From: Haloplasmatales bacterium 4B
GTDB taxonomy: Bacteria > Bacillota_I > Bacilli_A > Haloplasmatales > Haloplasmataceae
Reading direction: 5' to 3'
Length of the DNA stretch: 61,296 nucleotides
Assembly (NCBI GenBank): GCA_003586005.1
Contig: NSKI01000012.1
Location: 1-61,296 of the forward strand
The notes under the pieces were generated by a model that saw only the letters and a list, made by a program, of their open reading frames with translations, was not told the origin of the DNA and searched no databases. Position numbers and translations under genes: made by a program. Position 1 is the first letter of the stretch. Every line of letters starts with the position of its first letter. This document shows, piece by piece, positions 1 to 61,296 of the stretch.

Positions 1-31
1 GGAAATTGGATTTATGTCTCTTTTTGTGTAC

Positions 32-65
32 AAAAAAACTGATGTGAGTTTTCACCCACACCAGA
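32..65 (-). terminator. Possible intrinsic terminator at window edge
   Basis: Imperfect hairpin with arms around CTGATGTG and CACACCAG. Read on the minus strand it is followed by seven T residues, so it resembles a minus-strand terminator. The genes to its right are on the plus strand, so its natural client is unclear. Confidence 0.4.
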
Positions 66-158
66 TATTATAGAACCTAAATTTTAAACACATTTTTTTA
101 TATAAAGTAATTTAATGATATAATAAGACTAGTGATAATAATAGATGGAGGTATGTTT

Positions 159-905
159 GTGAAATATTATGTGGTGAGTGATATCCATGGCCATTTTGAT
201 GAATTAATATACGCTTTAGAAAAGTCAACATTTGATATGAGAAATGCAATGCATAAACTTATTGTTGCTGGTGATATGTTTGATAGAGGGTCTCAGTCAA
301 AAGAAGTATTAACATTATTATATAAATTGCACCAAGAAGAAAAAGCGATTATTATTAAAGGTAATCATGAAATTTTTTTAGAAGAATTTTTAGAAGGTAA
401 TGAAAAAAGGGTTAACTTTAATATAAAACACAATGGATTTAGTACTACTCTAAAGTCGCTTATCCCTAATTATTTTGATTTAACTTTTGAAAAAAAGCAA
501 AATTATGTTTTAATTAACTATCCATATTTAAAAGATTGGCTTAATAACCTTCCTTATTATTTTGAAACAGACAATTTTATAGTTACTCATGCAGGGTTAG
601 ATTTTTCAAATGGCGATTTTAAAAATGGAAATTTTCACAAAGCTGTTTGGATAGATCCTATCGAATTTTTCGAACAGGATTTGAATAAAACATATGGCTT
701 AAAAAAAGTTGTTGTTGTTGGACATCGCTTTACTATAATGATACGAAAAGCATTTGCAGCTAAAGAAATAAGTAATGATATATATTTTCACCATGATTAT
801 CAAAAAATTGCCATTGATGGAGGAGTTTATTCTTCAAATCAAATTAATGTTCTTGATTTACAAGAAGCTTTAGATAAAATTAATAAATTTAGGAGGGAAA
901 AATGA
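159..905 (+). CDS. Metallophosphoesterase, serine/threonine phosphatase-like (PrpE/ApaH type)
   Basis: Calcineurin-like metal-dependent phosphoesterase of about 248 residues. The metal-ligand motifs are in the expected order: DIHG near residue 8, GDMFDRG near 39, GNHE near 69, then VTHAG and GHR in the second half. The GTG at 159 is chosen because GGAGG (147-151) lies 7 nt upstream; the in-frame ATG at 153 is too close to it. Members cleave phosphoprotein or dinucleotide polyphosphate bonds in the cytosol, and the substrate cannot be read here. The stop overlaps the start of the following DJ-1 gene by 4 nt, so the two are translationally coupled. Confidence 0.8.
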   Translation: MKYYVVSDIHGHFDELIYALEKSTFDMRNAMHKLIVAGDMFDRGSQSKEVLTLLYKLHQEEKAIIIKGNHEIFLEEFLEGNEKRVNFNIKHNGFSTTLKSLIPNYFDLTFEKKQNYVLINYPYLKDWLNNLPYYFETDNFIVTHAGLDFSNGDFKNGNFHKAVWIDPIEFFEQDLNKTYGLKKVVVVGHRFTIMIRKAFAAKEISNDIYFHHDYQKIAIDGGVYSSNQINVLDLQEALDKINKFRREK

Positions 906-1441
906 AAGTTTTAACTTTAATCGCTACTGGTTATGAAGATTTAGAAGCAATTGGTACAATCGCATTATTACGACGTGCTAAAATTGATGTAGATGTTTGT
1001 TCAGTAGAAAACTTAAGACATGTGTTGGGGCATTATGGAGTTAATGTGGAAGTAGACATCTTATTAAATGACATCGACACTAGCGAATATGATGCTCTAT
1101 TTTTACCAGGAGGAATGCCAGGAGTAGATAATTTGTTTAAAGAGGAGTTAGTTCATGAGCTTGTAAAACATTTTAGTGCTCATAAAATATTAGCTTGTAT
1201 TTGTGCCGCACCGTCAATTCCCGGCCGCTTAGGATTGTTAAAAGATAAAAAATTCACCTGCTATCCAGGTTTTGAAGATTATTGTCAAGGTGGAATTTAC
1301 CAGTCTGAACAAGTTGTAGTTGATAATAATTTAATTACAGGTAAAGCTGCAGGATGTGTCCATGAATTTGCTTTTGCGATAATTGCTAAACTTAAAGGAG
1401 TTCACATGGCAGAAAAAATAAAAACAAGTATTTATTACTAA
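902..1441 (+). CDS. DJ-1/PfpI family protein
   Basis: DJ-1/ThiJ/PfpI fold, 179 residues, the usual single-domain length. The nucleophile-elbow cysteine is C101 in ACICAAP, and the conserved acidic residue (E15) follows the first strand in GYEDLEA, as in DJ-1. Family members act as glyoxalase/deglycase-like enzymes, amidases or oxidative-stress chaperones, and sequence alone does not choose between them. It starts inside the last codons of the phosphoesterase (ATGA overlap) with AGGAGGG upstream. A terminator follows at 1471-1500. Confidence 0.85.
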   Translation: MKVLTLIATGYEDLEAIGTIALLRRAKIDVDVCSVENLRHVLGHYGVNVEVDILLNDIDTSEYDALFLPGGMPGVDNLFKEELVHELVKHFSAHKILACICAAPSIPGRLGLLKDKKFTCYPGFEDYCQGGIYQSEQVVVDNNLITGKAAGCVHEFAFAIIAKLKGVHMAEKIKTSIYY

Positions 1442-1470
1442 TTTTTTATATTAACAAATTATTATTAAGT

Positions 1471-1500
1471 AAATCTATATAATTATATAGATTTTTCTTT
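1471..1500 (+). terminator. Intrinsic terminator after DJ-1 gene
   Basis: Ten-base perfect stem AAATCTATAT/ATATAGATTT with an AATT loop, followed by a T-rich tract. Confidence 0.75.
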
Positions 1501-1543
1501 ATATATGTTAAAATAAAATAAAATACAAAGATTGGAGAATGAT

Positions 1544-1957
1544 ATGTGCTATTATATTATAGGAATACTGCCAAAAAATGTTGATATTGATAGTTTAAAT
1601 ACAATTAAAGGTAAATACAATATGCGATTTGAGCCTCATAAAACAATGATGGTTGATAAATATATACCCAAAAAAAGTATAACTGTTCGATGTACAGAAT
1701 CTGATTGTGACTGCGGAACGTCTTTATTACATGGTGAAACTAGAGAAAACAATGAAGAAGAATTAATTATGTGGTTTTTTATGATTAAAGATTTATTAGC
1801 TTTAAAAAAAATGAAATATATGGGTCTTCTTATTCAATGGTTTGATCAGCATAAACCTACAAATTTATTAAAAAATAAAATTAAGTTAGATATAAATAAA
1901 ATTACCTATTTAGATATGTGTAAATTAGAAGAGGATGTTTTATATATTTTTAAATAG
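1544..1957 (+). CDS. Conserved hypothetical protein with CxCG motif
   Basis: A protein of 137 residues starting MCYYIIGILPK. The ATG at 1544 is preferred over the TTG at 1532 because GGAG (1534-1537) lies 6 nt before it. The notable element is a short cysteine cluster, DCDCGTSLL, around residue 60, recalling small hypothetical proteins with a 'CDCGT' motif; that resemblance is from memory. No signal peptide or membrane segment is seen. The cysteines could bind metal. It is monocistronic, lying between the terminator at 1471-1500 and a 176-bp spacer. Confidence 0.6.
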   Translation: MCYYIIGILPKNVDIDSLNTIKGKYNMRFEPHKTMMVDKYIPKKSITVRCTESDCDCGTSLLHGETRENNEEELIMWFFMIKDLLALKKMKYMGLLIQWFDQHKPTNLLKNKIKLDINKITYLDMCKLEEDVLYIFK

Positions 1958-2133
1958 TTCACTTTATTTTGATTTTGTATTAAAGCTATATATTGCATCA
2001 AGGGAACAGGTTAAATACCTCAATAGGGTAGTGGTCAAGAAAAAGAGATGTAAAAAACTTGGTGATTTATTATATATTGTATGAATTATTAAAGAGTCAA
2101 TGAAATGCTTAAATTATTTTTTAAGGAGAGTGA

Positions 2134-2343
2134 GTGATTGTGAAATGCCCATATTGTAATACTGACATGATAAAAGGGAAAATTAAGTGCCATCGCGGAA
2201 TTTATAATATACCGTGGGTGTCAGTTGATAAAAATAATAAGATGGTATTAGTGGATGCTTTAGATGGCTATTTAGGTAAGGGCATAAGGAATGTTTTTTT
2301 TTGCAATAGTTGTAAATTATTTATTAAGAAGTTGAAAGATTAA
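2134..2343 (+). CDS. Small zinc-ribbon protein (DUF6487-like)
   Basis: A 69-residue protein with one CPYC knuckle at the N-terminus (KCPYCNTDM) and a second CNSC knuckle near the C-terminus, the four-cysteine pattern of a zinc ribbon. The middle contains an IPWV segment typical of DUF6487-like small proteins. GTG at 2134 has AAGGAG 5 nt upstream; GTG at 2140 is an alternative start. It lies just upstream of the D-2-hydroxyacid dehydrogenase (17-bp gap), probably in the same transcript. Function unknown. Confidence 0.6.
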   Translation: MIVKCPYCNTDMIKGKIKCHRGIYNIPWVSVDKNNKMVLVDALDGYLGKGIRNVFFCNSCKLFIKKLKD

Positions 2344-2360
2344 AAATTAAAGAGGTGTTT

Positions 2361-3326
2361 ATGAAAGCAGTAGTTTTAGATGGATATACATTAAATCCGG
2401 GAGATCTATTATGGAATGAATTACATGATATTGTTGAATTAACTGTTTATGACAGAACTGATAGTTGTGATATATTATCGAGAATTGGTGATGCTGAAAT
2501 TATAATCACAAATAAAACTATAATATCTAGTGATATTATTGAAAAAGCGCCAAACATTAAATATATAGGTGTATTAGCAACAGGTTATAATGTCGTTGAT
2601 ATTGAAGCAGCTAAAAAAAGGAGTATTCCAGTCACAAATGTTCCACAGTATAGTACAGCTTCTGTAGCTCAACTTGTCTTTGCGCTTATTTTGGAAATTT
2701 GTCATCATGTAGGAAATCACAGTAGAGCTGTAATTAATGGACAATGGACAAAAGCCAAAGATTTTTGCTTTTGGAATTATCCATTAATTGAGTTGAGTGG
2801 GAAAACATTAGGGATTATTGGGTTTGGTAATATTGGACAAAATGTTTCAAAAATAGCGTTGAGTTTTGGGATGAACGTATTAGTTCATAATCGGACAATA
2901 AAAAAAGATTTTGAAAATGAAAATTTAAAATTTGTTTCACTAGAAACACTATATCAAAATGCGGATATCATTTCTTTACATATACCTTTAACTGATGAAA
3001 CCAAAAATATAATAAATAAACAATCATTAAGAAAAATGAAAGATGGGGTAATAATTATTAATACATCTCGTGGTGGATTAATTGTCGAAAATGATTTATA
3101 TGAGGCATTAGAAACTGAAAAAGTTTATGCCGCCGCAGTTGATGTTGTTACAGAAGAACCAATTAGAGAAGATAACCCATTATTAAAAGCTAAAAATGTT
3201 TTTATCACCCCACATATTGCCTGGGCACCAAAGGAAGCAAGAATTCGTTTAATGAATACCGCAATTATGAATATTAATGCCTTTTTAAATAAAAAATATA
3301 CTAATGTTGTAAATAACGTAAAATAA
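2361..3326 (+). CDS. D-2-hydroxyacid dehydrogenase, probable glycerate dehydrogenase (hydroxypyruvate reductase)
   Basis: NAD-dependent D-isomer 2-hydroxyacid dehydrogenase of 321 residues. The Rossmann motif GFGNIG is at about 154-159. The catalytic triad is visible as R237 (NTSRGG), E266 (TEEP) and H285 (TPHIAWAP). The FCFWNYPLIEL segment and TPHIAWAPKEAR ending are typical of the glycerate dehydrogenase/HprA subgroup. ATG at 2361 follows AGAGG. The next gene, 20 bp downstream, is glycerate kinase. The pair is therefore inferred to convert hydroxypyruvate to D-glycerate and on to phosphoglycerate, feeding glycolysis. Confidence 0.85.
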   Translation: MKAVVLDGYTLNPGDLLWNELHDIVELTVYDRTDSCDILSRIGDAEIIITNKTIISSDIIEKAPNIKYIGVLATGYNVVDIEAAKKRSIPVTNVPQYSTASVAQLVFALILEICHHVGNHSRAVINGQWTKAKDFCFWNYPLIELSGKTLGIIGFGNIGQNVSKIALSFGMNVLVHNRTIKKDFENENLKFVSLETLYQNADIISLHIPLTDETKNIINKQSLRKMKDGVIIINTSRGGLIVENDLYEALETEKVYAAAVDVVTEEPIREDNPLLKAKNVFITPHIAWAPKEARIRLMNTAIMNINAFLNKKYTNVVNNVK

Positions 3327-3346
3327 ATTTAGAAAGAGTGAATATA

Positions 3347-4489
3347 ATGAAAGTAGTAATCGCAATAGATTCTTTTAAGGGTAGTATGACTTCGTGTGAA
3401 GTTAGTGCTGCAGTAGAAAGAGGAATAAAAAAAGTTTTTTCTGATGCAGAAGTTATTAAAGTGCCAATAGCTGATGGTGGTGAAGGAACAGTTGAAACAT
3501 TGGTTGAAGGACTAGGTGGTAAAATCATTGAAAAAAGTGTATGTGGACCATTGAAAAATGAAGTATTGGCTAACTATGGAATATTAAATGACAAGACAGC
3601 AGTAATTGAGATGGCTGCAGCAGCTGGTTTACCATTATTGGAAACAAGCGAAAGAAATCCCCTTAAAACAACGACATTTGGGGTTGGAGAATTAATAAAA
3701 GACGCAATTAATAAGGGGTGTCGAGATTTTATCATTGGTATAGGTGGAAGTAGTACAAATGATGCTGGAATTGGGATGCTTGAAGCATTAGGATATGGAT
3801 TTTATGATGAGAATATGGTTAAGCTTGATTGTGTTGGAGAATCACTAAGTAGAATTCACTTCATTGATGATAGCCTCAAATTAAAAGCTCTTGATGAATG
3901 TAGAATTCTTGTTGCTTGTGATGTAAATAATCCGTTCTATGGACCAACTGGTGCTGCTCATGTTTTTGCTGGACAAAAGGGTGCGGATGATAAAGCTATT
4001 GAACAGCTAGATCAAGGTTTGAAAAATTTCGCTGATGTTATTAATAGGCATTATAACATTGATATTTCAACATTAAGCGGAGCTGGTGCCGCTGGGGGTC
4101 TTGGTGGAGGATTACACACATTTTTAAATGGGCAGCTATTACCAGGTATTGAAATTATTTTTGATAAAATTGATTTGGAGGATAAAATAAAAAATTCTGA
4201 TGTTATTATTACAGGCGAAGGGAAAATGGACAATCAATCTGTGATGGGGAAAGTACCCAATGGTGTAAGTAAACTTGGGCAAAAACATCGAATACCTGTG
4301 ATTGGTTTAGCAGGTGGAGTTACTGATGATGCTTATAAGTTACATGAACAAGGAATAACAGCAATTTTTTCAATTATGAACTATCCTATGACAGTTAATG
4401 AAGCAATGGAAAAAAATAACGCAATAAAACTAGTAGAATTTAACACAATAGAAATTTTCAGATTAATAAAAACATTTAACAAAAAATAA
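3347..4489 (+). CDS. Glycerate kinase (GlxK/GarK family)
   Basis: Type I glycerate kinase of 380 residues, normal family length. Family blocks are IDSFKGSMTS at the N-terminus, PIADGGEGTVETL near residue 40, GIGGSSTNDAGIGML near 135, and ITGEGKMDNQS near 285. It phosphorylates D-glycerate, usually to 2-phosphoglycerate, with ATP. ATG at 3347 is preferred over GTG at 3338, which would lie inside the ribosome-binding sequence. It directly follows the glycerate dehydrogenase-like gene, supporting a shared pathway, and ends before the bidirectional terminator at 4581-4620. Confidence 0.93.
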   Translation: MKVVIAIDSFKGSMTSCEVSAAVERGIKKVFSDAEVIKVPIADGGEGTVETLVEGLGGKIIEKSVCGPLKNEVLANYGILNDKTAVIEMAAAAGLPLLETSERNPLKTTTFGVGELIKDAINKGCRDFIIGIGGSSTNDAGIGMLEALGYGFYDENMVKLDCVGESLSRIHFIDDSLKLKALDECRILVACDVNNPFYGPTGAAHVFAGQKGADDKAIEQLDQGLKNFADVINRHYNIDISTLSGAGAAGGLGGGLHTFLNGQLLPGIEIIFDKIDLEDKIKNSDVIITGEGKMDNQSVMGKVPNGVSKLGQKHRIPVIGLAGGVTDDAYKLHEQGITAIFSIMNYPMTVNEAMEKNNAIKLVEFNTIEIFRLIKTFNKK

Positions 4490-4580
4490 TAATATTAAAT
4501 ATAAATGGATAAAAGAGATGTTTTCCGAAAAAATCTGATCCATTATTTGATATGATCAGTAGTAAACACACATAAAAAGA

Positions 4581-4620
4581 AAACTCATTATAAATCAAGA
4601 GATTTATAATGAGTTTTTAA
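4581..4620. terminator. Bidirectional terminator between glycerate kinase and megL
   Basis: Perfect 16-bp stem (4581-4596 with 4601-4616) closing an AAGA tetraloop. It has A-rich sequence on one side and T-rich on the other, and separates two convergent genes. Confidence 0.9.
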
Positions 4621-4621
4621 G

Positions 4622-5800
4622 TTAAATATTATTTAAAGCTTGTTCTAAGTCTTCAATGATATCATCGACATCTTCTAATCCTACTGAAATTCTGATTAAT
4701 TCATCTGATATACCAGCCGCTAAGCGTTCTTCTTGAGTGTACGTTGAATGAGTCATACTAGCGGGATGTTGAATTAGAGTTTCAAGGTCACCTAATGAAA
4801 CAGCTAGTTTACACATTTTTGTTGAATTAATTAATGCCTTTCCTTCATTGATTCCACCATTAAGTTCAAATGATATAATTGCTCCTGGCAATTTCATCTG
4901 TTTTTTTGCTAGCTCATGTTGCGGATGAGATGTTAATCCCGGGTAATAAACACGTTTAATTTTAGGGTGATTTTCCAGATATTCCGCAACTTTCTGGGCA
5001 TTTTCGCAATGTTGTTTCATTCTAAGACCTAATGTCTTCATTCCTCTAATTACTAAGAATGAATCAAATGGAGACATTACAGCACCAGTCATATCTTTAA
5101 GCCCAACATATCGGATATCATTTAACAGCTCATTTTTAGCACATATTAGACCACAAATAACATCACCATGCCCATTAAGATATTTAGTGCCTGAATGGAT
5201 AACAATATGGGCTCCTAAATCCATTGGCTTTGTAAGATAAGGTGTAGCAAAGGTATTATCTACAATTAAATATGCATCAATTTCATTTGCAATATCACCT
5301 AATGCTTTAATATCGACTAATTTTAGACTTGGATTAGTTGGTGATTCACAGTAGATAACTTTTGTGTTAGCTTTAACTGCTCTTCTAACATTTTCTGGAT
5401 TACTTGCATCTACAAAAGTAATATCAACACCAAATTTTGAAAGTCCATGTGTAAAATATGCAAAAGTACAGCCATATAAATTATTATCAGATACGATGTG
5501 ATCACCTTGTTTTAAAACTGACCAAAACGCAGTAGTTATAGCTCCCATTCCTGAAGATGTAGCGATACACCCATCTGCATTTTCTAGTGAAGCAAGTTTT
5601 TCTTCAAGAACTTTAGTAGTTGGATTACCAAGTCTTGTATATATATATCCCTCTTCCTCTAAACTAAAACGTCTACCACCTTGCTCTGCATTATCAAAAA
5701 TAAATGTAGATGATTGATATATAGGGGTAGCTAGTGTACCATGTGTATTATGATCGTGTCCGGCATGTATTGCCTTTGTTGAAAATCCTATTTTCTTCAA
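4622..5800 (-). CDS. megL: Methionine gamma-lyase
   Basis: PLP-dependent Cys/Met metabolism enzyme of 392 residues. The PLP lysine is K206 in [12 protein letters not shown]. The segment [11 protein letters not shown] carries C111, aligning with the active-site cysteine that distinguishes methionine gamma-lyase from cystathionine enzymes. [12 protein letters not shown] and [12 protein letters not shown] also match known MegL proteins. It cleaves methionine to methanethiol, 2-oxobutyrate and ammonia. The start is a TTG with GGAGGG upstream. The promoter has an overlapping cre-like site (5836-5849), suggesting carbon-source control. Cystathionine gamma-lyase activity is the main alternative. Confidence 0.88.
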
Positions 5801-5821
5801 TTTTATCCCTCCTATAAGTTT

Positions 5822-5850
5822 ATAATATCATTAAATAAAAGCGTTTTCAA
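5822..5850 (-). promoter_or_regulatory. Sigma-A promoter of megL with overlapping cre-like site
   Basis: On the minus strand, TTGAAA (5850-5845), a 17-nt spacer and TATTAT (5827-5822). TGAAAACGCTTTTA (5849-5836) overlaps the -35 box and spacer. It matches the Bacillus CcpA cre consensus TGWAANCGNTNWCA at 13 of 14 positions, so repression by a CcpA-type regulator is plausible. Confidence 0.65.
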
Positions 5851-6018
5851 TACATTATCTAATATTGTTTGACTTTTGATCCCTAGACAAAATGTAAACT
5901 GAAAATTGAAATATAATTATAAAATTAAATCCAATTGGGAAAACATTTTTAACTTAACTGATAATAAAATTAATTAATGAGGGTTTATTTTCCATAATTT
6001 ACCTTCAACTAATACTTA

Positions 6019-6045
6019 AAGGTGATTTAAAATTTAAATCACCTT
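6019..6045 (-). terminator. Hairpin after nfnB
   Basis: Almost continuous palindrome with arms AAGGTGATTTAAA and TTTAAATCACCTT. It starts 9 nt past the stop codon of the minus-strand nfnB gene. The T tract is weak. Confidence 0.55.
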
Positions 6046-6053
6046 AATAAAAT

Positions 6054-7442
6054 TTATAATTTATTTTTAATATATTCGTCAATTGATTTAGCAGCTGTCT
6101 TACCTGCTCCCATTGCAAGAATTACGGTTGCTGCTCCAGTTACAGCATCTCCACCAGCAAAAATTCCTGGTCTTGTTGTTGCCATTTTTTCATCAGCTAC
6201 CAAACATCCCCATTTATTGGTTTCAATACCAGGAGTTGTCTGGCGAATTAATGGATTTGGTGAAGTTCCAATTGACATGATTACTGTGTCAACATCAACT
6301 AAGAAGTTAGAATTTTCTTTAGCAACTGGTCTTCTTCTTCCAGAAGCATCCATTTCTCCTAATTCCATTTCAACACATTCAATACCACAAACTTCATTGA
6401 ATTGATCACCAATAATTTTAACTGGATTAGATAGTAATTTAAAGATTATTCCCTCTTCCATTGCATGATGAACTTCTTCACGACGAGCAGGAAGCTCATC
6501 TATTGAACGACGATAGATAATATATACATTTTCAGCACCTAAGCGTTTTGCACTTCTAGCTGCATCCATAGCTACATTACCACCACCAACAACAGCTACA
6601 GATTTACTTTTTCGAATAGGTGTATCATAACCTTTTTTATAAGCTTTCATAAGGTTAATTCTAGTTAGGTATTCATTAGCTGAATAAACTCCAATTAATG
6701 ATTCACCAGGAATCCCCATGAAACTTGGGGTACCAGCTCCTGTTCCTATAAAGAAAGCAACAAATCCCATTTCTTGTAATTCATCAATTGATAAAACTTT
6801 ACCTATAACCATGTTAGTCATGATATTTACTCCTAAGTCTTTTAAAGCATCAATTTCTTTTTTAACAATTGCCTTTGGTAAACGAAATTCAGGAATACCA
6901 TATACTAAAACTCCACCAGGAGTATGAAAGGCTTCAAAGATTGTAACTTCATATCCTAATTTAGCTAGGTCAGATGCGCATGCAAGTCCTGCGGGACCAG
7001 AACCTATAATTGCTACTTTATGACCGTTTGTTGGTATTTTTTCCTGCGTTACATTAGTTTGATTCATGTGATAATCAGCAACAAAACGTTCAAGTCGTCC
7101 AATTCCAACTGGCTCCCCCTTAATTCCTCTTACACATTTTTGTTCACACTGTGATTCTTGAGGACATACACGACCACAAATCGCAGGTAATAAATTAGAA
7201 TTAGTAATGCTTTTATAAGCAGCATCTAAATCATTTTTTGTAATCTGTTGAATAAAATCAGGTATATTTACTTCAACAGGACAACCAGATATGCAAGGTT
7301 TAGATTTACAATTTAAACAACGACTAGCTTCTTCAATCGCCATGTCTAAAGTGTAACCTAAGGAAACTTCATCAAAGTTCTTATTACGAATAGATGGATC
7401 TTGTTCTGGCATTTTTATTTTTTTTAAAGACATGTTAGGCAT
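6054..7442 (-). CDS. nfnB: NfnB: large subunit of electron-bifurcating NADH-dependent ferredoxin:NADP+ oxidoreductase
   Basis: 462-residue flavoprotein of the glutamate-synthase small-subunit family. The N-terminus carries two four-cysteine sets for [4Fe-4S] clusters: C42, C45, C50, C54 and C89, C93, C99, C103. The FAD-binding motif IGSGPAGLACA is near 147 and the NAD(P) motif VVGGGNVAMDAA near 287. Its partner is encoded immediately upstream and overlaps it by 8 nt. That pairing, with no glutamate synthase large subunit nearby, points to Nfn, which couples NADPH, NADH and ferredoxin pools in anaerobes. Start ATG 7442 has GGGGAGG 6 nt upstream. Confidence 0.88.
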   Translation of the reverse strand: MPNMSLKKIKMPEQDPSIRNKNFDEVSLGYTLDMAIEEASRCLNCKSKPCISGCPVEVNIPDFIQQITKNDLDAAYKSITNSNLLPAICGRVCPQESQCEQKCVRGIKGEPVGIGRLERFVADYHMNQTNVTQEKIPTNGHKVAIIGSGPAGLACASDLAKLGYEVTIFEAFHTPGGVLVYGIPEFRLPKAIVKKEIDALKDLGVNIMTNMVIGKVLSIDELQEMGFVAFFIGTGAGTPSFMGIPGESLIGVYSANEYLTRINLMKAYKKGYDTPIRKSKSVAVVGGGNVAMDAARSAKRLGAENVYIIYRRSIDELPARREEVHHAMEEGIIFKLLSNPVKIIGDQFNEVCGIECVEMELGEMDASGRRRPVAKENSNFLVDVDTVIMSIGTSPNPLIRQTTPGIETNKWGCLVADEKMATTRPGIFAGGDAVTGAATVILAMGAGKTAAKSIDEYIKNKL

Positions 7443-8280
7443 TGCGGACCTCCCCTGTTAATCTACAAACATGATTGCTCTCAGCAATCTCTTGTTCTTG
7501 GTAAAATTTATTACGGGTCATTAATTCATCAAAGTCAACTTCATGTCCATCAAAATCTGGACCATCAACACAAGCAAATTTAATTTTACCACCTACTGTT
7601 ACTCTACATCCACCACACATGCCTGTCCCATCTATCATTATTGGGTTTAAGCTTACTAAAGTCTTTATAGAATATGGTTTAGTAACAAGGGCAACATATT
7701 TCATCATAACAATAGGTCCGATTGCGATAACTAAATCGTATTTATTTTCATCATCAATTAGTCTCTGTAAAACATTTGTGACAAGAGCCTTTTCTTTATA
7801 ACTACCATCATCAGTACAAATAAAAAGCCTATTACTTACTTTTTTAAATTCATTTTCTAAAATGACCAATTCCTTATTTCTGAAACCAACTATTACATCT
7901 ACTTCTACACCCATATTATTTAGGGCTTTTGCTTGTGGATAGGCAATGGCGCATCCAACACCTCCACCAATAACAGCAACTTTTTTTACGTTTCCAAAAT
8001 GGGTGGGAACTCCTAATGGTCCGACAAAGTCAAGAATTGTATCACCAACTTCTAAGCTACCTAATAATTTAGTAGATTTTCCTACCTCTTGAAAGATTAT
8101 GGTTACTGAACCTTTTTCTCTATCATAATCAGCTATGGTCAAAGGTATCCTCTCACCATACTCATCAACTCGGAAAATAATAAACTGACCTGCTTGAGCT
8201 TTTTTTGCAACATATGGTGCATCAATTTCTAATAAGGTTACAAAGTTATTGAGTTTTTGTTTTTTGATAATTTTAAACAT
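7435..8280 (-). CDS. nfnA: NfnA: small subunit of electron-bifurcating ferredoxin:NADP+ oxidoreductase
   Basis: 281-residue ferredoxin reductase-like protein of the dihydroorotate dehydrogenase B electron-transfer family. It has an FAD domain (RIPLTIADY near 44-52), an NAD domain (VAVIGGGVGCAIAYP near 101-115) and a C-terminal [2Fe-2S] motif. Cluster ligands visible are C222, C225 and C237; a nearby aspartate (D217) may be the fourth, as reported for Nfn. No pyrimidine genes are nearby, and an NfnB gene follows with an 8-nt overlap, so Nfn is preferred over PyrK. The RBS AAGGGGG precedes the ATG. Confidence 0.87.
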   Translation of the reverse strand: MFKIIKKQKLNNFVTLLEIDAPYVAKKAQAGQFIIFRVDEYGERIPLTIADYDREKGSVTIIFQEVGKSTKLLGSLEVGDTILDFVGPLGVPTHFGNVKKVAVIGGGVGCAIAYPQAKALNNMGVEVDVIVGFRNKELVILENEFKKVSNRLFICTDDGSYKEKALVTNVLQRLIDDENKYDLVIAIGPIVMMKYVALVTKPYSIKTLVSLNPIMIDGTGMCGGCRVTVGGKIKFACVDGPDFDGHEVDFDELMTRNKFYQEQEIAESNHVCRLTGEVRNA

Positions 8281-8339
8281 TTTAATCCCCCTTAAACAAA
8301 TATATAAAAAACTAAAATTAGTGTTTTTATGACATATTT

Positions 8340-8366
8340 ATTATAACACAAATTATTAATTATCAA
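8340..8366 (-). promoter_or_regulatory. Probable promoter of nfnAB
   Basis: Minus strand TTGATA (8366-8361) and TATAAT (8345-8340) separated by a short 15-nt spacer, about 60 nt before nfnA. The -10 box is perfect; the spacing is suboptimal. Confidence 0.45.
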
Positions 8367-8527
8367 AACAACATTTATAACTAATACATATATATTGTGA
8401 ATCCATTAATTATTAAAATAATTTCAATTAGTAATATAAACAATATAAGTAAATAATCTCAAAAAACAATTGAATTATTCCGCATTTATCAATATAATAA
8501 TGTTAAGAAGAAAAGGAGATGATAAGA

Positions 8528-9097
8528 TTGCGAAGTATTATAACTAAGCATGAAGAAAAAAAATACTATAAACGAATTTATGTACTATCACCTATATACA
8601 TTGGATTACTATTTTCCATATTAATATATTTACTCTATAACTTAATTGAAGTTATTTTTTTTAAAGGTGCTTTTACATTTAATTGGCGGTATATATTAAT
8701 AGCTTTTATTTTTGGAGTTATAGAAGCAGTAACAACAATTTACTCAACATTTAAATTGATTGATAAACGTTATAATATTTTATCTAAAAAAAACAAAGTT
8801 TCTAAAACTGATGCATATTTATCAGTTATACATAAGAATGGTTACAAAATAGCTAAAGGTGTTTTATTAGTTACTAAAGACACTATAGAATTTAAAATTT
8901 ATGATTTATTTAATGAAAAAACAATCTTTAATTGTTTGAAAAGTGATGTTACTTTAAATTTTGTGCGTGACAAAAATAGCCTATTAGGTATGATTTTGCA
9001 TCTTTCAATGTATTCTTATAAATTAAAGCTAAAATCAAATAGTAAAGAATATCTATTTACTATTCCTTGTTTAGTTAATGTTAGTCATAGAATATAA
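8528..9097 (+). CDS. Membrane protein of unknown function, two TM segments
   Basis: Unrecognised protein of about 189 residues. After a basic N-terminus come two hydrophobic segments, at about residues 18-40 (PIYIGLLFSILIYLLYNLI) and 52-72. A cytosolic C-terminal half of beta-type sequence (GYKIAKGVLLVTKDTIEFKIYDL) resembles PH/GRAM-like folds, but only loosely. The ATG at 8519 abuts the Shine-Dalgarno sequence, so the TTG at 8528, nine bases after GGAG, is preferred. It is monocistronic with its own terminator. Confidence 0.6.
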   Translation: MRSIITKHEEKKYYKRIYVLSPIYIGLLFSILIYLLYNLIEVIFFKGAFTFNWRYILIAFIFGVIEAVTTIYSTFKLIDKRYNILSKKNKVSKTDAYLSVIHKNGYKIAKGVLLVTKDTIEFKIYDLFNEKTIFNCLKSDVTLNFVRDKNSLLGMILHLSMYSYKLKLKSNSKEYLFTIPCLVNVSHRI

Positions 9098-9109
9098 ATT
9101 TATTAAATT

Positions 9110-9152
9110 CTCGTTACAAATTTTATTATAATTGGTAACGAGTGTTTTTATT
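9110..9152 (+). terminator. Intrinsic terminator
   Basis: Eight-base stem CTCGTTAC (9110-9117) with GTAACGAG (9135-9142), then TGTTTTTATTTTT. Confidence 0.85.
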
Positions 9153-9222
9153 TTTGATTCTTGTGTCATAATTATTCATAAACATAAGTATATTTAAATG
9201 ATAAAGAAAAGGGGGAGAGTTT

Positions 9223-10005
9223 ATGAATACTGAAAATGACATAAAAGAAGTATTTTCAATGTTAAGTGATTTATGTATTCCAACCATTAATAAAGTTTTT
9301 AAAGCAGAAATGGAGTTTTTTTTATCTGAAGTCGTAAAAGTTATAAATGAACAAGACTTTAATTACTTAAATAAAGTACTAAGTGAATTTGATATAAAAA
9401 AAATTGAAGATAGCCATGATAAATTAAATCTCAATTTTGTTGAATTTACATATGCATTTTTTCATGTTTGGATGGAATATATCCACACATCAACAAATAA
9501 AACACTTAAATTTAGTTTTCAAGTAGATAGAGAATTTATAGAATCGACTAATGAAATGTTTTTCAAATGTTTTTTAAACGCAGACATATTAAATTTTTAT
9601 AAAGAACTATATCAATTAGATGAAGTAAGGTTAAGATTACTTGAAACAGATCTTAATTATAAGAATATTGTTTTTAGAGGACTTACAGATACTACAAATT
9701 CTTTTGACCAACAGTTAAATTTTGTTTTTGAAATTTTAAAAAATGAACTAGAAAAATTAGATGCAGATAATTTATTATTTTCGTATATAGATGAATATAA
9801 GAAATATTGTTTTAATATTCTAGAAAGTATTAATAGATTTAACAAAGTTATTAAGGAGTTTAAAACAATATACTTACAAACATGTGTTGAAGTCTTTGGT
9901 AAAATTATTGATGAATTGTATAATGAACTTGAAATAAGAGATATAAAAATAGAATTATTTGATTTAAAAATGCACATGCTAAAATTTTTAAAAGTAATTA
10001 TTTAA
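9223..10005 (+). CDS. Hypothetical helical cytoplasmic protein
   Basis: 260 residues, not recognised. The sequence is acidic and lysine-rich with regular hydrophobic spacing, predicted almost entirely alpha-helical. No signal peptide, membrane segment, cysteine motif or catalytic signature was found. It starts at ATG with AAGGGGGAGAG upstream, a strong RBS. It stands alone between the terminator at 9110-9152 and the bidirectional terminator at 10048-10091. A helical sensor or scaffold protein would fit, but nothing in the sequence proves it. Confidence 0.6.
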   Translation: MNTENDIKEVFSMLSDLCIPTINKVFKAEMEFFLSEVVKVINEQDFNYLNKVLSEFDIKKIEDSHDKLNLNFVEFTYAFFHVWMEYIHTSTNKTLKFSFQVDREFIESTNEMFFKCFLNADILNFYKELYQLDEVRLRLLETDLNYKNIVFRGLTDTTNSFDQQLNFVFEILKNELEKLDADNLLFSYIDEYKKYCFNILESINRFNKVIKEFKTIYLQTCVEVFGKIIDELYNELEIRDIKIELFDLKMHMLKFLKVII

Positions 10006-10047
10006 TATTATAAAAGTGATTTAATGAATGTATCCAGATATTGATTA

Positions 10048-10091
10048 ATATAAAAAATTCTAGAGTGTATTACTCCAGAATTTTTTATATT
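10048..10091. terminator. Bidirectional terminator
   Basis: Long stem (AATATAAAAAATTCT.GAGT with one mismatch) around a short GTATT loop. A-rich and T-rich flanks serve both convergent genes. Confidence 0.85.
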
Positions 10092-11928
10092 AGTATAATT
10101 TTTGTGTTTTTTCCTCAATAAATTGATTAGTATATAAGCGATAATAATAACCACCTAATTTAAGTAATTCGTGATGATTACCTTGTTCAACAATTTTCCC
10201 ATCCCTAACAACTAAAATCTTATCACTTGATACAATTGTTGAAAGTCTATGAGCTATTATGAAACTAGTTCTACCATGCAGTAATTTATCAATAGCTTTT
10301 TGTACTTTCATTTCTGTTTCAGTATCAATTGAGGATGTTGCTTCATCTAAAACAAAGATTGCTGGGTCAGCTAAAATAGCTCTAGCAAAGGATATGAGTT
10401 GTTTTTGTCCTGTTGATAGTCTTCCGCCACCTTCGCCAACTTCTGTTTCATAACCCTTCTCAAATCCAGTAATAAAATCATGGGCATCTACCAATTTAGT
10501 TGCTTCTATTACTTCCTCATCTGTCGCTTCAAGTCTACCATAACGGATGTTTTCCATAATTGTCCCACTAAACAGATGCGGACTTTGTAAAACATAACCT
10601 AAGTTTGAGTGTAACCAACCTAATGAACGGTTTCGATAATCTACATCGTCGATTAGAATACTACCTTCAGTTGGTTCAAAAAAGCGACAAATCAAATTAA
10701 CGACTGTACTTTTACCTGCCCCTGTTTCACCTACTAAAGCGATAGTTTCACCAGCATCTACTTTTAAGTTAAAATTTTCCAAGATATTTTCATCTTCGTT
10801 ATATCTAAATGTCACATCTTTAAATTCAACTTTTCCTTGTATTTTTTCCCAATTTTCTCTTTTGAAATCTAAGAAGTCACCATATTTTAGTATTACTTCC
10901 TCATTATCAATTATATCTGGTTCAGTTTCTAATAGTGATAAAAGTCGTTCTGCTGATGCCTGAGCTTGTTGTAATTCAGCCAAAACTCTTGCAAGTTGTA
11001 ATATTGGATCAAAAAATTGAGTTGAATAAGTAATAAATAATGATAATGTTCCAACAGAGATAGCACCAATTAAATAATAATTACCACCATAATATATTGC
11101 TAATCCTGTTCCTACAAAACCTAAAATTAATACAACAGGGAAAAATAATGATGATATTATTGCCGCCCTAATTGACTTTGATCTCATCGAACTCGTTAAA
11201 CGATCAAATTCGTTTAAGTTCTTTTCTTCAAGCACTAATGTTTTTGATGTTTTAGCTCCAGTAATCCCTTCATTAAATGATCCGGTAATTTTAGAATTAA
11301 TTTTTCTTACTTCACGATAAAGTCTTAACATCATTTGTCTAAAAACGATACTAATAATTATTATCACTGGTGTAACTGCTAGGGTAATAAGTGCTAATTT
11401 AACATTTATCACAAACATTACAACAGATATTGAGACCATCATCATTAAGCCCCAACTCATATCAATTAATCCCCAAGAGATAATTTCACTTAATCTTTTC
11501 GCATCGCTTGTTAGCCTAGCCATAATCCATCCTACTGGAGTATTGTTAAAATAGGAAAATGATAATGATTGTAGTTTTTCAAAAGCAGATTTTCTTAAAC
11601 TATATGATAGTTCAACTTCTATTGTTCCTGCGAATTTTATGAAAGCGAATATGAAGATTGTTTGTAATATCGCAAAAACTAAAAATGAAGCACCAAATTT
11701 ATATAAAATAGATCTATCTAGAGGAACACCTTCTATTAGTGAATCTTCTACGTAATCTATTACCCAACGATTTAATAGCGGAAATATCGCATCAAATGCG
11801 GCAATTATTAATACGCATATTACACCAAGGATAATATATTTTTTTAGAGGGGCTAAATATTTAAAGATTTTTTTCCATGTTTTAATATTTATACTTGTAG
11901 AAAAATCTTGTTCTTGAAAGTCTTGCAT
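10090..11928 (-). CDS. ABC exporter half-transporter, catalytic subunit (BmrD/YheH-like)
   Basis: 612 residues: a six-helix exporter-type membrane domain (about 30-330) followed by an ATPase domain. Walker A is GETGAGKST and Walker B VLDEATSS with catalytic E529. The signature is LSTGQKQL, deviating from the canonical LSGGQ. The partner gene upstream has a canonical signature but Asp in place of the catalytic Glu. Degenerate and consensus sites therefore complement each other, as in BmrCD-type heterodimers. It starts 2 nt after the partner's stop. Substrate probably drugs or lipids; not determinable here. Confidence 0.87.
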   Translation of the reverse strand: MQDFQEQDFSTSINIKTWKKIFKYLAPLKKYIILGVICVLIIAAFDAIFPLLNRWVIDYVEDSLIEGVPLDRSILYKFGASFLVFAILQTIFIFAFIKFAGTIEVELSYSLRKSAFEKLQSLSFSYFNNTPVGWIMARLTSDAKRLSEIISWGLIDMSWGLMMMVSISVVMFVINVKLALITLAVTPVIIIISIVFRQMMLRLYREVRKINSKITGSFNEGITGAKTSKTLVLEEKNLNEFDRLTSSMRSKSIRAAIISSLFFPVVLILGFVGTGLAIYYGGNYYLIGAISVGTLSLFITYSTQFFDPILQLARVLAELQQAQASAERLLSLLETEPDIIDNEEVILKYGDFLDFKRENWEKIQGKVEFKDVTFRYNEDENILENFNLKVDAGETIALVGETGAGKSTVVNLICRFFEPTEGSILIDDVDYRNRSLGWLHSNLGYVLQSPHLFSGTIMENIRYGRLEATDEEVIEATKLVDAHDFITGFEKGYETEVGEGGGRLSTGQKQLISFARAILADPAIFVLDEATSSIDTETEMKVQKAIDKLLHGRTSFIIAHRLSTIVSSDKILVVRDGKIVEQGNHHELLKLGGYYYRLYTNQFIEEKTQKLY

Positions 11929-11930
11929 TT

Positions 11931-13730
11931 TTACTTCACCTCATTTAAATTGAAATCTTCGTCAATAGCTGTTTGGATTTCAAAGATTTTCTTATATACT
12001 TTTTTATTTTGAATTAACTCATTATGAGTACCCATTTCAATAATTTTACCATCTTCTAATACGATGATTTTATCTGCTTCCATCGCAGTAGCTATTCTAT
12101 GAGTAATAATAATTTTTGTTAGTTTGTTTGACCGTTTGGCCAAGGCATTTCTAATTGATAAATCAGTTTCTGTATCAACAGCACTTAAAGAATCATCAAA
12201 AATTAAGATAGGTAAATTTTTAACTAACATCCTTGCTATTGCAACACGTTGTTTTTGCCCACCTGACAATGTTACACCACGCTCACCAATTAAAGTGGTA
12301 TAGCCTTTATCAAAGTGAATTATATCCTCATGAATTGAAGCAATTCTTGCCGCTTTATGGATTGATTCTTCATCGGGATTATCTGATATAATTCCAATAT
12401 TATCGAATATAGTTTTTGAAAATAGAAATGGTTCTTGTAAAACTATTCCGATATTTTTTCTTATCCATTGTTTATCTATTTCTTTTAACTCTACACCGTC
12501 AATTTGGATTGATCCACCTGTATAGTCGTATAATCTGACTAATATATGAGCTAGTGTAGATTTTCCACTACCAGTTTTTCCAATAATCGCCACTGTTTCA
12601 CCTTTGTTAATATTAAACGATATGTCTTTTAAAGTAGGAACATTGGAATCACTAAAAACAAAATCAACATGATTAAATGTAATATTACCTTTAACCTCAG
12701 GTTTTAATAAGTCATTATTTTCATATTCATCTTTTTCATCTAATACTTCTTGAATACGTTTAACAGCAACTGTACTTTTACCTAAATCAACAATTATCCT
12801 TGCTAATTGACGAATAGGCCATAATACGTAATTAATAAAGATTGAGAAAGCGATTAAATCTCCTAAGGATATTACACCAGTTAAGGCAAAATATGAACCT
12901 ACTACTATTGTTAATCCAATTTGTAGTAAACAGATCAAATCTGAGGCTGACCAATAAAATGCCATATAATTAATAATCTTTTGTACGTTATCACTATATT
13001 TACGACTATAACTTTCAAAACGTTCTATTTCATGTTTCTCTCTTGCAAATGCTTTTACTACTCTAATACCTGTTAAGTTTTCTTGTAATGAAGTGCTCAT
13101 TTTACCTTCAGATTCATCAGTTTCAGTAAATACTTTTTGAATTTTTTTGAAGAATATTAAAGCAAATGAAAAGATTATTGGAACTACAGCTAATGAGATT
13201 AGCGTCATTAAGGTATTTATTGTGAACATTTGAATTAAAACGAAAACAAAAAGAAAAATTATTCTAAACATTTCAGGTAATTGGTTGCCAATAAAACCTC
13301 TGATTGTATCAACATCTGATGTGCTTCTTTGGATTAAATCACCAGTTTCTGCATGTGTATGATAAGAATATGATAATTTTTGAATATGATCATATAAACG
13401 AACTCGAATCTTATAAGCTACACTTTCAGAAAAAACAGCGTTAGATCTTCCTGATATAAACATAAAGAAAGCTCGGAAAAATTGTAAAGTTACAAGTACA
13501 ATGCCTAGATATAATAATTGTTTTAATTGTGTAGGTCCTTTGTCAATAAAATAAGTAAATAAATTAGGTAACTGCGTTGGCTCACCTTTAAATATTGAGT
13601 CAACAGCGTGTTTATAAAATAATGGAATTAGTGTTAATGTGTAAGTCACAAATATTAACGAAATGATTGACATTAATAGATAAATAATATCGTTTTTGAT
13701 CCAACTGTAGATTGTTTTTGTATACTTCAT
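11931..13730 (-). CDS. ABC exporter half-transporter with degenerate ATPase site (BmrC/YheI-like)
   Basis: 599 residues, six-helix membrane domain then ATPase. Walker A is GKTGSGKST, the signature LSGGQKQR, and Walker B ILIFDDSLSAVD with D513 where the catalytic glutamate should be. This Glu-to-Asp change is the hallmark of the non-catalytic partner of heterodimeric exporters. First structural gene of the exporter operon. Its ATG (13730) follows AAAGGGTGG. Between the promoter and this gene lie a 27-codon leader ORF and two terminator hairpins, so expression is probably controlled by attenuation. Confidence 0.88.
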   Translation of the reverse strand: MKYTKTIYSWIKNDIIYLLMSIISLIFVTYTLTLIPLFYKHAVDSIFKGEPTQLPNLFTYFIDKGPTQLKQLLYLGIVLVTLQFFRAFFMFISGRSNAVFSESVAYKIRVRLYDHIQKLSYSYHTHAETGDLIQRSTSDVDTIRGFIGNQLPEMFRIIFLFVFVLIQMFTINTLMTLISLAVVPIIFSFALIFFKKIQKVFTETDESEGKMSTSLQENLTGIRVVKAFAREKHEIERFESYSRKYSDNVQKIINYMAFYWSASDLICLLQIGLTIVVGSYFALTGVISLGDLIAFSIFINYVLWPIRQLARIIVDLGKSTVAVKRIQEVLDEKDEYENNDLLKPEVKGNITFNHVDFVFSDSNVPTLKDISFNINKGETVAIIGKTGSGKSTLAHILVRLYDYTGGSIQIDGVELKEIDKQWIRKNIGIVLQEPFLFSKTIFDNIGIISDNPDEESIHKAARIASIHEDIIHFDKGYTTLIGERGVTLSGGQKQRVAIARMLVKNLPILIFDDSLSAVDTETDLSIRNALAKRSNKLTKIIITHRIATAMEADKIIVLEDGKIIEMGTHNELIQNKKVYKKIFEIQTAIDEDFNLNEVK

Positions 13731-13792
13731 TCATACCACCCTTTAAAAAAAATTTAAATTTATATTATTAATGTTAATTTTCTCCATAAAAA

Positions 13793-13822
13793 AATAGGAG
13801 AATGTGTCTACATACTCCTATT
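13793..13822 (-). terminator. Attenuator terminator 2 before the ABC exporter
   Basis: Minus-strand stem AATAGGAG (13822-13815) with CTCCTATT (13800-13793), extended inside by ATGT/ACAT pairing and followed by a run of T (13794-13788). It lies 63 nt before the exporter start codon, so it must be read through for expression. Confidence 0.85.
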
Positions 13823-13837
13823 ATTATATAAATTTAT

Positions 13838-13873
13838 AAAAATAAAAACAGGAGTCCTTAACAGAAAGACTCC
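13838..13873 (-). terminator. Attenuator terminator 1 before the ABC exporter
   Basis: Minus-strand stem GGAGTC (13873-13868) with GACTCC (13856-13851) followed by TGTTTTTATTTTT. Its 3' arm (ACTCCT) is also complementary to AGGAGT in the 5' arm of the next hairpin, giving an alternative antiterminator pairing. Confidence 0.75.
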
Positions 13874-13912
13874 AAAAAAAGACAATAATGTTACATATAT
13901 CTTATTTGTAAG

Positions 13913-13996
13913 TTAAAAAGAAACCTTCTGTGAAGACAATGATAGATTGTATTCAGTTATTTTATTCATTACATTTGCATTTAATTTATTAATCAT
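13913..13996 (-). CDS. Leader peptide of the ABC exporter operon
   Basis: 27-codon ORF (begins MINKLNANVM, ends SSQKVSF) with a near-perfect Shine-Dalgarno GGAGGTGA 8 nt before the ATG. It sits 41 nt downstream of a consensus promoter and upstream of two tandem terminators and the exporter genes. The arrangement is like the bmrB leader of Bacillus subtilis bmrCD, where translation of a short peptide controls terminator read-through when ribosome-targeting drugs are present. The peptide has no recognisable homology. Position, RBS and downstream hairpins are the evidence. Confidence 0.7.
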   Translation of the reverse strand: MINKLNANVMNKITEYNLSLSSQKVSF

Positions 13997-14037
13997 TCTC
14001 TTCACCTCCGAATCTTATTTTTATTTCATGCTTTATT

Positions 14038-14066
14038 ATTTTAACAATGTAAATTCTAATTGTCAA
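14038..14066 (-). promoter_or_regulatory. Consensus sigma-A promoter of exporter leader
   Basis: Minus strand TTGACA (14066-14061), 17-nt spacer, TAAAAT (14043-14038). The start point would fall about 30 nt upstream of the leader-peptide ATG. Confidence 0.85.
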
Positions 14067-14189
14067 CAATTTCCTTAAAAAAATTTTTTTTTTGCGAATA
14101 ATATATTATATGACCACGAGTTTATAATATGTTAGATAGTTTAATTTTGTGATATAATATAAATAATTATTTTAGAAATGGAGTTACAT

Positions 14190-14504
14190 ATGACAAATAT
14201 TAGAGAGATTACTGAGGTTAATGAAGTAATTAATAATGATTTAGCTGTTATTATTGCAAAATCAAAGAATTGTTCTGTTTGCAAACCAGTTTCAGAAAAT
14301 TTAGAAAATTTAATGAAAAATTACCCAAACGTACTATTGTATAGTATATATATTGAAGAACTAGAAATGTTTAGTGGACAATTTTTGGTTTTTACAGTTC
14401 CTACGATACTTATCTTTTCTGGTGGAAAAGAATTATTAAGGGAATCCCGATTTATTAATTTTAGTAATATTAAGAGGTTGTTAGACAATTATAGCCAGAA
14501 ATAA
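14190..14504 (+). CDS. Thioredoxin-like protein
   Basis: 104 residues with thioredoxin-fold layout. The active-site motif is CSVC (in SKNCSVCKPV, about residue 28). The cis-proline segment is FTVPTILIF, and the strand-helix ending matches the family. CxxC thioredoxin-like proteins of this size act as disulfide reductases. The middle two residues (SV) are atypical compared with GP, so redox potential and partner may differ. ATG 14190 has GGAG 6 nt upstream. surE follows after 16 nt, probably co-transcribed. An extended -10 (TGATATAAT) at 14150-14158 is the likely promoter. Confidence 0.8.
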   Translation: MTNIREITEVNEVINNDLAVIIAKSKNCSVCKPVSENLENLMKNYPNVLLYSIYIEELEMFSGQFLVFTVPTILIFSGGKELLRESRFINFSNIKRLLDNYSQK

Positions 14505-14520
14505 TAGAAGGAGGGAATTT

Positions 14521-15246
14521 ATGAATATATTAGTAGTTAACGATGATGGATATCAAGCAAAAGGAATTGCTTTATTGGCTGAAGCTTTTAAGAAAATTGG
14601 GAATGTGTTTGTTGTTGCACCACACTCAGGACAAAGTGGGGCATCAAGTTCGATTACAGTTAAAACAGGTTTAACTGTACATACTCATCCCCTTAATGTT
14701 TGGAGTGTAGAAGGGACACCTAGTGATTGCATTAAATTCGCGTTATATGGATTGAAACTAGATATAGATTTAGTTGTTTCTGGTGTAAATGATGGTTTTA
14801 ATATCGGGATTGATACGATTTATTCAGGGACAGTTGGAGCGACTATGGAAGCTTTATACCATGGGAAAAAAGCGATAGCTTTTTCAACTGAATATAATAA
14901 TTTTGAAATTGTTGATAATGAAATAGATTCGGTTATTAGTTACATTTTTGGAAATGATTTAGTATCAAGTGATTATGTTTTAAATGTCAATTTTCCTAAA
15001 AAGGAGTTTACTAAGAGTAAAGGAATTGCTATAACAGATTTGGGAATTATAAGATCTGAAATAGAATTTTCCGAAAAAGAAAATATGATGTATTCAAAGA
15101 GAACTTTTCAGCCATCTGAAAACACAGAAATTACTGATACATGGGCATTGAAAAATGGCTACACATCAATTACTCCTTTAAAATTAGGAAATGGCGATAA
15201 GGCAATTGTTAAAATGTTAAATGAAAAAACTAAACATAAAAAATAA
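14521..15246 (+). CDS. surE: 5'/3'-nucleotidase SurE
   Basis: 241 residues. The divalent-metal site of SurE is clear: NDDG at residues 7-10, the serine in the SGQSGASSSIT loop near 38-47, and the asparagine in VSGVNDG near 90. The segment YSGTVGATMEAL is also a family signature. SurE dephosphorylates nucleoside monophosphates and short polyphosphates in the cytosol during starvation or stress. The RBS AAGGAGGG precedes the ATG. It ends at the bidirectional terminator 15248-15272. Confidence 0.95.
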   Translation: MNILVVNDDGYQAKGIALLAEAFKKIGNVFVVAPHSGQSGASSSITVKTGLTVHTHPLNVWSVEGTPSDCIKFALYGLKLDIDLVVSGVNDGFNIGIDTIYSGTVGATMEALYHGKKAIAFSTEYNNFEIVDNEIDSVISYIFGNDLVSSDYVLNVNFPKKEFTKSKGIAITDLGIIRSEIEFSEKENMMYSKRTFQPSENTEITDTWALKNGYTSITPLKLGNGDKAIVKMLNEKTKHKK

Positions 15247-15247
15247 A

Positions 15248-15272
15248 AAATACCACTTAAGTGGTATTTTTA
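15248..15272. terminator. Bidirectional terminator between surE and lysine transporter operon
   Basis: Perfect palindrome AAAATACCACTT/AAGTGGTATTTT, immediately after surE and overlapping the 3' end of the convergent ABC ATPase gene. Confidence 0.9.
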
Positions 15273-16010
15273 TCTTTTTTCAATAATTCTTCTTAAAAAT
15301 TCACTTGTACGCTTGTTTTTTGGATTTAAGAAAATAACTTCAGGTTTATCAGTTTCTATTATATTTCCTTCATCCATAAAAACAACCATATCGGAAACTT
15401 CTTTAGCAAAGTCCATCTCATGAGTAACAACAACCATAGTCATTCCCAACTTTGCAAGATCACGCATAACATTCAGTACATCACCCACCATCTCAGGGTC
15501 CAAAGCTGAAGTAGGCTCATCAAATAACATAATTTCTGGGTTCATCGATAGAGCTCGTGATATCGCAACCCTTTGTTTTTGGCCTCCGGATAAACTAAAC
15601 ACATTAGTTTGAGCAAAGGCACTCATTCCGACTTTTTCTAGTAATGATAAAGCAGTTTTTTGGGCTTGGTCCTTACTTTTTTTTAAGACTTCAGTTTGTC
15701 CTAAAGTGCAGTTTTCTAAAACAGTTTTATTGTTAAATAAATTAAAGTTTTGAAACACCATACCCATTTTGGTTCTTAATTTATTTAAATCCGTATTAGG
15801 TGAAGTTAAATCATTTCCAGCAAATATTATTTTACCTTCATTTGGCTCTTCTAACAAATTAAGACATCTAAGTAAAGTGGACTTTCCACTTCCAGAAGGT
15901 CCGATAATACAAACTACTTGCCCTTTATTAATATTTAAATTAATGCCCTTTAGTACTTCATTATTTCCAAATTTTTTTCGCAAATTGGTAATTTCAATAA
16001 TTCTTTTCAT
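15270..16010 (-). CDS. Amino-acid ABC importer ATPase (probable lysine)
   Basis: 246-residue polar amino-acid transport ATPase of the GlnQ/HisP class. Motifs are Walker [10 protein letters not shown], signature LSGGQKQR, Walker [15 protein letters not shown] and the switch histidine in VVVTHEMDF. It is the last gene of a three-gene operon (binding protein, permease, ATPase), 11 nt after the permease. The operon starts with a lysine riboswitch, so the substrate is inferred to be lysine. It powers import at the membrane by ATP hydrolysis. Confidence 0.92.
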
Positions 16011-16021
16011 GTGACCACCTT

Positions 16022-16822
16022 CTAATTACTTTGACTTGTAGGGAACGATTTAATATCTTCTTTTGAAGAACCAAATCGATAACTTATATAATATAAAATT
16101 CTTGTTGTTGTAAATGTCATAATCAAATATAAAATTGCTGTTATTACATAGCCTTCAATTTGACGATAATATATGGCATTTACTTTTCTAGTTGCAAAAA
16201 ATAACTCTGACACAGCAATTACACTTAAAACAGCAGTGTCCTTAATGTTAATTACGAATTCATTTCCAATTGAGGGTATACTGTTTTTAAATGCCTGGGG
16301 AATAATGACATGACGCATTGCTTGAGCCCGTGTCATTCCTATACTTCTTGCAGCCTCCATTTGCCCTTTATCAATGGCGTTAATACTCCCTCGTAAAACT
16401 TCTATAATATAAGCTGAAGTATTAATGGAAACGATTATTATCCCATAAACAATAATACCAGGAACAATTATGTATCCACCAAATTTTATTGTTAAATCTA
16501 AACCGATGCCCATTAAACCATAATAAATTATCACTGCCTGGACCATCATTGGTGTTCCTCGTAATACTTCAACATAAAATGTTGTAATTAAAATTCCTGC
16601 TTTTTTCCAAAATTTTATTAGTTTGGAATCTCTTTTGGTTATATTTTGGATTTTAATAGGGGTAATTATAAACGCAAGAATAAGTCCTAACAAAGTTCCA
16701 ATTAGGGCTATAATGATAGTATATTTCATTCCATTAAAAAACATCGGCCAATATTCTAAAAATAAAAACCAAACCCAGCCAAAAAAACTTTCTGGGTAGA
16801 TTTCTGTTGTTAAAAATCTCAT
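16022..16822 (-). CDS. Amino-acid ABC importer permease (probable lysine)
   Basis: 266-residue HisM/GlnP-type permease with several hydrophobic helices from about residue 30. The cytoplasmic EAA loop, which docks the ATPase, reads [23 protein letters not shown] typical N-terminal signature is [18 protein letters not shown]. It follows the binding-protein gene after a hairpin-containing gap (16846-16872) and precedes the ATPase. It forms the membrane channel of the transporter; the lysine assignment rests on the operon's riboswitch. Confidence 0.92.
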
Positions 16823-16845
16823 TTTTTATGCTCCTTCTAAAAAAC

Positions 16846-16872
16846 TTAAGTAAGGAATTTACCCTTACTTAA
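16846..16872 (-). terminator. Intra-operon hairpin between binding protein and permease
   Basis: Ten-base stem TTAAGTAAGG/CCTTACTTAA with a GTTTTTT tract after it on the minus strand. Such partial terminators usually let binding protein exceed permease. Confidence 0.7.
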
Positions 16873-16878
16873 TAAATA

Positions 16879-17709
16879 TTATTCGCTAGTTTCACTTATA
16901 AATTCATTCATCCAAGTTGTACGATGCTCAGTGGTTATAGTAGCTAAAATTTCATTGATTTCATTTTTAAGCTCAACATCCGCTTTTCTTAATCCAATTG
17001 CAGTTGTTGTAAATGCTTCAGATAATTCAAATCCTTCTCCATCTTGGAATTTAATGATTTTTAAATTCGAGTTATTGTTTGTGATGTGTGTAGCTACAGG
17101 TGACTCAGCAATAAATCCATCAATTGTACCTTTAACTAATGCAGTTACCAAACTAGGATAGTCAGACAATGGCGTTGCATGGTTGGCACCAGTTAATTGG
17201 GGAATTAATCCTTCTTCATCTTGTAAAGTTCCTAGTTGGGCAGCGATATTAGCTCCATTAAAGTCATTTTTTGTTTGAGCATCTTTGTATTTTCCATTTT
17301 CTAGTACAACAACTACTTGCTCAGTAGCATCAACCATATGATAATAGGCATCTGTAAAATCAATAGTTAACTTTCTTTTTTCAGATGGGCTCATGCCTGC
17401 AATTATAACGTCGATTTGATTTGTGTTTAGTGCAGGGATTAACCCGTCCCATTCTAAAGATTTAATTACCAATTCATAATCTAATTCATCGGCAATTGTT
17501 TGTGCAATTTTAACATCATAGCCATCACAATATTGATTAGTTCCATCTACTTTTACAGAAGTATCGGTCTGATTTGGTGTTATATAGTTATATGGTGCAT
17601 AGGCACATTCCATGCCTACTACTAAGGTATTGCCAGTAACTTCCTTTGTACACGCTGACAAAATTAAGAGAAAGGTACCTAAGGTAATAACCAAAAAATA
17701 TTTATGCAT
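16879..17709 (-). CDS. Amino-acid ABC importer substrate-binding lipoprotein (probable lysine)
   Basis: 276-residue extracellular solute-binding protein, family 3. It has an N-terminal lipoprotein signal (LLILSAC, cysteine at 20). The ligand-pocket pattern ECAYAPYNY comes early and MSPSEKRKLTIDFTDAYY mid-protein, with the carboxylate-binding arginine. It binds the amino acid outside the membrane and delivers it to the permease. First gene of the operon. The 5' leader is an L-box riboswitch ending in a terminator 27 nt before this start codon, so lysine represses it. RBS AGGAGGAAA precedes the ATG. Confidence 0.9.
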   Translation of the reverse strand: MHKYFLVITLGTFLLILSACTKEVTGNTLVVGMECAYAPYNYITPNQTDTSVKVDGTNQYCDGYDVKIAQTIADELDYELVIKSLEWDGLIPALNTNQIDVIIAGMSPSEKRKLTIDFTDAYYHMVDATEQVVVVLENGKYKDAQTKNDFNGANIAAQLGTLQDEEGLIPQLTGANHATPLSDYPSLVTALVKGTIDGFIAESPVATHITNNNSNLKIIKFQDGEGFELSEAFTTTAIGLRKADVELKNEINEILATITTEHRTTWMNEFISETSE

Positions 17710-17735
17710 AATATTTCCTCCTAAAAATTTTACAT

Positions 17736-17975
17736 AAAAAAAGATGCAATTAGCATCTTAGCCAATTGCATCACAACTTAATAATAAAATAGAAAGGGAG
17801 AAGATGCAATTGATAGCGCCAATACTTTTTACAGTAGAGAGTACTACAAGTATTCCTTGTAGTCCCACAAACTTTATATGCCTATAAAACTTGTTCGGCG
17901 ATGTATACCTTTCAAATGTATCAAAGCATGCCTGCTCCACATTTTACTTATTTGCATCGCAACCTCTATCAATTT
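17736..17975 (-). promoter_or_regulatory. Lysine riboswitch (L box) with transcription terminator
   Basis: The minus-strand leader carries L-box core strings in order: AGAGGTTGCGATG, AGTAA, GAAAGG then ATCGCCGAAC, a TGGGAC, and ACTGT. P1 is nine perfect pairs, AATTGATAG (17974-17966) with CTATCAATT (17816-17808). The terminator is GATGCAATT (17772-17764) with AATTGCATC (17751-17743) followed by T7. An antiterminator can form between CAATTGCATC (17812-17803) and GATGCAATTG (17772-17763). The antiterminator shares bases with the P1 3' strand, so lysine binding should free the terminator. Confidence 0.93.
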
Positions 17976-17990
17976 TTATGTATGTGAAAT

Positions 17991-18019
17991 ATTATAACAC
18001 ATGAAAATATAATATCAAG
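17991..18019 (-). promoter_or_regulatory. Promoter of the lysine transporter operon
   Basis: Minus strand TTGATA (18019-18014), 17-nt spacer, perfect TATAAT (17996-17991), just before the riboswitch P1. Confidence 0.8.
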
Positions 18020-18146
18020 GCAAAGATTGAGAAAACCTAATGAAAGTGTTTTTATGTAATATATATATTTTCGCAAACCATTATACTTTTATTAACATAC
18101 ACTATTAATAAGTAAATTTCATGAAATTAAGGAGGGAAGATGTAAT

Positions 18147-19436
18147 ATGCAAATTCATGTGGTAGAACAAGGACAAACGTTAAATTCAATAGCTAAGGCA
18201 TACTGCACAACTGCTCAAGAGATTATAGCGGTTAATGAAATTCCTGCTCCATATACACTAGTTGTAGGCCAGGCACTTGTGATACCGATTATAGGACAAT
18301 TTTATATTGTATCAGCAGGTGATAGTCTTTACTCAATTGCGCAAAAGTATGGTGTAAATGTTGCTGATTTAGCTAGAGTAAACGGAATTTCACAGAATCA
18401 AACAATATATGTTGGGACTAAGCTTTATATTCCACCATCTCCAAAAAGGAATGCTGAATTTAATGCTTACGTAGAACCAATTGGTAAAGAAGTTAGTGAA
18501 AATTTAATTACATCATCGACAATGGCAGCATGTTATTTAACATATTTAGCTCCATTTAGCTTCCAAATTATGCGAGATGGGTCATTAAAGGAACCTTTAT
18601 TAAATGATTTTGCCTCAATTGCCGCAAATAACTGTGCTTTACTAATGATGGTTGTAACTAATCTGGAAGGTGGGCAGTTTAGTGGCGATTTAGGTGAGGT
18701 TATATTATCAGATGTATCTTTACAAAATAAGCTTTTAGATAATATCATTGAAACAGCAAAACGGTTAAATTTTAAGGATGTCCATTTTGATTTAGAATTT
18801 ATACCTGTTGATCAGAAAGATAATTACCTTAGCTTTTTACGACTTGCTAAACAACGATTATCTAGAGAAAATATCCTGGTTAGTGTCGCACTCGCTCCAA
18901 AAACAAGTGCTGAACAAGTGGGGCAGTGGTATGAAGCACATGATTATAGTGGTATTGGTGAAATCGCCGATTTTGTTGTTTTAATGACATATGAGTGGGG
19001 ATATAGCGGAGGACCACCTCGAGCAGTGTCACCAATTGATGAAGTTAAGAAAGTAATAGATTATGCTATAACAACAATGCCACCACAAAAAATAATGTTA
19101 GGACAAAATTTATATGGCTACGATTGGACAATGCCATATGTCCCGGGTGGAGAATTTGCTAAGGCGATTAGCCCACAAAAGGCAATTGAACTAGCAAGAA
19201 CGTACCAAGTACCTATTGAATATGATACTACAAGTCAAGCACCATTTTTAAGTTATGTTGATGATGAAAATAAAGAACATATAGTTTGGTTTGAAGATGC
19301 AAGAAGCATTCAAGCTAAATTTGATTTAGTCAAAAAATATAACTTAAGAGGTGTTAGCTACTGGAAATTAGGCTTAGCATTTCCACAAAATTGGTTATTA
19401 ATCGATGATAATTTTATTGTGGTAAAGCGATTGTAA
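18147..19436 (+). CDS. LysM-GH18 spore cortex glycosidase (YaaH/SleL-like)
   Basis: 429 residues. Two LysM peptidoglycan-binding modules lie at about 2-46 and 51-95. A glycoside hydrolase 18 barrel (about 105-425) follows, with the catalytic strand VHFDLEFI. The architecture matches YaaH and SleL, N-acetylglucosaminidases of the spore coat/cortex that help degrade cortex during germination. There is no signal peptide, as is usual for proteins assembled onto the forespore from the mother cell. A CATACACT string at 18096-18103 resembles a sigma-E -10 box, but no good -35 was found. RBS GGAGGGAAG. Confidence 0.85.
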   Translation: MQIHVVEQGQTLNSIAKAYCTTAQEIIAVNEIPAPYTLVVGQALVIPIIGQFYIVSAGDSLYSIAQKYGVNVADLARVNGISQNQTIYVGTKLYIPPSPKRNAEFNAYVEPIGKEVSENLITSSTMAACYLTYLAPFSFQIMRDGSLKEPLLNDFASIAANNCALLMMVVTNLEGGQFSGDLGEVILSDVSLQNKLLDNIIETAKRLNFKDVHFDLEFIPVDQKDNYLSFLRLAKQRLSRENILVSVALAPKTSAEQVGQWYEAHDYSGIGEIADFVVLMTYEWGYSGGPPRAVSPIDEVKKVIDYAITTMPPQKIMLGQNLYGYDWTMPYVPGGEFAKAISPQKAIELARTYQVPIEYDTTSQAPFLSYVDDENKEHIVWFEDARSIQAKFDLVKKYNLRGVSYWKLGLAFPQNWLLIDDNFIVVKRL

Positions 19437-19444
19437 TAACTAAA

Positions 19445-19479
19445 GGCATCCCTATAAAAGGATGTCTTAAATATTTTTA
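19445..19479 (+). terminator. Weak terminator after yaaH-like gene
   Basis: Seven-base stem GGCATCC/GGATGTC (one G-U pair), then a T-rich stretch ending in TATTTTT. Confidence 0.5.
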
Positions 19480-19562
19480 GGTAAAAATTACATGTTAATA
19501 AGATAAATAAAATTATAATTTTTAGATATAGTATTAAATAAGACAAAAGAAGGAGGAAAACA

Positions 19563-20012
19563 ATGAAAAAGGAATCATTTATAATAAGTATATTATTATT
19601 TATGGTAGTTATGATCTCTGCATGTCGTACAACTATTACAACAACTACAGATATTACAAGCACCGCTTTGCCCACTGTTGTTTATAATGACGGGACATAT
19701 ACAGGTACTGGAGAAAAACGAGATTACGGCTATGAAGATGCGATAGTAGTTATTGAAGGTGGATTAATTAAATCAATAACATTGAGGAGATTAGATTCTG
19801 ATGGCGCTGAAGTAGATTATGACATGTGGACTGGAGAAGAATATGATGGAAAGACATACCCTAATTTAAGAAAATATCGATATGATTTAGCTGAAGATAT
19901 GTTAGAAATACAATCTCCAGAGGTTGATGAAATTAGTGGTGCTACTGATAGTTCAATTGGATGGAAAGATGCAGTAAGAGAGGCACTACAAAAAGCAGTT
20001 ACAGGAACGTAA
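19563..20012 (+). CDS. FMN-binding domain lipoprotein
   Basis: 149 residues. An N-terminal lipoprotein signal (VVMISAC, cysteine at 21) is followed by a threonine-rich linker to about residue 40. The FMN_bind domain starts with NDGTYTGTGEKRDYGYEDAIVVIEGG and ends with the conserved EISGATDSSIGWKDAV, where the threonine/serine region is the flavin attachment site in related proteins. Likely an extracytoplasmic electron-transfer protein anchored in the membrane. Strong RBS AGGAGGAAAA. No clear operon partner. Confidence 0.82.
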   Translation: MKKESFIISILLFMVVMISACRTTITTTTDITSTALPTVVYNDGTYTGTGEKRDYGYEDAIVVIEGGLIKSITLRRLDSDGAEVDYDMWTGEEYDGKTYPNLRKYRYDLAEDMLEIQSPEVDEISGATDSSIGWKDAVREALQKAVTGT

Positions 20013-20209
20013 AATAGATTAGAGCAAATCAAGTCTTATATCTAATTCTAAAAAATACTTGATAGTATTGCAATTATAAATCTATATAGTAATCTATATA
20101 GATTTTTTTGATTTATTTAATAATTTTATAATTAACTTTACAAACTAAGGATATATATATTATTATATAATATGTTGATAGATATATAAACTAACAAAGG
20201 AGGATTTGA

Positions 20210-21109
20210 ATGGATAGTAAATGGTTTAAAAATGTAAAAGAATATGGAATAATCTCTTTTGGTTTATTTGTAGTGGCACTAGCAATTCACCTTTTTATGG
20301 TTCCAAACTTATTTGTAGCTGGTGGTATTAGCGGTTTAGCGATAGTAGTTGAAAGAGCACTAACGGATCTTCCGGAAGAGTTTCAATACATTAAACAATA
20401 TTTATCTGTTGGAAACATAATGTTATTAATTAATATTATCTTGTTTGTTGTAGGATTTATTTTTATTGGCTCTGATTTTGGAGTAAGAACCATTTTTTCA
20501 AGTATTATACTGTCTCTTATGGTTACAGCATTAGAAAAAATATATCCAATTGTTCCTGGTGAACCCTTGATGGATGATGCTTTTATTCAGCTAATTATAG
20601 CTTCTATCATGTCAGCGGTTGGATTATCAATAGCGTTTAAATATCGAGCTTCAACTGGTGGTACTGATATTACAGGGAAAATTCTAAATAAGTATTTTCA
20701 TATTGATTTAGGTAAAGCAGTATTATTTTCTGATCTATTAATTACTTTATCAGCCTTTTCTTTAAGTTTTTCTTCATTTATTTATGGGTTGTTCGGTATT
20801 ATTTTAAATGGAGTTATGATTGATTATTTTTTAAATAAATTTAATGAAAGAAAAGAAGTTGTAATAATTAGTGAAAAATGCGAGGAAATTAAAGAATATA
20901 TAATGAATGTCATTGAAAAAGGAGCCACGATTTATATAGCTAAAGGCGCCTACACGAACCAAGAGAAAGAAGTCATTCGTACAGTTGTTAATAATAAAGA
21001 ACTAATAAATTTAAAATTATATATTAAAACACTTGATCCAAGTGCCTTTATAACTGTTAATGTAATCCATGAAACTTATGGTTTAGGATTTTTGGCAGTT
21101 ACTGACTAA
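20210..21109 (+). CDS. YitT family membrane protein
   Basis: 299 residues. The N-terminal two thirds form a YitT/DUF161 membrane domain of five or six hydrophobic helices with the conserved FVAGGISGLAIV and RASTGGTDI motifs. The C-terminal third (about 215-299) is a soluble DUF2179 domain beginning EVVIISEKCEEIKEYI. Members are probable transporters of unknown substrate. ATG follows AAAGGAGG. The terminator at 21123-21147 makes it monocistronic. Confidence 0.9.
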   Translation: MDSKWFKNVKEYGIISFGLFVVALAIHLFMVPNLFVAGGISGLAIVVERALTDLPEEFQYIKQYLSVGNIMLLINIILFVVGFIFIGSDFGVRTIFSSIILSLMVTALEKIYPIVPGEPLMDDAFIQLIIASIMSAVGLSIAFKYRASTGGTDITGKILNKYFHIDLGKAVLFSDLLITLSAFSLSFSSFIYGLFGIILNGVMIDYFLNKFNERKEVVIISEKCEEIKEYIMNVIEKGATIYIAKGAYTNQEKEVIRTVVNNKELINLKLYIKTLDPSAFITVNVIHETYGLGFLAVTD

Positions 21110-21122
21110 TTAAAAAATTATA

Positions 21123-21155
21123 AAGAAAAGTGGAAAATACTTTTCTTTCTATTTA
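21123..21155 (+). terminator. Intrinsic terminator after yitT-like gene
   Basis: Nine-base stem AAGAAAAGT/ACTTTTCTT followed by TCTATTT. Confidence 0.75.
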
Positions 21156-21224
21156 AAAAACTTAATTAATTTATTTTTTTATGATAATATAAAAATAAGA
21201 AATTTGAAGATATAGGAGTATAAA

Positions 21225-21944
21225 ATGAGTAATTCAGATCGTTTTCTAAATATTTATAATGAATTAGATCAATTTATGAGAGTAAGTTTAGATGAAGATA
21301 GTAGAACTAGTCATACCCAATTAATCGAAAAATTAGCCAAAAAAAGTAATTTGTTTAGGTTTTATAAAAATGATTTAAAGGAATTTGCCGAGTTACGTAA
21401 TGCAATTGTTCATAATACGCATTTTTGTAATAATCGATATGGCGATGTCATTGCAGAACCTCATGATATTGTCGTAGAAATGTATGATGAATTATTAGAA
21501 AAAATAAATTCACCAAAGCTAGCAAAAGATATCTATCGCCACTTATCTGATGAAAATGTTCTTATTGCTACTACTAAAACAAAAATTATGAATATTATAA
21601 AAGCAATGCACGATAAAGATTTCACATGTGTTCCGATAATTATGAACAATAAATTAATTGGTGTTTTTAGTGAGAATGTTTTACTTAGCTTGATTGCCAA
21701 AAAAGGAATATGTGATTTCAGAAAGCTCATTATAAATGATATTTTGGAATATATTCAAATTGAAAATCATCAAGGAGAATATTTTGAGTTTTGTAAAGTA
21801 AAGGATAATATATTCGATTTGAAGGAATTATTTCAAAAACAAATGTTAAATAAAAAAAGACTAGAACTTATTTTCGTTACTGGAAATGGCCAAAGAAATG
21901 AGGAAATCTTAGGAGTTATTTCTGCATGGGATTTAGTAAACTAA
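21225..21944 (+). CDS. CBS-pair protein with N-terminal HEPN-like helical domain
   Basis: 239 residues. The first ~95 are helical and contain ELRNAIVHN, an Rx4H signature (R58, H63) like that of HEPN domains. A CBS domain pair follows (about 100-239): the first unit includes CVPIIMNNKLIGVFSENVLL and the second ends LGVISAWDLVN. CBS pairs bind adenine nucleotides, so this may be a nucleotide-sensing regulator. Whether the N-terminal domain is a nuclease or only a dimerisation helix bundle is not shown. It stands alone between two terminators. Confidence 0.7.
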   Translation: MSNSDRFLNIYNELDQFMRVSLDEDSRTSHTQLIEKLAKKSNLFRFYKNDLKEFAELRNAIVHNTHFCNNRYGDVIAEPHDIVVEMYDELLEKINSPKLAKDIYRHLSDENVLIATTKTKIMNIIKAMHDKDFTCVPIIMNNKLIGVFSENVLLSLIAKKGICDFRKLIINDILEYIQIENHQGEYFEFCKVKDNIFDLKELFQKQMLNKKRLELIFVTGNGQRNEEILGVISAWDLVN

Positions 21945-21948
21945 TAGT

Positions 21949-21988
21949 AAAAGGAACTGTATCATATCATTGTACATTCCTTTTTTTT
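21949..21988 (+). terminator. Intrinsic terminator
   Basis: Stem AAAAGGAA/TTCCTTTT closing a long loop, with T8 after it. It lies in the 316-bp gap before the thiolase gene, which also holds the promoter at 22132-22160 and two cre-like sites; nothing else was recognised there. Confidence 0.8.
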
Positions 21989-22131
21989 ATAGTTTAATCA
22001 TCTTCATGATTATTCTTTTTATATTGGTCAGGTTTGGTAGTGGTTAATCCTCTTTTAATTTTTAGTTCTTTTATTAATTAATGAATTTAAAAAAATAAAA
22101 AAATATTTCTGTTTTTTAGTTGAATAATGAT

Positions 22132-22160
22132 TTGACAAATAATTAATAGTAAATTATACT
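22132..22160 (+). promoter_or_regulatory. Promoter of thiolase-acetate kinase operon
   Basis: TTGACA (22132-22137), 17-nt spacer, TATACT (22155-22160). Near-consensus sigma-A promoter with a long (~95 nt) leader. Confidence 0.85.
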
Positions 22161-22165
22161 ATAAA

Positions 22166-22179
22166 TGTAAATGCTTACA
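22166..22179 (+). promoter_or_regulatory. cre-like operator at the thiolase start point
   Basis: TGTAAATGCTTACA has symmetrical TGTAA/TTACA arms and matches cre (TGWAANCGNTNWCA) at 13 of 14 positions. It covers the predicted transcription start. Confidence 0.6.
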
Positions 22180-22230
22180 TACTATATTTGTTAGATAATT
22201 CAATAAGAATTATTTTTTTTAGATTAGTTT

Positions 22231-22244
22231 TGTAAGCGCTTTTT
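22231..22244 (+). promoter_or_regulatory. Second cre-like site in the thiolase leader
   Basis: TGTAAGCGCTTTTT matches cre at 12 of 14 positions and sits 17 nt before the thiolase start, where a bound protein could block elongation. Confidence 0.5.
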
Positions 22245-22260
22245 CAATAAGGAGGAAAAT

Positions 22261-23466
22261 ATGAGTAAAGTATTTATTGTATCTGCAAAAAGGACAGCTA
22301 TTGGGAGCTTTCTAGGATCGTTAAAAGATGTTCATCCTGCAAATTTAGGTGCAGAATTAATAAGAAATATGCTAGAAGAAACAAAAGTAAATCCTGAGGT
22401 AATTGATGAAGTTATTGTAGGAAATGTTTTATCAGCTGGCCTTGGACAAGGAGTAGGAAGACAAGTTTCAATTTTAGGTGGTATTCCTGATAGTGTTCCT
22501 GGGTATTCATTAAATATGGTTTGTGGTAGTGGAATGAAAGCAGTTATGAACGCCTATGTAAATATAAAGGCTGGGGTAAGTCATTTAATATTTGCTGGTG
22601 GAGTTGAATCAATGAGCAGGGCTCCATACTTAATACCAGGAGCTACAAGAAAAGGGTATAAAATGGGTGAGATGACTGTTAAAGATCACATGATATATGA
22701 CTCTTTAACTGATGTGTATAATCAATATCATATGGGAATCACTGCTGAAAATATTGCTGAAAAGTATGGAATTACTCGTAATGAACAAGACAAATTTGCG
22801 ATTAATTCCCAAATGAAAGCAATTAAAGCGGTAGATTCTGGTCGTTTTGATGATGAAATTGTTCCAATTGAAGTAAAAATGCGTAAAGAGACTATTATGT
22901 TCAATAAAGATGAATATCCAAATCGTACTACAAGTCTTGAAAAGTTAGCTAAACTACGTCCAGCTTTTAAGAAAGATGGTACTGTAACAGCAGGGAATTC
23001 TTCAGGAATAAACGATAGTGCTAGTATGGTTTTATTAGCAAGTGAAGATGCGATTGAAAAATATCATCTAACACCTCTCGCTGAAGTTGTCGGAATTGGT
23101 CAAGGCGGAGTGGATCCAAAGGTTATGGGATTAGGTCCAGTACCTGCTATTGCAGAAGCTTTAAAAAATGTTAGCATGACATTAAATGAGATTGATTTAC
23201 TTGAACTAAATGAAGCATTCGCTGTTCAAAGTTTAGGTGTGATGCATGAATTAACTGAGCAATATAATATAAGTAAGGATTGGTTACTTCAAAGAACTAA
23301 TGTAAATGGTGGTGCAATAGCTTTAGGGCACCCAGTTGGCGCAAGCGGGAATAGAATTATTGTAACTTTATTACATGAAATGAAAAAACAAGGTTGTAAG
23401 TATGGCTTAGCATCATTATGTATTGGTGGAGGCATGGGAACAGCTGTAATTTTAAAAGGGGAGTAA
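22261..23466 (+). CDS. Acetyl-CoA acetyltransferase (thiolase)
   Basis: 401 residues. The acyl-enzyme cysteine is C88 (MVCGSGMKAV). The C-terminal catalytic residues are in NEAFAVQ, GGAIALGHPVGASG and SLCIGGGMGTA. This is the biosynthetic thiolase class (ThlA/AtoB), condensing two acetyl-CoA to acetoacetyl-CoA or running in reverse. It is followed 9 nt later by acetate kinase, so the operon joins two acetyl-CoA outlets, carbon condensation and ATP-yielding acetate formation. RBS AAGGAGG. Two cre-like sites in the leader suggest catabolite control. Confidence 0.93.
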   Translation: MSKVFIVSAKRTAIGSFLGSLKDVHPANLGAELIRNMLEETKVNPEVIDEVIVGNVLSAGLGQGVGRQVSILGGIPDSVPGYSLNMVCGSGMKAVMNAYVNIKAGVSHLIFAGGVESMSRAPYLIPGATRKGYKMGEMTVKDHMIYDSLTDVYNQYHMGITAENIAEKYGITRNEQDKFAINSQMKAIKAVDSGRFDDEIVPIEVKMRKETIMFNKDEYPNRTTSLEKLAKLRPAFKKDGTVTAGNSSGINDSASMVLLASEDAIEKYHLTPLAEVVGIGQGGVDPKVMGLGPVPAIAEALKNVSMTLNEIDLLELNEAFAVQSLGVMHELTEQYNISKDWLLQRTNVNGGAIALGHPVGASGNRIIVTLLHEMKKQGCKYGLASLCIGGGMGTAVILKGE

Positions 23467-23475
23467 AAAATATAA

Positions 23476-24660
23476 ATGAACAAGGTACTATCAGTAAACG
23501 CAGGTAGCTCATCATTAAAATTTAAATTAATTAACATGCCAAAAGAAATTATCCTTTCTGAAGGAAACATTGAAAGGATTGGTAAGAAAGATGCAATTTT
23601 TAATTTTAACTCGATAAACAGAAAAGAGAAGAAAATATTAGAAATTGAAAATCATCAAATAGCTATAAATTTAGTTATTAAAGGTCTAACTGAATTCGGA
23701 ATAATTAAAAACTTATCTGAAATAAAAGGTATTGGTCATCGTGTTGTTCATGGTGGAGAAATGTTTAATGATTCTGTATTAATTAATGAAGATGTTATAA
23801 AAAAAATCGAAAAAATATCAGATTTAGCTCCACTTCATAATCCTGCTAATTTGATGGGAATCAAAATATTTAAAGAAATGCTACCTGATGTTGATGCTGT
23901 TGCTGTATTTGATACTTCATTTCATCAATCAATGAGTCAAGAAGCTTATATTTATGGGGTGCCTTATGAATGGTATGAGAAATATGGTGTAAGAAAATAT
24001 GGATTTCACGGTACAAGTCATAAGTATGTGTCTAGACGAGTAGAAGAATTTTTAGATAAAAAAGATGCAAAAATAATTGTTTGCCATTTAGGTAATGGCG
24101 GTAGTATATGTGCTGTGAGAAATGGAAAATCTATTGATACAACAATGGGATTCACCCCTTTAACGGGCCTAATTATGGGTACTCGTTGTGGTGATATAGA
24201 CCCAGCTATAATCCCTTTCATCAGTACTAAAATGGAGCGTTCAATTAATGAAATAGAAAATGATTTAAATAAAAAATCGGGGTTACTCGGAATAAGTGGT
24301 GTGAGCAATGATTCACGTGATATTGAAGAGGGTATTAAAAATGGCAATAAAAGATGCATACTTGCCCAAAAGATGTTTACTAGAAAAATTGCATCTTATA
24401 TAGCGAGTTATCATGTTTTATTAGGTGGAGCTGATGCAATCGCCTTTACAGGTGGCATTGGAGAAAAATCTGCTTTAACAAGAGCTCAGATTGTTGAAAG
24501 ATTAGCTGTATTAGATGTGAAATTAGATATGAAATTAAATGATGTTCGTGGTGATGAAAGATTAATATCAGCAAATGAATCAAAAATTAAATGTTTTATT
24601 ATACCAACTAACGAGGAAGTAATGATTGCTCGAGATGTTGTTAGATTGTTAAATTGTTAA
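23476..24660 (+). CDS. ackA: Acetate kinase
   Basis: 394 residues with all acetate kinase signatures: VNAGSSSLKFKL at the N-terminus, GHRVVHGG near 90, DLAPLHNPANL near 117, VFDTSFHQSM near 145, YGFHGTSHKYVS near 175 and AFTGGIGEKS near 323. It converts acetyl phosphate plus ADP to acetate plus ATP. A phosphotransacetylase gene is not adjacent. It is co-transcribed with the upstream thiolase. The transcript probably ends at 24708-24750. Confidence 0.95.
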   Translation: MNKVLSVNAGSSSLKFKLINMPKEIILSEGNIERIGKKDAIFNFNSINRKEKKILEIENHQIAINLVIKGLTEFGIIKNLSEIKGIGHRVVHGGEMFNDSVLINEDVIKKIEKISDLAPLHNPANLMGIKIFKEMLPDVDAVAVFDTSFHQSMSQEAYIYGVPYEWYEKYGVRKYGFHGTSHKYVSRRVEEFLDKKDAKIIVCHLGNGGSICAVRNGKSIDTTMGFTPLTGLIMGTRCGDIDPAIIPFISTKMERSINEIENDLNKKSGLLGISGVSNDSRDIEEGIKNGNKRCILAQKMFTRKIASYIASYHVLLGGADAIAFTGGIGEKSALTRAQIVERLAVLDVKLDMKLNDVRGDERLISANESKIKCFIIPTNEEVMIARDVVRLLNC

Positions 24661-24677
24661 TATAAATTGTATTAAAA

Positions 24678-24707
24678 TTGGTAATTATAAAATAATTATG
24701 GTATTAT
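24678..24707 (+). promoter_or_regulatory. Possible nrnA promoter (extended -10)
   Basis: TTGGTA, 18-nt spacer, TGGTATTAT. If used, the transcript would begin inside the hairpin at 24708-24750. Confidence 0.4.
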
Positions 24708-24750
24708 ATAGTGTTAATAAGATGAAACTAACTTATTAGCACTATTTTTA
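24708..24750 (+). terminator. Hairpin between ackA and nrnA
   Basis: ATAGTG-TAATAAG pairs with CTTATTA-CACTAT (one internal mismatch), followed by TTTTTA. It terminates ackA but lies only a few bases before the nrnA ribosome binding site TGGAGGG. Confidence 0.7.
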
Positions 24751-24762
24751 TGGAGGGAAATC

Positions 24763-25713
24763 ATGATAACTAATCAAATTTTAAATATGATAGAAAAATA
24801 TAAAACTATAATAATTCATCATCATGTAAATCCTGATCCTGATTGTATTGGCTCACAATTAGGATTAAAATATATCATTAAGGAATCATATCCTGAAAAA
24901 TTAGTTTATGCAGTTGGGGAACATGTTGATAGAACTGAATTTATGGGAAAGTTGGATAAAATAGAAGATAGTATATACAGCGATGCACTTGTCATAATTG
25001 TTGATGTTGGTGATAAATTACGAGTTTTTGATAAACGGTTCTTAAAAGGTAAAGAAATAATAAAAATTGATCATCATCCTCTTACAGAGGAATTTTGCAC
25101 ACTTGAATGGGTTGATACTAATTTTGCGTCTTGTACAGAAATGGTTATTGATTTTTATCTTCAAAATAAAGATAAACTAAATATGACAGAAGATGCAGCG
25201 AAAGTACTATATGCAGGCTTGTTAACAGATACCGGTCGTTTTTATTTTAATAGCGTTACAGAAAGAACATTAAGTCATGGCGCAGAAGTTTATAAGTACG
25301 GATTTAATAAGCAAGAATTATATGCAAACCTTTATTATAAATCAATCGCTGAAATGAAGTTTTCAGGATTTTTGATGAATAATTTCAGTTATACTAAAAA
25401 TGGTTTGGGGTATATGAAAATTGACCAAAAGATTCTCGATGAATTTAATATAAAACCCGAGTTCGCGTCAAGTATGGTTAATATATTAGCTAATATTACG
25501 GAAATAATTATGTGGATTTTTTTTACGGAAGATAAAAAATTAGGTAAGATTCGGGTAAATTTTAGATCACGAGGTCCAATTATTAATAAACTAGCAGCTA
25601 AATATGGTGGGGGCGGTCATATCTTTGCAAGTGGAGCACATGTAGAAAATTGGGGAATTGTAGATAAAATAATTGCAGATGCTGATATATTATGTCAAGA
25701 ATTTAATAAATAA
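24763..25713 (+). CDS. nrnA: DHH-family oligoribonuclease / pAp phosphatase NrnA
   Basis: 316 residues. The DHH domain begins with IIHHHVNPDPDCIGSQLGLK. The metal-binding IVDVGD and KIDHHP follow near residues 80 and 108. The C-terminal DHHA1 domain has the substrate loop GGGGHIFASGAHV near 282. NrnA degrades nano-RNA and dephosphorylates 3'-phosphoadenosine 5'-phosphate in the cytosol. In the first motif Pro and Asp replace the usual NPDGD glycine (NPDPD), a minor deviation. ATG follows TGGAGGG. Confidence 0.9.
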   Translation: MITNQILNMIEKYKTIIIHHHVNPDPDCIGSQLGLKYIIKESYPEKLVYAVGEHVDRTEFMGKLDKIEDSIYSDALVIIVDVGDKLRVFDKRFLKGKEIIKIDHHPLTEEFCTLEWVDTNFASCTEMVIDFYLQNKDKLNMTEDAAKVLYAGLLTDTGRFYFNSVTERTLSHGAEVYKYGFNKQELYANLYYKSIAEMKFSGFLMNNFSYTKNGLGYMKIDQKILDEFNIKPEFASSMVNILANITEIIMWIFFTEDKKLGKIRVNFRSRGPIINKLAAKYGGGGHIFASGAHVENWGIVDKIIADADILCQEFNK

Positions 25714-25714
25714 T

Positions 25715-25741
25715 AAAAATGCATACTTATATGCATTTTTT
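25715..25741 (+). terminator. Intrinsic terminator after nrnA
   Basis: Eleven-base perfect stem AAAAATGCATA/TATGCATTTTT with a CTTA loop. Confidence 0.88.
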
Positions 25742-25812
25742 AATATCTCCTTTACTTGTTTTTATAGATATAAGGTGATAAAATAGATTTTACAAGGATG
25801 GTGGGATATCTT

Positions 25813-26724
25813 ATGAAATTAGAAAAAATAACCCATATTGGTTCTAGAGGGATAATGTTCACATATGAATATGGAGACTCAGTTTATTTAATAAACTGTT
25901 TCAATAAACTAGTACTCTGTGATACTAGTGAAGGAATTGAAGAAATGGAATATGTTAAAACTTATTTGAAAGAGAATAATCTAGAGAAAAAAGCATTGTT
26001 TATTTTTAATTCTCATTCAGATTATGATCATGTATGGGGAAATGAATTCTTTGAAAATGAAAATATTATTGCAAGTGATGAATGTTTATATAGGATGAAA
26101 GAAAGAGGAGAATTAGATTTAGAGATTTTTTCTAATCAAAATACTAAGTTAAAATATCCAAACATTACTTTTTCAAATAAATTAAAATTTATTGACGAAG
26201 AAATTGAATTTATATACGCACCAGGACACACCATCTGCTCAGCAATTTGTTTTGATAAATTAGATAATGTCCTTTATGTGGGAGACCTACTAGAAAAGCC
26301 AATTCCTGTTTTAAGTTATATAGACCTTAGCTGTTATATCAAGACATTAGAGTTAATTAAAAATCTTAATGTTAAATATTTAATAACCACACATTCTGAG
26401 ATAGTGGATAATGATTTGATTAATCAACATATTCAATATCTCAATGATGTAATTATGGGTAAGTATCTAACATTCACAAATGAATTTATGCCAATAAGAC
26501 ACGCCTACAATCTGAAAAATCTACTTCTCCTTGAATATGATGAGCTATTTAAAGCTAAACTTAAAGCTAATTTTAACTACAAAACTTATAAAGAAGATCT
26601 ATGGGAATTCATATGTTGCAAACAGAATTTATATAATAAGCAAGTATGGGATATTCGTGAGTTAAGTTATGAAGATTTACAATATCTTTTAAAGGAATAT
26701 TATGGTAGAAAATTTAATTGTTGA
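25813..26724 (+). CDS. Metallo-beta-lactamase fold hydrolase
   Basis: 303 residues. The N-terminal MBL domain shows the zinc motif HSDYDH (NSHSDYDHVWGN, near residue 75), the second-sphere APGHTICS near 140, YVGD near 163 and TTHSE near 198. In the motif, Ser replaces the second position of HxHxDH so it reads H-S-D-Y-D-H. The last ~90 residues form an acidic helical extension of unknown role. ATG 25813 is chosen over the upstream ATG, which overlaps the purine-rich RBS. Substrate unknown. Confidence 0.78.
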   Translation: MKLEKITHIGSRGIMFTYEYGDSVYLINCFNKLVLCDTSEGIEEMEYVKTYLKENNLEKKALFIFNSHSDYDHVWGNEFFENENIIASDECLYRMKERGELDLEIFSNQNTKLKYPNITFSNKLKFIDEEIEFIYAPGHTICSAICFDKLDNVLYVGDLLEKPIPVLSYIDLSCYIKTLELIKNLNVKYLITTHSEIVDNDLINQHIQYLNDVIMGKYLTFTNEFMPIRHAYNLKNLLLLEYDELFKAKLKANFNYKTYKEDLWEFICCKQNLYNKQVWDIRELSYEDLQYLLKEYYGRKFNC

Positions 26725-26775
26725 AAAAACACAAGAATTGATAATTAAAATACTTTTGTGAGGAATGGGATAGTC

Positions 26776-27582
26776 ATGATATTTTTTAATATTACTTTAG
26801 CTTTATTATTGTTATTTATTTTAGCTTTCATATATTCATTATTTGAACGATACTGGATTCAATTGAAAAAATATGATATCAAAATCGATAAGAAGTCATT
26901 TAAAGATAAAAAAATTATTTTTTTAACAGATTTACATCACTCAGCAATAGTATCTAAAAAATTTATAAGAAATATTGTAAAAAAAGCAAATGAGTTACAC
27001 CCTGATATAATTATAATTGGCGGAGATTATATTACTAATCATAAAAAATATATCAAGCCTTTGTTTAATGAATTATGTAAGTTACAAGCTAGTTTGGGAA
27101 TATTTGGAGTTTTAGGCAATCATGATGTTAATGTGGGCAAACAGTTGGTGTTAGATGAAATGGAGAAAGCTAATATAGCTTCATTAGATAACAAATCATA
27201 CTGGATTAACTTAGGTAACGATAGAATAAAGATTGGTGGTGTGGGTGATTATCTATATGATAAGCAGCTGATTTATAAAACTACAGGTGATGTGCTAGAA
27301 ACTGATTATGTTATTTTAGTATCACATAATTCAGATTATATCCAAGATATCAAAGAAGAGAAAGTAGATTTAGTACTTAGTGGTCATACTCATGGTGGAC
27401 AAGTGACTATTTTTGGTATATATGCCCCTTCTGTTCCTTCAAAATATAAACAGAAATACCTTACTGGCTTAAAAACACTAAATAATATAAAGATAATAAT
27501 TTCAAATGGAGTTGGGGTAGTAGGGTTACCAATTAGGTTCTTTGCTCGTCCTCAAATAGTTTTAATTAATTTTATAAATTAA
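26776..27582 (+). CDS. Membrane-anchored metallophosphoesterase (YkuE-like)
   Basis: About 268 residues. The N-terminus is a single hydrophobic anchor (MIFFNITLALLLLFILAFI) followed by a calcineurin-like domain. Ligand motifs are FLTDLHH near 53, GGDYI near 86, GNHD near 119, VSHNSD near 190 and the metal-binding SGHTHGGQ near 212. YkuE-type enzymes hydrolyse phosphate esters at the membrane surface; UDP-diacylglucosamine pyrophosphatase-like and TatD-unrelated activities are both possible. ATG 26776 is chosen as it places the anchor at the N-terminus; GTG 26758 is the alternative. Confidence 0.8.
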   Translation: MIFFNITLALLLLFILAFIYSLFERYWIQLKKYDIKIDKKSFKDKKIIFLTDLHHSAIVSKKFIRNIVKKANELHPDIIIIGGDYITNHKKYIKPLFNELCKLQASLGIFGVLGNHDVNVGKQLVLDEMEKANIASLDNKSYWINLGNDRIKIGGVGDYLYDKQLIYKTTGDVLETDYVILVSHNSDYIQDIKEEKVDLVLSGHTHGGQVTIFGIYAPSVPSKYKQKYLTGLKTLNNIKIIISNGVGVVGLPIRFFARPQIVLINFIN

Positions 27583-27668
27583 ACATAATAATGTTGATTT
27601 TTATACAATGTGAAAAAAAAGAACTATATATTCCATATAAAAAATAAAAATATTATCACCATAATATA

Positions 27669-27702
27669 AACATTCATAATATAATACATTATGAATGTTT
27701 TG
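27669..27702 (+). repeat. Inverted repeat before the L,D-transpeptidase gene
   Basis: Perfect 12-bp arms AACATTCATAAT and ATTATGAATGTT around 7 nt, only a few bases before the GAGGTGA ribosome binding site. It could be an operator, an mRNA stem or a terminator of the preceding gene. Confidence 0.6.
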
Positions 27703-27712
27703 AGGTGATTTT

Positions 27713-28345
27713 TTGGATTATTTTAAAAAAGGAAGTAAAGGAGTTTTAGTTAAGAAAATTCAGGATATTTTAATTATATTGGATTATAAGATAAAATCTG
27801 ATGCCATTTTTGGAAGTGAAACAGAAACTATGATAATTAAATACCAACAAAAATCTAATTTAAAAGTTGATGGAATAGTCGGACCTAATACTTTTGAAAG
27901 GTTATTATTAGATAGTGGTGTCGGCAAAGAAGAGGCATATGTTAATAGTCGGGATTTTTATAGTGAAACAGATTATTTTATCTGGGCAGATAGTAATTTT
28001 CATTATGTATATATATTTAAAGGAAAGAATCGCGAATGGAATATTATTAAAAAATATTTAGCAACATTTGGTAAACCATCAACGCCTACACTTTTAGGAA
28101 TATTTACAGTCGGAGCTAAAGGTTTAGGTTATGGGGGACCTATTTATGGATTTAAAGTAAAGTGGTATACACAATATTATAAAAATTATTTTTTTCACTC
28201 CATTCTATTCAATCTAGATGAGAAAACTGTTTTTGATGGGAGATTAGGGATGGATTTATCTGATGGCTGTATTAGACTAGCTGAAGAAAACGCTAAATAT
28301 ATTTATGATTACATTCCATATAAGTCTTTAGTTTTAGTATCATAA
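27713..28345 (+). CDS. Peptidoglycan-binding L,D-transpeptidase (YkuD)
   Basis: 210 residues. The N-terminal peptidoglycan-binding domain 1 (about 1-68) reads GSKGVLVKKIQDIL with DGIVGPNT. The C-terminal YkuD domain (about 80-210) has the catalytic FHSILFN histidine region and MDLSDGCIRLAEENA with the nucleophilic cysteine. It makes 3-3 peptidoglycan crosslinks or attaches proteins. There is no signal peptide, so an export route or forespore role is uncertain. The start is TTG with GAGGTGA upstream. Confidence 0.87.
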   Translation: MDYFKKGSKGVLVKKIQDILIILDYKIKSDAIFGSETETMIIKYQQKSNLKVDGIVGPNTFERLLLDSGVGKEEAYVNSRDFYSETDYFIWADSNFHYVYIFKGKNREWNIIKKYLATFGKPSTPTLLGIFTVGAKGLGYGGPIYGFKVKWYTQYYKNYFFHSILFNLDEKTVFDGRLGMDLSDGCIRLAEENAKYIYDYIPYKSLVLVS

Positions 28346-28432
28346 AAAGGCAACAAGTTATTTTTGGATAAGATTAACTTATTTTAATGGAATTAAAAAA
28401 TAAATTCGTGCTTTTCACCTAAAAAAGTGATA

Positions 28433-28460
28433 GAATCTATTGTGGAATATTAATAGATTC
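28433..28460 (+). repeat. Inverted repeat upstream of SulP gene
   Basis: GAATCTATT (28433-28441) and AATAGATTC (28452-28460), perfect 9-bp arms. They lie 33 nt before the SulP start, a plausible operator. Confidence 0.5.
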
Positions 28461-28492
28461 ATAAATACAGATGAGGAGCAGTTATAAGAAGT

Positions 28493-30145
28493 ATGTCAAA
28501 ATTACAACCAATGTTATTTACAACAGTGAAAAATTATTCAAAGAAACTATTTTTTAGTGATCTTATTGCGGGGATAATAGTTAGTATCATTGCATTACCT
28601 TTATCTATCGCACTTGCTATATCATCAGGTGTATCTCCTGAACAAGGCCTTTATACAGCAATAATAGCTGGATTTGTTATTTCCTTTTTAGGAGGGAGTA
28701 GAGTACAAATAGGTGGACCTACAGGCGCGTTTATGTTGATAGTCTTTGGTATTGTTGCTGAGTTTGGAATTAATGGTTTAATTACAGCAACTATTATGGG
28801 AGGGATTATTTTAATGCTTTTTGGTTTATGTAAACTAGGGAGCATTATTAAGTTTATCCCATATCCGATAACAACTGGTTTTACAAGTGGAATAGCCATT
28901 ACGATTTTTTCTTCTCAAATTAAAGATCTTTTTGGATTAAATATTAGTGAAGTACCGGTAGAATTTATAGGAAAATGGAAAACTTACTTTTTAGCATTTA
29001 ATACAATTAATTATGAGGCAGTTCTAATTGGGGTTGTCGCTTTAATTATTATTATTATTTGGCCAAAAGTGAATCGAAAAATCCCTGGAACATTAATTGC
29101 GATAATAATTACAACTTTAATTGTAAGTATCTTTAGCTTGGATGTAGATACCATAGGATCAAAGTTTGGTAATTTATCATCATCATTACCGAAGCCAAAA
29201 CTTCCATCATTTTCATTTGCGACAATTAGAATGCTAATTGGACCAGCTTTTACAATTGCGATTTTAGGTGGAGTTGAATCATTATTGTCAGCTGTTGTAT
29301 CAGATGGAATGATTGGATCAAAACATCGTTCAAATATGGAACTAGTTGCGCAAGGTGCTGCGAATGTAGCATCTGGGGTCTTTGGTGGAATACCTGCAAC
29401 AGGTGCAATTGCGCGAACTGTCTCTAATATTAACAGTGGTGGCAGAACTCCAGTTAGTGGAATAGTACATGCATTATCTTTATTAGTAATTTTAGTAACA
29501 CTTATGCCTTTAGCCAAATTAATTCCTCTAGCAACATTAGCAAGCGTACTAGTTGTTGTAGCTTATAATATGAGTTCTTGGCGAGAATTTAAGGAATTGT
29601 TTAAAGCACCTAAAAGTGATGTGTTTGTATTATTAATAACTTTTACAATCACAGTTTTAATTGATTTAGTTGTAGCTATTGAGTTGGGAATGGTACTTGC
29701 AGCGATTCTATTTATGAAGCGGATGTCTGATGTATCATATATTAAAGAAAAATCATTAGATGCAACTGAAGATGATCAAAAAGATGTAGAAACCCATATT
29801 AATGCACCAAAAGGTGTGCAAATTTATGAGATTAATGGTCCTTTTTTCTTTGGAGCTGCAGATAAGTTTATGGAAACTATCTATAATGTAAGTAAACCGA
29901 CGAAAATTATTATCATTCGAATGAGATATGTACCAGCAATGGACGCCACAGCTCTTATTGCTTTTAAAAGGTTTATAAAGATGTGTAGAGGAAGAAATTT
30001 GACCATTTTAATTTCTGGAATTAATGAGCAACCACTTACTGTTTTGCGTAAAGCTAATCTTTATGAAGAAATTGGTTGTGAGCATTTCTTTATATCGATA
30101 GGCGAAGCAATTTGTGAAGCTTGTCAATTACTAGAAGATAAATAA
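28493..30145 (+). CDS. SulP family anion transporter with STAS domain
   Basis: 550 residues. A SulP membrane domain of many helices (about 20-420) opens with LIAGIIVSIIALPLSIALAI and has the family's QIGGPTGAFM and GGIPATGAIARTVSNINSG motifs. A cytosolic STAS domain follows (about 440-550; IIIRMRYVPAMDATALIAF). SulP proteins move sulfate, bicarbonate or dicarboxylates; the substrate is not predictable. Start ATG at 28493, with the purine-rich AGGAG a little far (about 14 nt). Monocistronic. Confidence 0.88.
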   Translation: MSKLQPMLFTTVKNYSKKLFFSDLIAGIIVSIIALPLSIALAISSGVSPEQGLYTAIIAGFVISFLGGSRVQIGGPTGAFMLIVFGIVAEFGINGLITATIMGGIILMLFGLCKLGSIIKFIPYPITTGFTSGIAITIFSSQIKDLFGLNISEVPVEFIGKWKTYFLAFNTINYEAVLIGVVALIIIIIWPKVNRKIPGTLIAIIITTLIVSIFSLDVDTIGSKFGNLSSSLPKPKLPSFSFATIRMLIGPAFTIAILGGVESLLSAVVSDGMIGSKHRSNMELVAQGAANVASGVFGGIPATGAIARTVSNINSGGRTPVSGIVHALSLLVILVTLMPLAKLIPLATLASVLVVVAYNMSSWREFKELFKAPKSDVFVLLITFTITVLIDLVVAIELGMVLAAILFMKRMSDVSYIKEKSLDATEDDQKDVETHINAPKGVQIYEINGPFFFGAADKFMETIYNVSKPTKIIIIRMRYVPAMDATALIAFKRFIKMCRGRNLTILISGINEQPLTVLRKANLYEEIGCEHFFISIGEAICEACQLLEDK

Positions 30146-30171
30146 ATTAAAAATTGAAATAAATGATTTTA

Positions 30172-30200
30172 TTGTAAATACCAATATGCTGGTTTATAAT
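30172..30200 (+). promoter_or_regulatory. Promoter of threonine aldolase gene
   Basis: TTGTAA (30172-30177), 17-nt spacer, TATAAT (30195-30200). Confidence 0.7.
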
Positions 30201-30281
30201 TAGTGTATAGACTTTTGTTATATAGAAGCAATAAAGGTATGTAATAAAAAATCTATGAAAAGTCAAAGTGAGGTAAATACA

Positions 30282-31304
30282 ATGAAAATAATTGATTTAA
30301 GAAGTGATACTGTAACAAAACCAACACAAATCATGCGTGAAGCTATGTTAAACGCAATTGTGGGAGATGATGTTTACCAAGATGATCCTACTGTAATTAG
30401 ATTAGAAAAGATGGCTGCAGAAATGGTTGGGAAAGAATCAGCATTATTTGTTCCGTCTGGAACATTTGGTAATCAATTGGCTTTGCTTACCCATACAAAT
30501 CGCGGAGATGAAGTTATACTAGAGGCTAATTGTCATATTAAGAAATATGAGGTAGCGGGAGCAGCTGTTATAGCTGGTGTGCAGTTGAATTCTATTGAAG
30601 GTGTTAAGGGAGAAATGGATCTATCAAAAATAAAACAAGCAATTAGATCTGAGGATATTCACTTCCCAAAAACATCATTAATTTGCTTAGAAAATGCGAC
30701 TGGACTTGGAACGCTTTTAAGTTTAGATTATATGGAAAAAGTCGCCAATATTGCTAAAGAAGCAGACATCCATATTCATTTAGATGGGGCAAGGGTTTTT
30801 AATGCTGCTACAGCTTTAAATGTAGATGCATTAGAAATTTGTAAACATGTTGATTCAGTAATGTTTTGTTTATCAAAGGGATTATGCGCTCCAATTGGTT
30901 CGATGCTTGCAGGGTCAAAAAAATTTATTAATAAAGCAAGAAAAAACCGTAAACTAATGGGTGGTGGAATGCGACAAGTTGGAATCGTTGCCGCATGTGG
31001 AATTATATCACTTGAAAAAATGAGCAAAAGGTTGACTATTGATCATGAAAATGCGTTTTATCTTGCCGACAAACTTGAACAAATTCCTGGATTCCATGTC
31101 GATAGAGAACGTCTTAATATCAATATGGTATTTGTGACAGTAGATGATAATATAAATTTCCCAGAAAATTATTCTGAATTATTGTTTGAAAAAGGCATTA
31201 AAGTAAATGGATATCGTGGAGAGGAAATGCGTTTTGTCACCCACAACGATATAGAAAGAAGCGATATTGATTACTTTGTTAATATATTAAAAACAATTAT
31301 TTGA
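30282..31304 (+). CDS. ltaE: Low-specificity L-threonine aldolase
   Basis: 340 residues, fold-type I PLP enzyme. The N-terminus DLRSDTVTKPTQIMREAM and the GDDVYQDDPTV block are diagnostic. The PLP lysine lies in MFCLSKGLCAPIGSML and the aspartate-histidine region is IHLDGARVFNA. It splits threonine to glycine and acetaldehyde. ATG 30282 with GAGGT upstream is preferred over ATG 30255, which lacks an RBS. The usual substrate-recognition histidine after the glycine loop is present as CHIKKYE. Confidence 0.9.
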   Translation: MKIIDLRSDTVTKPTQIMREAMLNAIVGDDVYQDDPTVIRLEKMAAEMVGKESALFVPSGTFGNQLALLTHTNRGDEVILEANCHIKKYEVAGAAVIAGVQLNSIEGVKGEMDLSKIKQAIRSEDIHFPKTSLICLENATGLGTLLSLDYMEKVANIAKEADIHIHLDGARVFNAATALNVDALEICKHVDSVMFCLSKGLCAPIGSMLAGSKKFINKARKNRKLMGGGMRQVGIVAACGIISLEKMSKRLTIDHENAFYLADKLEQIPGFHVDRERLNINMVFVTVDDNINFPENYSELLFEKGIKVNGYRGEEMRFVTHNDIERSDIDYFVNILKTII

Positions 31305-31307
31305 GTG

Positions 31308-31348
31308 TTTAAAAAAGGTAGTGATGTTAATTACTTACCTTTTTTAAA
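31308..31348 (+). terminator. Intrinsic terminator after ltaE
   Basis: Thirteen-base stem TTTAAAAAAGGTA/TACCTTTTTTAAA. Confidence 0.88.
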
Positions 31349-31416
31349 TTATATCTTAAATAAACTGGGAAATTGTGGTAAAATGTAGAAGAAATCTATA
31401 TGTAAGGAGGATTATT

Positions 31417-33453
31417 ATGAGTGATGTAAAGGGTATACTGAACATTAAAGGCGTTAATAAGTTTTATGGGAAATTTCAAGCCTTAAAAGATGTCCATTTG
31501 TCAGTAGAAGAAGGGGAATTTGTTGCTATATTGGGAGAGTCAGGCAGTGGAAAGTCTACATTATTAAATGTAATTAGTGGACTGGATAGGTATGATTCTG
31601 GTGAAATAACTATTAATGGTATGACTACTAAAGATTTTAGTCAAAAAGAATGGGCCGTTTATCGTAATAACTATGTTGGATTTGTATTTCAAGAATACAA
31701 CTTAGTTGATCATTTAACTGTTGTTGAAAATGTCGAATTACCATTATTACTACAAGGTATAGTGCCAAAGGTAGCTAGAGAAAGAGCTATAGAGAAGTGT
31801 AAATTACTAGGTCTTAAAAATCACACCCATAAATTACCAAGTAAAATATCAGGAGGTCAACAACAAAGAACAGCAATAGCTCGGGCACTTGTCACGAATC
31901 CAAAAGTTATATTGGCTGATGAGCCAACCGGAGCATTAGATAGTGAAAACGCAGTAGTTATTCTTGATATACTCAAAGTCTTATCAAAGGATCATATCGT
32001 TATTTTAGTTACACATGATGAAGATTTCGCTAATCAATATGCAACAAGAATTGTTACACTAGAAGATGGAATGATTATCTCTGATACAGATAAAAGAGAT
32101 TATGGGTTTGAAAATACTACATCTTTAAATTTAAAATATCCAAATATGAAACTAAAAGTCTTATGGAAATTCGCTAAAAATAATTTAAAAAAAAGGATGA
32201 TAAGAACCTTTTTTACTGCACTTACGATGTCGATAGGTTTAATTTCTATTTTCTTAATTGTTTTTTTAGTTAATGGAATAAGAAACGAAGTAACAGATTT
32301 TGTAGAAGATATTATACCTGAGGATCAATATTATGTTAAATCTGAAATAAACCATACGTTATTAAATGAAGAAGATTATGCTTTTATTAATCAACAAAAT
32401 GAAGTTACAGAGGCATATTTTCAATACACGATCCGTCCACTAACTAATAATTTATATGGAAATAAAGAAAATTATGATTTTTATGATTCTGAAAATTATC
32501 GAATTATAGGAATTCCCAATTTAGAAAAACATTACGCTAATCGAAATAACTTAATTGGTGACTATCCCAAAAATGAAAATGAAATTATTATTACTACTAA
32601 TTATGCTGAAACGTTAATTGAAATGCAAAATTTATCGGAAAAAGATTTTAAAGAAGATGTAATACTTGATTTGATATTATCTAAGACAATTACTGTTGAA
32701 AGAGTCTCTAGCCGTATACTTTTAAGTGAGAAATTTAAAATTGTTGGTATCATTTATGATCAAAATCAGAATGAAGTTTATTTGAAAAATAGTAAAGTAG
32801 AGAAAATGGCACAAGCGATTGAAGAAGATGATATAGATTATATTTATTATGGAGATAGTGGTAATTTGGTTGATAAAAGACAGTTGACTATTTTTTTAAA
32901 CACAAATGATAATAAAAAAATAGATGACTTAGAAGAAAACCTAACGAAAGAAGGGCTTGTTTTAAAAAATCCAGTTCAAGAAGTATATGGTTCAATAAAT
33001 AATTTCTTTGATACAGTATTATATATCTTATTAGGAACCGCTGCTGTTTCGCTACTAGTAGCTGGTATATTAGTTGGGTTAATGATTTATGTCTCAGTCA
33101 TTGAACGTATAAAAGAAATAGGAATTTTAAAGTCAATTGGTGCTAAAGCAAGAAATATACGCAGTTTGTTTATATTTGAATCTGGGTTTATTGGTTTACT
33201 TAGTTCATTTATCGCATTAGTAATTTCTTTATTAATAACTTTATTAATAAATATGATTTTCAATAGTACAATAGGGGCATTATTTAGAACATTCGAGGTA
33301 ACACAATTTGAAGAATTTAAATTACTACATATAGATGTTTTGGCAATTATCATTGTCTTTGGGGTAAGTATTATATATTCTGTTATCTGTGGGTTAATTC
33401 CAGCTATTATAGCTTCAAGGTTAGACGCTGTTGAGGCTTTAAGAAAGGAATAG
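31417..33453 (+). CDS. ABC transporter ATPase-permease fusion (MacB/FtsX type), first of pair
   Basis: 678 residues. The LolD/MacB-type ATPase occupies about 1-230: Walker A GESGSGKST, signature ISGGQQQR, Walker B VILADEPTGALD. A MacB-like permease follows: one TM helix near 265-290, a long extracellular acidic domain, then three C-terminal helices with the FtsX motif EIGILKSIGAKARNIRSLF. ATG 31417 is chosen because AAGGAGG is 6 nt upstream. The partner gene begins 12 nt after its stop; the two probably form a heterodimer exporting a peptide, lipoprotein or antibiotic. Confidence 0.88.
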   Translation: MSDVKGILNIKGVNKFYGKFQALKDVHLSVEEGEFVAILGESGSGKSTLLNVISGLDRYDSGEITINGMTTKDFSQKEWAVYRNNYVGFVFQEYNLVDHLTVVENVELPLLLQGIVPKVARERAIEKCKLLGLKNHTHKLPSKISGGQQQRTAIARALVTNPKVILADEPTGALDSENAVVILDILKVLSKDHIVILVTHDEDFANQYATRIVTLEDGMIISDTDKRDYGFENTTSLNLKYPNMKLKVLWKFAKNNLKKRMIRTFFTALTMSIGLISIFLIVFLVNGIRNEVTDFVEDIIPEDQYYVKSEINHTLLNEEDYAFINQQNEVTEAYFQYTIRPLTNNLYGNKENYDFYDSENYRIIGIPNLEKHYANRNNLIGDYPKNENEIIITTNYAETLIEMQNLSEKDFKEDVILDLILSKTITVERVSSRILLSEKFKIVGIIYDQNQNEVYLKNSKVEKMAQAIEEDDIDYIYYGDSGNLVDKRQLTIFLNTNDNKKIDDLEENLTKEGLVLKNPVQEVYGSINNFFDTVLYILLGTAAVSLLVAGILVGLMIYVSVIERIKEIGILKSIGAKARNIRSLFIFESGFIGLLSSFIALVISLLITLLINMIFNSTIGALFRTFEVTQFEEFKLLHIDVLAIIIVFGVSIIYSVICGLIPAIIASRLDAVEALRKE

Positions 33454-33465
33454 GGGTGATTTATT

Positions 33466-35670
33466 ATGATAAAATTAGTTGATATTCATAAAATATATGA
33501 TGATGGCATTAATGGTTTTTTAGCACTAAAAGATATAAATTTAGATTTTAAAGATGATCGTTTTGTATGCATTTTAGGAAAATCAGGATCAGGTAAGACA
33601 ACATTACTAAATATAATCGGTGGTTTAGATAGAGCAAGTAGTGGGCACATGGTTATAGATGGTGTTTTGACTACTAAATTTACGGAAACACAATGGGATT
33701 ATTTTCGAAACTATAAGATTGGTTTTGTTTTTCAAAATTTTAGTCTAATCGAACATTTATCAGTTTTAGATAATGTTTTATTAGCTATTAAATTACAAGG
33801 TATTAAAAAAGAAGAAGCCAAAAAACGCTCCCTTGAGATGTTAGAAAGAGTAAATATACTAGATCAGGCTAATAAACTTCCAAAGCAGTTATCTGGAGGA
33901 CAACGTCAAAGAGTTTCTATAGCAAGAGCACTTGTTAATAACCCTGATATCATTTTAGCGGATGAACCAACAGGAAATTTGGATAAGAAAACGACTAAAG
34001 AAGTTTTAAGACTTTTAAAAGAAATCAGTAATGATAAATTGATCTTAATGGTTACTCACAGCAAAAAGATTGCACATGAATATGCCGACCGAATTATTGA
34101 ATTAAAAGATGGCGTTGTTAAAAGCGATACAAAAACTCATTCATTTGAAAGAGTTAAAATTATAAAACCAAAGAAAAAGACTACAAAGTTTAGGCTTTTT
34201 GATAAAGTAAAACATGCTTTTAAAAATGTAAGAATGAAGAAGTGGCGAACCTTTTTAACAGCATTGGGTTTAGCAATTGGAGTTACAGGTTTTATTTTGA
34301 TTGATGGAATTTCTAATGGAATTAGAATTAATATTAATAAACAATTAAAAGCCTATGACAATTCTCCTGATTTAAATTTTAGGATACCTAATTTAAATGG
34401 GAAGAGTGAATTAGAGTTTCGAGATTACTTACTTGAAGATGAATATTTTGATTCAGTTAGATTTGACAAAAGATTAACTTTAGATGTTAGAAAAATAATT
34501 GATGGAGAAAATGTCCATGAAATAGATAATAATTATATGCATGAAAGAATAAGTTACCGATTTACTGATAAAAATGAAACAAAATATTTTGGTAGATTAT
34601 ACGATAATGGAAGTTGGCCGAAAAAAGACGATGAAATTATTCTGTCATCATCTTATGCTTCAAGATTATATGATATTGATAATTTGGAAACAGTGTGGAG
34701 CAAGTTACAGGATGTAAAACTGGAAGTCGCTACAGAGCATTACTATGAAATTCCTTATCAAATTTTTTTTGAAGATGTTTATTATAGTGATTGTGAGAGT
34801 TATGATTTTATCGATGAAAATACAGAACCAGTAGGCTATGATAAAAGCCTGTTTGGTGATTTTAAGGAACAAATAAATACCCAAAAGAATCTTTATAATA
34901 AAATTCTAAAGGATGAAAATGAAAAAATCTACTTTTGTACTGATTATTTAAAATTTGATACCCATTATTCTAATGAAGTTAAATCAACAAAAGAATATAA
35001 AGTTGTTGGAATTATTGAATCTAATTATATTGATTTTTCATTTGTTACTGAAGCAGAATATGTTCGTTTAAGTAGTTTTGAAAAACAATATGATATTTCT
35101 TATGATATCTTTTTAACTGAAGCAGGAAAAGAACATATCATTGACATAAAGGTAAAGTACAAAGGTGAAGCCGATATTTATGAACATGATAATATGCATG
35201 ATATTCAAACACCTATATTTAATGTATTTCTCGGGATTGTTCAATTTATTATAAGTTTAATTTTAGTAGTTTCAGTAGTTACCGCTGGGATTATGTTATT
35301 AATGGTGTTACTAATCTCAGTGATTGAAAGAAGTCGAGAGATTGGAATATTAAGGTCTCTTGGTGCCACAAAAGGTGATATATTATCTGTATTTATTGTG
35401 GAAAGTGGAGTAATTGGATTTATAGCTGGTATTATAGGTGTTATATTAGCAGTGGTCCTAACTTTAGGAGCAAATAGGTACATTAATTATCGTTATCATG
35501 ATGAAATATTTGAAATGTTTAATGATGATCATGTAAAAATTATTATCTTAAGACCTTCATCACATATAATAGCTGTAATTACTTGTATAATCCTAGCGAT
35601 GTTGTTTGGTTTATTACCTGCAATTAAAGCTAGTAAAAAAACACCAATTAATGCTTTAAAAAGAATATAA
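33466..35670 (+). CDS. ABC transporter ATPase-permease fusion (MacB/FtsX type), second of pair
   Basis: 734 residues, same layout as the upstream gene. The ATPase (about 1-225) has Walker A GKSGSGKTT, signature LSGGQRQR and Walker B IILADEPTGNLDKKT. One TM helix is near 265, followed by a large extracellular region rich in Asp, Glu and Tyr, then three C-terminal helices with EIGILRSLGATKGDILSVF. Overall identity to its neighbour is moderate, so this is an old duplication. No two-component system or BceAB-type sensor is adjacent. Ends at a strong terminator. Confidence 0.88.
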   Translation: MIKLVDIHKIYDDGINGFLALKDINLDFKDDRFVCILGKSGSGKTTLLNIIGGLDRASSGHMVIDGVLTTKFTETQWDYFRNYKIGFVFQNFSLIEHLSVLDNVLLAIKLQGIKKEEAKKRSLEMLERVNILDQANKLPKQLSGGQRQRVSIARALVNNPDIILADEPTGNLDKKTTKEVLRLLKEISNDKLILMVTHSKKIAHEYADRIIELKDGVVKSDTKTHSFERVKIIKPKKKTTKFRLFDKVKHAFKNVRMKKWRTFLTALGLAIGVTGFILIDGISNGIRININKQLKAYDNSPDLNFRIPNLNGKSELEFRDYLLEDEYFDSVRFDKRLTLDVRKIIDGENVHEIDNNYMHERISYRFTDKNETKYFGRLYDNGSWPKKDDEIILSSSYASRLYDIDNLETVWSKLQDVKLEVATEHYYEIPYQIFFEDVYYSDCESYDFIDENTEPVGYDKSLFGDFKEQINTQKNLYNKILKDENEKIYFCTDYLKFDTHYSNEVKSTKEYKVVGIIESNYIDFSFVTEAEYVRLSSFEKQYDISYDIFLTEAGKEHIIDIKVKYKGEADIYEHDNMHDIQTPIFNVFLGIVQFIISLILVVSVVTAGIMLLMVLLISVIERSREIGILRSLGATKGDILSVFIVESGVIGFIAGIIGVILAVVLTLGANRYINYRYHDEIFEMFNDDHVKIIILRPSSHIIAVITCIILAMLFGLLPAIKASKKTPINALKRI

Positions 35671-35674
35671 AAAA

Positions 35675-35722
35675 AAGGATGTATGTAATTAAAAATTTAT
35701 TTAATTACTGCATCCTTCTTTA
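35675..35722. terminator. Bidirectional terminator
   Basis: Two-part stem (AAGGATG with CATCCTT; GTAATTAA with TTAATTAC) separated by a small internal loop, between convergent genes. Confidence 0.85.
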
Positions 35723-35727
35723 TTAAT

Positions 35728-36420
35728 TTATTTTAATAATTCAATTTCATCATCATTATCATTGCTATTTTTATTTGTTTCAGTCTCATCTTTAGAAGCA
35801 GGATCAAATTCACCAAAATCTGCCCAATCCATATTTCTTCTCTCTAAGGCATTTACATCATTATATTGGTCAATACTAAAGTTTTTATGAACAACATAGG
35901 TTTTTGCGGTCATATCATGTAATCCTTGTTCATCGTCAGTAGCCATAATCATAATTAATATAAGTAAGCAAATAAAAAAATTAAGGCCTCCTGCTAGTAT
36001 ATTAGAAGTAAATGAAATAGAGCTAATCATATTTAAGGAAAAACCAATCTTAGGCATTATTAGTAATAAAATAGTAACCGAAAGAATTTGTATTAGTAGG
36101 AAGAAATTTCGAAATAATAATTGAAAAAATGAAGGGCTTCCATATTCATAATTTACTACCTTTATTCCCAGTAATAGTTTTGCGATTGTCCTACCTTTTG
36201 TAAAATATGGAAAAATTGTGTAATAGACTAAGTACAAAGATAATGGATAGAGAATAGTTACCAAGACTAGCGAAGTACTTAAATGATAAGAATTTATAAT
36301 AGAAATCATAAAAAATGCAAGTATTGTTGTAGAAAATAAATTAATGATGTTTATAATAATTACATCAATTATTGCAGCTGCTACTCTTGATCCCTTAACT
36401 GATATTTTTTGTGTATACAT
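35728..36420 (-). CDS. RDD family membrane protein
   Basis: 230 residues starting MYTQKISVKGSRVAAAIIDV, where SRVAAAIID is the RDD-domain opening (Arg then Asp in the first helix). Three to four further hydrophobic segments follow, with a typical TKGRTIAKLLLGIKVVN loop, and then a charged C-terminal tail rich in Asp, Glu and Asn. ATG 36420 is preferred over the upstream ORF start because AAAGGGG lies 9 nt before it. RDD proteins are poorly characterised; some act in ion transport. Confidence 0.8.
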   Translation of the reverse strand: MYTQKISVKGSRVAAAIIDVIIINIINLFSTTILAFFMISIINSYHLSTSLVLVTILYPLSLYLVYYTIFPYFTKGRTIAKLLLGIKVVNYEYGSPSFFQLLFRNFFLLIQILSVTILLLIMPKIGFSLNMISSISFTSNILAGGLNFFICLLILIMIMATDDEQGLHDMTAKTYVVHKNFSIDQYNDVNALERRNMDWADFGEFDPASKDETETNKNSNDNDDEIELLK

Positions 36421-36713
36421 AATATCATACCCCTTTCTAAGATAATGCCCATCTGATATTATTATACTAATATTTAACATATTTTAAAAGTCAAAATTTA
36501 AATTTGTAGTATTTTACAGCTATTTTTTTGTAATAGTGCAGTAAATGAAAAAATCACAAGTAAAAATCATTTTTATGATCTTATTAAAAAAAAGAATTAC
36601 AGGACTATATTTTGTGAATTAGGAGATTAAAGAATTGATCAACTAATTTATGATTTGTTAGTAACATAACTTTGTTTATAAAACATTTAGTCATGAATTG
36701 GATAATAAAAATA

Positions 36714-36742
36714 ATAGAAGACTTAAAAATCAAGTCTTCTAT
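36714..36742 (-). terminator. Terminator overlapping the degV stop codon
   Basis: Eleven-base perfect stem ATAGAAGACTT/AAGTCTTCTAT; its arm contains the minus-strand stop codon. Confidence 0.8.
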
Positions 36743-37584
36743 TTAGTAACATATAAAATACCGATTGTACCTTTTCCGCAATGACTAGAAATAACACATC
36801 CAGCGGTTGTTTCGTATACACTTTCGATATTTAGATTATTATTTATTTCATTTGTTAGATATTTAGCAGCTTCATAATTGAGAGAATGAGTTACCATTAC
36901 AAAATCATTATCTAATTTATCTTTATCGGCATAGATTTTGTCCAACAATAGTTTATAAGCTTTTTTTCTTCCTCGAGGTTTAGCACCAACAATCATTCCA
37001 CCATCAACTACGTGAATAATAGGTTTAATTTTAAGAATAGTGCCAACAAAATTTGCTATTCCTGAACATCTACCACCTTTATATAAATAATCCATTGTAT
37101 CAATAACAAAAGCGGTCTCTATTTTTGGAACAATATTTTTTACTTTTTCAGCTATCGTTGCTGAATTGTCTCCAAGTGAAGCAAATTTAGCAGCTTTTAA
37201 AACTAAAAGCCCTACTCCAGTCGATAAATTCAGTGAATCAACTATTTGAATTCGTCCTTCTTCAAATTCACTTGCAGCAATATATGCACTTTGTAATGTT
37301 GAAGATAATTTAGATGATATACCAATATAAACAATATCATAACCTTCATCAATGTATGGTTTAAAAAACTCATGAAATACCCCTGCAGAAGGTGCTGATG
37401 TTTTAGGTAAAATACCTTTTTTATCCACTAGATCATATAACTTCTCAGTTGTAATATTAACTCTGTCTTTATAAGTTTCATCATTAAAACTAACATATAG
37501 AGGAACTATTTTTATATTATATTCATCTATTATGCTTTGAGACAGATCGCATGTGCTATCTGACATGATTATTACTTTATTCAT
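36739..37584 (-). CDS. DegV family fatty-acid-binding protein
   Basis: 281 residues. DegV signatures include MSDSTCDLSQSI at the start, KTSAPSAGVFHEFF near 60-73, ISSKLSSTLQSA near 84 and the KGGRCSG segment near 168. DegV/FakB proteins bind a fatty acid and present it to the FakA kinase for phosphorylation into phospholipid synthesis. No fakA lies in the window. RBS GGAGGG precedes the ATG. The gene is divergent from glpK. Confidence 0.9.
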   Translation of the reverse strand: MNKVIIMSDSTCDLSQSIIDEYNIKIVPLYVSFNDETYKDRVNITTEKLYDLVDKKGILPKTSAPSAGVFHEFFKPYIDEGYDIVYIGISSKLSSTLQSAYIAASEFEEGRIQIVDSLNLSTGVGLLVLKAAKFASLGDNSATIAEKVKNIVPKIETAFVIDTMDYLYKGGRCSGIANFVGTILKIKPIIHVVDGGMIVGAKPRGRKKAYKLLLDKIYADKDKLDNDFVMVTHSLNYEAAKYLTNEINNNLNIESVYETTAGCVISSHCGKGTIGILYVTK

Positions 37585-37762
37585 AATTCAACCCTCCATC
37601 ATTAATATATCTTATAAATATATTTTACTCAAATTATTATAAGGTGTAAACAAAATAAGCTAAAAATTACTAAAATCATACCTAATATTGACAAAATAAT
37701 AAAATTTATTCTACATTTCTAGATAATTATTTTAATTAAATGTATAATTAATATTAATTTAA

Positions 37763-39301
<1,539 letters not shown>

Positions 39302-39366
39302 ATAACGGAAGGGAATAAACAGAAAAATTAAGGTAATCAAAGAAATATAGTTCACAACAAGTGAAT

Positions 39367-39424
39367 AAAACCAAAAAACCAAAATTTTTACAATATCAGT
39401 AAGTAATTCTGGTTTTTTGGTTTT
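39367..39424 (+). terminator. Terminator after glpK
   Basis: Perfect 15-base arms AAAACCAAAAAACCA and TGGTTTTTTGGTTTT. Confidence 0.85.
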
Positions 39425-39525
39425 CTAGCTGCAAAACTCGGATTATGAGCTTTTTTCTTTAGATTTTTATTGATAACTACTTCTTATATTTCTGAAGTTA
39501 TGTACAGATTATATTTTTTCAATAC

Positions 39526-39852
39526 TTAAACAATAAAACCTATTATAGTAATAATAAACGGAATAACGCAGATAAATAACATTAATTTGGTAATAAATTT
39601 AGCAATTCGATTATTTTCTTTAGAAACAATATACTTAATGTTATAATAAATAGTTGCACACGATAATAGAGAAAGTGTTATAAGAAAAATTAAGTTTATT
39701 TCAGAAAAACTGTTAATTATTTTAAAAGAAAATCCTTTTGGGTTAAAATTTAAACTGTCAACATCACCGAAATAAATAGTGATATTTAATAAACAAATTA
39801 ATAATACTATGAATCCTAATACTACACTAATATAAGACCAAGTGTTCTTCAA
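39526..39852 (-). CDS. Small membrane protein of unknown function
   Basis: 108 residues with three hydrophobic segments: about 7-28 (ISVVLGFIVLLICLLNITIYF), 52-70 (LIFLITLSLLSCATIYY) and 84-107. The start is TTG with GGAG 9 nt upstream on the minus strand. No family recognised. It is isolated between the glpK terminator and a 265-bp spacer in which I see nothing else. Could be a small regulator of a membrane complex; nothing decides. Confidence 0.5.
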   Translation of the reverse strand: MKNTWSYISVVLGFIVLLICLLNITIYFGDVDSLNFNPKGFSFKIINSFSEINLIFLITLSLLSCATIYYNIKYIVSKENNRIAKFITKLMLFICVIPFIITIIGFIV

Positions 39853-40117
39853 TTAAGTGATCTCCAAAAGCATAGATTTATCTAACTAAATATAGAATAT
39901 TATAAATGAAAAAATATGTTAAGTTCAAAGTATTAAATAACCTATTTTAACACCTTCCAATTGTTTTTAATAATTTAATTATATGATGTTTATATAAGAA
40001 AAAATTAATATTAAGTATATTTGGTTGACTTGTAAGTGAAATTAATTTATTTTTATAATTTATTTGATTAATTAATTTCAAAAAAAACATACTAAATATG
40101 AGGAAAGGTAGATGCTT

Positions 40118-40909
40118 ATGCTTAACTTGAATGGGTATCTTGGAACTGAAATTATTGCAACTAAAAAAGAGATATATGAAAATCACAAAGAATTATTTGA
40201 TTTATGTATAGAGATAAATCAATTTTGTCAAATCTTTAAATATGAGTTAAAAATAGATGATACAGATAACATTGGAATAGTGTCAACACTTTTATTTTTT
40301 AAGTTACTTGACACTTATCAAACTGTCGTTTTATTATATAATTATGGGTTAGATACACAAGCTAGAATTGTAAATAGAACCATATTAGAAGGGCTGTGGG
40401 TTATAAAAAATTTATACATAAATCCTAAAGAAACATTTCAATTATTAATTGAAGATGAATATTTTAAAAAAATGAATATGTTACATGATATAAAAAATAA
40501 TAATGATAATTTTTATGAGTATGTCACAAAAAATAATATTATAAATATTGAAGAAGAAATGAAAAAAATATCTGAAAATATGTTAAGATGTGGTGTGAAG
40601 AAAATCAGGAAAATTAACGTGAAAGAAATGGCACTAAGTTCAGATTCGGAGTTAGAGTATTATTATATTTATAAATTACTATGTCGAGATGTTCACGTTG
40701 ATACAGGACAATTGACTAATTACTTTATAAATAATATTGATGGAGAGATACAAGGATTTGATGATTCACCAAGTACAAACAGTATCGAAGAGGTATTAAT
40801 TACAACCTCAGATTTAATTTTAAAGGCAGTTATTTACTTAAGTAAGATAATAAAAGTTGATAAAAAGGAAGATATTAAGTATTATATTAATAGAGTTCAT
40901 ACGTTTTAA
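40118..40909 (+). CDS. DUF5677-like helical protein
   Basis: About 263 residues, mostly alpha-helical. The segment LDTYQTVVLLYNYGLDTQARIVNRTILEG followed later by YKLLCRDVHVDTGQL resembles DUF5677/HEPN-like proteins (arginine/asparagine near residue 88 and a late RDVH). It has no signal peptide. ATG 40118 lies 9 nt after AGGAAAGG; ATG 40112 is too close. A cvfB-like gene starts 16 nt after its stop, suggesting one transcript. Function unknown; an RNA-related role is suggested only by the neighbour. Confidence 0.6.
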   Translation: MLNLNGYLGTEIIATKKEIYENHKELFDLCIEINQFCQIFKYELKIDDTDNIGIVSTLLFFKLLDTYQTVVLLYNYGLDTQARIVNRTILEGLWVIKNLYINPKETFQLLIEDEYFKKMNMLHDIKNNNDNFYEYVTKNNIINIEEEMKKISENMLRCGVKKIRKINVKEMALSSDSELEYYYIYKLLCRDVHVDTGQLTNYFINNIDGEIQGFDDSPSTNSIEEVLITTSDLILKAVIYLSKIIKVDKKEDIKYYINRVHTF

Positions 40910-40925
40910 ATTTAAAGGAGATAAA

Positions 40926-41786
40926 ATGGAAGCTGGAAAAATGACAAAGCTAACAGTTGATAGAGTTAGTGATATCGGGTATATATTATCAAACGGAAAT
41001 AAAGAGGATGAAGTTTTATTACACTTTAATGAGTGTAATGGGAAAGAATTAAATGTTGGAGAGAATATAAATGTGTTTATTTTCTTTGATCATAAAAAGC
41101 GTTTAGCTGCTACTTTACATGTTCCAATTATTACTGTTTTTGATTGTGATTGGATTGAAGTAGTCGATGTGGTATATTTTGGTGTTTTTGTTAATATAGG
41201 TATACGAAAGGATATTTTATTAAGTAGTGATGATTTACCATTAAATAAAGAACTTTGGCCAAAAGTTGGCGATAAAATTTATGCCTATCTAATAAATGAT
41301 AACGACAAAGGCTTGTTGATAAAATTAGCTACAAGAAATGATTTCCTAGATATTTTTCAAGAAGCACCAAAAGATGTCTACGGTAAAAAATTAGATGTAC
41401 GGGTGGTAAAAATAGGTAGTGTTGGAATAAACGTTATAAGCGAGGAAGGTTACATGGGATTTATCCATAATTCTGAGTATAAAGATGAACCACGTTTAGG
41501 TAGTCTAGTTAATGCTAGAGTCATTAACGTAAAAAGTAACCACGAGATTAACTTATCACTCATTCCACAAAAGGAATTAGCGATAAAAGATGATTCAGCT
41601 ACAATTTTGGATTATTTAAACAGCCATTATGGGAAAATGCCACTTTGTGATATTTCGAGTCCAGAAGATATTAAATCATTGTTAGATATTAGTAAATCAG
41701 CATTTAAAAGAGCGATGGGGAAACTATTGAAAGAAGAAATAATAACCCAAGATTTAGACAAAAAAATCACAAGTTTAATAGAATAA
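40926..41786 (+). CDS. S1 RNA-binding protein CvfB-like
   Basis: 286 residues with the CvfB/YitL layout: a small N-terminal S1-like barrel (ISDIGYILSNGNKEDEVLL), further S1 domains near 75-130 and 150-215 (MGFIHNSEY, GSLVNARVINVKSNHEINLSL), and a C-terminal winged helix (LLDISKSAFKRAMGKLLKEEII). CvfB binds RNA and influences virulence or exoenzyme genes in staphylococci. The start ATG 40926 follows AAAGGAG. It lies downstream of the DUF5677-like gene in the same direction. Confidence 0.85.
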   Translation: MEAGKMTKLTVDRVSDIGYILSNGNKEDEVLLHFNECNGKELNVGENINVFIFFDHKKRLAATLHVPIITVFDCDWIEVVDVVYFGVFVNIGIRKDILLSSDDLPLNKELWPKVGDKIYAYLINDNDKGLLIKLATRNDFLDIFQEAPKDVYGKKLDVRVVKIGSVGINVISEEGYMGFIHNSEYKDEPRLGSLVNARVINVKSNHEINLSLIPQKELAIKDDSATILDYLNSHYGKMPLCDISSPEDIKSLLDISKSAFKRAMGKLLKEEIITQDLDKKITSLIE

Positions 41787-41791
41787 TTTAG

Positions 41792-41817
41792 AAAATGCTC
41801 AAAAAAAGCATTTTTTT
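41792..41817 (+). terminator. Terminator after cvfB-like gene
   Basis: Stem AAAATGC/GCATTTT followed by T run. Confidence 0.8.
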
Positions 41818-41825
41818 AAATAAAA

Positions 41826-41858
41826 ACTTTGAACATCAAAAATTTTGATGTTCAAAGT
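41826..41858. promoter_or_regulatory. Double FabT-like operator upstream of flavoenzyme gene
   Basis: A 33-bp palindrome with 16-bp perfect arms (ACTTTGAACATCAAAA and mirror). It contains two copies of TTTGANNNTCAAA, at 41828-41840 and 41844-41856. That is the half-site pattern of the fatty-acid regulator FabT. It lies 65 nt before the gene at 41923. Confidence 0.6.
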
Positions 41859-41922
41859 AATTGAAAAATTAAGTCTCATAGAGTATAATTGATTTAGATT
41901 AAGGAAATGGAGTGACGACATC

Positions 41923-42996
41923 ATGAAAATACAACCATTAAGAATAGGCGATTTAGTTGCTAATTTACCAATTATACAAGGTGGGATGGGAGTAGGAGTA
42001 TCCTTATCACGTTTAGCCTCTGCAGTAAGCAATGAAGGTGGTATTGGAATCATATCGACAGCACAAATTGGTTATCAAGAAAAAGATTTTGAAAATTATC
42101 CTGTTAAAGCTAATATTAGAGCATTAACTAATCACATAAAAAAAGCAAAAGAAAATGTGAAAAATGGTATTATCGGAATTAATATTATGGTAGCATTGAC
42201 TAATTATGAGGAATATGTAAGAACTGCAATTAAGGCTGGTATAGATTTAATTATATCTGGAGCTGGTCTTCCAACTAGACTACCAGAATTAGTTAAAAAT
42301 ACAAAAGTAAAAATTGCACCGATTGTATCATCATTAAAAGCAGCTAAGACAATCCTTAAAGTATGGGATCGAAAATATAATAAAGCAGCAGACATGGTGG
42401 TTATTGAAGGTCCAAAAGCGGGAGGTCATTTAGGATTTTCATTAGATGAATTAAATAATAATACGGTTTCTTTAGAAAAAATTTTAAAAGACGTATTAAT
42501 AGAAGTAAAAAAATATGAAGAAAAATATCAAAAACATATTCCCGTTGTTGTAGCAGGAGGTATTTATTCAGGAGATGATATAGCTCATTATTTAAGTCTT
42601 GGTGCAAGTGGAGTCCAAATAGCTACCCGTTTTATCGCTACTCATGAATGTGATGCAGATGATAGATTTAAACAAGCTTATTTAGATTGTGAGAAGGAAG
42701 ACATAGAATTAGTAAAGAGCCCTGTTGGCATGCCAGGAAGAGCGATTAATAATAAATTAGTTGAGACTATTAAAGTCGAAAACATAAAAGTTAGAAAATG
42801 TTTTGATTGTTTAAAAATCGATCATTGCGATCGAGTTACAATCCCTTATTGTATAACAGATAAATTAATTGCCGCTGTAAAAGGTGACGTTGAAAATGGG
42901 TTATTATTTTGTGGAGATAATGCTTATCGAATGAAAAAATTAGTAAGTGTTAAAGAGTTAATGAATGAATTTATTGCAGGTATTTTAGCATATTAG
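41923..42996 (+). CDS. Nitronate monooxygenase/FabK-like flavin oxidoreductase
   Basis: 357-residue FMN-dependent barrel. N-terminal IIQGGMGVGVSLSRLASAVSNEGG and the phosphate-binding IPVVVAGGIYSGDDIAHYLSLGASGVQIATRF are the family motifs, and IEGPKAGGHLG contains the catalytic-region histidine. An unusual C-terminal cysteine cluster (KCFDCLKIDHCDRVTIPYC) is present before ENGLLFCGDNAYRM. The family includes nitronate monooxygenase and enoyl-ACP reductase II (FabK). The operator upstream would favour a lipid role, but the extended cysteine-rich tail argues for the NMO-like subgroup. Confidence 0.8.
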   Translation: MKIQPLRIGDLVANLPIIQGGMGVGVSLSRLASAVSNEGGIGIISTAQIGYQEKDFENYPVKANIRALTNHIKKAKENVKNGIIGINIMVALTNYEEYVRTAIKAGIDLIISGAGLPTRLPELVKNTKVKIAPIVSSLKAAKTILKVWDRKYNKAADMVVIEGPKAGGHLGFSLDELNNNTVSLEKILKDVLIEVKKYEEKYQKHIPVVVAGGIYSGDDIAHYLSLGASGVQIATRFIATHECDADDRFKQAYLDCEKEDIELVKSPVGMPGRAINNKLVETIKVENIKVRKCFDCLKIDHCDRVTIPYCITDKLIAAVKGDVENGLLFCGDNAYRMKKLVSVKELMNEFIAGILAY

Positions 42997-42999
42997 CTT

Positions 43000-43031
43000 A
43001 ATAAAGGATTTGGAATTTCAAATCCTTTATT
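43000..43031. terminator. Bidirectional terminator
   Basis: Thirteen-base perfect stem AATAAAGGATTTG/CAAATCCTTTATT between convergent genes. Confidence 0.9.
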
Positions 43032-43060
43032 TAATTTCAATCCATCTTTGAAAGATTTCA

Positions 43061-44119
43061 TTATTTTGACCGGTTTGCATAATATTCAAAAGATATTCCA
43101 GTTGATAAGCACCAGTCCCTTACAACACCAGTAAGTATTATATCAGTCTTTGTTAATTCAAATATATGTTTTTTACCAAGTAGTGTCATAATGGTTGTCA
43201 ATTGTTCCTTCCAACTATTGACTTCATCAATAGTTTTTTCAACGCCATCTTTTAAAACCAAATGTAGGAAGTGACCTGAAATACCTACTAACTTAGCTCC
43301 AAGTGATAATGATTTAATAACATCTAGTGGACTTCTAATCCCACCAGAAGCGATAAAATCGGCTCGATTCATTAATGATTGTGCTTCTAATAAGGAAATA
43401 ACAGTTGATTGTCCCCAATTTTCTAGATAATCATATTTATTAGTATAGCGTATGTAATTTTCTATTTGAGCAAAATTAGTTCCTCCACGACCACTTATGT
43501 CGATATTTTTAATGCCAATATTAATTAATTGTTCAATTGTTTTGCGACTCATACCAAAGCCTACTTCTTTAACAATAATTGGAACATTTACCTTTTTTAC
43601 GATTGCTTCGATATTTAGCAACCAATTTGTAAAATCACGATCACCATTTTGCATAATCAATTCTTGTGCGACATTAATATGAATTTGTAAAGCATCTGCT
43701 TTAAGCAAATCAATAGCTTTTTTTGCATTTTCAACTGTTTGTTCAGCTCCAATATTAGCAAATATCAAGCCATGAGGATTAATATCACGAATAATTTTAA
43801 AACTATCTTCTGTAGAGGGATCATTTATTGCTGCAGTAAGTGAACCAGATGCCATTAGTAATCCTGTTTCCTTTGCTAGTGTTGCTAGCTTTTCATTTAT
43901 TTTTTTGGTCAAATAACTACCACCTGTTATCGCATTGATAAAGAAGGGTTGTTCCATATGAAATGAAGAAAAGTTTGTAGTGATATCTACTTGAGAAACA
44001 CCTATTTCAGGAAAAGAATGATGAATATAAGTAATTGCATCAAAATCAGATGGTTTAGAATCTAAATAAAACTTTTCTGCTAATGTAACATGCTCATTTT
44101 TACGATTATTTGGTTTCAT
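43061..44119 (-). CDS. fni: Type 2 isopentenyl-diphosphate delta-isomerase
   Basis: 352-residue FMN-dependent IDI-2. Signatures: RKNEHVTLAEKFY at the start, INAITGG near 62, QIHINVAQE near 146, IIVKEVGFGMS near 180 and NIDISGRGGTNFAQIE near 203, then ASGGIRSPLDV near 265. It interconverts IPP and DMAPP, with reduced FMN and Mg. Type 2 enzymes are typical of Firmicutes using the mevalonate route, though no mevalonate genes are in the window. ATG follows GAGG at about 9 nt. Confidence 0.93.
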   Translation of the reverse strand: MKPNNRKNEHVTLAEKFYLDSKPSDFDAITYIHHSFPEIGVSQVDITTNFSSFHMEQPFFINAITGGSYLTKKINEKLATLAKETGLLMASGSLTAAINDPSTEDSFKIIRDINPHGLIFANIGAEQTVENAKKAIDLLKADALQIHINVAQELIMQNGDRDFTNWLLNIEAIVKKVNVPIIVKEVGFGMSRKTIEQLINIGIKNIDISGRGGTNFAQIENYIRYTNKYDYLENWGQSTVISLLEAQSLMNRADFIASGGIRSPLDVIKSLSLGAKLVGISGHFLHLVLKDGVEKTIDEVNSWKEQLTTIMTLLGKKHIFELTKTDIILTGVVRDWCLSTGISFEYYANRSK

Positions 44120-44240
44120 TGTTTTAGGCCTCTTTATTTATTTATTTTTGAATTTAATTGTTTATTATAGTATGTGATAAAAATTTAATTACTGTAAACT
44201 ATTCGTTATAATATTATAATTTAAGTTGGTTCTATATAGA

Positions 44241-44274
44241 AAAAAATCCACTGCATATGAAGTGGGGATTTTTT
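44241..44274 (-). terminator. Terminator of EamA-family gene
   Basis: Stem AAAAAATC-CACT with AGTG-GGGATTTTTT around GCATATGA, T-rich on both strands. Confidence 0.75.
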
Positions 44275-44335
44275 AGTTGAAGATAGTAGAGTAATATAAT
44301 AAGGTTTCAACATCTTTTAATAATATTAATTATGA

Positions 44336-45196
44336 TTAAATTTTAGTTTTTATTTTATCTTGTTTTATGTAAATATACACACTGGTGATAATAATTATTC
44401 CACCAAGATAGTGATTTAAAAATATTTTATCTTTTAATATAATAACGGCAAGTATTGTCGCAAATATTGGCTCTAATAAGATTGATGTTGCAACTAATGA
44501 CGATTTTACATAGCGTAAAGTGTAGTTAAATATTACTTGTCCTGCGTTTGGAATGACGGCAATTAATAATAAAACCAGCCAATCTTTAGGTTGGTGATTT
44601 AGCATTTCATATCCCATTATTACATTGTATATTAGTAATATTAAAGCTGCACTTATAAATAAAATTGCAGTATAAATTATAAAGGAATGCTTTTTAACTA
44701 CATTTTGTCCAATGATTAGATAAACCACAAAAAATATTACTGCGATAAATGTGAGGAAATCACCAATTATTGCATCTTTACTAAGGTATATATCACCCCA
44801 AGCAACAATCGATACTCCAAATAGGGCGATTAACAATACAATAAATTGTTTTAAAGGAGTTTTTTCTTTATATAATGCAAATCCTAGAGCTAAGGCAACT
44901 AGTGGTTCTGAACAAATAATAAGTGTTGAACTTGTCACAGATGTAAATTTTAGTGAGGTGAACCAAGTTAAATAATGTAAACTTATTATAAATCCTGCAA
45001 AAAATGTTAGTTTAAAATCACTGGGTTTTAATTTATGCAAATCCTTATTTTTCAAAGCAAATGGTAATAAGATAAATCCGCCAACACCTAAACGATACAT
45101 CGCAATTACTGAAGGAGCAATATCAATCAGTTTAACAAATATTGCCGCAAAAGATACAAAAAAAACACCTAAAATTATTAATGATTTATACTTCAT
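44336..45196 (-). CDS. DMT superfamily (EamA) transporter
   Basis: 286 residues with ten hydrophobic helices in two EamA repeats. The first begins LGVFFVSFAAIFVKLIDIAPSVIAMYRLG and the second FLTFIAVIFFVVYLIIGQNVV. It has the internal signature WFTSLKFTSVTSSTLIICSEP and short C-terminal LLEPIFATILAVIILKD. It exports or imports small metabolites; the substrate is not inferable. ATG with GAGGTGA upstream. Confidence 0.88.
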   Translation of the reverse strand: MKYKSLIILGVFFVSFAAIFVKLIDIAPSVIAMYRLGVGGFILLPFALKNKDLHKLKPSDFKLTFFAGFIISLHYLTWFTSLKFTSVTSSTLIICSEPLVALALGFALYKEKTPLKQFIVLLIALFGVSIVAWGDIYLSKDAIIGDFLTFIAVIFFVVYLIIGQNVVKKHSFIIYTAILFISAALILLIYNVIMGYEMLNHQPKDWLVLLLIAVIPNAGQVIFNYTLRYVKSSLVATSILLEPIFATILAVIILKDKIFLNHYLGGIIIITSVYIYIKQDKIKTKI

Positions 45197-45270
45197 ATTT
45201 CACCTCGTATTATTATACGATAATTATAGATTATAAATTTGATATTTACAATGAAAAAATATAAATAAAG

Positions 45271-45299
45271 AAATAGCGTGTAAAGTTTACACACTATTT
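45271..45299. repeat. Inverted repeat upstream of EamA gene
   Basis: Arms AAATAGCGTGTAAA and TTTACACACTATTT (one mismatch) about a single base. It could serve as the terminator of the minus-strand pseudogene at 45335 or as an operator of the EamA-family gene. Confidence 0.55.
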
Positions 45300-45334
45300 T
45301 AAATATTAATATAGTTTTTAGTAAGTTAATTATT

Positions 45335-45555
45335 TTATGGTAATTGTGAATTCCAATTATTTATATCAATAACATCTGTAATATATTCAGATTTATTTAA
45401 TCCTATAAGTTTGTTTATCTTTAAATCATTATCTATATAATAAATTTCACCTTTATGGGTTGTAAAATAACCATCTTTAACATATATTTCTTCAGCAAAA
45501 ATTTCTTCATGAAATCCTTTTACGCTACTACTATGTTCATCATAAACTTATTCAT
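45335..45555 (-). pseudogene. Frameshifted small gene with intact promoter and RBS
   Basis: The minus strand has AGGAGGG then ATG AAT AAG..., whose frame stops after 11 codons. One frame over, an open stretch of about 68 codons runs from VYDEHSSSVKGF to DINNWNSQLP, with coding-like composition and no start codon of its own. Joining them needs one extra base near codon 3, giving a protein of about 73 residues. This is either a true frameshift pseudogene or a sequencing error. The consensus promoter lies directly upstream. Function unknown. Confidence 0.6.
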
Positions 45556-45565
45556 AATCCCTCCT

Positions 45566-45590
45566 AATATTATCGTTTTTCAATAATATT
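45566..45590. repeat. Inverted repeat at start point of the small gene
   Basis: Arms AATATTAT and ATAATATT around CGTTTTTCA. It covers the predicted start point and the region before the RBS. Confidence 0.45.
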
Positions 45591-45616
45591 ATATTCTAGT
45601 TTCCATATTATGTCAA
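45588..45616 (-). promoter_or_regulatory. Consensus sigma-A promoter of the frameshifted gene
   Basis: Minus strand TTGACA (45616-45611), 17-nt spacer, TATAAT (45593-45588): a perfect 12 of 12 match. The DNA just upstream, AAAACGCTTTGACA, loosely resembles a cre site. Confidence 0.85.
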
Positions 45617-45640
45617 AGCGTTTTTTATATTTTTAACAAA

Positions 45641-45667
45641 AAAAAGCTCCCTAAATTGGAGCTTTTT
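45641..45667 (-). terminator. Terminator of the SHOCT-PepSY-SHOCT cluster
   Basis: Perfect ten-base stem AAAAAGCTCC/GGAGCTTTTT, loop CTAAATT. Confidence 0.85.
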
Positions 45668-45762
45668 TCATCTCTACTGATAACTATGAGTATCTTTTAT
45701 GAAAAAGAAAAAATATTTACTAAATGGGTGTTTAAGAAATTATAAATAGTTAAAGAAATCAT

Positions 45763-45981
45763 TTAATCTCGTTTAATTATTTGTTTTTTTTGTAAATATT
45801 CATCTTCAGATATTTCGCCACGAACAAATTTTTTGTTTAATTCATTTAATGCATCACTATTATTTGTTTGGTTGTTATTTGTAGATAATAATTTATTTAA
45901 TGCAAAAATAATAAGACAAATAATAATGATTAGAATAATAAAGTTCCAGCCACCAAACATACCGTATCTATCGTACATCAT
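45763..45981 (-). CDS. Small membrane protein with SHOCT domain
   Basis: 72 residues: short Gly/Tyr/Met N-terminus, one TM helix (about 13-33, WNFIILIIIICLIIFALNKLL), an Asn/Gln-rich linker and a C-terminal SHOCT domain (LNELNKKFVRGEISEDEYLQKKQIIK). SHOCT is a short helical module of unknown molecular role found at protein ends. It is the last gene of a three-gene minus-strand cluster with the PepSY protein and a second SHOCT protein; the order is symmetrical. Confidence 0.8.
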   Translation of the reverse strand: MMYDRYGMFGGWNFIILIIIICLIIFALNKLLSTNNNQTNNSDALNELNKKFVRGEISEDEYLQKKQIIKRD

Positions 45982-46005
45982 AATAAAATCAATCCTTTCT
46001 TATAT

Positions 46006-46614
46006 TTATTCTTCATCATGAAAAGTGATTATGTTAACTATAGATCCGTGCCAATTATGATACCAGACATCACCAGTATATGAATTAACACTTAACATTC
46101 CAACAATCGTATCATTTTCTTCAATGTGGAATGTGAAATAACCATTATATTCTCGTCCTTCGTCTGAGACATTATAGTTTGTATTTAAATTATTTTTAAC
46201 ATATTCTTTTGCTTTAATTAAAGCTTCATTCCTTGTTAATTTTATATTATTTATTTCATCGTTATTGTAATATATATTTCTTCCCATCATCCGATATTTT
46301 GTATTCCACATCATGTTTGGACCTTGCTCAGGACGAATTGATCCTGTGTAAGGGTTAACTAATAATTCCATTGCCCCAATTGCTGTATCTTTTTCTTCAA
46401 TAGAAAAATAATAATTTGTATCACTATATATAATAATTTCTGATACTTTAAGGTTTGAATCTATTCTGTTTATATAATTGTTTACACGAACTTCTAAATT
46501 TTCTATATCAATTTTCTTACCAAAAATAACATTTCGATTATATATTCCGTAGCCAATAAGTGAACTAATTGCTAGTATCAAAATGATTAGCCATTTTATT
46601 TTATATCTATTCAT
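46006..46614 (-). CDS. Membrane-anchored PepSY-domain protein
   Basis: 202 residues. One TM anchor (about 8-28, KWLIILILAISSLIGYGIY) is followed by an extracytoplasmic region with PepSY-type sequence. KLTRNEALIKAKEYVKNNLNTNY near 125-147 and MLSVNSYTGDVWYHNWHG near 172 resemble the repeat pattern of PepSY domains, and an earlier copy ends MELLVNPYTGSIRPEQG. PepSY proteins inhibit proteases or act in redox or metal systems. It sits between two small SHOCT membrane proteins. RBS AAGGTGAT. Confidence 0.75.
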   Translation of the reverse strand: MNRYKIKWLIILILAISSLIGYGIYNRNVIFGKKIDIENLEVRVNNYINRIDSNLKVSEIIIYSDTNYYFSIEEKDTAIGAMELLVNPYTGSIRPEQGPNMMWNTKYRMMGRNIYYNNDEINNIKLTRNEALIKAKEYVKNNLNTNYNVSDEGREYNGYFTFHIEENDTIVGMLSVNSYTGDVWYHNWHGSIVNIITFHDEE

Positions 46615-46659
46615 TTATTTATCACCTTCTATATATATTTTCATTTTTGATTCGCTTAT

Positions 46660-46905
46660 TTATTTTTTTAGGGTTTTTTTTGTTCGTAGATATTCTTCTT
46701 CTGTAATTTCGCCTTGGGCAAATCTAGTTTTTAAATATTCTAAAGCTTGGTTATCACTTGAGTAGTTATTGTTATTAAGTAATTTATAAGCAGCATAAAT
46801 AATAACTATCACCAGTAAGATTAATATGATAAATCCATAACCATTAAAAAACCCATATCCTCTCATAAACCCATATCCATTAGTTTCACAATTGTAACCA
46901 TACAT
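46660..46905 (-). CDS. Small membrane protein with SHOCT domain
   Basis: 81 residues: Gly/Tyr/Phe-rich N-terminus (GYGFMRGYGFFNGYG), one TM helix (about 25-45), an Asn/Ser linker and a C-terminal SHOCT domain (YLKTRFAQGEITEEEYLRTKKTLK). Same build as the product at 45763, so probably a paralogue, although their sequences are well diverged. First gene of the cluster, 45 nt before the PepSY gene. AAAGGA lies 10 nt before the start. Confidence 0.8.
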   Translation of the reverse strand: MYGYNCETNGYGFMRGYGFFNGYGFIILILLVIVIIYAAYKLLNNNNYSSDNQALEYLKTRFAQGEITEEEYLRTKKTLKK

Positions 46906-47349
46906 TTTTCATCAGTCCTTTCAAAGATATTTTTATTGGCTAATAGCATGATTGGAATTGCAAATTAATTGTAACATTTAAATATGAATTTTTTATGTAG
47001 AAAGAATATATTTGTGTTTTTTTAGAAAATAAACATAATTTTTTTTCTTGTACAGTTATTTTCTAATAGTTTCCCTTATAAATTACATAACCTTTACACA
47101 ATGATAGCAGGAACATTATAATATCTAGGGGTGGATGGGTCTTAATGCTATATTTACTTTTCTAGTTGTATTTAGATGAAGTTATATAGTATTTTTTTAT
47201 TATTACAAGGGAAGCATTTAGTTTTTGATTTTAAACTAAATACTTTTAATGTTAAATATAAATCTTAAAGTGGAGATGGGGCATTAGCTACAGTAAAAAA
47301 GAAAGCTGTCGATAATAGATAATAAAAAAACCACATTAAAAGTGGTTTT
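46906..47349. other. 444-bp gap with no complete gene
   Basis: No full ORF was found. On the plus strand a promoter-like TTTACA/TATAAT pair (47093-47122, 18-nt spacer) is followed by a hairpin (about 47214-47247). A 17-codon open end (SGDGALATVKKKAVDNR then stop at 47320) sits just before the gpsA terminator. This may be a decayed gene or a small RNA; neither is proven. Confidence 0.35.
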
Positions 47350-47351
47350 TT
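47325..47351 (-). terminator. Terminator of gpsA
   Basis: Ten-base stem AAAAAACCAC/GTGGTTTTTT around ATTAAAA; overlaps the last bases of gpsA. Confidence 0.85.
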
Positions 47352-48309
47352 AAAATTCATATTTTGTTGACCTTAAAAATAAATCTTGTAGTATTGTTTT
47401 AGGATCCGCACCTTCAATAACTATTGAATAAACTGCTTCACATATCGGCATAGACACATCATATTTTTTGCCTAGTAATATTAACGATTCTACAGTAGAA
47501 ACACCTTCTGCAAGTTTACTAAATTTTTCTTTCCTAATAAATGCTTCGCCAAATGCTCGATTGTGACTATGTTTAGAAAATAATGTTGCTTCATAATCTC
47601 CTATATGACTTAAACCATATACAGTAAGTTCGTTTCCCCCCATTGCTCTAACCAACCTAGATATTTCTCGTGAACCACGGGCAATCAAAGCTCCTTTAAG
47701 GCTAGAGTAGTTTAATCCATCAAGCATTCCTGCTGTTATACCCATTACATTTTTTGCTGCAGCACCAATTTCATTTCCTATTAAATCCTGACCAATATAT
47801 AATCGAATTAGATTACTATTAAATTTTTCTATGACTTTTTTAGTTACATCAATATTACTTGAACTAATTACCATACAGTTTGGTACACCTTTTACTAAGT
47901 CCTGAACATGTGAAGGTCCCACCCAAATAGCTATTTTAATATCTTGCTTTATTTCATCTAAGACTACTTGTGTAAGTCTCATGCCAGTATGTTTTTCTAT
48001 ACCTTTCATAGCCAATATAAAAACCTTACCTGATAAATCCAAGTTATTTAAATTTTTACATAAATCTCTTAAATTTTGAGAATTAATAGAAATGATAATA
48101 TAATTACTAAACTCGATTGACTCTTCTAAGGAAGTGCTTAATTTTGTTTTCTCATCAAGCTCTAGATATTCATTTTTACGATTTTCCTTTAAATAAGAAA
48201 GATGATTAGAGCTAGATCTACCCCAAATAAGTACATTATGTCCTATAGATTGAGCATACCAGCCAAGTAGTGTTCCCCATCTTCCGCATCCTAAGACTGT
48301 TATATTCAT
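47350..48309 (-). CDS. gpsA: Glycerol-3-phosphate dehydrogenase [NAD(P)+]
   Basis: 319 residues. N-terminal Rossmann VLGCGRWGTLLGWYA (GxGxxG variant with a tryptophan), AMKGIEKHTG near 103, substrate-site KNVMGITAGMLDGLNYSSLKGALIARG with the catalytic lysine near 188, and THIGD-like LSHIGDYEATLFSKHSHNR near 230. It makes sn-glycerol 3-phosphate from DHAP for phospholipids. Compared with most GpsA sequences it is slightly divergent (GRWGT for GSWGT). Start ATG 48309 with GAAGGGA upstream. Confidence 0.9.
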   Translation of the reverse strand: MNITVLGCGRWGTLLGWYAQSIGHNVLIWGRSSSNHLSYLKENRKNEYLELDEKTKLSTSLEESIEFSNYIIISINSQNLRDLCKNLNNLDLSGKVFILAMKGIEKHTGMRLTQVVLDEIKQDIKIAIWVGPSHVQDLVKGVPNCMVISSSNIDVTKKVIEKFNSNLIRLYIGQDLIGNEIGAAAKNVMGITAGMLDGLNYSSLKGALIARGSREISRLVRAMGGNELTVYGLSHIGDYEATLFSKHSHNRAFGEAFIRKEKFSKLAEGVSTVESLILLGKKYDVSMPICEAVYSIVIEGADPKTILQDLFLRSTKYEF

Positions 48310-48425
48310 GTGATATCCCTTCTTTATTGATATTATTCGTAGTTCAAAGTGTATAAATATTATAAACTATATTAATGTTAAGTTCAAATTAATTTTATAT
48401 ATTTAAGATTTATATTTCCTATGTC

Positions 48426-48468
48426 GGTCACTCCTACATTTAACTAGGAGGGGATTAAACCCTTGACC
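48426..48468. ncRNA. Compact three-way-junction RNA-like element
   Basis: GGTCA (48426-48430) pairs with TGACC (48464-48468). Inside are two further hairpins, CTCCTA/TAGGAG (48431-48436 with 48445-48450) and GGG/CCC (48451-48453 with 48460-48462). The fold is possible on either strand. No known RNA family was recognised. It sits between corA and gpsA. Confidence 0.35.
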
Positions 48469-48508
48469 AAAAAAACCAATTATTTAAAATCTATTAGTAT
48501 TTATAAAA

Positions 48509-49447
48509 TTAAAATAAATTCTTTCTTCTCATTATAATGACAGCTATTAAAGAAACTGTAAATGATAATATTACAAGAATTAATAATGCATTTGGGGTAT
48601 CTTTAAAAGGTAGTGGGACATTCATTCCAAACAAACTTGCTATTAAGGTTGGAATTGATAATACAATTGTAATTGATGTTAATGTTTTCATAACGATATT
48701 TAAATTATTAGATATAACCGATGCAAATGCATCCATCATACCACTTAAAATACCACTATAAATATTTGACATTTCAATTGCTTGTTTATTTTCAATGATT
48801 ACATCTTCTAATAATTCTTCATCATCTTTATAATGTTTAATATGTTCTACACGGTGTAATTTTTCTAAGACTACTTCATTAGAACGTAATGAAGTAGTGA
48901 AGAACACAAGGGATTTTTCTAATTCTAGTAATTGAATTAATTCTTTGTTTTTTAGTGATTTATGTAATTCTTTTTCTATACGATTACTTGCTCTGTCTAT
49001 TAAACGTAAATAGTGTAAAAATAGTGTTGCATTTCTAAATAAAATTTGATAAATAAAACGCGTTCTTTTAAATGTATAGAAATCTCTTATTTTGTTGTTT
49101 AAAAAATTTTCTAAAATTTTAAGATCTTTTAAACAAATAGTTACAATTTCATTAGTATTTGTAACGATTATTGCTAAGGGAATTGTTGTAAAAAATTCGG
49201 AAGTTGCTTCTTTTTCGATTGTTGGAACATCAACAATAATTAATGTATAGTCATCTTCACTATCAATTCGTGCCATTTCCTCAGCATCTAGAACTGACCG
49301 AATATGGTCTTCGTCTATTTTTAATGCGGCTGAAATATAATCTATTTCTTCTTTTGTTGGATCAACTAAATTAATCCAGCATCCCTCTTGAATTTCTTCT
49401 AATGTTAATAGTTGATGATTTTCAGTTGTTTTATAAATTGATAACAT
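48509..49447 (-). CDS. CorA family divalent-cation transporter
   Basis: 312 residues. The soluble N-terminal domain has WINLVDPTKEEIDYIS and the long helix follows near 130-250. Two C-terminal TM helices flank the selectivity motif, LIASLFGMNVPLPF with the canonical GMN triplet. It forms a pentamer for Mg2+ (or Co2+/Ni2+) influx. Start ATG 49447 with AAGGAGTG upstream. A leader with a candidate 25-codon ORF (49515-49592) precedes it, so regulation by translation of the leader is conceivable. Confidence 0.92.
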   Translation of the reverse strand: MLSIYKTTENHQLLTLEEIQEGCWINLVDPTKEEIDYISAALKIDEDHIRSVLDAEEMARIDSEDDYTLIIVDVPTIEKEATSEFFTTIPLAIIVTNTNEIVTICLKDLKILENFLNNKIRDFYTFKRTRFIYQILFRNATLFLHYLRLIDRASNRIEKELHKSLKNKELIQLLELEKSLVFFTTSLRSNEVVLEKLHRVEHIKHYKDDEELLEDVIIENKQAIEMSNIYSGILSGMMDAFASVISNNLNIVMKTLTSITIVLSIPTLIASLFGMNVPLPFKDTPNALLILVILSFTVSLIAVIIMRRKNLF

Positions 49448-49514
49448 TCTTTCACTCCTTTACTTTTATCCCCGCGATGTTGTTATTTTGTGTAAAGAAA
49501 TGAAAAATAAACTC

Positions 49515-49592
49515 TCACAGAAACACAAAAAAAGCAGAGATGTGTTTATTATTCAATTGTTTTAACGTACTCCTATTGATATCGGAGGACAT
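49515..49592 (-). CDS. Candidate leader peptide upstream of corA
   Basis: 25-codon minus-strand ORF (MSSDINRSTLKQ... SAFFVFL) with GAGGTGAG 4-5 nt upstream of the ATG, inside the ~175-nt corA leader. It ends in aromatic and aliphatic residues. CorA leader peptides are known in enterobacteria (corL) but not recognised here by homology. Its real translation is unproven; a clear M-box motif was not found in this leader. Confidence 0.45.
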   Translation of the reverse strand: MSSDINRSTLKQLNNKHISAFFVFL

Positions 49593-49628
49593 ATAACTCA
49601 CCTCATCCTTTTTTATAAACATAATTTA

Positions 49629-49657
49629 AGTATATTTTATAATTCATTTCATGTCAA
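49629..49657 (-). promoter_or_regulatory. Promoter of corA leader
   Basis: Minus strand TTGACA (49657-49652), 17-nt spacer, TATACT (49634-49629). Confidence 0.8.
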
Positions 49658-49773
49658 ATTAAAAATTATTAATAATATTGATTAACTGATAGATAATCAC
49701 TTTTTTCCTTTTTATATATAGGTATGAATATCCTATATATGTAAATAATAAGGAAGAAAAAGGAGGTTAATTG

Positions 49774-51468
49774 ATGATTATAAAACACAAAATTATTGTT
49801 GAAAATAGTGAAGAAGTTTTATGTGTCTATCTAGATACAAGTTTAGAAGAATTTTCAAGTGAGTTAGGTGAAAATAATGAAGAACGACAAAAAAATTTAA
49901 GGAAGCAAACAGGCGATTATTTAAAGAGTAAAGGTATTCAATTTAATGGGTCGATTGTAAAAGTTTTAGCTGGAGCTTTTATTGTAGCAACATTAACATT
50001 TACACCTGGAGTAATTAATACAGCAAGTGCATCAACTATTCAAACATCCTATGTGGTAGAAACAGGAGATTCTTTATTTACAATTGCTAGGGAAAATGGT
50101 CTATCGATAGTTGAATTAAAAAACATGAATCAGTTAACTACTGATATAATTCATCCTGGTCAAACATTAATAGTAGCTACTGTAAATACAATTATTGACA
50201 GTGGAGTATATGTGGTAAATCAAAACGATTCATTATTTAAAATTGCAAAGGCTACAAATTTATCAATAGCACAAATAAAAGATTACAATAATTTAAAAAG
50301 TGATACAATTTATCCAGGCCAAACACTATTATTAATTCCTGGAGCAGAAATTGGAAATTACATTGTTAAATCTGGAGATTCTTTGTGGAGTATTGCAAGA
50401 AGTTATGGCATGAGTGTTGGTGATCTAAAAATACTAAATGGTGTATCTAATGTAATTTATCCAAATCAAAATCTTAAAGTAATTCAAACAACTAGTCCAA
50501 AAACATATACTGTAGAACAAGGTGATTCATTATGGTCTATTGCTAATAGGAACAATATGACTGTTGCTCAATTACAGTCAATGAATAACCTTACAACTTC
50601 TACAATATTTCCTGGACAAAAGTTATATATAAGTCCAACAACAATTACACCAGATACTGATTTGCCAGCTTATAATGATACAACAATAAGCGTTAGAAGA
50701 ACAACTGGTGTGGTCCAAAATATTGCTCTTGAGGATTATGTTGCTGGAGTAGTAGCTAGTGAATTAGGTACTGCATTTAACCAGGAAGCGTATAAGGCTC
50801 AAGCGCTTGCTGCAAGAACTTATGCAGTTAAGCGAAATAATGAAGGTAAAACGATTTCGGATACAGACAGTCATCAAGTATATAAAGATACTACCCAATT
50901 AAGGCAATTATGGGGAAATGATTTTGATAGGTATTATGGTGAAATTAAAAATGCAGTAAGTGCAACAAGTGGACAAGTTATTTCATATCAGGGTGAATTG
51001 ATTGATGCCCTATATTTTTCAACTAGTAATGGAAGAACTGATAGCCCAGAATATATCTGGGGTGGGAAACTACCATATTTAAAATCAGTTGATAGCCACT
51101 GGGACACAAATTCACCATACTTCTATCGTACAAGTTCATTTACTAATAGTGAGTTTGCGACTAGATTAGGGATATCTTTAAATAATTTATACGCTAATGT
51201 CATATCAAGAACAGATAATGGTAGTGTAAATTCTATCGATATTTCTGGAAGAATACTATCAGGGAATTATGTGAAAAGTAGATTGGGTTTACACTCAACA
51301 GATTTTGATATTAATTTCGCAAATGGGAAAGTTACCATCGCTCAAAGAGGTTGGGGACACAGTGTAGGTTTGAGTCAATATGGCGCTCACTTTATGGGCG
51401 AAGAAGGTTATACCTATGACCAAATTATTAAACATTATTTTCAAGGTGTAGATATAGTAAATATGTAA
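49774..51468 (+). CDS. LysM-SpoIID lytic enzyme with N-terminal membrane anchor
   Basis: 564 residues. A cytoplasmic-looking N-terminal segment (1-58) precedes a single TM helix (about 60-80). Four LysM modules follow, at about 93-135, 145-188, 196-237 and 245-287, then a SpoIID/LytB domain (about 303-560). That domain shows IALEDYVAGVVASELG with E330 in the catalytic position, YKAQALAARTYA and ending GWGHSVGLSQYGA. SpoIID cleaves denuded glycan strands during engulfment. The four-LysM build with a long cytosolic tail is unusual. ATG 49774 lies 7 nt after AGGAGG. Convergent with the next gene. Confidence 0.85.
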   Translation: MIIKHKIIVENSEEVLCVYLDTSLEEFSSELGENNEERQKNLRKQTGDYLKSKGIQFNGSIVKVLAGAFIVATLTFTPGVINTASASTIQTSYVVETGDSLFTIARENGLSIVELKNMNQLTTDIIHPGQTLIVATVNTIIDSGVYVVNQNDSLFKIAKATNLSIAQIKDYNNLKSDTIYPGQTLLLIPGAEIGNYIVKSGDSLWSIARSYGMSVGDLKILNGVSNVIYPNQNLKVIQTTSPKTYTVEQGDSLWSIANRNNMTVAQLQSMNNLTTSTIFPGQKLYISPTTITPDTDLPAYNDTTISVRRTTGVVQNIALEDYVAGVVASELGTAFNQEAYKAQALAARTYAVKRNNEGKTISDTDSHQVYKDTTQLRQLWGNDFDRYYGEIKNAVSATSGQVISYQGELIDALYFSTSNGRTDSPEYIWGGKLPYLKSVDSHWDTNSPYFYRTSSFTNSEFATRLGISLNNLYANVISRTDNGSVNSIDISGRILSGNYVKSRLGLHSTDFDINFANGKVTIAQRGWGHSVGLSQYGAHFMGEEGYTYDQIIKHYFQGVDIVNM

Positions 51469-51471
51469 TAA

Positions 51472-51512
51472 AAAAATAATTGAGATTTGTTGTACAAATT
51501 TCAATTATTTTT
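51472..51512. terminator. Bidirectional terminator
   Basis: Nineteen-base stem with one wobble (AAAAATAATTGAGATTTGT and partner) around a TGT loop. Confidence 0.9.
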
Positions 51513-51911
51513 AAATAAATCCAATAAATTTTCTATGCTTTCTACTTTTGTTTCGATATATTCATATGCTTTTTTAATATCTTCTATTGATTCAGAAGAA
51601 GTTTGTTTAATTTGTGAAACAGGATGTACAAACCTATCTTGATATTCACTTTCGGATATATTTGCTTTCTCCATAATATATTCTCTTTTATAATCTTCTT
51701 TAGCTTTTTCGCCTTTGATTTGACTTAATTCTAGTCTTAAGTCATCGGGGTTAATATTATAAGATCTTAACATTTTATCATCATACTTATCTTCTAGTGA
51801 AAGAAAGGTTTGATAAATATTAGTTTTATTATCTGAATTTGAAATTATATTTTGTAGTGTATTTGACTTATAAATATAAAAACAAAATAAAATAACTAAG
51901 ATTTTTTTCAT
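51501..51911 (-). CDS. Secreted or anchored hypothetical protein
   Basis: 136 residues with an N-terminal hydrophobic segment (MKKILVILFCFYIYKS), either a signal peptide or a membrane anchor. The rest is hydrophilic and helical, with EKAKEDYKREYIMEKANISE and a C-terminal SIEDIKKAYEYIETKVESIENLL that could form a coiled coil. No family recognised. RBS GAGGAGGTTTTTG precedes the ATG. The neighbours are spore-related genes, but no direct link is visible. Confidence 0.55.
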   Translation of the reverse strand: MKKILVILFCFYIYKSNTLQNIISNSDNKTNIYQTFLSLEDKYDDKMLRSYNINPDDLRLELSQIKGEKAKEDYKREYIMEKANISESEYQDRFVHPVSQIKQTSSESIEDIKKAYEYIETKVESIENLLDLFKNN

Positions 51912-52019
51912 TCAAAAACCTCCTCATTAATATATAGTATTACCAATTTGAGGATTATAATTAAAAAATTTTAAAGTAAAGAAATTAAGGGAATAATAAC
52001 AATGAAAGGAGTGAATTAG

Positions 52020-52265
52020 ATGAACGGTGATATTTCCGAATATTTACAAAAAAAAATTCAAATCAAAAAAAATATGGATAATCTAAAGAAAGAAATTGCT
52101 GGTGAATTAGGATATAATAACGTAAAAATACTTAATGGGGGAGATTTATCTAGTAAAACAATTGGAGTTTATGCTGGACCTGTTGGTGGATTTATGGTAA
52201 AAGATTTAGTTAAACGAGGAGAAGAAACACTAATTTCTAAATATCACGAAGACAAAAAAATTTAA
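52020..52265 (+). CDS. Alpha/beta-type small acid-soluble spore protein
   Basis: 81 residues. The segment LKKEIAGELGYNN matches the first SASP helix and germination-protease site (KYEIASEFG). GPVGGFMVKDLVKRGEETL matches the C-terminal DNA-binding helix (GSVGGEMVKRLV). These proteins coat spore DNA and protect it from UV, heat and peroxide. The linker between the two blocks is longer and glycine-poor compared with classic SspA/B, closer to SspF-type. RBS AAAGGAGTG with 8-nt spacing. Good evidence that the organism sporulates. Confidence 0.8.
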   Translation: MNGDISEYLQKKIQIKKNMDNLKKEIAGELGYNNVKILNGGDLSSKTIGVYAGPVGGFMVKDLVKRGEETLISKYHEDKKI

Positions 52266-52339
52266 AAATAAAAATAATATATTTCAGAAAAGGGTTAAAA
52301 ATAAGAGTGTCATCAAGTATTTAAATAGGAGGATAATAA

Positions 52340-52723
52340 ATGAACAATAATCAAAACTCTAAAACCAAAAATAATAATCAATTAAATGCAAAAGGTTCTA
52401 ATATGTCTCAACCAGCTAAAGCTTCTAGTCAAGCAGCTGCACAAAGAGCACAGCAACAAGCAAATGCACAGTTTACTAGCGAATTTGCTCAAGGAACTGG
52501 AGCAATGTCTCAAGCAACAAATGCTTACTCAGCTGATGCTAAAGCAGGAACAAATGCAGCAAAACAACAATATAAAACTGCATCTTCAATAAACCAAGCT
52601 AACCAAGCAAGTACAGAATTTGGTATGGGAACTGGTTCAATGAGCCAGGAAGCTAAACTAAAATCACAAGAAACAGCGAAGCAATTAAAGAATAAAAATT
52701 TACCTAATCAAGGTAATAAATAA
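52340..52723 (+). CDS. Gamma-type small acid-soluble spore protein-like
   Basis: 127 residues, rich in Gln, Ala, Asn and Ser and lacking Cys and Trp. Two imperfect repeats carry the motif of gamma SASPs: QFTSEFAQGTGAMSQ (about 48-62) and ASTEFGMGTGSMSQ (about 90-103), resembling the FGTEFASET units of SspE where the germination protease cuts. These proteins do not bind DNA and are an amino-acid reserve for germination. It follows the alpha/beta SASP gene by 74 bp. Strong RBS AGGAGG. Confidence 0.72.
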   Translation: MNNNQNSKTKNNNQLNAKGSNMSQPAKASSQAAAQRAQQQANAQFTSEFAQGTGAMSQATNAYSADAKAGTNAAKQQYKTASSINQANQASTEFGMGTGSMSQEAKLKSQETAKQLKNKNLPNQGNK

Positions 52724-52757
52724 AAAAATAATATAAACTCTTCTTATTGATGACCCT

Positions 52758-52790
52758 AATCTGCCAGTATTTTGCTGGTAGATTTTTGGT
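52758..52790 (+). terminator. Terminator after gamma SASP gene
   Basis: Stem AATCTGCCAG/CTGGTAGATT with an internal mismatch, then TTTTTGGTTTT. Confidence 0.82.
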
Positions 52791-52853
52791 TTTATGAATA
52801 ATAAAGATTAAATTACATAATATATCTTTGATATTTTATTTTGGAGGATGATC

Positions 52854-53843
52854 ATGACAATTAAAGTGGGCATTCCTAGAGCTCTGCTTTTTTATGAATA
52901 TGCACCATTGTGGATATCATTTTTTAATGATGTTGGTGCAGAGGTAATTGTTTCAGATAAATCAAATAAGAGAATTTTAAATAATGGTACTATTTATACA
53001 GTAGAAGATGCTTGTATACCGGTTAAGTTATATAATGGACATGTTTTATATCTGAAAGATAAAGTTGATTATCTTTTTATTCCAAGAATTATGGGTGTTT
53101 ATGAAAAAGAATATATTTGTCCTAAATTTTGTGGGCTACCAGAGGTTGTTAAATATTCTATAAAAGACCTTCCTAAATTAATTAATACGAAAATTGATTT
53201 AACAAAAAGCTCTAATATGAAAGATGCTATATTGAATATGGGGTCCTATATCACAACTGACAAAAAACGCATAATTTCTGCTTATGAGAAGGCATTAATT
53301 AAATATAATGAACATAAGTCTAGTATGAAAAATACATATATAAATGAACAAAATGAACAAATTATGATTATGGGGCATCCATATATTTTATATGATGAAT
53401 ATCTAAATATGAATGTCATTAAAAAATTAAAAAGCTATGGATATAGTTGTATTACTCCAGATAATTTAGATGATGATTTAGTTAATGAATATGCTAATAG
53501 TTATCCTGGGAAAATATTTTGGTTGTTTTTCCGAAAAATGTTAGGGTCTTGCCTATATTTAATTGAAAATAACTTTTTTGATGGAGTAATCTATATTTCC
53601 TCTTTTGGTTGTGGAATTGACTCTGTAGTTGCAGAAACAATTGAAAGAAGGTTAAGAAGAGAAACTAATATTCCCTTTATGTTAATGACTATAGATGAAC
53701 ATAGTGGGGAAGCTGGGTTTAATACTCGTTTAGAAGCATTTATTGATATGTTGGAATGGAGGAAAATAAATGAAAATAACATTTCCACACATGGGAACAA
53801 CTTATATTCCCGTGAAAACAATATTAGAGGAGTTAGATATTGA
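52854..53843 (+). CDS. 2-hydroxyacyl-CoA dehydratase-activase associated protein (DUF2229/CoA_E_activ type)
   Basis: 329 residues with KVGIPRALLFYEYAPLWISFFNDVGAEVIVSD, the DUF2229 opening, a VEDACIPVKLYNGH cysteine loop and CPKFCGLPEV, then a C-terminal SSFGCGIDSVVAETIERRL and GEAGFNTRLEAFIDMLEWR. Usually this module is part of a large single polypeptide with activase domains. Its last 74 nt overlap the next gene in another frame. ATG 52854 follows GGAGG by 6 nt. Probably one of three polypeptides of a split complex; the cysteines may bind a [4Fe-4S] cluster. Confidence 0.78.
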   Translation: MTIKVGIPRALLFYEYAPLWISFFNDVGAEVIVSDKSNKRILNNGTIYTVEDACIPVKLYNGHVLYLKDKVDYLFIPRIMGVYEKEYICPKFCGLPEVVKYSIKDLPKLINTKIDLTKSSNMKDAILNMGSYITTDKKRIISAYEKALIKYNEHKSSMKNTYINEQNEQIMIMGHPYILYDEYLNMNVIKKLKSYGYSCITPDNLDDDLVNEYANSYPGKIFWLFFRKMLGSCLYLIENNFFDGVIYISSFGCGIDSVVAETIERRLRRETNIPFMLMTIDEHSGEAGFNTRLEAFIDMLEWRKINENNISTHGNNLYSRENNIRGVRY

Positions 53844-54885
53844 TGTTGTTCTTCCTCCTATGAGTAGTAAGAAAACATTAGAATTAGGCATAAAATGTTC
53901 ACCGGAGGCTATTTGTGTTCCTTTTAAAATTATTATGGGGAATATTTTAGAAGGAATTGAAAATGGTGCGGATACTGTTTTTATGTTAACTGGATGCGGA
54001 CCTTGTCGTTTTGGAATATTTCATGCACTTCAAAATGAAATTATTAGAGACATGAATTTAAAGATAGAATTTATTACTGCTGATAGATTTAGCAATTTAG
54101 CTGGTTTAAAAGAATTTTCAGCGAGACTAAAAGAAGCTTCACCTAAAAATAATTACTTAAAGATCTTTAATACAATAAGAAAAGGGCTAAAGATACTGGA
54201 TGCGGTTGATGAACTTCAAGAATTAACAAATAAAATAAGACCAATAGAAATTAATACTGGTGAAGTAGACTACCTAGATACAAATTTCAGTCATGAAATA
54301 CGCAAAGTTCATGGGTATGATGAAGCCATGAATTTAATCATTGATTATAAGGAAAAGGTTTCTTCGGTTAAAATTGACAAAACTAAACAATTATTAAAAA
54401 TTGGTATCGTTGGTGAAATATATACAATATTAGAACCGTTTATAAATCTTAATATTGAAAAAAAATTAGGTGTGTTAGGAATTGATGTAGCAAGGTCAAT
54501 TTCTGCCAGTGAATATGTTAGAGAACAACTCGATTTTTTGCCATTTGTCCATTCTGGTAAAAAAACAATATATCAAGCCGCAAAACCTTATTTAGAAATA
54601 CCAATTGGTGGACACGCCATTAATACAATTGGTAATTCAATGTTGTATAAAAAACAGAATTTTGATGGAATCATTCACTTATTACCATTTACTTGTATGC
54701 CTGAAATTGTTGCTCAATGTATTCTTCCAACAATTGAGAAAGAACAAGACATACCAATAATGACTTTAGTGTTGGATGAAATGACTGGTGAAGCTGGATA
54801 TATGACCCGTTTAGAAGCATTTGTAGATTTATTAGTAAAAAGAAAGGATTTAAAAAATGAAGGAAACAGTTTATCTTGGAATTGA
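53770..54885 (+). CDS. 2-hydroxyacyl-CoA dehydratase-type iron-sulfur protein
   Basis: 371 residues beginning MKITFPHMGTTYIPVKTILEEL. It has the cysteine-bearing TGCGPCRFGIFH (near 77), CSPEAICVPFK near 41 and FTCMPEIVAQCILP near the C-terminus, followed by GEAGYMTRLEAFVDLLV. It belongs to the same superfamily as the upstream gene, as the shared GEAG-RLEAF block shows. RBS TGGAGG lies inside the preceding gene. Its start overlaps the upstream ORF by 74 nt and its end overlaps the activase by 29 nt. Substrate and activity unknown. Confidence 0.78.
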   Translation: MKITFPHMGTTYIPVKTILEELDIDVVLPPMSSKKTLELGIKCSPEAICVPFKIIMGNILEGIENGADTVFMLTGCGPCRFGIFHALQNEIIRDMNLKIEFITADRFSNLAGLKEFSARLKEASPKNNYLKIFNTIRKGLKILDAVDELQELTNKIRPIEINTGEVDYLDTNFSHEIRKVHGYDEAMNLIIDYKEKVSSVKIDKTKQLLKIGIVGEIYTILEPFINLNIEKKLGVLGIDVARSISASEYVREQLDFLPFVHSGKKTIYQAAKPYLEIPIGGHAINTIGNSMLYKKQNFDGIIHLLPFTCMPEIVAQCILPTIEKEQDIPIMTLVLDEMTGEAGYMTRLEAFVDLLVKRKDLKNEGNSLSWN

Positions 54886-55834
54886 TGTTGGGTCAGTCAG
54901 TACAAATATTGTGGTAATAGATAGAGATCAAAATGTGATTATAAAAGAATATTATAGAACAATGGGAAATCCCATTAAAGTATTAAAAAATGGACTAAAA
55001 GCTCTAAGAGATAAGATTATGGATGAAATGGTTATAGGCGGAGTTGGAACAACAGGAAGTGGTCGTGATTTAGCTAATTTTATGGTTGGAGCAGATATCG
55101 TCAAAAATGAGATTACTGCTCATGCAGTTGCTTCATCAACTTATGTACCTGATGTAAAAACAATTTTAGAAATAGGTGGACAGGATTCAAAAATTATTAT
55201 TTTAAGAAATCAAATTGTTTCTGACTTTGCGATGAACACTGTTTGCGCAGCGGGTACAGGATCTTTTTTAGATAGACAAGCAGCACGCTTGGGAATTCCA
55301 ATTGAGTTATTTGGTGATTTAGCTTTAAAGTCACAAACAGAGGTAAGAATTGCCGGAAGATGTGCTGTATTTGCTGAATCAGATATGATCCATAAACAAC
55401 AACTAGGTTACAGTCAAGAAGATATTATAAATGGTCTATGCGAAGCCTTAGTTCGTAATTATTTGAATAATATTGGAAAAGGTAAAGATATACTCCCACC
55501 AGTTGTTTTTCAAGGTGGAGTAGCCGCGAACAAAGGAATTAAAAAAGCTTTTGAAAAAGCTTTAAATTGTGAAATATATGTACCAGAACATTTTAACGTT
55601 ATGGGAGCACTAGGTGCAGCGATATTAGCTCAAAAAGAAGTTGAAAATAATAAAACAAAATTTTATGGTTTAAATATAGCTGATATTGAATTTAAAGTTA
55701 AAGGTTTTGAGTGCAGTTATTGTCCAAATGCTTGTGAAGTAATAGGTATTTATAAAGACGATATCTTAGCAGCTCGTTGGGGTGATAAATGTGGTCGTTG
55801 GCAAAATATAGAAATAGAGAGTCCTTTATCCTGA
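54857..55834 (+). CDS. 2-hydroxyacyl-CoA dehydratase activase (BadF/HgdC-type ATPase)
   Basis: 325 residues, ASKHA-fold ATPase. Motifs: YLGIDVGSVSTNIVVIDRD at the start, IGGQDSKIIILRNQIVSDF near 112 and MNTVCAAGTGSFLDRQA with the [4Fe-4S] cysteine near 133, a second bridging-site cysteine in AGRCAVFAESD, and FQGGVAANKGI near 220. A C-terminal tail with four cysteines (ECSYCPNACEVIG... DKCGRW) extends the usual HgdC length. It drives electron transfer to a dehydratase by ATP hydrolysis. No canonical HgdA/HgdB pair is visible, only the two superfamily relatives upstream. Confidence 0.87.
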   Translation: MKETVYLGIDVGSVSTNIVVIDRDQNVIIKEYYRTMGNPIKVLKNGLKALRDKIMDEMVIGGVGTTGSGRDLANFMVGADIVKNEITAHAVASSTYVPDVKTILEIGGQDSKIIILRNQIVSDFAMNTVCAAGTGSFLDRQAARLGIPIELFGDLALKSQTEVRIAGRCAVFAESDMIHKQQLGYSQEDIINGLCEALVRNYLNNIGKGKDILPPVVFQGGVAANKGIKKAFEKALNCEIYVPEHFNVMGALGAAILAQKEVENNKTKFYGLNIADIEFKVKGFECSYCPNACEVIGIYKDDILAARWGDKCGRWQNIEIESPLS

Positions 55835-55922
55835 AAATTTTTAACAATTATTAGCTTAGTATTGAAACTTTAATAAATTTAAATTATAATATTAATGAAA
55901 ATATAATTTTTAGGGGTACATA

Positions 55923-56297
55923 ATGTTGTTTGAGGATAAAATGAATGAGATATTCAAAAATGAGGGATTTATTTTTATTACTTTTTTGATTTTTGTATTA
56001 TCTATAAGTACAGCTATAATTTTTTTTATATTAGATGAATATAATCCAACTAAGTATTTTAATTTAATAATGGTTGCCTTTATTTATATACTGCTTTTCA
56101 GGATAACTGTTCAAAAAGGGATGATAGTTAAAAAAATAATGTGGATAAAAGAAAATTACACGAATAATCCATATTTTGTCTATGAATTCTTAAGGAGCCG
56201 TAAATCTAGATTATATAAATGTAGACAAGATAAATTACACAATTTATATGAAGAAGCACTACAACTTTTTACGATAAGGAATAAAAAGGTTACATGA
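55923..56297 (+). CDS. Small two-TM protein of unknown function
   Basis: 124 residues. Two adjacent hydrophobic segments (about 14-37, GFIFITFLIFVLSISTAIIFFI, and 45-62) are followed by a strongly basic C-terminal region with RSRKSRLYKCRQDK. No family recognised. The ATG is preceded by AGGGG with 7-nt spacing. It lies 88 bp after the activase gene in the same direction and ends before a good terminator. It might be an extra membrane component of that operon, but this is only proximity. Confidence 0.5.
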   Translation: MLFEDKMNEIFKNEGFIFITFLIFVLSISTAIIFFILDEYNPTKYFNLIMVAFIYILLFRITVQKGMIVKKIMWIKENYTNNPYFVYEFLRSRKSRLYKCRQDKLHNLYEEALQLFTIRNKKVT

Positions 56298-56301
56298 TTT
56301 T

Positions 56302-56333
56302 AAGAATTTACTGATGAAGTAAATTCTTTTTTT
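56302..56333 (+). terminator. Intrinsic terminator
   Basis: Eleven-base perfect stem AAGAATTTACT/AGTAAATTCTT with GATGA loop, then T-rich tract. Confidence 0.88.
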
Positions 56334-56396
56334 GTGATATTTTTTAATATTTCAAAGTATATATAATTAAGAATTATTAAAAAATGTGGTGGATAT

Positions 56397-56654
56397 ATGA
56401 AGGCTAACTATCTATATAAAAAAATCGCCGAAGATATATTTGAGATTTGTAAAACCGATGGTATAGTGAAGGTTATGTATATTGAAATTTGTATTAGTGA
56501 AGAAAGGCGTATTAGTGAAAAAAAATTACTAAACATATTATTAGAAGAGATACCAGAACTCGTTGGTCTAGATACACTAATTAAAATTAATAGACAAATA
56601 TTGGATAGTATCCCATTTCTTATTTTAGACGTAGATGGTATTATTAAAGAATAA
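56397..56654 (+). CDS. Small hypothetical protein
   Basis: 85 residues, probably alpha/beta, with IAEDIFEICKTDGIVKVMYIEICISEERRISEKKLL and PELVGLDTLIKINRQ. The order of elements loosely recalls the N-terminal half of the nickel chaperone HypA, but the zinc-binding CxxC pairs are absent and the similarity is too weak to name it. GGTGGA precedes the ATG. Stop is followed by a 331-bp gap before ptsI. Confidence 0.5.
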   Translation: MKANYLYKKIAEDIFEICKTDGIVKVMYIEICISEERRISEKKLLNILLEEIPELVGLDTLIKINRQILDSIPFLILDVDGIIKE

Positions 56655-56985
56655 ATTAAATATTGCAATGTGTCAATATCACACATGAAGTGATTTTATT
56701 ATGCAATCCTTTTGCTTATATTTAAGAGGTACAATTAAAATTGGAAATTTTTTTTGCGCTATTAGATGGGACAGGTAAGGCAAAAAATGCTATAATAAAT
56801 CCTGGAATTAGTATTTTACAATATCAAACTTGATAGTATATAAGGTGAGGCATTCTATTGGATTAGTCCTTAATTAATCATGCTACGAAATTAGTTTTTT
56901 GGCAATAATAAATGCATGTTGAGGATTTGAATCTAGGTAATACAAATAAATAGTACAATAAAATTGCAAGAGAGGAAATTTAATC
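56655..56985. other. 331-bp gap before ptsI
   Basis: No full gene is clear. A 30-codon ORF at 56741-56833 (TTG start, AAGAGGT at 10-nt spacing, LEIFFALLDGTGKAKN...) is possible but unsupported. No ptsH is present, and the ptsI promoter could not be fixed with confidence. Confidence 0.3.
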
Positions 56986-58692
56986 ATGATTAAAGGAATT
57001 ACAGCAAGTCTAGGAATAGCTTTAGCTAAAGTTTACAAACTAGAAGAACTTACAATTGCCGTTGATCAAAAAAAAGTGGATGAGGTAGAAAAAGAAATAA
57101 AACTGTTAAATGAAGCTATCACAAAAACAAAAAAAGACTTAACTAACCTTCGTGATCATACTTTAAAAACAATGGGAAAAGAAAAAGCAGATATATTTGA
57201 TGCTCATTTACTTGTAGCTGATGATCCTGAGTTAATTGGCCAAGTAACGGATATGATTAATAGAGAAAAAGTAAATGTTGAATATGCTTTGAAAACGGTT
57301 AGAGATACGTTTGTAACTACTTTTGAAAATATGGATAATGAATATATGAAAGAACGAGCAACTGACATTTTGGATGTTACAAACAGAATGTTAGCCAAGT
57401 TATTAAATCTTAAAACTAGTGATATTTCATTAATAGATGAAGATGTGATTGTTGTTGCTCATGATTTAACACCGTCTGATACAGCCCAAATGAATAAATT
57501 TGTTAAGGGTTTCATTACAAATACAGGTGGAAGAACTTCACATTCTGCGATTATGGCCCGTAGTTTAGAGATACCTGCAGTTGTGGGGACAAAGACTATA
57601 ACAAATGATGTAAATGACGGAGATTTTGTTGTATTAGATGCTTTAAATGGCGAAGTATTTATTAATCCAACTGAATCAGTAATTAACGAATATGTTGCTA
57701 AAAAAGAACAGTATGAGAAAGATAAAGTTTTATTGAAACAATTAAAAGATGAAGATACTGTAACTAAAGATGGATTACATGTTGAACTTGCAGCTAACAT
57801 TGGAACTCCTCAAGATTTATTAGGAGTTGTAGATAATGGTGCTGAAGGTATTGGTTTATTTAGAACTGAGTTTCTTTACATGGGTCGTGATGATTTCCCT
57901 AGTGAAGAGGAACAATTTAATGCATATAAGACTGTCTTAGAAGGTATGAAGGGTAAACCTGTAGTAGTTAGAACTCTTGATATTGGTGGCGATAAAAAAT
58001 TAAGTTATCTTAAAATGCCTGAGGAGTTAAATCCTTTCCTAGGTTATAGAGCAATCAGATTATGCCTTGATCAAAAAGATATTTTTAAAACTCAGTTACG
58101 TGGGCTTTTACGAGCAAGCATTTATGGGAATTTAAGAATTATGTTTCCGATGATTGCTGTCTTGGCTGAATTTAATGAAGCAAAGGCTTTCTTACTTGAA
58201 GTGAAAAAAGAATTACTAGCAGAAGGATATAAAGTAAGTGATTCAATTGAAATCGGAATGATGGTTGAAATTCCATCAGCAGCTTTACTTGCTGATCAAT
58301 TTGCTAAGGTTGTAGATTTCTTTAGTATAGGGACAAATGATTTAATTCAATATACATTTGCTTCTGATAGAATGAATGAACATGTTTCTTATTTATATCA
58401 ACCATATAATCCATCATTATTGCGATTAATAAAGATGGTAATTGATGCTGCACATCAAGAAAATAAGTGGGTTGGTATGTGTGGTGAGATGGCTGGAGAT
58501 AAAATAGCAGTGCCAATCTTACTTGGTTTAGGTCTTGATGAATTCAGTATGAGTGCAACAAGTATTTTAAATACAAGAAAACTGCTATTAGAATTATCAC
58601 TAAATGAGATGAAATTATTAGCTAGTGAGGCATTAATTAAAAGTACAAATGAAGAAGTAATTGAACTTGTAAATTCTTATATGAGTAAATAG
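56986..58692 (+). CDS. ptsI: Phosphoenolpyruvate-protein phosphotransferase (PTS enzyme I)
   Basis: 568 residues. The phosphorylated histidine is H186 in [13 protein letters not shown]. The PEP-binding barrel has [56 protein letters not shown] and the catalytic cysteine in [11 protein letters not shown]. It transfers phosphate from PEP to HPr at the head of the sugar PTS. HPr is normally encoded just before; here it is not adjacent. RBS GAGAGGAAA. Followed by a terminator. Confidence 0.95.
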
Positions 58693-58694
58693 AT

Positions 58695-58730
58695 AATAAT
58701 AAAAGAGGTTTGATACCTCTTTTTATTATT
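58695..58730 (+). terminator. Terminator of ptsI
   Basis: Stem AATAATAAAAGAGGT with ACCTCTTTTTATTATT, loop TTGAT. Confidence 0.88.
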
Positions 58731-58780
58731 AATTAGTAACAGCTTTCACTTAAAATAATAATAGTGCATAAAATATTAAT

Positions 58781-58828
58781 GATGACCTTAATTTTTAGTA
58801 TCATATACTAAAAATTAAGGTAGTCATC
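58781..58828. repeat. Large inverted repeat before glmS promoter
   Basis: Sixteen perfect pairs (58785-58800 with 58806-58821), extended by GATG/CATC with an AGT bulge. Loop TCATA. It ends just before the glmS -10 box, so it may be an operator or the base of a second terminator. Confidence 0.6.
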
Positions 58829-58840
58829 AGCGGTATTATT

Positions 58841-58849
58841 TGGTATAAT
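58841..58849 (+). promoter_or_regulatory. Extended -10 promoter of glmS
   Basis: TGGTATAAT gives an extended -10 box with no good -35. The large palindrome ends where the -35 would be. Confidence 0.6.
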
Positions 58850-58879
58850 AACAGTTGGCTCTTCTAAAAAATTAAAAAA

Positions 58880-59030
58880 CTAAAGCGCCAGGACTTGTTA
58901 ATAGTTGACGAGGGGAAGGTTTATCGAAAAATTCGGCGGATACCTTCTAGTATTCATCAATGCTAAAAGCTATTTCACAAAACTTATTGGTAACTTTAAG
59001 GACAAAGGAAATGGCATGATGTTAGGGAGC
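58880..59030 (+). ncRNA. glmS ribozyme (glucosamine-6-phosphate riboswitch)
   Basis: Conserved core is readable in order: AAAGCGCCAGGACTTG with the cleavage site between A58884 and G58885, GTTGACGAGG, GGTTTATCGA, TTCGGCGGATACC, then GGACAAAGG and AAATGGCATGATG...GGGAGCC. It lies directly before glmS. Glucosamine 6-phosphate activates self-cleavage and lowers glmS mRNA. Confidence 0.96.
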
Positions 59031-59068
59031 CATACACAGTAATTAAAATTTGGAAGGAGTGTTTTATT

Positions 59069-60865
59069 GTGTGTGGAATTGTAGGTTACATCGGTTATGA
59101 AGATGTTAAAGAGATTCTTTTGGGAGGATTAGAACGGCTTGAATATCGTGGGTACGATTCAAGTGGAATTGGAATCCTAAATGATCAAGGTCAGGTTTCT
59201 GTATTCAAAGATTTAGGTAGGGTGAGTCAGTTAAGAACGATTGTTGATTATGAAGAAAAAGCTTCAATAGGAATTGGCCATACTAGATGGTCAACTCATG
59301 GTGAGCCAAGTAAAAATAATGCTCATCCTCATCAAAGTAAAAATGGCAGATTTACTATTGTTCACAATGGTGTGATTGAAAATGAAGATATATTACGAGA
59401 AAATTACTTCGCATCATTTAAGTTTATTAGTGAAACAGATTCAGAGATAATAGTTGAATTAATCAATTATTTTTATGAATTGTATAATGATGTTGAATTA
59501 GCAATACGTCACTTAATGAATCATTTAAATGGATCTTATGCTTTAGGAATTATTGATAGCCAACAGCCTGATAAATTATATGTAGTGAAAAATAAATCAC
59601 CTTTATTAATTGGATTAGGTGAAGGCTTTAATATGATAGGCTCTGATGCCATGGCGATGATAACTAAAACAAATAAATTTTATGAACTAAATGACCAAGA
59701 ATATGCTATCTTAACTAGAGATAGTATTTCAATATTTGAAATCACTGGGGCAAAAGTTACTCGTGATTACTTTATTACTAATTTAGATAAAGATCAAGTA
59801 AATAAGGGTACTTATCCTCATTATATGTTAAAAGAAATTGATGAACAGGCAGTTGTTATACGACGAATAATAGATAAATATTCTGATAAACGTCATGAAC
59901 GTTTTATTATGGATCAAAATATTATTGATGCGATAAAAGATTCTGATAGAATTTATATAATTGCTGCAGGAACAAGTTATAATGCTGGTTTAGTTGGTAA
60001 GCAATTATTTGAAAAAATCGCAAATAAACCTGTTGATGTATGTGTAGCTAGTGAGTTTGTTTATAATCAACCAGTGTTAAGTCAAAAACCATTATTTATT
60101 TTCATATCTCAGTCAGGTGAGACTGCTGATAGCAGAGCTGTATTAGTTAATGTTAATAAATTAGGTTATCCTTCATTAGCTGTAACAAATGTTGAAAATT
60201 CAACTTTATATCGGGAAGCTACTTATAATTTATTATTACATGCAGGTCCTGAAATTGCTGTAGCATCTACAAAAGCATATACAGCTCAAATTGCGGTATT
60301 AGCAATTTGTGCATATTTAACAGTTGATGTAAAAGAATTTGATTTAATACACGAATTATCACTTGCAGCAAATGTAATTGAATCAATTTGTGATCAGAAA
60401 GAAATTTTAAAAGAATTAGCAAGTTGTTTTTTACGTGATACAAGAAATTGTTTCTATATAGGAAGACATGTTGATTATGCAGTGGCAATGGAAGCGTCAT
60501 TAAAATTAAAAGAAATATCGTATATCCAAACAGAAGGTTTTGCGGCTGGTGAATTAAAGCATGGAACAATTGCTTTAATTGAGAAAGATACACCAGTTAT
60601 TGCGATTATTTCTCAAGAAGAAATAAATTTAAATACCCGTTCAAATGTAAAAGAAGTGAAAACAAGAGGGGCAAATACTCTAGTAATTTCGCTTAAATCA
60701 ATTAGTTCTGAATCCGATGGATTTGTGATTGATGATGTGCATAAATTATTAACACCTTTAGTAACTGTAGTACCAACACAAATATTGGCTTATTATGCTG
60801 CTTTAGAACGAGGATTAGATATTGATAAGCCAAGAAATTTAGCTAAAAGTGTGACTGTAGAATAA
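59069..60865 (+). CDS. glmS: Glutamine-fructose-6-phosphate aminotransferase (isomerizing)
   Basis: 598 residues. The N-terminal nucleophile cysteine (MCGIVGYIG, C2) begins the glutaminase domain with HTRWSTHGEP and NAHPHQS. Two SIS domains follow: AAGTSYNAGLVGK, then SQSGETADSRA, and a C-terminal PRNLAKSVTVE. It makes glucosamine 6-phosphate for cell-wall precursors. The start is GTG with AAGGAGTG upstream. The glmS ribozyme precedes it, so product feedback is expected. Followed by tandem repeats and a strong terminator. Confidence 0.97.
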   Translation: MCGIVGYIGYEDVKEILLGGLERLEYRGYDSSGIGILNDQGQVSVFKDLGRVSQLRTIVDYEEKASIGIGHTRWSTHGEPSKNNAHPHQSKNGRFTIVHNGVIENEDILRENYFASFKFISETDSEIIVELINYFYELYNDVELAIRHLMNHLNGSYALGIIDSQQPDKLYVVKNKSPLLIGLGEGFNMIGSDAMAMITKTNKFYELNDQEYAILTRDSISIFEITGAKVTRDYFITNLDKDQVNKGTYPHYMLKEIDEQAVVIRRIIDKYSDKRHERFIMDQNIIDAIKDSDRIYIIAAGTSYNAGLVGKQLFEKIANKPVDVCVASEFVYNQPVLSQKPLFIFISQSGETADSRAVLVNVNKLGYPSLAVTNVENSTLYREATYNLLLHAGPEIAVASTKAYTAQIAVLAICAYLTVDVKEFDLIHELSLAANVIESICDQKEILKELASCFLRDTRNCFYIGRHVDYAVAMEASLKLKEISYIQTEGFAAGELKHGTIALIEKDTPVIAIISQEEINLNTRSNVKEVKTRGANTLVISLKSISSESDGFVIDDVHKLLTPLVTVVPTQILAYYAALERGLDIDKPRNLAKSVTVE

Positions 60866-60896
60866 TTAGATTTAAAACTTAAATTTGTTGTGTAGT

Positions 60897-60976
60897 TTTG
60901 AAAAAAAGTTTGATCATTTGAAAAAAAGATTAATCGTTTGTAAAAAAGATTGATCATTTGAAAATAAGTTTGATTA
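60897..60976 (+). repeat. Four tandem 20-bp repeats after glmS
   Basis: Units start at 60897, 60917, 60937 and 60957, each TTTG then about AAAAAAAGATTGATCA with small changes. They are contiguous and exactly 20 bp long, without spacers. They lie before the terminator at 60977-61017. The rest of the 431-bp stretch after glmS holds the mini-ORF at 61100, a promoter and an end hairpin. Confidence 0.85.
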
Positions 60977-61017
60977 AAATCGTCTTTTAGAGTATATTAT
61001 ACTTAAGACGATTTTTT
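60977..61017 (+). terminator. Terminator of glmS
   Basis: Eleven-base stem AAAATCGTCTT/AAGACGATTTT with inner AGTATA/TATACT pairing, then T run. Confidence 0.88.
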
Positions 61018-61099
61018 GTTGTATATCTTGATAATTGTATAAATTTGCATTAAAATGTATAAAGAATAATTAAATTTCAAAATTAATGAGGTGATTATT

Positions 61100-61193
61100 T
61101 TGGCAAAAAGAAAATTATGAAAATTTTGATGAAGAAGAAAATGATAATGTTTATGATAAAGAAATAATGAAGGTTCTTTCCAAAGATAGTTGA
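61100..61193 (+). pseudogene. Possible frameshifted mini-gene
   Basis: GAGGTGA lies 5 nt before TTG GCA AAA AGA AAA TTA TGA. One frame over, an acidic open stretch reads ENYENFDEEENDNVYDKEIM then KVLSKDS and ends at TGA 61193. Removing one A from the GCAAAAAG run would give a clean 30-residue protein. It may be a sequencing or true homopolymer indel. No known family. Confidence 0.4.
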
Positions 61194-61218
61194 AATAAAT
61201 AGTTTTTTATGGTATAAT
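61190..61218 (+). promoter_or_regulatory. Promoter at window end
   Basis: TTGAAA (61190-61195), 17-nt spacer, extended -10 TGGTATAAT (61210-61218). Confidence 0.65.
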
Positions 61219-61243
61219 TCTGAATTTGACAGTTAGAAGACAT

Positions 61244-61286
61244 AAAAAGCTTGAAATCCCTTATAAATAGGGACTTTCAAGCTTTT
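61244..61286. terminator. Strong hairpin at window end
   Basis: Twelve-base AAAAGCTTGAAA/TTTCAAGCTTTT stem extended by CCC/GGG. It lies about 20 nt past the predicted start point of the promoter at 61190, so it is either an attenuator, a terminator or the body of a short RNA. Confidence 0.55.
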
Positions 61287-61296
61287 CTTATGTTTG

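Follow-up and report, generated by a model that had tools for sequence, protein, structure and literature searches.

A probable ribosome-responsive transcription attenuator upstream of a heterodimeric ABC exporter in Haloplasmataceae

Organization of the exporter locus

The window analyzed here is a stretch of 61,296 nucleotides (contig NSKI01000012.1) from Haloplasmatales bacterium 4B, whose genome (G000) measures 2.26 Mb and counts an uncultured Haloplasmataceae MAG among its close relatives. On the minus strand of this window, a promoter is followed by a leader open reading frame (ORF) with its Shine-Dalgarno sequence (SD), by two terminators (T1 and T2), and by two exporter genes that start at position 13730 (Table 1). 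A first-pass annotation of the DNA had listed the same parts, namely a promoter, a 27-codon ORF with a ribosome binding site, two terminators, and the exporter genes, and all of them were confirmed. The promoter ranked first among 68 sites in a 9-kb promoter scan, and comparable TTGAC(A/T) promoter-like sites lie 5' of the leader in the relatives whose loci were examined upstream of the exporter. Because the nearest ORF 5' of the promoter (14178-14504) lies on the plus strand, T1 and T2 can act only on the leader's own transcript. The product of this divergent ORF beside the exporter promoter is a small protein resembling thioredoxin (its score of 30 bits is below the family cut-off), and a stretch similar to the ORF is also present upstream in G003.

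Table 1 Features of the exporter locus (all on the minus strand of the window).
Feature	Position	Description
Promoter	14038-14066	TTGACA-17-TAAAAT; 11/12 consensus matches; TG before the second hexamer
A'	14010-14016	AAGATTC; 5' of the leader SD; can pair with C, extending the anti-antiterminator
A	13991-14009	SD GGAGGTGAAG and start region AATGAT; 5' strand of the anti-antiterminator
Leader SD	14000-14009	GGAGGTGAAG
Leader ORF	13913-13996	27 codons, MINKLNANVMNKITEYNLSLSSQKVSF; stop included
B	13930-13943	ATCATTGTCTTCAC; within the leader ORF; pairs with A
C	13920-13931	ACAGAAGGTTTC; last part of the leader ORF; pairs with D as the antiterminator strand
T1	13851-13873	9 bp, then TGTTTTTATTTTT; -10.3 kcal/mol; U-rich tail to about 13838
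D	13861-13873	5' arm and loop of T1
E		3' arm of T1
T2	13795-13820	Followed by TTTTTTTA; -9.6 kcal/mol
F		5' arm of T2; can pair with E
ABC exporter subunit 1	11931-13730	599 aa; regulated gene; degenerate Walker B FDDSLSAVD
ABC exporter subunit 2	10090-11928	612 aa; heterodimer partner; canonical Walker B LDEATSSID

Judging from their sequences, the genes at 10090-13730 encode a heterodimeric ABCB-type pump. The exporter had been called BmrCD-like, a description that holds for this heterodimeric ABCB-type architecture but not for the closest kinship: chains of Sav1866, TM288, and TmrB score above BmrC/YheI with subunit 1 and TmrA scores above YheH with subunit 2, so that by these scores BmrC/BmrD is not the closest solved relative of either subunit, and the RNA anatomy is also unlike that of bmrB.

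Two other regulatory RNAs were seen in the window. A lysine riboswitch (17806-17976, minus strand; Rfam, 90 bits), followed by a terminator (17772-17743), precedes an operon encoding a substrate-binding protein, a permease, and an ATPase, with a terminator-like hairpin (16872-16846) between the binding-protein and permease genes; a glmS ribozyme lies at 58873-59025 on the plus strand (Rfam, 98 bits).

Conservation of the element

When the region was folded alone, its z-score of -1.5 was not exceptional and was uninformative; the case for an attenuator rests on comparison. Orthologues of the exporter with the same upstream layout occur in all eight Haloplasmataceae genomes compared (69-77% identity to the window protein). 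The comparison upstream of orthologous exporters that had been proposed as a check returned the leader ORF, T1, and T2 at all eight loci, with both terminators and their U tracts located between the leader and the exporter gene, and the element is present in each of these genomes (6 genera) as a single copy, always at this exporter.

A covariance model of the 5' part of the element identified exactly one convincing copy per genome in the eight Haloplasmataceae genomes, always at the exporter; since the model was trained on these copies, what is informative is that no others appeared. Nothing convincing was retrieved from 52 other genomes of the class, and the exact-motif and covariance-model searches (198 and 60 genomes) gave none beyond one per Haloplasmataceae genome. 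Weak matches in G060 and G019 look like chance, as does one in G011 after inspection of its sequence, and a second blast match within the window's own genome (C12, 67 nt, E 4e-4) covered only promoter-like AT-rich sequence. Rfam, at gathering and relaxed thresholds, gave no relevant family and no match at the locus.

Exporter orthologues more distant than Haloplasmataceae are without the element. Before one of these orthologues (L020, in G011) we observed a different leader ORF, MSNLVFNKLVIPVIYITNVIPVSFSTLSEGTLF, followed by a terminator of -21.4 kcal/mol, the 5' arm of which begins within the final codons of that ORF; attenuators may have evolved repeatedly in front of exporters of this subfamily. 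Before another (L017, in G021) lie a promoter-like TTGACA, a 77-codon ORF, and a terminator of -10.1 kcal/mol, perhaps another attenuator.

A conserved leader RNA read in three frames

The leader ORF, with its SD, lies between promoter and structural gene and is open at all eight loci (24-32 codons), whereas the remaining two frames are closed at each of them; from shuffled loops, the product of chances of eight open leaders is 1.4e-6 if the loci are treated as independent. Across the family, little or no variation is seen in GGAGGTGAAG and in a (G/A)TCTTCAC string near the 3' end of the ORF. Five genomes, however, read through this string in frame 2, two (of one genus) in frame 0, and one in frame 1, which yields C-termini that are SLSSQKVSF-like, (N/I)VFT-like, or HCLHRDFF depending on the genome. 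Since the frame in which this RNA is read changes between genomes, with all three represented, it is the RNA that is conserved and not the peptide; translation of the leader appears to be kept, the peptide sequence not. Notwithstanding these frame differences, every genome has its stop codon 22-33 nt past the first base of the (G/A)TCTTCAC core, with the consequence that a terminating ribosome always covers C.

These observations bear on two explanations in which the sequence of the leader itself matters. The peptide could, through a C-terminal SLSSxxDSF, sense a drug or metabolite and stall the ribosome near the end of the ORF, as in ErmC, ErmK, or MsrD. Five of the eight leaders do share a C-terminus SLSS(Q/R/H)(K/G/R)(V/D)(S/T)(F/I/L), but the other three read the same RNA in other frames (NVFTDRFF, IVFTRDSF, HCLHRDFF), which leaves no conserved leader peptide among the eight loci, and a late stall would, according to the computations below, cover C and favor termination at all eight; we consider such an arrest peptide very unlikely. 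Alternatively, an amino-acid-specific attenuator similar to that of trp would sense charged tRNA through a run of regulatory codons. The combination of a leader with a terminator and the richness of the leaders in Asn, Lys, and Ile would fit, yet the codon content is AT-driven and varies by genome with no shared run of a single codon, and the regulated genes encode exporter subunits rather than biosynthetic enzymes, making this explanation scarcely credible.

Alternative pairings of the leader RNA

The C strand can pair with D in a duplex of -11.2 kcal/mol in the window and of -9.1 to -14.4 kcal/mol across the eight loci, and the best partner of D within the whole leader is found at the same place in every case. 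The two strands covary: a permutation test of own against cross-locus partners gave p=0.0003 with 8 loci, and exact p values of 0.0083 (6/720) and 0.0028 (2/720) were obtained with one locus per genus, whereas C:T2 and B:D had no support (permutation p 0.98 and 0.66). The native C also pairs better with D than shuffled C does (Fisher's combination 2e-9, for loci that are not independent). The terminator segments and their boundaries were picked by eye ahead of the permutation tests, which comprise only 8 sequences, and the pairing p-values ignore the tree, except in the one-per-genus tests.

Upstream, AUCAUUGUCUUCAC is complementary to the SD and start codon (in the window, GUGAAGA.AAUGAU), and the resulting A:B duplex places the start region of the ORF inside an anti-antiterminator at all eight loci (-11.3 to -17.3 kcal/mol; 96% of alignment cells paired). 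As A:B hardly varies, the alignment speaks for its conservation rather than proving it by covariation. For A':C, 3 of 7 pairs changed on both sides and 75% of the alignment cells are paired; the covariation is only suggestive, with a permutation p of 0.025 or 0.36 depending on the choice of loci.

The pairing noted in the first-pass annotation was a different one, between the 3' arm of the first hairpin (E; ACTCCT) and the 5' arm of the second (F; AGGAGT), and was presented as a switch of the 1:2 / 3:4 versus 2:3 type. E:F is present in the window (-11.8 kcal/mol, p=0.015 with dinucleotide shuffles), good in G004 and G005 (p=0.006 and 0.005), and borderline in G001 (0.05), but it is not significant at the other four of the eight loci by the same shuffles. 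Moreover, E:F offers no step by which a ribosome would open hairpin 1, whereas C:D supplies one and is universal. The pairing thus stands for the window and three relatives only, and the switch is incomplete without C:D, and a mechanism that relies on E:F to the exclusion of C:D is most improbable.

A second pairing involves T2 at other loci. B is complementary to T2 over up to 11 bp in G002 and G007 and 8 bp in G003, and B:T2 is supported at 6 loci (Fisher 3e-7), the window and G006 not being among them. The permutation p is 0.27 with the 5' half of T2 only and 0.019 with the whole loop, both values being given because the whole-loop segment was chosen after looking; with one locus per genus, p ranges from 0.003 to 0.011. 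The way of overcoming T2 differs between loci. It is possible, and we propose it tentatively as somewhat doubtful, that the released leader stretch is a bipartite antiterminator in which C disarms T1 and B disarms T2 within a single nested structure, the ORF being free to drift between frames while only the ribosome position is read.

Predicted dependence on ribosome position

We modeled co-transcriptional folding at the 8 loci by computing partition functions as the transcript lengthens through T1, with the ribosome footprint blocked. With a ribosome at the start codon, C:D is computed to form before T1 at all eight loci, only partially in G007 (L011), which is the weakest, and to remain the favored pairing until the T1 3' arm lacks only its last few bases. 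For a ribosome located at the stop codon, C:D is about 0 at all eight, and a late stall would likewise cover C and favor termination at each of them. In a stall scan of the window, C:D was obtained with P-site codons 1-5 and was about absent at later codons. Without a ribosome, A:B hides C completely in the window and partly in G001, G002, G004, G005, and G007, but in G003 and G006 C is not hidden and C:D forms anyway, so an off state in the absence of ribosomes is clearly predicted only for the window.

With the antiterminator strand at the end of the ORF and the anti-antiterminator over the SD and start codon, the stall site has to be early, within codons 1-5. The distance of about 40 nt between the leader stop and hairpin 1, which had been flagged as a complication, was measured correctly (39 nt in the window; T1 begins 23-67 nt past the stop across the eight loci), but it is immaterial since the regulated strand is the leader ORF's own end, and the scan places the on-range early in the ORF.

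Once completed, T1 beats C:D at equilibrium at all eight loci, and antitermination must therefore be kinetic: C would pair with the arm and loop of T1, leaving the 3' arm no foothold. C:D would accordingly be an antiterminator mutually exclusive with T1, with a predicted dependence on ribosome position. That T1 is the equilibrium winner in all states, together with the whole-region z-score, could also mean that the tandem terminators merely damp a constitutive promoter and that the leader ORF and the alternative pairings are incidental. Against this stand eight open leaders out of eight with the same geometry, the covarying C:D, and the conserved pairing of the SD with B, and we regard damping as highly improbable.

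Proposed mechanism

We favor, with a probability of roughly 75%, a ribosome-responsive transcription attenuator of anti-antiterminator/antiterminator/terminator layout, located before the exporter and switched on by a stall at an early codon. A translation-responsive attenuator upstream of an ABC exporter had already been proposed, and it is strongly supported by the leader and T1/T2 at eight of eight loci and by the covarying alternative pairings. During unimpeded translation, the ribosome would reach the 3' end of the ORF and cover B and C while T1 forms, and T1, then T2, would terminate transcription. In the absence of a ribosome, the SD and start region would pair with B, and A' with C, so that C would be inaccessible and the window element would stay off. 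A ribosome stalled on the first codons, during initiation or early elongation, would occupy A and release B and C, and the released C would capture D, the 5' arm and loop of T1, before the 3' arm has been synthesized. T2 could then be engaged by the 3' arm left free in T1 (in the window) or by the free B (in several relatives), and RNA polymerase would transcribe into the exporter operon. The leader would thus report blocked initiation or early elongation, whatever the peptide.

Beyond the observed anatomy, conservation, covariation, and frame drift, we infer transcription and termination at the element, its inducer, and the substrate of the exporter. The inducers are likely translation inhibitors, above all those that hold ribosomes on or close to the start codon; the exporter would export these inhibitors or related toxic compounds. 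Lincosamide- or pleuromutilin-type drugs are predicted to be good inducers, as they have been shown to be for vmlR (PMC9226507). At two loci of another family of the class (L014 and L015, in G018 and G029), an ABC-F gene lies immediately upstream, its end abutting the exporter orthologue, and the ABC-F of L015 matches the NCBIfam ribosomal protection-like model NF000355 above cut-off; this neighbor gives a weak hint that ties the exporter to ribosome-targeting compounds.

Relation to known attenuators

Systems of the same logic that respond to antibiotics have been described, at least in outline, for vmlR of Bacillus subtilis, rli53/lmo0919, rli59/lmo1652, and bmrB (PMC9226507, PMC8079631, PMC7154746, PMC4191407). 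vmlR (PMC9226507) shares with the window the early-stall logic, a uORF start region inside the anti-antiterminator, a released sequence that forms the antiterminator, and a uORF peptide sequence of little importance. Its uORF starts with AUGAUUAAC, as does the leader of G003, and the window leader (AUGAUUAAU) differs only at the ninth base. However, in vmlR an ABC-F gene is the target, and the leader has a 3-codon uORF with an unpaired SD, a NusG pause, and a single terminator, whereas the element described here has a 24-32-codon ORF, a paired SD and start codon, two terminators, and a heterodimeric ABC exporter.

The Listeria elements rli53/lmo0919 and rli59/lmo1652 (Dar et al. 2016, via PMC8079631 and PMC7154746), compared here by their description, also have the anti-antiterminator/antiterminator/terminator layout and a small ORF before an ABC transporter gene. 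According to these accounts, translation inhibitors cause read-through at both and Rli59 responds to several drugs, and the rli53 ORF is of 3 aa, against 24-32 codons here. With a leader of this length in place of a three-codon uORF, the element is not a member of the rli53/vmlR type and only works alike.

The bmrB-bmrCD system of B. subtilis (PMC4191407) similarly combines a leader ORF and transcription attenuation before a heterodimeric ABC exporter, and translation of its leader is needed for induction. Its terminator, antiterminator, and anti-antiterminator lie inside a 54-codon ORF, whereas here T1 begins past the leader stop, with no terminator inside the leader ORF at any of the eight loci. 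Overall, the logic of the element appears closer to that of rli53/lmo0919 and vmlR than to that of bmrB. erm(K) of B. licheniformis (Kwak 1991, cited in PMC4335068) resembles the window in that two adjacent intrinsic terminators come after its leader peptide, but is described in that source as depending on a specific MRLR stall peptide, whereas the leader peptide here is not conserved. As far as these descriptions go, none of vmlR, rli53, erm(K), and bmrB appears to combine two terminators and frame drift with a long leader ORF that forms the loop of an anti-antiterminator sequestering the SD, and we class the element as its own variant of ribosome-mediated transcription attenuation, set apart from these four families.

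In summary, this element, which Rfam does not model and which the structure given here makes searchable, would extend ribosome-sensing attenuation to the Haloplasmataceae, a family for which our literature search gave no attenuator. The drift of the leader between frames provides natural evidence that such a switch can read the position of the ribosome without reading the peptide sequence. The attenuator would also link an uncharacterized ABC exporter to translation stress, suggesting compounds with which the exporter may be tested.
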